Source of the DNA: a bacterium
Lineage (GTDB): Bacteria; JAMCPX01
DNA: 15,016 nucleotides
Assembly (NCBI GenBank): GCA_021789095.1
Contig: JAJYJX010000042.1
Span: forward strand, 1 to 15,016
Direction: 5' to 3'
This document shows, piece after piece, positions 1-15,016 of the stretch (position 1 is the stretch's first letter; each line of letters starts with the position of its first letter). Both the position numbers and the translations under genes were made by a program. The notes under the pieces were generated by a model. It did not search any database. It was not told the DNA's origin and was given only the letters and a program-made list of their open reading frames with translations.

Positions 1-1
1 G

Positions 2-169
2 AGCTTTGAATACACCAACAACCGGTTAAAAGAGATCATGGAGTCTATTCATGATGTCTGCTACAGCAAAGCAGAAGAATTCGGCATAAAGGGAGATTAT
101 GTGCAGGGTGCCAATATAGCCGGATTTATTAAAGTCGCTTCCGCCATGCTGGAGCTTGGTTTAATATAA
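2..169 (+). CDS. gdhA: NADP-specific glutamate dehydrogenase, C-terminal end (partial)
   Basis: The open frame enters from the left edge and ends at TAA 167-169, giving the last 55 residues. The closing stretch (GDYVQGANIAGFIKVASAML, then ELGLI) closely matches the conserved C-terminus of hexameric GdhA (E. coli has NYVQGANIAGFVKVADAML). The enzyme aminates 2-oxoglutarate to glutamate with NADPH in the cytosol and is a main ammonia-assimilation route. The catalytic and nucleotide-binding domains lie outside the window, so cofactor preference cannot be read directly; the NADP assignment rests on C-terminal similarity. The gene converges on the minus-strand tRNA genes. Confidence 0.88.
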   Translation, partial: SFEYTNNRLKEIMESIHDVCYSKAEEFGIKGDYVQGANIAGFIKVASAMLELGLI

Positions 170-229
170 AAGTTATAGAGGGAAGCGGTCTGGTTCAGAT
201 AGTACAATTGCCCTTGTCAGCGGTAGAGC

Positions 230-250
230 ATCAGCGGCTGATTGATTTTG
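230..250 (+). terminator. possible weak terminator of gdhA
   Basis: A 5-bp stem (ATCAG/CTGAT) with a 3-base loop is followed by a T-rich stretch (TGATTTTG), 60 bases after the gdhA stop. The stem is short and the T tract broken, so this is only a candidate. Confidence 0.22.
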
Positions 251-274
251 AAATTACCCCAAGGGTATTCCAAC

Positions 275-351
275 TGGTGTGCCTGGCGCGATTCGAACGC
301 GCGACCCACAGCTTAGAAGGCTGTTGCTCTATCCAACTGAGCTACAGGCAC
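275..351 (-). tRNA. tRNA-Arg (anticodon TCT)
   Basis: On the minus strand a full cloverleaf can be drawn: 7-bp acceptor GTGCCTG/CAGGCAC, D stem GCTC/GAGC, anticodon stem ACAGC/GCTGT with loop CTTCTAA (anticodon TCT, reading AGA), T stem GCGCG/CGCGC with loop TTCGAAT, discriminator A and an encoded CCA (275-277). The length is 77 nt. It lies 23 bases downstream of tRNA-Pro on the same strand, so the two are probably cotranscribed. Confidence 0.95.
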
Positions 352-374
352 ATCTCTAAAAATATTCAAATCAC

Positions 375-453
375 TGGTCGGGGCGAGCCGATTTGAACGG
401 CCGACCTCTTGCTCCCAAGGCAAGCGCTCTGAACCAGGCTGAGCTACGCCCCG
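375..453 (-). tRNA. tRNA-Pro (anticodon TGG)
   Basis: A 79-nt cloverleaf on the minus strand: acceptor CGGGGCG/CGCCCCG, D stem GCTC/GAGC with a long D loop, anticodon stem CTTGC/GCAAG with loop CTTGGGA (anticodon TGG), T stem GGCCG/CGGCT (one G-T pair), discriminator A and encoded CCA (375-377). Its 5' half is repeated upstream at 573-613. Confidence 0.95.
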
Positions 454-509
454 CTAAAAAGTGTATACCAAAAAGAAATTCTTATTTCCACCACCTTGCC
501 TTGTCCGCC

Positions 510-572
510 CGCCTGCTCACCGACTCGCAGGCGTGAACAAGCGTGAGGCTCTTTATTCATCGCCTCGTTCAC
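510..572. repeat. two hairpin-forming inverted repeats between tRNA-Pro and its partial copy
   Basis: CGCCTG (510-515) pairs with CAGGCG (528-533). Right next to it, GTGAAC (533-538) plus GAGGC (545-549) pair with GCCTC (562-566) plus GTTCAC (567-572), leaving a 6-base bulge and a 12-base loop. The second hairpin ends exactly where the partial tRNA copy begins. No protein is encoded here. A small palindromic repeat or the scar of an excised element would fit; the origin is not shown. Confidence 0.5.
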
Positions 573-613
573 CCCAAGGCAAGCGCTCTGAACCAGGCTG
601 AGCTACGCCCCGC
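573..613 (-). pseudogene. partial tRNA-Pro copy (5' half only)
   Basis: These 41 bases are identical to 414-454, the 5' half of tRNA-Pro(TGG) from just before the acceptor stem through the anticodon TGG and the next base pair. The anticodon 3' stem, T arm and acceptor 3' strand are missing, so it cannot fold as a tRNA. It lies 5' of the intact gene on the same strand, 159 bases away. Confidence 0.85.
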
Positions 614-644
614 AATAAGCAATATATCACAACAAGGTATATTT

Positions 645-1334
645 TTAAAGGTGCGATATACCGTCGTCTTTATGATTCTTTGCATCCTTGATTAATCTCT
701 CAAGCCACTGTTTTACGATATCTTTTGCACCAAAACCAAACGCTATAGCAAGCCCCAGGACCACTCCTCCGAACAGGATTGAAAACGCAGCCACTATTAC
801 ATTTTTACCTATTTCGAGCAGATCAAGCGACACAAATATGAAAAACACAACAACCGCAAATTTGGTCAATCTGCCGATTGTTTTTGCATACGGTATATGC
901 GAGCTAACTGCGGCAAGCACCATGAGACGATCCAGGAAATTACCAAACAAATAGCCCGCTATAAATATAACGATGGCTGCAATCAATTTCGGCAGGTATA
1001 AAAAGAACCTTGTTATAAGATTGTCTATGGGGTCAAGCTTAAGCGCACTGAGCCCGAGCATGAGAAAAACGAACACAATAAACCAGAAGATGAATCTTTC
1101 TGCAATTACACTTATAGCGTTATCGCTGAACGCAACCGATAGCCCTGCCCTTTCGCCGATTTCGTTCAGCTTTATAAGCTTGAAAAGCCACCTTGCTGCT
1201 TTGTTGAAAATCCAGGCAAGAACAAAACCTATGCCTATTACAAACAGCATTGTTAAAACATTTGGAACATAAGCTATCGCTGTATGATACCATGTCACGA
1301 ACGGATCTATGACTATAGTGTGGAGAAATTTCAT
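645..1334 (-). CDS. MscS-type membrane protein with conserved TM-helix repeats, no beta domain
   Basis: The product is 229 residues, mostly hydrophobic, with about five membrane segments near 23-42, 80-99, 113-133, 157-174 and 179-202. The last segment (GGVVLGLAIAFGFGAKDIVKQ) resembles the pore-lining TM3 of small-conductance mechanosensitive channels. The earlier helices resemble the 'conserved TM helix' repeats of CmpX-like proteins. The chain ends about 25 residues after TM3, so the cytoplasmic beta and alpha/beta domains of MscS are absent. The ATG at 1334 follows a good ribosome site (GGAAGGAG, 7-base gap). It lies 54 bases after the glycosyltransferase gene and is probably the last gene of the osmolyte operon. 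A role in osmotic pressure sensing or solute release is inferred from family and neighbours. Confidence 0.75.
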   Translation of the reverse strand: MKFLHTIVIDPFVTWYHTAIAYVPNVLTMLFVIGIGFVLAWIFNKAARWLFKLIKLNEIGERAGLSVAFSDNAISVIAERFIFWFIVFVFLMLGLSALKLDPIDNLITRFFLYLPKLIAAIVIFIAGYLFGNFLDRLMVLAAVSSHIPYAKTIGRLTKFAVVVFFIFVSLDLLEIGKNVIVAAFSILFGGVVLGLAIAFGFGAKDIVKQWLERLIKDAKNHKDDGISHL

Positions 1335-1388
1335 TTTATGTCTCCTTCCATAAATTATGTTTTAGCATACCATATATGCGTCTTTCTT

Positions 1389-3590
1389 TCACTGCCATAT
1401 ATCTTTCAGGTGCGGTTTAGATTCAATAAAACTTTTAACAATCTCCCCTATGGATTCCTCCGCCTGCTGCGCCGACGAATAAAGAGTTTTATAAACAAAG
1501 GATGCGACCTTGCCAAGATAAAGAGGTACCATTGTTTTTATTATGGAGCTCCTGTCTATCTTTCTCCCGTGGAACGCATTGGCAAACTCATAAACGATCC
1601 TGGCCCAGATATCGTTGGGAAATTCTTTTGTGTTCGTCAGTTTCATCGTATCATGATACGTGTTTTCGGATAATATCAATTTCAGGATATCATCTATTGC
1701 AGAGAGCTCCTCGTTGAAGCGCCTTTGCATCCTGTCTACATCCACATTTATAGGCTCCGGTACCGCCTCATATACAAAGCCGTACAAAGGAACGGATGTT
1801 ATCTCGCTTACTTCAGACCATTTTGACTCATACGTGTCCATAAGCATAAAAGTGGTCCCTATTACCTGCATGAACATGTTTACTAAATCCAGCGCAGGAT
1901 CTTTTGCTTTGTGGATTTTGGTGCCGAGATAAGATTGGCATACTTTATACCCTTCTGCAAGGGCAAGCGTGGAAAGCCATATATCTACGCCGAACTTGGC
2001 GATATCCGTGTTCCAAACAGGCTGTTCCAGGTATACCTTGAATAAATTTTTGGATATGCAGAAATCACCTCCTATCGGCTGTCGAAGTGATCTGCCGTAA
2101 AGTGCTGTTGTCAACGGGTAGATAATCATATTCGTTATTGTACCGTCGTATTTGTATCTCGAGTAGTATGGAGCAACAAAGTCGTACTGGTTATACATTA
2201 CAGGCCCGATCAGGTTTTCTATCCACTCCGGTGATATGCTCCGCAGATCCGCATCAACAAGCACACAAACCTTAGCCCTGTACTCGTGTGCCTTTTCAAG
2301 TATCAATCTTACGGCACTGCCTTTACCAGGAATACCTGTATACGGGATAGAAAGCTTATGGACCGCAAATGAGGGGTGCGTGGTGTAGATTATATTTTGG
2401 TTTTTTTCTCTAAAAGTCTTGACTATATCCGGTGTCCCGTCAGTCGACCCTCCGTCGGAATTAATTATAACACAGCGGTTTGAAGGAAAATATTTACCGG
2501 CACCGATTGTCACAGCCTCAAGCACGTGAGAAATCGTATCTGCATTGTTAAAACTGGGTATGCCTATAACCAAATCAAACTCTGCTTTATCGGTTAAAGT
2601 CTTCTGCGGTATTATATGATCGGCTTCCGGCTCTTTCTGGAATGATAAAACCGGGGGTCTTTCCTGTTCTTCAAGGACTATTTTATCGATCCTGCTTGTT
2701 CCTGCAGACAGCAGGGACTGAAAATATTCCGTGTTTAACTTTTCCTGCAGTTCCATCTTTTTATCCTTCTCAAGTCTTTTGAAAAATGTCTGGAGTATGC
2801 CGAAGGCCATCTTGCTTAAATCCGTCAAACGCTGATTCCTGTGAATGCGCATCTCAAGATCAACCTGTGCCATTGCATCTATACCTACAAGATTTAACAG
2901 TGAAATAAGCATGCCTATTTCCACGCCGTAACCCGTTGAGAACGGGATCTGTTCAAACACATGCTTAAATCCGGCATACTCACCTGCCAGCGGTTGAATG
3001 AAACCCGAGAGTTCAGGATAAAATGCATTGATAAGGGGCCTTGCCAGCAGTTCTGTAACCCTGCCGCCGCCGATAGGTTTGATATCTTCGTCTGATTGTA
3101 TAGGCCTCAGATAAAACCCTTTTGTGAAAAGTATATGCTGGTTCCTGAGGATGGGGCCAACCAGGCCGTATACAAACCTCGGGTCCATATTCCTTATGTC
3201 GGCATCTATCCAGACAATGATGTCGCCTTTGAGCACAAACAAACTCTTGAAAAGAGCCTCTCCTTTGCCGCTGTACGTACCAAGGTCGGGCCTGATATCT
3301 TTATGAAGCAAAACCTTTGCGCCGAGTTCCTCTGCTATGCCCTTTGTCCTGTCCGTCGATGAGCTGTCAATAACAACTATCTCATCCACCAGTCGTATAT
3401 GGTCATAAAGGGTATTCTTTAATACCGAGATAATCTTGCCTATGGTTGCCTCTTCGTTCAGTGCAGGAATGCACAGACTGATCTTAAGCTCTCTCTTCTG
3501 CTTCAAAAGCATAAGAGACTGGAGATTGGAAAAATCCTGGCTGTGGAATGTGTGGCTCTCAGACCACTGTGTTGGCTGATATTTGGTCAT
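1389..3590 (-). CDS. two-domain glycosyltransferase: GpgS-like (glucosyl-3-phosphoglycerate synthase) plus second GT-A domain
   Basis: The product is 733 residues. Domain 1 (about 15-275) has the GT81/GpgS pattern: SLCIPALNEEATIGK (38-52), VIDSSSTDRT, GKGEAL (108-113), the metal-binding DAD (129-131), GGGRVTE (174-180), GYGVEIG (220-226) and RIHRNQ (248-253). GpgS makes glucosyl-3-phosphoglycerate from NDP-glucose and 3-phosphoglycerate. Domain 2 (about 338-600) is a separate GT-A fold: IGIPSFNNADTI, DGGSTDGT, GKGSAV, DAD (446-448), IGGDF and FGVDIWL. Its acceptor is unknown. The C-terminal 130 residues look helical. I chose ATG 3590 because family similarity begins with HTFHSQDF at about residue 13. 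A TTG at 3629 would add 13 residues, some of them read from the upstream palindromic repeat; neither start has a clear ribosome site. It lies downstream of OtsAB in the same operon. Confidence 0.82.
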   Translation of the reverse strand: MTKYQPTQWSESHTFHSQDFSNLQSLMLLKQKRELKISLCIPALNEEATIGKIISVLKNTLYDHIRLVDEIVVIDSSSTDRTKGIAEELGAKVLLHKDIRPDLGTYSGKGEALFKSLFVLKGDIIVWIDADIRNMDPRFVYGLVGPILRNQHILFTKGFYLRPIQSDEDIKPIGGGRVTELLARPLINAFYPELSGFIQPLAGEYAGFKHVFEQIPFSTGYGVEIGMLISLLNLVGIDAMAQVDLEMRIHRNQRLTDLSKMAFGILQTFFKRLEKDKKMELQEKLNTEYFQSLLSAGTSRIDKIVLEEQERPPVLSFQKEPEADHIIPQKTLTDKAEFDLVIGIPSFNNADTISHVLEAVTIGAGKYFPSNRCVIINSDGGSTDGTPDIVKTFREKNQNIIYTTHPSFAVHKLSIPYTGIPGKGSAVRLILEKAHEYRAKVCVLVDADLRSISPEWIENLIGPVMYNQYDFVAPYYSRYKYDGTITNMIIYPLTTALYGRSLRQPIGGDFCISKNLFKVYLEQPVWNTDIAKFGVDIWLSTLALAEGYKVCQSYLGTKIHKAKDPALDLVNMFMQVIGTTFMLMDTYESKWSEVSEITSVPLYGFVYEAVPEPINVDVDRMQRRFNEELSAIDDILKLILSENTYHDTMKLTNTKEFPNDIWARIVYEFANAFHGRKIDRSSIIKTMVPLYLGKVASFVYKTLYSSAQQAEESIGEIVKSFIESKPHLKDIWQ

Positions 3591-3634
3591 ACAATAAATG
3601 TAAAGCAGTTTATCCGGGAAATGCAACAAGGAAG

Positions 3635-3684
3635 GTAAGGGCGTATTGCACGACCCATCCCCGGGATGGGTACCCCGCCCCTAC
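3635..3684. repeat. small palindromic intergenic element overlapping the otsAB stop
   Basis: The ends form an imperfect inverted repeat (GTAAGGGCG at 3635-3643, CGCCCCTAC at 3676-3684, one mismatch). They enclose a near-perfect palindrome at 3653-3671 (ACCCATCCC, one C, GGGATGGGT). The look is that of short dispersed elements with GTAGGGGCG-type ends found between genes in many bacteria; that comparison is from memory. The TAG of the OtsA-OtsB gene (3681-3683) lies inside its right end. In RNA it would form a stable hairpin between otsAB and the glycosyltransferase gene. Confidence 0.55.
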
Positions 3685-5804
3685 AACAGCCAGTCCAGGA
3701 ACGCCTTTACCTCTGCCTGCACCTTCAAAAAACACCGGGCATTGCTGTTTTCACCGATGCTTATGGACACGCCTGTACGGTTTACCGCTTTAAATACGTC
3801 CTCGTCTGTGACATCATCCCCTATATATACCGGCGTTCTGCCGTTTCCGAAATTTTTAAGTATCCATAGGACAGCGCTCCCTTTGTCCCATACATTGAGG
3901 GGCCTTACCTCGAACACCTCTTTACCCGTGGTTATTCTGAATTTATCCGTGTAGCTGTCCGCAATATTCCGGAACCTTTCCGCCACCTTCTCTCGGTACC
4001 GCCGGCTTACATTTCTATAATGGATACTGATCGTCATGCCTTTGTCTTCTATCATGACACCGTCTATATCTCTCAGCGCAGAAAACACCTTCTCCTTAAA
4101 TTCGTTTAATATACCGGTATCGACCGGGCCATCGGTGCCGGAAACCATATTCTTTCCGTCCCATAGTTGTGCACCGTGGTTCCCGGCATAGAGGATGTCT
4201 TTTATGTTCACTCTGCCCATGATATCGGGCAGGGCCCTGCCGCTGATAACCGCTATAGGATACTTCGATTTCAGTCTGTTCAAGATTGCACGGACATTCT
4301 CATCCAATACGGCGGCCTCCGGTCTGTCTACAATAGGGGTAAGTGTACCGTCATAATCGAGGAACAAAAATATGTTACCGCTTGCGTTATGCAGTTCGAG
4401 ATGGCGTTCCCCGAGTGCCGAAATGAAACCGTCCGTCCATTTTTTGAGGTTGTTGTCTTTCACCTGTTCCCGCAACGCCCGCATCCTGCTTCTTTTTTCT
4501 TCAACGGGCATGAGCAGCGCCCTTTTTATGCTTTCGGCAAACGTCTCTATATCATAGGGGTTCAGCAGCAGAGCGCCGACAAGTTCCTCCGAGGCGCCGG
4601 CAAACTCGCTGAGTATGATAACGCCGCTTTCGTCCACCTGTGATGCGATGTACTCTTTTGCCACAAGGTTCATACCGTCGTACACGGAGCTTATGATGGC
4701 AACATCCGCTATCCTGTAATAGAGCGCCAGGTCTTTATGTTCAATCTTTGTTGTAATGTACACGATGGGCTGCCATGCACCGGAAGCATATTTGTCATTG
4801 ATCCTGTTTATCAGCTCTTCCACCGATTTCTTATAACTTATGTACGGCTCGCTCAGCCGTGTCGGCACTGCGATCTGAACGAAAGTGAACCGTTTTCTGA
4901 AACTAAGATATTTCTCGAAAAAGAGATCGATTGCCTGGAGCCTTTTCAAGAGGGCCTTTGTATATTCGAGCCTGTCGACTCCTATGCCCGTATATCCCCC
5001 TTTTATGCCGAGCTGTTTCTTGAGATGCTGTATTGTATGCGGCTTTTTTGATAGTGCCATTAAACTGAAGCTGTCAAAATCGACACTTATGGGAAATGGT
5101 TTTAACAGTGTCCTGTGTCCGTTGTACAGAACCGATTGACTTTCGTAATCGATATCGGCATTGAGGCTTTCTTTCGCGCAGCTCATAAAATTTTGGACGA
5201 ACAGAGGTATCTGGAAACCGATAAGATCGTTTGCCAGCAGTCCTTCGAGTATCTCTTTTGCCTGCGGCAATATCCTGAATGTTCCCCAATCGGGCCAGGG
5301 GATGTGCCAGAAATGTCCGATGGTTGCGGACGGCAACGCCTGTCTGACAAACAGGGGGACAAGGCACAGATGATAGTCGTGTACCCATACAGCGGTATCG
5401 GGTCCGGTCTCTTCAATGATTGCATCCGCAAATTTCTGGTTTACTCTTCTGTAATAGTCCCAGTATTGTTTTCTGTAATAGACCCTGTCCAGCGTCAGGT
5501 GCGATAACGGCCACAAGACGCGGTTGGAATATCCCGTGTAATAGTTGTCAACCTCGTTCTGGCCCAGCCATACCCTTTTCAGGGTGTATGACGGTGCAGA
5601 CGGGGGAACAGGAACACGGCAGCGGTCATCGACGACGTTCCTGTCACCACTGCCGCTTCCCCATGCTATCCAGACGCCGCCTGAGGCCTTGAGCACACTA
5701 TCAAGTGCCGCTGTAAGACCGCCCGCCGGTTTCTCCGCATTTATGGTATTTCCCGTCTTTTTGTGAACATAGGGTTCTCTGTTGGAAACCACCATTAATT
5801 TCAT
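3681..5804 (-). CDS. otsAB: trehalose-6-phosphate synthase/phosphatase fusion (OtsA-OtsB)
   Basis: The product is 707 residues in two domains. Residues 1-465 are a GT20 synthase: VVSNREP (5-11), GGL (28-30), NRVLWPLSH, WVHDYHL (140-146), GVDRLEYTK (275-283), DGMNLVAKEY (376-385) and SEFAGASEEL. Residues 476-707 are a HAD-type phosphatase: FLDYDGTL (481-488, nucleophile D483), SGR (521-523), GNHGAQ and GDDVTDED (662-669). Together they would make trehalose-6-phosphate from NDP-glucose and glucose-6-phosphate and then dephosphorylate it. The acceptor-region motif HIPWPDW differs from E. coli OtsA (HIPFPTP), so a related acceptor such as glycerol-3-phosphate cannot be excluded. An upstream in-frame ATG exists, but ATG 5804 fits the family N-terminus and has GGAG 8 bases before it. 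It starts one base after the treT stop, so translational coupling is likely. Confidence 0.9.
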   Translation of the reverse strand: MKLMVVSNREPYVHKKTGNTINAEKPAGGLTAALDSVLKASGGVWIAWGSGSGDRNVVDDRCRVPVPPSAPSYTLKRVWLGQNEVDNYYTGYSNRVLWPLSHLTLDRVYYRKQYWDYYRRVNQKFADAIIEETGPDTAVWVHDYHLCLVPLFVRQALPSATIGHFWHIPWPDWGTFRILPQAKEILEGLLANDLIGFQIPLFVQNFMSCAKESLNADIDYESQSVLYNGHRTLLKPFPISVDFDSFSLMALSKKPHTIQHLKKQLGIKGGYTGIGVDRLEYTKALLKRLQAIDLFFEKYLSFRKRFTFVQIAVPTRLSEPYISYKKSVEELINRINDKYASGAWQPIVYITTKIEHKDLALYYRIADVAIISSVYDGMNLVAKEYIASQVDESGVIILSEFAGASEELVGALLLNPYDIETFAESIKRALLMPVEEKRSRMRALREQVKDNNLKKWTDGFISALGERHLELHNASGNIFLFLDYDGTLTPIVDRPEAAVLDENVRAILNRLKSKYPIAVISGRALPDIMGRVNIKDILYAGNHGAQLWDGKNMVSGTDGPVDTGILNEFKEKVFSALRDIDGVMIEDKGMTISIHYRNVSRRYREKVAERFRNIADSYTDKFRITTGKEVFEVRPLNVWDKGSAVLWILKNFGNGRTPVYIGDDVTDEDVFKAVNRTGVSISIGENSNARCFLKVQAEVKAFLDWLL

Positions 5805-5805
5805 C

Positions 5806-7023
5806 CTACAGCTCCATGACCGTACTGCCCTTATTGAGCATCGCATACCACACGAACAGATAGTCCCGTATCTGTCTTGTGATAAGAAAATGGTTCCGCA
5901 CATACTGCTTTGCGTTTTCCCCCACGCCTTTTGCCATATCGGGGTCATTCAGTACCTGCCGTATCCTGAATGCGGCCCCTTCCTCCGAATTTACAAGGAA
6001 GCCGGTAACTCCATTGATGATCTGTGCCGGGATACCTCCGACATTACCTCCGATAACGGGTTTGCCTTTCCACATCGCCTCCGTGACCGTCAGGCCGAAG
6101 CCCTCTTTCAAGGATTTTTGCAGCACGACGGTCGCCATCCTCTGGAGGGCATTTATGTCTTTATCGCTGAAGGCCGGCAGCAGCAGTGTATGTATGTCCG
6201 GATCGTTGCCGGCAAATTCTTTTACTTCCCGGATCACGGCATCTCCCTCGGGATCGTCCGTTGCGGAACTGCCGGCAAGCACTAGTCTGCAGTCATTATA
6301 TTTTTTTACCATTCTGTACGCCCTGACAACGCCGTTCGGATCCTTAAACCTGTCAAACCTTGAAACCTGCAACAGGATCGGCTTGTCGCGGGGTATCCTG
6401 AACCTGTCGGCAACCTCCGTGATCTCCGTTTCCGTCAGGTCCTTGTTCTTTTCGCTCAGGGGGTCTATAGTTGGGGTGATTATAAACTCGTCTATGGACA
6501 TTTGCTTTGCAAATTTTGCCACGGAAAAGATCGCTGCATCATATTTACCGGCATACGCCGATACTCTTTCCCATACATTCTCAACAGGGTTGGATACATC
6601 GATGTGGCACCTCCATATCCATAGGCCGCTGTGCCTGAATCTTATCAATGGCACCGGCTGGGGGTCATGGACGAATATCACATCGGCATTCAAGTCCAGA
6701 GTTTTTGCGTTCTTCTCGTTTACAGCGTAATGATACGCCCACATGTCATCCGTAAATTCCTCCTGCAGCCCCTGCAGACTATTGTGTATCTTTTTTGTTA
6801 TGGTAAAGAACCTCTGGTCACCTTCTATTACTTCCCATCTGACCACCAGGCCGAGGCCGTCCAGCAGCGGGATCATCCTGTTGAGTATCTCGGCCACACC
6901 GCCGCCGGACTTTGTGGAGTTTATATGGAGAAACCGCTTTCTGGAAAGTCTGGCTGAAAGCCTGTAGATAAGCTGGAGGTCCGTTTTCGGTGATATGCCG
7001 GTATAGTCCTGGAGTCTTATCAT
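5806..7023 (-). CDS. treT: TreT-like trehalose synthase, family 4 glycosyltransferase
   Basis: The product is 405 residues with a GT-B fold. Family marks seen: INSTKSGGGVAEIL (34-47), FVHDPQPVPL (117-126), WRCHID (137-142), VSRFDRFKDP (220-229, start of the donor domain), and the retaining-GT E-x7-E motif (KEGFGLTVTEAMWKGKPVI, E307 and E315), then GNVGGIP. TreT transfers glucose from ADP- or UDP-glucose directly to glucose to give trehalose without a phosphate intermediate. ATG 7023 begins on the base after the TAA of the DUF5752 gene (TAAATG), so translation is probably coupled. It is followed at once by otsAB, giving two different trehalose routes in one transcript. The exact acceptor cannot be proven from sequence. 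Confidence 0.82.
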   Translation of the reverse strand: MIRLQDYTGISPKTDLQLIYRLSARLSRKRFLHINSTKSGGGVAEILNRMIPLLDGLGLVVRWEVIEGDQRFFTITKKIHNSLQGLQEEFTDDMWAYHYAVNEKNAKTLDLNADVIFVHDPQPVPLIRFRHSGLWIWRCHIDVSNPVENVWERVSAYAGKYDAAIFSVAKFAKQMSIDEFIITPTIDPLSEKNKDLTETEITEVADRFRIPRDKPILLQVSRFDRFKDPNGVVRAYRMVKKYNDCRLVLAGSSATDDPEGDAVIREVKEFAGNDPDIHTLLLPAFSDKDINALQRMATVVLQKSLKEGFGLTVTEAMWKGKPVIGGNVGGIPAQIINGVTGFLVNSEEGAAFRIRQVLNDPDMAKGVGENAKQYVRNHFLITRQIRDYLFVWYAMLNKGSTVMEL

Positions 7024-7677
7024 TTACAGCGTCTCCATATCTTTCTGAACCCTCTGTTCCACGATCTGCACGATGAGTCTTCTCATGCTTTCTATGTCAT
7101 ACATGAACGGGTCTATGTGACGGAGCCTCTCAGAGAGCTCTTTTTCATCTGCCTTGTCACTCAGCCACGTCGAGAAATCATCCGGTCCGTATATACCACG
7201 GCTCCTCCCCTCATAAAAATGATAATATATCGAGCTGCTATCGACATATTTCAATGCCTGTAAAAACTCGGCCAGGTTGTGGGCAACAATACCGGTCGGG
7301 AATATAATGGTCGCCGATTCGTTGAAATAGAATTCGTTACCTCTCAAAGCGGGCCTTGGCTCGGGGAAATGCCCGAGATAGTCTTTGATTACGCCCACGA
7401 TGCGTGTTCTGAGCTCGGATATTTTATCAAAGGTATAGGGATCTATGATAGAGAGATGCTCCGACAATGTTTTTTCCTCCAGAGCTTCGCCCACCCATTG
7501 AGCAAAGTCATTGGTATATTCAAGGATGTGTCCTTTTAAAAAATATTGATACGTGTGATGAAAGATGGACGCATCACTCACCTCTTTAATACCGAGTACC
7601 AGCTCTCTGATTGTGGCCGCCTTCTGCTGTGTGGCCTTGAGTATGCTGGTACACTGTTTAAAAATGAATAACTGCAT
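7024..7677 (-). CDS. DUF5752-type protein with internal duplication
   Basis: The product is 217 residues from ATG 7677; a TTG at 7704 would add nine residues but has no ribosome site. It is soluble and largely helical, and built of two similar halves, about 6-101 and 117-210. Each runs F.(x)..(helix)..L..I/L..V..SSI..H...(F/Y)..G...(E/Y)..(D)DF..W......E..L.E.L..IDP(Y/F)..D....R..IV. It resembles the DUF5752 family, which I recall next to TreT-like glycosyltransferases. No catalytic signature is visible. As first gene of the trehalose operon, abutting treT with no gap, it may be a regulator or partner subunit of TreT. That role is inference only. Confidence 0.7.
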   Translation of the reverse strand: MQLFIFKQCTSILKATQQKAATIRELVLGIKEVSDASIFHHTYQYFLKGHILEYTNDFAQWVGEALEEKTLSEHLSIIDPYTFDKISELRTRIVGVIKDYLGHFPEPRPALRGNEFYFNESATIIFPTGIVAHNLAEFLQALKYVDSSSIYYHFYEGRSRGIYGPDDFSTWLSDKADEKELSERLRHIDPFMYDIESMRRLIVQIVEQRVQKDMETL

Positions 7678-7708
7678 TCTCTCGCCCCGCTTTAAGCGTT
7701 CCAATAAT

Positions 7709-7735
7709 AGAATAATATAAGCCCGAAATGTCCAA
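7709..7735 (-). promoter_or_regulatory. possible promoter of the osmolyte operon
   Basis: Minus strand: TTGGAC (7735-7730), 15-base spacer, TATTCT (7714-7709), about 32 bases before ATG 7677. The elements resemble a sigma-70 promoter with a short spacer. It lies just downstream of a likely efp terminator, where an independent promoter would be needed. Confidence 0.28.
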
Positions 7736-7736
7736 T

Positions 7737-7770
7737 AAAAAGCCTTGGGAGCTTCTTGCCTGTTTAAGGC
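7737..7770 (-). terminator. likely terminator after efp
   Basis: On the minus strand GCCTT (7770-7766) pairs with AAGGC (7746-7742) around a 19-base loop and is followed by five T. The stem is short, but the strong GC hairpin directly upstream (7770-7808) could add to the stop. It separates the efp operon from the osmolyte operon. Confidence 0.4.
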
Positions 7771-7808
7771 CCCCCGCTGTCAACAGCTGGGGGGGGTGCA
7801 GCGGGGGG
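7770..7808. repeat. GC-rich inverted repeat between efp and the DUF5752 gene
   Basis: CCCCCCGCTG (7770-7779) pairs perfectly with CAGCGGGGGG (7799-7808), and the 19-base loop contains a run of eight G (7789-7796). It is a very stable hairpin on either strand. It could help transcription stop after efp, shield the 3' end, or be a dispersed palindromic element. Confidence 0.55.
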
Positions 7809-7843
7809 ACGTGATCAAATCGTCTCCCTATGCCCGACGGGTT

Positions 7844-8416
7844 TTACTTCTTTGTCTGCACCCGTTCTATGTACTTGCCTTCCGTTGTATCAACCTTGAT
7901 CCTTGTGCCCACCTCTATGAACTGGGGCACCTGTACAACAAGCCCAGTTTCGAGCTTCGCGGGTTTTGTGGTGTTTGTAAGGGTTGCCGTTTTAAGGGTT
8001 GGTTCTGTTTCAACAACATCAAGTTCCACGGTCATCGGCAATTCAATGGTTACAGGCTTTCCCTCATAAAACGAAATGGTCACCTTCGAGTTTGGCACAA
8101 TGTACTTGATTTCATCCCCGACTATGTCCTCCCCGAGAGTGTACTGTTCATAGGTCTCCGTATCCATGAACACATAGTGCTCTTCTTCTCTGTACAGGTA
8201 CTCCATCTCTTTTTCATCGAAAGAAACCTTCTCTACCTTGTCCTCGGGCCTGAACCTGTTTTCCAGGTTTGAATTTGTCTTTATGTTCTTTAATTTTGTC
8301 TGAACCATGCCGCGCCAGTTGCCCGGCGTAACATGGTTTACATTCAGAACCCTGTAAAGTTCCTTGTTAAACTCTATAACCATCCCGATCCTTATCGCAG
8401 TTGCAGCTATGATCAT
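7844..8416 (-). CDS. efp: elongation factor P (variant loop without the modified lysine)
   Basis: The product is 190 residues, the normal EF-P length, with the KOW-like N domain and two OB domains. The C-terminal region GLVVQVPQFIEVGTRIKVDTTEGKYIERV is typical. EF-P binds between the ribosomal P and E sites and relieves stalling at proline runs. Most EF-Ps carry PGKG at the tip of the first-domain loop, with the lysine post-translationally modified. Here the tip reads TPGNWRGM (30-37), with asparagine at the lysine position. ATG 8416 has AGGAGG 4 bases upstream, overlapping the stop of the aldehyde dehydrogenase gene. It is the last gene of the hadA-hadB-ALDH-efp run. Confidence 0.93.
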   Translation of the reverse strand: MIIAATAIRIGMVIEFNKELYRVLNVNHVTPGNWRGMVQTKLKNIKTNSNLENRFRPEDKVEKVSFDEKEMEYLYREEEHYVFMDTETYEQYTLGEDIVGDEIKYIVPNSKVTISFYEGKPVTIELPMTVELDVVETEPTLKTATLTNTTKPAKLETGLVVQVPQFIEVGTRIKVDTTEGKYIERVQTKK

Positions 8417-8424
8417 GCTTCCTC

Positions 8425-10023
8425 CTAAAAAATTTTTTTGCGGGATTTAGAGTTTAACAACAATTTTCCTGCATTTGTAAGATTTTTTATTTTTGCGGCT
8501 GCACCCGTGCCAAATGCGGATGTCAGATTTTTGAACAAGTCGTATTTTTCACGCGAGTAAGGGAAAAACCACGGCCTGCGGCTCATCGAATCCGGGAAAT
8601 GATCCACATTTATATGATAAGGCACGACCATTTCCATCAAGCCGATCTTTGAATGCGTCCTGCCGATACCGCTGTCCTTAATGCCTCCCCACGGCGTTTC
8701 CGGCAGGCCGTAGGTATATGCATGTTCATTGACGGTAACCGTACCCGCGTTGATCTGCCGTGCAATGGCCTCCCCTCTTTCCCTGTCCTTGGTCCATACC
8801 GATGCTGTCAGTCCATACACGGTGTCATTTGCGAACTCAATTGCTTCTTTTTCATCCTTGAAAACCATGATAGGCAGAAGCGGACCGAAGGTCTCTTCCG
8901 TCATGCACTTCATTGAATGATTAACGTTGGTAAGCACGGTGGGGGGATAGAAAAAGCCTTTCAGTTCTTTCATGCGCATTCCGCCGGTCTGTACATTTGC
9001 CCCTTTCTGCCGTGCATCCCCGACATGCTCTTCAACGATCTTCAGCTGTCCCTCATTCACCATCGGCCCCATCTCGACATTGAAATCCGTGTCCTGCCCG
9101 ATCCTGAGCTTGCGCGTTTTTTCTACGACCAGTTTTATGAATTCGTCTGCAATCTCACTGGACACATAAACACGCTCTACAGAAGCACATACCTGTCCCG
9201 CATTCATAAATGCGCCCCAGACAGCCCCGTTTGCAGCAAGTTCAACATTGGTATCCCTGCATACTACCATGGGGTCCTTGCCTCCAAGTTCAAGCACAAC
9301 GGGTATAAGATATTTTGAAGCTGCCTCCATAACCTGCCTTCCGACAGGCACACTGCCTGTAAAGATAACCTTTCTTATCCCTGGACCTATCATGCTCTTG
9401 CCTACTGCACTGCCAGGTGCTGCCACAAAATTGAACACGCCCTCGGGCAGTCCTGCCGCATTGAACAGCTCTTCTATTTTTTTGCCTATAAAGATCACGT
9501 CGGATGCCGGTTTGAATACAACCGTATTGCCTGCAAGCAGGGCAAGTACAATTTCGCTCATGGGGATGGAAAAAGGGTAATTCCACGGTGATATGACCGC
9601 TACAGCACCGTAAGGCCTGTAGCTCATTTTGCTTGATTTCACGCCTCTTGCCAGGTGCAGGGGTATGGGTTCATCCGCAAGAATCTTCTCTGCCCGTTTT
9701 ACAAAGTAGTCTATCAGATCAACAACAAGCATTGTTTCGGCTATACATGCCTCTATCCGCGGTTTCCCCATTTCCTTTGAGATGATCTCTGCAATATCAT
9801 CATAATTCTTGATGATCAGATCCTTAACCGCGACAAGATATTCCCCTCTCTGTTCCATGGTCAAACCCGACCAGCCCGCAAACGCCTTGTTAGCCATGTC
9901 TACCTTTTGCCTGATATCTCCTTCGTCCATGATCTTCATCTCGCCTACAGGCTCAAGCGTTGCGGGGTTTATGGATACAAAATACCTTTCCCCGTTTTTG
10001 GTAACAGTACCTTTAAGGCTCAT
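8425..10023 (-). CDS. NAD(P)-dependent aldehyde dehydrogenase
   Basis: The product is 532 residues of the ALDH superfamily, oxidising an aldehyde to an acid. Motifs: SPWNYPF (145-151, N148), FKPASD (170-175), FTGS (221-224), ELGGKDP (245-251, general base E245), the catalytic cysteine C279 in NAGQVCASVERVYV, EETFGP (376-381) and PWGGIKDSGIGR. About 60 residues follow the usual end, starting SRRPWFFPYS; this extended tail is seen in a subgroup of bacterial ALDHs, and its basic end might touch a membrane. The substrate cannot be read. ATG 10023 matches the family start; a GTG at 10038 is the alternative. The ribosome site is a run of nine G directly upstream. It follows hadB-like by 27 bases and precedes efp by 8. 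Confidence 0.9.
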   Translation of the reverse strand: MSLKGTVTKNGERYFVSINPATLEPVGEMKIMDEGDIRQKVDMANKAFAGWSGLTMEQRGEYLVAVKDLIIKNYDDIAEIISKEMGKPRIEACIAETMLVVDLIDYFVKRAEKILADEPIPLHLARGVKSSKMSYRPYGAVAVISPWNYPFSIPMSEIVLALLAGNTVVFKPASDVIFIGKKIEELFNAAGLPEGVFNFVAAPGSAVGKSMIGPGIRKVIFTGSVPVGRQVMEAASKYLIPVVLELGGKDPMVVCRDTNVELAANGAVWGAFMNAGQVCASVERVYVSSEIADEFIKLVVEKTRKLRIGQDTDFNVEMGPMVNEGQLKIVEEHVGDARQKGANVQTGGMRMKELKGFFYPPTVLTNVNHSMKCMTEETFGPLLPIMVFKDEKEAIEFANDTVYGLTASVWTKDRERGEAIARQINAGTVTVNEHAYTYGLPETPWGGIKDSGIGRTHSKIGLMEMVVPYHINVDHFPDSMSRRPWFFPYSREKYDLFKNLTSAFGTGAAAKIKNLTNAGKLLLNSKSRKKIF

Positions 10024-10027
10024 ATTG

Positions 10028-10036
10028 CCCCCCCCC
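10028..10036 (-). promoter_or_regulatory. nine-G tract as ribosome-binding region of the aldehyde dehydrogenase gene
   Basis: On the minus strand nine consecutive G lie 4 bases before ATG 10023 and just after an in-frame GTG (10038). The tract serves as the only purine-rich ribosome site. Long G runs slip in replication, so its length could alter spacing or the frame of a GTG-initiated product. Confidence 0.5.
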
Positions 10037-10050
10037 ACTATCCGGTATTG

Positions 10051-10446
10051 TTATCCTATCTCAACATCTGCAAAGGCGTTGTTGATGACCTCATCACCGG
10101 TTTGCTTTTTTGCAACAAGCTCGCAGTGCGCAATATTGTTTTCGATCTTCGCTACCTTGCCTGTTATTGTTACAGTATCCTCGGGCAAAACAGGCTTTGC
10201 AAATCTTACCTTAATCTTTTTTACCTTGTACGGGTCGTGTGACCAGTCGGATACCGTCTGCATAACGAATGCCATGGTACACAGCCCCTGCAGGATCGCG
10301 CCTCCGAGTCCTACCATCTTTCCGAACTCTGCATCTATGTGTATTGGATTAAAATCACCCGATGCACCTGCGTAGAAAATAGGCCTGTATTTATCAACCT
10401 CTTTCTGTAGTGTGAATTCATCTCCAACCTTTGTATTTAAAGCCAT
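10051..10446 (-). CDS. MaoC-type (R)-hydroxyacyl dehydratase, catalytic HadB-like subunit
   Basis: The product is 131 residues, a single hot-dog domain. It carries the hydratase-2 motif in full, AGASGDFNPIHIDAEFG (26-42), with catalytic D31 and H36. The reaction is reversible dehydration of (3R)-hydroxyacyl thioesters to trans-2-enoyl thioesters. AAGGAGG lies 6 bases before ATG 10446; a longer frame starting upstream would read through that site. It follows the HadA-like gene by 13 bases, so the pair probably forms a HadA-HadB type heterodimer. Whether it works on acyl-CoA or acyl-ACP is not visible. Confidence 0.87.
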   Translation of the reverse strand: MALNTKVGDEFTLQKEVDKYRPIFYAGASGDFNPIHIDAEFGKMVGLGGAILQGLCTMAFVMQTVSDWSHDPYKVKKIKVRFAKPVLPEDTVTITGKVAKIENNIAHCELVAKKQTGDEVINNAFADVEIG

Positions 10447-10459
10447 GTAAACCTCCTTT

Positions 10460-10900
10460 TCACCTTCTAATAACAAATGTCCATTTGCCCCTGGTCACTA
10501 CCTTGCCGTCCGATTTCCTCTTTGCTATGCCGCCGACAACAACAAAGTCTTTGTCGCTCTTCTCATAGATATCGGCTACGTAAGCCTCTGTTTCTATTAC
10601 ATCCCCGGGTCTTATTACATCCACGAATTCGAATTCCTGCTCCCCGTGAACGAGCATGGGAAGGTTTAATGCAAGCTCTCTATCAAACATTGCCTGCGCA
10701 ACCGCATCCTTTGTATACACGACAGCAAACATAGGCGGACTGATAATGCCCTTGTAAGGGCTCTGCCTGGCCTTTTGCTCGTCAATGTAAAGAGGGTTGA
10801 GGTCGCCTACAGCTGTCGCGTACTCTTTGATCTTCTCCCTGCATACCTCATACTCAACCGGAGGGTATTTCTTACCGATAAATTTTTTGTCTACAGCCAT
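10460..10900 (-). CDS. FAS1-like dehydratase domain protein, HadA-like partner subunit
   Basis: The product is 146 residues with the N-terminal MaoC/FAS1-like hot-dog domain (GKKYPPVEYEV, then YATAVGDLNPLYID at 27-40, and GIISPPMFAVV at 51-61). The hydratase motif is kept except that the catalytic histidine is tyrosine (NPLY, Y38), as expected for the substrate-holding, non-catalytic subunit of HadAB-type enzymes. AGGAGG lies just upstream of ATG 10900. It is the first gene of the four-gene run ending with efp. Confidence 0.86.
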   Translation of the reverse strand: MAVDKKFIGKKYPPVEYEVCREKIKEYATAVGDLNPLYIDEQKARQSPYKGIISPPMFAVVYTKDAVAQAMFDRELALNLPMLVHGEQEFEFVDVIRPGDVIETEAYVADIYEKSDKDFVVVGGIAKRKSDGKVVTRGKWTFVIRR

Positions 10901-11041
10901 TTTTAACCTCCTTTATTTTTTTATACTATCTGTTTACTTTTGCAATGTCCACATTTTCCGTTCAAACGGCCTGAAATTCATGCTCAGGCTCTCTATCGAG
11001 GATCTGCCTCTGTTTAAATCCCTTAACAAATGCACGCACAA

Positions 11042-11068
11042 TTTATATAAGCTTGACAAAAATGTCAA
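11042..11068 (-). promoter_or_regulatory. palindromic promoter/operator upstream of the hadA-like operon
   Basis: TTGACAAAAATGTCAA (11053-11068) is a perfect inverted repeat with a 4-base centre, so each strand carries a TTGACA -35 box. On the minus strand TTGACA (11068-11063) is followed, after 15 bases, by TATAAA (11047-11042), about 140 bases before ATG 10900. On the plus strand TTGACA is followed after 17 bases by GTTATT. The palindrome suits a dimeric repressor. Confidence 0.33.
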
Positions 11069-11138
11069 ACATTACGTTATTCTTTATATCTCAGGGTAAG
11101 GGCATTATAGAACTGATTCCCGAAGGACAGCGCAGTAA

Positions 11139-11217
11139 ACCCCGTGAGAAGTTCTTCAGTCAGCTCCTGAGCTATGATGGGTGACATAGTTACAAACAGG
11201 TAAGCTTCTAACGGGGT
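11139..11217. repeat. long-range inverted repeat, possible structured RNA
   Basis: ACCCCGTGAGAAG (11139-11151) and CTTCTAACGGGGT (11205-11217) pair over 13 positions with one mismatch. Inside are the palindrome AGCTCCTGAGCT (11162-11173) and the alternative stem CTATG (11172-11176)/CATAG (11185-11189). I do not recognise a known RNA family. Confidence 0.4.
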
Positions 11218-11225
11218 AAAATTGT

Positions 11226-11252
11226 GCAGCGGCAGTTTTTTCCCGCCGCTGC
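11226..11252 (-). terminator. GC hairpin after the SWIB gene, possible terminator
   Basis: GCAGCGGC (11226-11233) and GCCGCTGC (11245-11252) form a perfect 8-bp stem with an 11-base loop, 41 bases beyond the SWIB gene stop. On the minus strand it is followed by ACAATTTT, a poor U tract, so termination is plausible but not certain. Confidence 0.38.
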
Positions 11253-11292
11253 GTTTGAAGATATGTTATAAAAAAACCAATGATGAGGCAGA

Positions 11293-11577
11293 CTATCCCA
11301 GGTGCTTGTTTACAAGTTTCGTCATCTCAAACATTGATACCGTCTTCTTCCCTCCGAACACTGCTTTAAGGCTCTCATCTGCATTGATGTTTCTCCTGTT
11401 CTTCGTGTCCTGAAGCTTGTGCTTTTTGATATACTCCCACAGCTTCTTAACTACCTGTGTTCTGGGCAGGGGCCTGCTGCCGACTATCACTGCCAGCTCT
11501 TCGCTGATTTCCATGGGCTTCATGAACTCAGGGTTTGGCTTCCTCTTGGATTTTGCTTTTTTCTTCTTTGCTACCAT
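11293..11577 (-). CDS. small SWIB/MDM2-domain protein
   Basis: The product is 94 residues with a very basic N-terminal tail (VAKKKKAKSKRKPNP, 2-16) followed by a SWIB fold from about 20 to the end: MEISEELAVIVGSRPLPRTQ, VVKKLWEYIKKHKLQD, NRRNINADESLKAVFGGKKTVSMFEMTKLVNKHL. SWIB domains occur in eukaryotic chromatin-remodelling complexes and in chlamydial and some other bacterial small proteins. The lysine-rich tail suggests DNA or RNA binding. AGGAGG lies 5 bases before ATG 11577. It stands as a single gene between hairpins. Identification is good; the bacterial function is not established from this sequence. Confidence 0.85.
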   Translation of the reverse strand: MVAKKKKAKSKRKPNPEFMKPMEISEELAVIVGSRPLPRTQVVKKLWEYIKKHKLQDTKNRRNINADESLKAVFGGKKTVSMFEMTKLVNKHLG

Positions 11578-11598
11578 TTTCTCCTCCTTTATATTTTT

Positions 11599-11622
11599 GT
11601 ATGTTTATTACATCAAACATAC
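11599..11622. promoter_or_regulatory. inverted repeat upstream of the SWIB gene, possible operator
   Basis: GTATGTTT (11599-11606) and AAACATAC (11615-11622) are perfect 8-bp arms around an 8-base centre, 22 bases before the SWIB start. The symmetry and position fit a dimeric regulator site in the SWIB promoter region. Confidence 0.4.
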
Positions 11623-11666
11623 CGTATAATGTTAGTAGTATCTATTTATTAAGCATTATCATGGGG

Positions 11667-11702
11667 AAAAAACAATAGAAATCTTCACGGGGTGTAAGAT
11701 TT
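11667..11702 (-). terminator. intrinsic terminator after the 188-residue protein gene
   Basis: On the minus strand AAATCTT, one bulged A and CAC pair with GTG and AAGATTT around a CCC loop, and a T6 run follows a few bases later (11672-11667). It begins 4 bases after the stop of the gene at 11707. Confidence 0.65.
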
Positions 11703-11706
11703 TAAT

Positions 11707-12273
11707 TTATTTTCCTTTGGACTTAAAATGAAAACGCAGCTCTGTAACCGGATCCCCATTACATTGACATTTGAGGATCTCTGATGTTACATCTTGATAT
11801 CCGCACATTCTTAAATATTGCTCCATCCATCCCTGTGTGCTTTTTACATGCGCCATTTCAATATCTTGAAAATCTTTTATAACCATTAAGATCTCATTAT
11901 CAGAGGGAAAATGCATTTCTGTTTTTCCAACGTCATAATAGCTGCTCCATAAAGCCATGCCCTGCATAATTAATACTTGAGGATTGGGATTGCCTACAAA
12001 ACCTTTGAATATAGTGGAAAGATCACGCTGTGCCGATAACCTTCCCTGCTCTATGCAATAAGAAAGATCGCCGGAGCCATAATTTTTATCGACCGCCCTT
12101 AACAAATCCGGCAACAATCTGTAAGGATACCAGCCTGCTGGAAGGATATGCTCTTCCATGTATTTTCTTGTCTCCGGAGGCAACGTATCCATTATCTTCT
12201 GCATAGCCTCTTTTTTGCCTCTTTTTATAAACTTGATCAAACCAAGAACTAAAAAGCCCTTCACCTGTGACAT
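11707..12273 (-). CDS. conserved protein of unknown function, possibly V4R/heme-NO-binding-like
   Basis: The product is 188 residues, soluble, without signal or clear membrane segments. Features: PPETRKYMEEHILPAGWYPYRLLPDLLRAVDK near 32-63, a G-R-x-(S/A)-A-x-R-D stretch, a central ALWSSYYDVGKTEM, and a late G-W-M-E-Q-Y-L-R-M-C-G-Y segment ending in CQCNGDPVTELRFHFK. The order (WYP near the front, long helices, C-x-C-x-GDP then alternating residues at the end) recalls the V4R-type fold and the myxobacterial TIGR02265 paralogue family. I hold this loosely. AAGGAGG sits 5 bases before ATG 12273. It has its own terminator and appears monocistronic, divergent from the TetR gene. Confidence 0.6.
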   Translation of the reverse strand: MSQVKGFLVLGLIKFIKRGKKEAMQKIMDTLPPETRKYMEEHILPAGWYPYRLLPDLLRAVDKNYGSGDLSYCIEQGRLSAQRDLSTIFKGFVGNPNPQVLIMQGMALWSSYYDVGKTEMHFPSDNEILMVIKDFQDIEMAHVKSTQGWMEQYLRMCGYQDVTSEILKCQCNGDPVTELRFHFKSKGK

Positions 12274-12528
12274 ACAGCCCTCCTTTTTTTTACCTTATAA
12301 TACCTGTACTATAAGTCAACCTGCCGACTGTTTGGGTAAAAGACCGGGGCTTGTTCGGGGTTGACCCTGAGAGGCAACTTATCACCGCGCCTTGAAAGGC
12401 GTGGTTTGACACCGCCGAATGGGTCAACGGGTGATTTCTAGTGGAGGAAACTAAAAATACTTTAATAGTTGACTTGTTTCTATTAGGTATTATACTTTCC
12501 TTTATTCGCTATTCTATACAGGGAATAT
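12274..12528. other. divergent intergenic region with repeated GTTGAC motifs and hairpins
   Basis: GTTGAC or its complement occurs at 12315-12320, 12360-12365, 12423-12428 and 12468-12473, with TTGAC also at 12406-12410. GTTGACCC (12360-12367) pairs with GGGTCAAC (12421-12428), enclosing a 9-bp hairpin with one G-U pair and a TGAA loop (12384-12405). ATCACC (12381-12386) could instead pair with GGTGAT (12430-12435). It separates two divergently transcribed genes, so operators or a small RNA are possible. Confidence 0.4.
12469..12496 (+). promoter_or_regulatory. sigma-70 promoter of the tetR-efflux operon
   Basis: TTGACT (12469-12474), 16-base spacer, TATACT (12491-12496), 32 bases before ATG 12529. 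Both boxes differ from consensus by one base. The -35 box overlaps the last of the GTTGAC motifs, so self-repression by the TetR protein is plausible. Confidence 0.65.
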
Positions 12529-13164
12529 ATGGGTGATGCTATAAAACAAAGGATTATTGAGAAAGCCGGAGAGATGTTCCCCCGTTTCGGCTTTTCTAAG
12601 GTTACCATTGATGAGCTGAGTGAAGAGCTCGGCATAAGCAAGAAAACTATTTACAGGTATTTTACAAGTAAAGACGAGATTGCGGACGCCGTTTACAAAT
12701 GGACGGTAATGTCCGTAAAGACCAGACTTCAGGAGATCATGCAAGAGCCTATCGATTATCTCGATCGCCTGTACATGCTCTGTGAATTTATCGGTCAGTT
12801 CCTATCGAGGATGCATAAAACCGCTCAACAGGATCTTATAAAGCACAGACCGGATCTGTGGGAAAAGATAGAGCTCTACCGGAAGCAGGAGGTGTTTCCT
12901 ATTTTTGAAAATGTACTTGATGAAGGCATAAAGCTTGGTATTGTACGCAGGGACATACAAAAAGATCTAACCTTATTGGTCATGACCAGTGCCGTGGAAG
13001 GCATTCTTACCCCGGAGATCCTTATCCATAAACCCTTTTCAGCGGAGGATGCGTTCAGGAGCATTATAGATATCTTTTTTAACGGTGTTTTAACAGATAA
13101 GGCAAGGTCTTATTACCGTAAAAGATCCTCAATAAAAAAGAAAAAAGGGGCTATCCGGAAGTAG
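12529..13164 (+). CDS. TetR/AcrR-family transcriptional regulator
   Basis: The product is 211 residues. Residues 7-53 are the TetR DNA-binding domain (IIEKAGEMFPRFGFSKVTIDELSEELGISKKTIYRYFTSKDEI, with the recognition helix at SKKTIYRYF). The rest is a helical ligand-binding domain without recognisable effector residues, ending in a lysine/arginine-rich tail. It lies 15 bases before an HlyD-family adaptor and an ABC ATPase, the same order as E. coli cecR-ybhG-ybhF. It therefore probably represses its own exporter operon and releases on binding an exported compound. The ribosome site is weak (AGGGA). Confidence 0.9.
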   Translation: MGDAIKQRIIEKAGEMFPRFGFSKVTIDELSEELGISKKTIYRYFTSKDEIADAVYKWTVMSVKTRLQEIMQEPIDYLDRLYMLCEFIGQFLSRMHKTAQQDLIKHRPDLWEKIELYRKQEVFPIFENVLDEGIKLGIVRRDIQKDLTLLVMTSAVEGILTPEILIHKPFSAEDAFRSIIDIFFNGVLTDKARSYYRKRSSIKKKKGAIRK

Positions 13165-13179
13165 ATAAAGGAGTTAAGT

Positions 13180-14046
13180 ATGGTGTCTAAAAAAGCACGT
13201 ACACTGTTTGTTGTATTCATCGGCATATCCGGCCTCGCTGCCGTTTCCTGTTCAAATAAGAATGCCAATCCCGTAACAGGGAGCGGGACAATAGAGGTTA
13301 CCGAGTATAACGTTGCCTCAAAAATACCGGGGCGCATCGCATGGCTTGCGGTTGATGAAGGCGATCGTGTCAATGACGGAGACGCCATTGTAAAGCTGAC
13401 AGCGAGAGAACTTTCTGCCCAGCGCGACAGGGCTGAAGCCAGCCTCAAAGCCGCGAATGCGCAGATCTCCTCTGCGCAGGCGCAGCTTGAATATTTAAAA
13501 ACCAACCTGACAAGGGTTGAATCGCTTTACAAAAAAGGCGGGGCATCGCAGCAGCAACTTGATCTGGCAAAGACGCAGACAGATTCGGCAAACGCACAGT
13601 TAAAAGCAGCCGTAGCAATGAAGCAGGAGACTGAAAACGCACTGAAGTATGCGGATGTGCAGCTCGATGAAAGCACAATCGCTTCTCCCATAACAGGGGT
13701 TGTTCTTACCAGGAACTATGAGAAGGGAGACGTGGTTATGCCTGGTTCAACAATATTTACGCTGGGCAACCTGAAAAGACCATGGATAAAGATATACGTA
13801 AGCGATCTCGATCTTGGCAGGGTATGGCTGGGACAGCATGTACGGTTAAAGGTTGACAGTTTCCCTGACAAAACCTTTGAAGGAACAGTTGTGCAGATAG
13901 CCGACAAGGCAGAGTTTACGCCGCACGATGTCCAGACAAAGGAGGAGAGGACTTCGCTGGTCTTTGCGGTAAAGGTTTATATCAACAATGAGCAGATACT
14001 TTTAAAGCCGGGCATGCCCGCCGACGCGGTGTTTGAGACAAGATGA
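13180..14046 (+). CDS. HlyD/YbhG-family membrane fusion (periplasmic adaptor) lipoprotein
   Basis: The product is 288 residues. An N-terminal hydrophobic stretch (9-22) ends in AAVSC with Cys24, a plausible though imperfect lipobox, so a membrane-anchored periplasmic lipoprotein is likely. Then come half a lipoyl domain (about 44-78: NVASKIPGRIAWLAVDEGDRVNDGDAI), a helical hairpin coiled coil (about 78-162, rich in Ala and Gln), the second lipoyl half (STIASPITGVVLTRNYEKGDVVMPG, 165-189), and a beta-barrel domain ending LLKPGMPADAVFETR. Such adaptors link inner-membrane pumps to outer-membrane exits. GGAG lies 6 bases before ATG 13180. The partner ATPase follows. Confidence 0.9.
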   Translation: MVSKKARTLFVVFIGISGLAAVSCSNKNANPVTGSGTIEVTEYNVASKIPGRIAWLAVDEGDRVNDGDAIVKLTARELSAQRDRAEASLKAANAQISSAQAQLEYLKTNLTRVESLYKKGGASQQQLDLAKTQTDSANAQLKAAVAMKQETENALKYADVQLDESTIASPITGVVLTRNYEKGDVVMPGSTIFTLGNLKRPWIKIYVSDLDLGRVWLGQHVRLKVDSFPDKTFEGTVVQIADKAEFTPHDVQTKEERTSLVFAVKVYINNEQILLKPGMPADAVFETR

Positions 14047-14056
14047 TGCATTTGAA

Positions 14057-14079
14057 GATAAGGAGTAAGCTCCCTTATC
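14057..14079 (+). promoter_or_regulatory. hairpin holding a Shine-Dalgarno-like sequence between adaptor and ATPase genes
   Basis: GATAAGGAG (14057-14065) pairs with CTCC-C-TTATC (14070-14079, one bulged C) around a 4-base loop. The AAGGAG inside the stem would be hidden, and it lies 35 bases before the ATPase start. The hairpin may tune relative expression or stabilise the upstream message. Confidence 0.35.
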
Positions 14080-14100
14080 ACATTTTCCGGGTGAAACAAG

Positions 14101-15016
14101 ATGCTTGCCGTTGAGACATCAGGATTGAAAAAATCGTTCGATACAACAGAGGCTGTGCGCGGCGTTGACCTGCACATAAACAAGGGTGAGCTCTTCGGCC
14201 TGATCGGTCCTGACGGCGCAGGCAAGACAACCCTCATGAGGCTGTTAACGGGCGTTATGACTCCGGATGCAGGCTCTGTACGGATATTCGGCACAGATGC
14301 GGTAAAACAGAAAGCAGAAGCGGGCATGATGATCGGATACATGCCCCAGAGGTTCAGCCTTTACGAGGAGCTCACGGTAGATGAAAACCTGAAGTTTTTT
14401 GCGGCACTCCGCTCTATTGAAAAAGAGCGTTTCGCAAAACAAAAAGATTACCTGCTCAAATTCACCGACCTTGAACAGTTTACAAAAAGGCTTGCAGGCA
14501 AGCTCTCCGGGGGCATGAAGCAAAAGCTCGGGCTTGCATGCACGCTTATTCACCAGCCGCGATTACTCATCCTTGACGAACCGACGACGGGCGTCGACCC
14601 TGTATCGAGACGCGAGTTCTGGCAGATCCTCGACTCATTTCTGCATCAGGACATGACGATCCTGCTGTCAACACCGTATATGGATGAGGCTGACAGGTGC
14701 ACAACCATTGCGCTCATGAACAACGGTACTCTTCCCGTTGTCGACACACCCCGGCATATGAAAACGCTGATCAAGGGAACGATGCTTGAGGTTGTTTTAC
14801 GAGAACCTCTCCGCGCAAAGCAGGTGCTGGGCTCCGGCACCGCCTACGGCAGAGTTCACATACTCGGAGACAGGATCCACATATTTGTGGACAAACCGGA
14901 TGCAGCATACATAAACGATGTCAAGCAGATCCTGAATAACAGCGGCATAGCCGTAGACCAGACCGGTTTCACGGCCCCGGCGCTTGAAGATGTTTTCGTA
15001 TCCATCATCGCAAAGG
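14101..15016 (+). CDS. ABC transporter ATP-binding protein, YbhF-like (partial, runs off the window)
   Basis: 305 complete codons are present. Walker A GPDGAGKT (36-43), Q-loop GYMPQRFSLYEELTVDENL (Q83), signature LSGGMKQKLGLACTL (135-149) and Walker B LLILDEPTTGVDP (155-167) are all intact. The GPDGAGKTTLMR and LSGGMKQKLGLACTL wording matches the N-terminal half of E. coli YbhF. The H-loop reads STPYMDEADRC, with proline (P192) where most ABC proteins have histidine; YbhF has serine there. YbhF carries two ATPase domains in tandem, so a second domain and then two permease genes are expected beyond the edge. ATG 14101 is the first start after an in-frame stop at 14092-14094; its ribosome site (GGGTGA) is weak. 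Confidence 0.9.
   Translation, partial: MLAVETSGLKKSFDTTEAVRGVDLHINKGELFGLIGPDGAGKTTLMRLLTGVMTPDAGSVRIFGTDAVKQKAEAGMMIGYMPQRFSLYEELTVDENLKFFAALRSIEKERFAKQKDYLLKFTDLEQFTKRLAGKLSGGMKQKLGLACTLIHQPRLLILDEPTTGVDPVSRREFWQILDSFLHQDMTILLSTPYMDEADRCTTIALMNNGTLPVVDTPRHMKTLIKGTMLEVVLREPLRAKQVLGSGTAYGRVHILGDRIHIFVDKPDAAYINDVKQILNNSGIAVDQTGFTAPALEDVFVSIIAK

Follow-up and report, generated by a model that had tools for sequence, protein, structure and literature searches.

A probable two-module bacterial gene cluster with two trehalose routes, a GpgS-type double glycosyltransferase and DUF5752 as the neighbour of TreT

The 15,016-nucleotide stretch of bacterial DNA analysed here (the window) carries on its minus strand, at 645-7677, five genes in the order DUF5752, TreT, OtsA-OtsB, double glycosyltransferase and PF05552 membrane protein. 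On balance, this is probably a two-module osmostress locus that makes trehalose by two routes together with a glucosylglycerate-type solute, with DUF5752 acting as a partner of TreT. The gene content, strand and order given in the initial annotation were borne out, and its family calls were upheld by profile matches, as follows:

645..1334, minus strand: PF05552 membrane protein, 229 aa (PF05552, 2.2e-12)
1389..3590, minus strand: double glycosyltransferase, GpgS N-half and GpgSC C-half
1389..2609, minus strand: C-half, GpgSC family, intermediate between GT81 and GT78 in its profile matches
2610..3590, minus strand: N-half, GT81 GpgS (NF010496, 411 bits; cut-off 262)
3681..5804, minus strand: OtsA-OtsB fusion, trehalose-6-phosphate synthase/phosphatase, 707 aa (NF011071, 678 bits; cut-off 634)
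5806..7023, minus strand: TreT, GT4 trehalose synthase, 405 aa (PF21269, TreT_GT1, 8.8e-53)
7024..7677, minus strand: DUF5752 protein of the OrfY family, 217 aa with two repeats (PF19027, 9.4e-60)
7678..7843, minus strand: gap between the EF-P and DUF5752 genes with a G+C-rich inverted repeat, the presumed start region of the cluster

The tight packing claimed for the first three genes is real, with 0 bases between DUF5752 and TreT and 1 base between TreT and OtsA-OtsB. Dense packing is limited to these three of the five genes; the double glycosyltransferase gene lies 90 bases from OtsA-OtsB and 54 bases from the PF05552 gene, and the 90-base gap, which separates the trehalose half from the glycosyltransferase half, contains a hairpin. 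A promoter and terminator scan gave no signal above shuffled sequence, and a single transcript for all five genes is no more than possible. The enzymes look intact, because the TreT match is full-length, OtsA shares its conserved blocks with a solved synthase, and a DxD-type motif is present in each half of the double glycosyltransferase.

In a survey of 386 bacterial genomes, in which most families are represented by one or a few, full DUF5752 is constantly paired with TreT. TreT lies directly downstream of a full DUF5752 gene on the same strand at 62 of 64 loci, and both exceptions are cut by contig ends: the start of TreT is visible after DUF5752 in one (G005), and the other contig stops 137 bases past DUF5752 (G350). 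The median gap is -4 bases, i.e., an overlap (48 measurable pairs). The window protein is a member of the DUF5752/OrfY family (PF19027, 201.9 bits; cut-off 23), to which OrfY of Thermoproteus tenax (PDB 4cso) also belongs (phmmer 2e-26). Conservation among 53 sequences brings out two repeats, in which His and Trp do not vary and an (N/D)DF block hardly does. A single-sequence AlphaFold2 model of DUF5752 was unusable (pLDDT 43), and no paper on DUF5752 or T. tenax OrfY was found in the literature searched. Since the pairing is constant and the genes overlap, a role as a dedicated protein partner of TreT is favoured over that of a DNA-binding regulator. A DUF5752 half-module was also detected in proteins of ~1000 aa in about 19 of the 386 genomes, as a weak match with identical residues; in each of the three that were checked (L218:2046-5015, L221:2074-5073 and L222:1476-4736), it is accompanied by a receiver-like domain and an ATP-binding domain of PEP-synthase type (PPDK_N). 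An apparent OtsA-OtsB-DUF5752 fusion in G038 (L111:3238-5535) was rejected as a probable assembly error, with OtsA truncated and OtsB in another frame.

The assignment of TreT is based on full-length similarity to solved TreTs (6zj4, 4e-124; 2x6q, 2e-100) together with the TreT_GT1 domain; a narrower NCBIfam model, for Thermococcales TreT, matches at 3e-111, yet below its cut-off. In the OtsA-OtsB protein a GT20 domain and a HAD phosphatase domain share one chain, which passes the curated cut-off for the bifunctional enzyme (TPSP). It had been proposed that TreT and OtsAB usually stand in for one another, which would make their joint presence unusual. The survey contradicts this proposal: TreT occurs in 97 genomes and OtsA in 125, with 84 genomes carrying the two together (odds ratio 39, p=4e-39 over all 386 genomes), so that joint presence is the rule where TreT occurs. 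When the window's own family is left out, 76 of the 89 TreT genomes still carry OtsA (p=1e-35), and in genomes with OtsA it lies within 6 kb of TreT at 57 of 87 TreT loci. Chance is excluded for the TreT-OtsA core. OtsA is found upstream or downstream of TreT and either fused to OtsB or separate, and the link is therefore not one inherited arrangement.

The claim of a glucosylglycerate-type enzyme finds support at family level in the N-half of the double glycosyltransferase, which passes the curated GpgS cut-off. Among solved structures a mannosyl-3-phosphoglycerate synthase (3f1y) matches it best and GpgS structures come next; glucose rather than mannose is its putative donor sugar. The C-half has profile matches to GpgS (8e-13) and mannosylglycerate synthase (7e-10) and represents a family for which the name GpgSC is coined here. 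MGS_GT reaches 28.4 bits on the window C-half (cut-off 27) and matches only 6 of 12 GpgSC members at E 0.01; the GpgSC profile is matched better by GpgS than by mannosylglycerate synthase. Compared with the known GT81 GpgS/MpgS and GT78 MGS synthases, the window enzyme resembles GT81 GpgS in its N-half and falls between GT81 and GT78 in its C-half, and it differs in carrying both on one chain, an arrangement seen among the 386 genomes in its own family only (5 genomes), and in the absence of the phosphatase from its cluster. Outside that family, stand-alone GpgSC homologues occur in 37 genomes. GpgS and GpgSC occur together in 13 genomes (odds ratio 10, p 4e-7), and the separate genes adjoin in G101, G213 and G368. 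GpgSC lies within 12 kb of TreT at 6 of 16 possible loci; significance is limited to such physical clustering, the genome-wide co-occurrence of GpgSC with OtsA being not significant (p 0.58). An MPGP-type phosphatase above cut-off is encoded away from the cluster in five relatives (G002, G004, G006, G007 and G008), and none above cut-off was detected in the window's own genome, which is incomplete.

The last gene had been described as MscS-like, a label whose only basis is the conserved transmembrane helix PF05552. Hydropathy indicates several hydrophobic helices, but the MscS beta domain was undetected in a Pfam search and NF033912 scores 58 bits, under its cut-off of 100. Assignment to the MscS channels was accordingly rejected. 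The PF05552 gene stands beside or nearly beside GpgSC in G361, G177, G268, G038 and G231, and its product probably serves in the membrane as a valve or sensor linked to turgor.

The five-gene order was found complete in G000, G007 and G008, but it is confined to that one small family. Even among relatives the blocks can part: in G002, DUF5752-TreT-OtsAB-CLC occupies one site and the fusion with PF05552 another, and in G006 the blocks are separated and no PF05552 gene adjoins the fusion. The ingredients of a trehalose and glucosylglycerate-type locus with a membrane protein do recur elsewhere (G361, G268, G009 and G038), although not in the full order. In G268 the genes run DUF5752, TreT, OtsAB, CLC channel, GpgSC, PF05552 and Na/H exchanger. 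In G361 they run TreT, OtsA, OtsB, histidine kinase, glycerate kinase, short ORF, GpgS, MPGP phosphatase, GpgSC and PF05552, so that the glycosyltransferases have a phosphatase of mannosyl/glucosyl-phosphoglycerate type beside them and a glycerate kinase close by. Phylogenetic analysis of TreT grouped the window's family with G268 and G172, with G361 and G092 next; G009, G038 and G199 fall in other parts of the tree, and two of these three have long branches. Several of the families that link TreT with GpgSC therefore share one TreT clade and are not all independent cases. The arrangements within the window's family and the order in G268 suggest one ancestral cluster, later split or rejoined, with the fusion arising in the window's family. 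No paper on such combined trehalose/glucosylglycerate clusters was found in the literature searched.

Further genes were observed in these neighbourhoods. A CLC-type chloride channel gene lies near the TreT/OtsAB module at six loci (L106, L114, L115, L119, L122 and L125; Pfam-confirmed for L114 and L122), and a sugar ABC transporter binding-protein family lies near DUF5752-TreT at L094, L099, L102, L111 and L125 (Pfam-confirmed for L111). Beside the cluster, on the minus strand at 480-618, the first 41 bases of the adjoining tRNA-Pro gene are duplicated and followed by a hairpin-rich stretch, which matched no Rfam family. Copies 92-95% identical occur twice per genome in G002 (beside the matching tRNA half) and G003, whereas the proteins are ~77% identical; the stretch may represent a small element that is mobile or derived from a tRNA.

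The joint occurrence of TreT and OtsAB agrees with work on two archaea. In T. tenax, the TPSP of the msc-gt-tpsp operon requires the GT4 partner encoded in the operon for its synthase activity; according to the authors, Thermoproteus and Pyrobaculum alone have this arrangement (Zaparty, 2013; PMC3634074). T. tenax resembles the window in possessing TreT besides the fused TPSP (PMC3634074) and in its OrfY, a DUF5752 protein. It differs in gene order, in that no GpgS-type enzyme was described there, and in its GT4 partner, which is not itself TreT; the window GT4 gene encodes a full TreT homologue and the cluster is not of that operon type. In Sulfolobus acidocaldarius, the TreT, TreY/TreZ and TPS/TPP routes are additive under salt, and treT transcription is the quickest to respond (Stracke, 2020; PMC7688234). 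The side-by-side, salt-induced TreT and TPS/TPP routes are the likeness to the window, and the S. acidocaldarius genome, used as a control, also contains a DUF5752 protein. However, its TPS is a GT4 rather than a GT20 enzyme and is separate from the phosphatase, and by locus number the genes are separate (saci_1827, saci_1249 and saci_0016).

In the favoured two-module reading, DUF5752-TreT-OtsAB would produce trehalose from NDP-glucose via two routes. OtsAB would convert glucose-6-phosphate to trehalose-6-phosphate and then to trehalose, and TreT would form trehalose from free glucose and NDP-glucose. Some TreTs also run in reverse. DUF5752, probably made together with TreT through translational coupling, would most likely set the activity or direction of TreT. 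In the second module, the GpgS half would make glucosyl-3-phosphoglycerate, which an MPGP-type phosphatase coded elsewhere would dephosphorylate, and the GpgSC half, the second sugar transferase, may glycosylate glycerate or glucosylglycerate. The PF05552 protein, whose gene follows, probably has a turgor-related role at the membrane. We infer that salt controls the locus, and the switch between solutes that was first proposed is plausible.

Two other divisions of labour between TreT and OtsAB may be considered. OtsAB could build trehalose under stress and TreT, running in reverse (trehalose + NDP -> NDP-glucose + glucose), could reclaim it afterwards, with DUF5752 gating the direction. Such recycling would suit the reversibility of some TreTs, the association of TreT with OtsAB far above chance and the sugar ABC transporter binding-protein genes near some DUF5752-TreT loci. 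It is nevertheless unlikely, as deletion of treT in S. acidocaldarius lowers trehalose, so that TreT runs forwards there (PMC7688234), and in T. tenax the enzyme is described as working in one direction; trehalase GH37, rare both with and without TreT in the genome survey, cannot discriminate this idea. By analogy with the GT4 protein of T. tenax, TreT might instead activate the OtsA-OtsB fusion as a protein partner, its own activity being secondary. The dependence of the T. tenax synthase on its partner (PMC3634074) and the position of the window GT4 gene, likewise beside a fused OtsAB, speak for this role, yet it is very improbable, given that the window protein is a full TreT homologue, whereas T. 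tenax has TreT besides its GT, and that TreT adjoins unfused OtsA and OtsB too.

The role of DUF5752 and the unity of the locus also admit other explanations. The depositors of 4cso named OrfY 'ORFY PROTEIN, TRANSCRIPTION FACTOR', and local regulators often come first in operons, as DUF5752 does here. DUF5752 is still somewhat unlikely to act as the operon's transcription factor: no DNA-binding Pfam domain was found in the window protein, no conserved operator or common motif was found upstream of DUF5752 across eight related genomes, the DUF5752 and TreT genes overlap by a median of 4 bases across loci, and the positions that never vary hold His, Phe, Trp and acidic residues. A more specific form of the partner role would make DUF5752 a regulatory TreT subunit with two heads, rather than a transcription factor, and have it switch trehalose synthesis through His phosphorylation or metabolite binding. 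It is suggested by the tandem small module, the invariant His with the (N/D)DFxxW block, and the single copy in the long PPDK_N proteins; it is put forward as a speculation, itself quite improbable. As to the locus as a whole, the five genes could be two unrelated operons that touch by accident in one lineage. The halves do lie apart in G002 and G006, and the hairpin-containing gap falls between them, but clustering of GpgSC with TreT/OtsA recurs in six further families, and the order in G268 is nearly identical, which makes an accidental contact distinctly unlikely.

The osmolyte locus is therefore real, coherent and ordinary in kind, with the fusion as a feature not met outside its own family in the sample. 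TreT and OtsAB usually co-occur and often adjoin, which changes how the trehalose routes of genomes should be read. GpgSC is defined as a glycosyltransferase family tied to glucosylglycerate genes and PF05552 membrane proteins. DUF5752/OrfY, uncharacterised but structurally solved, gains a single consistent partner across bacteria, TreT, and its role is therefore directly testable.
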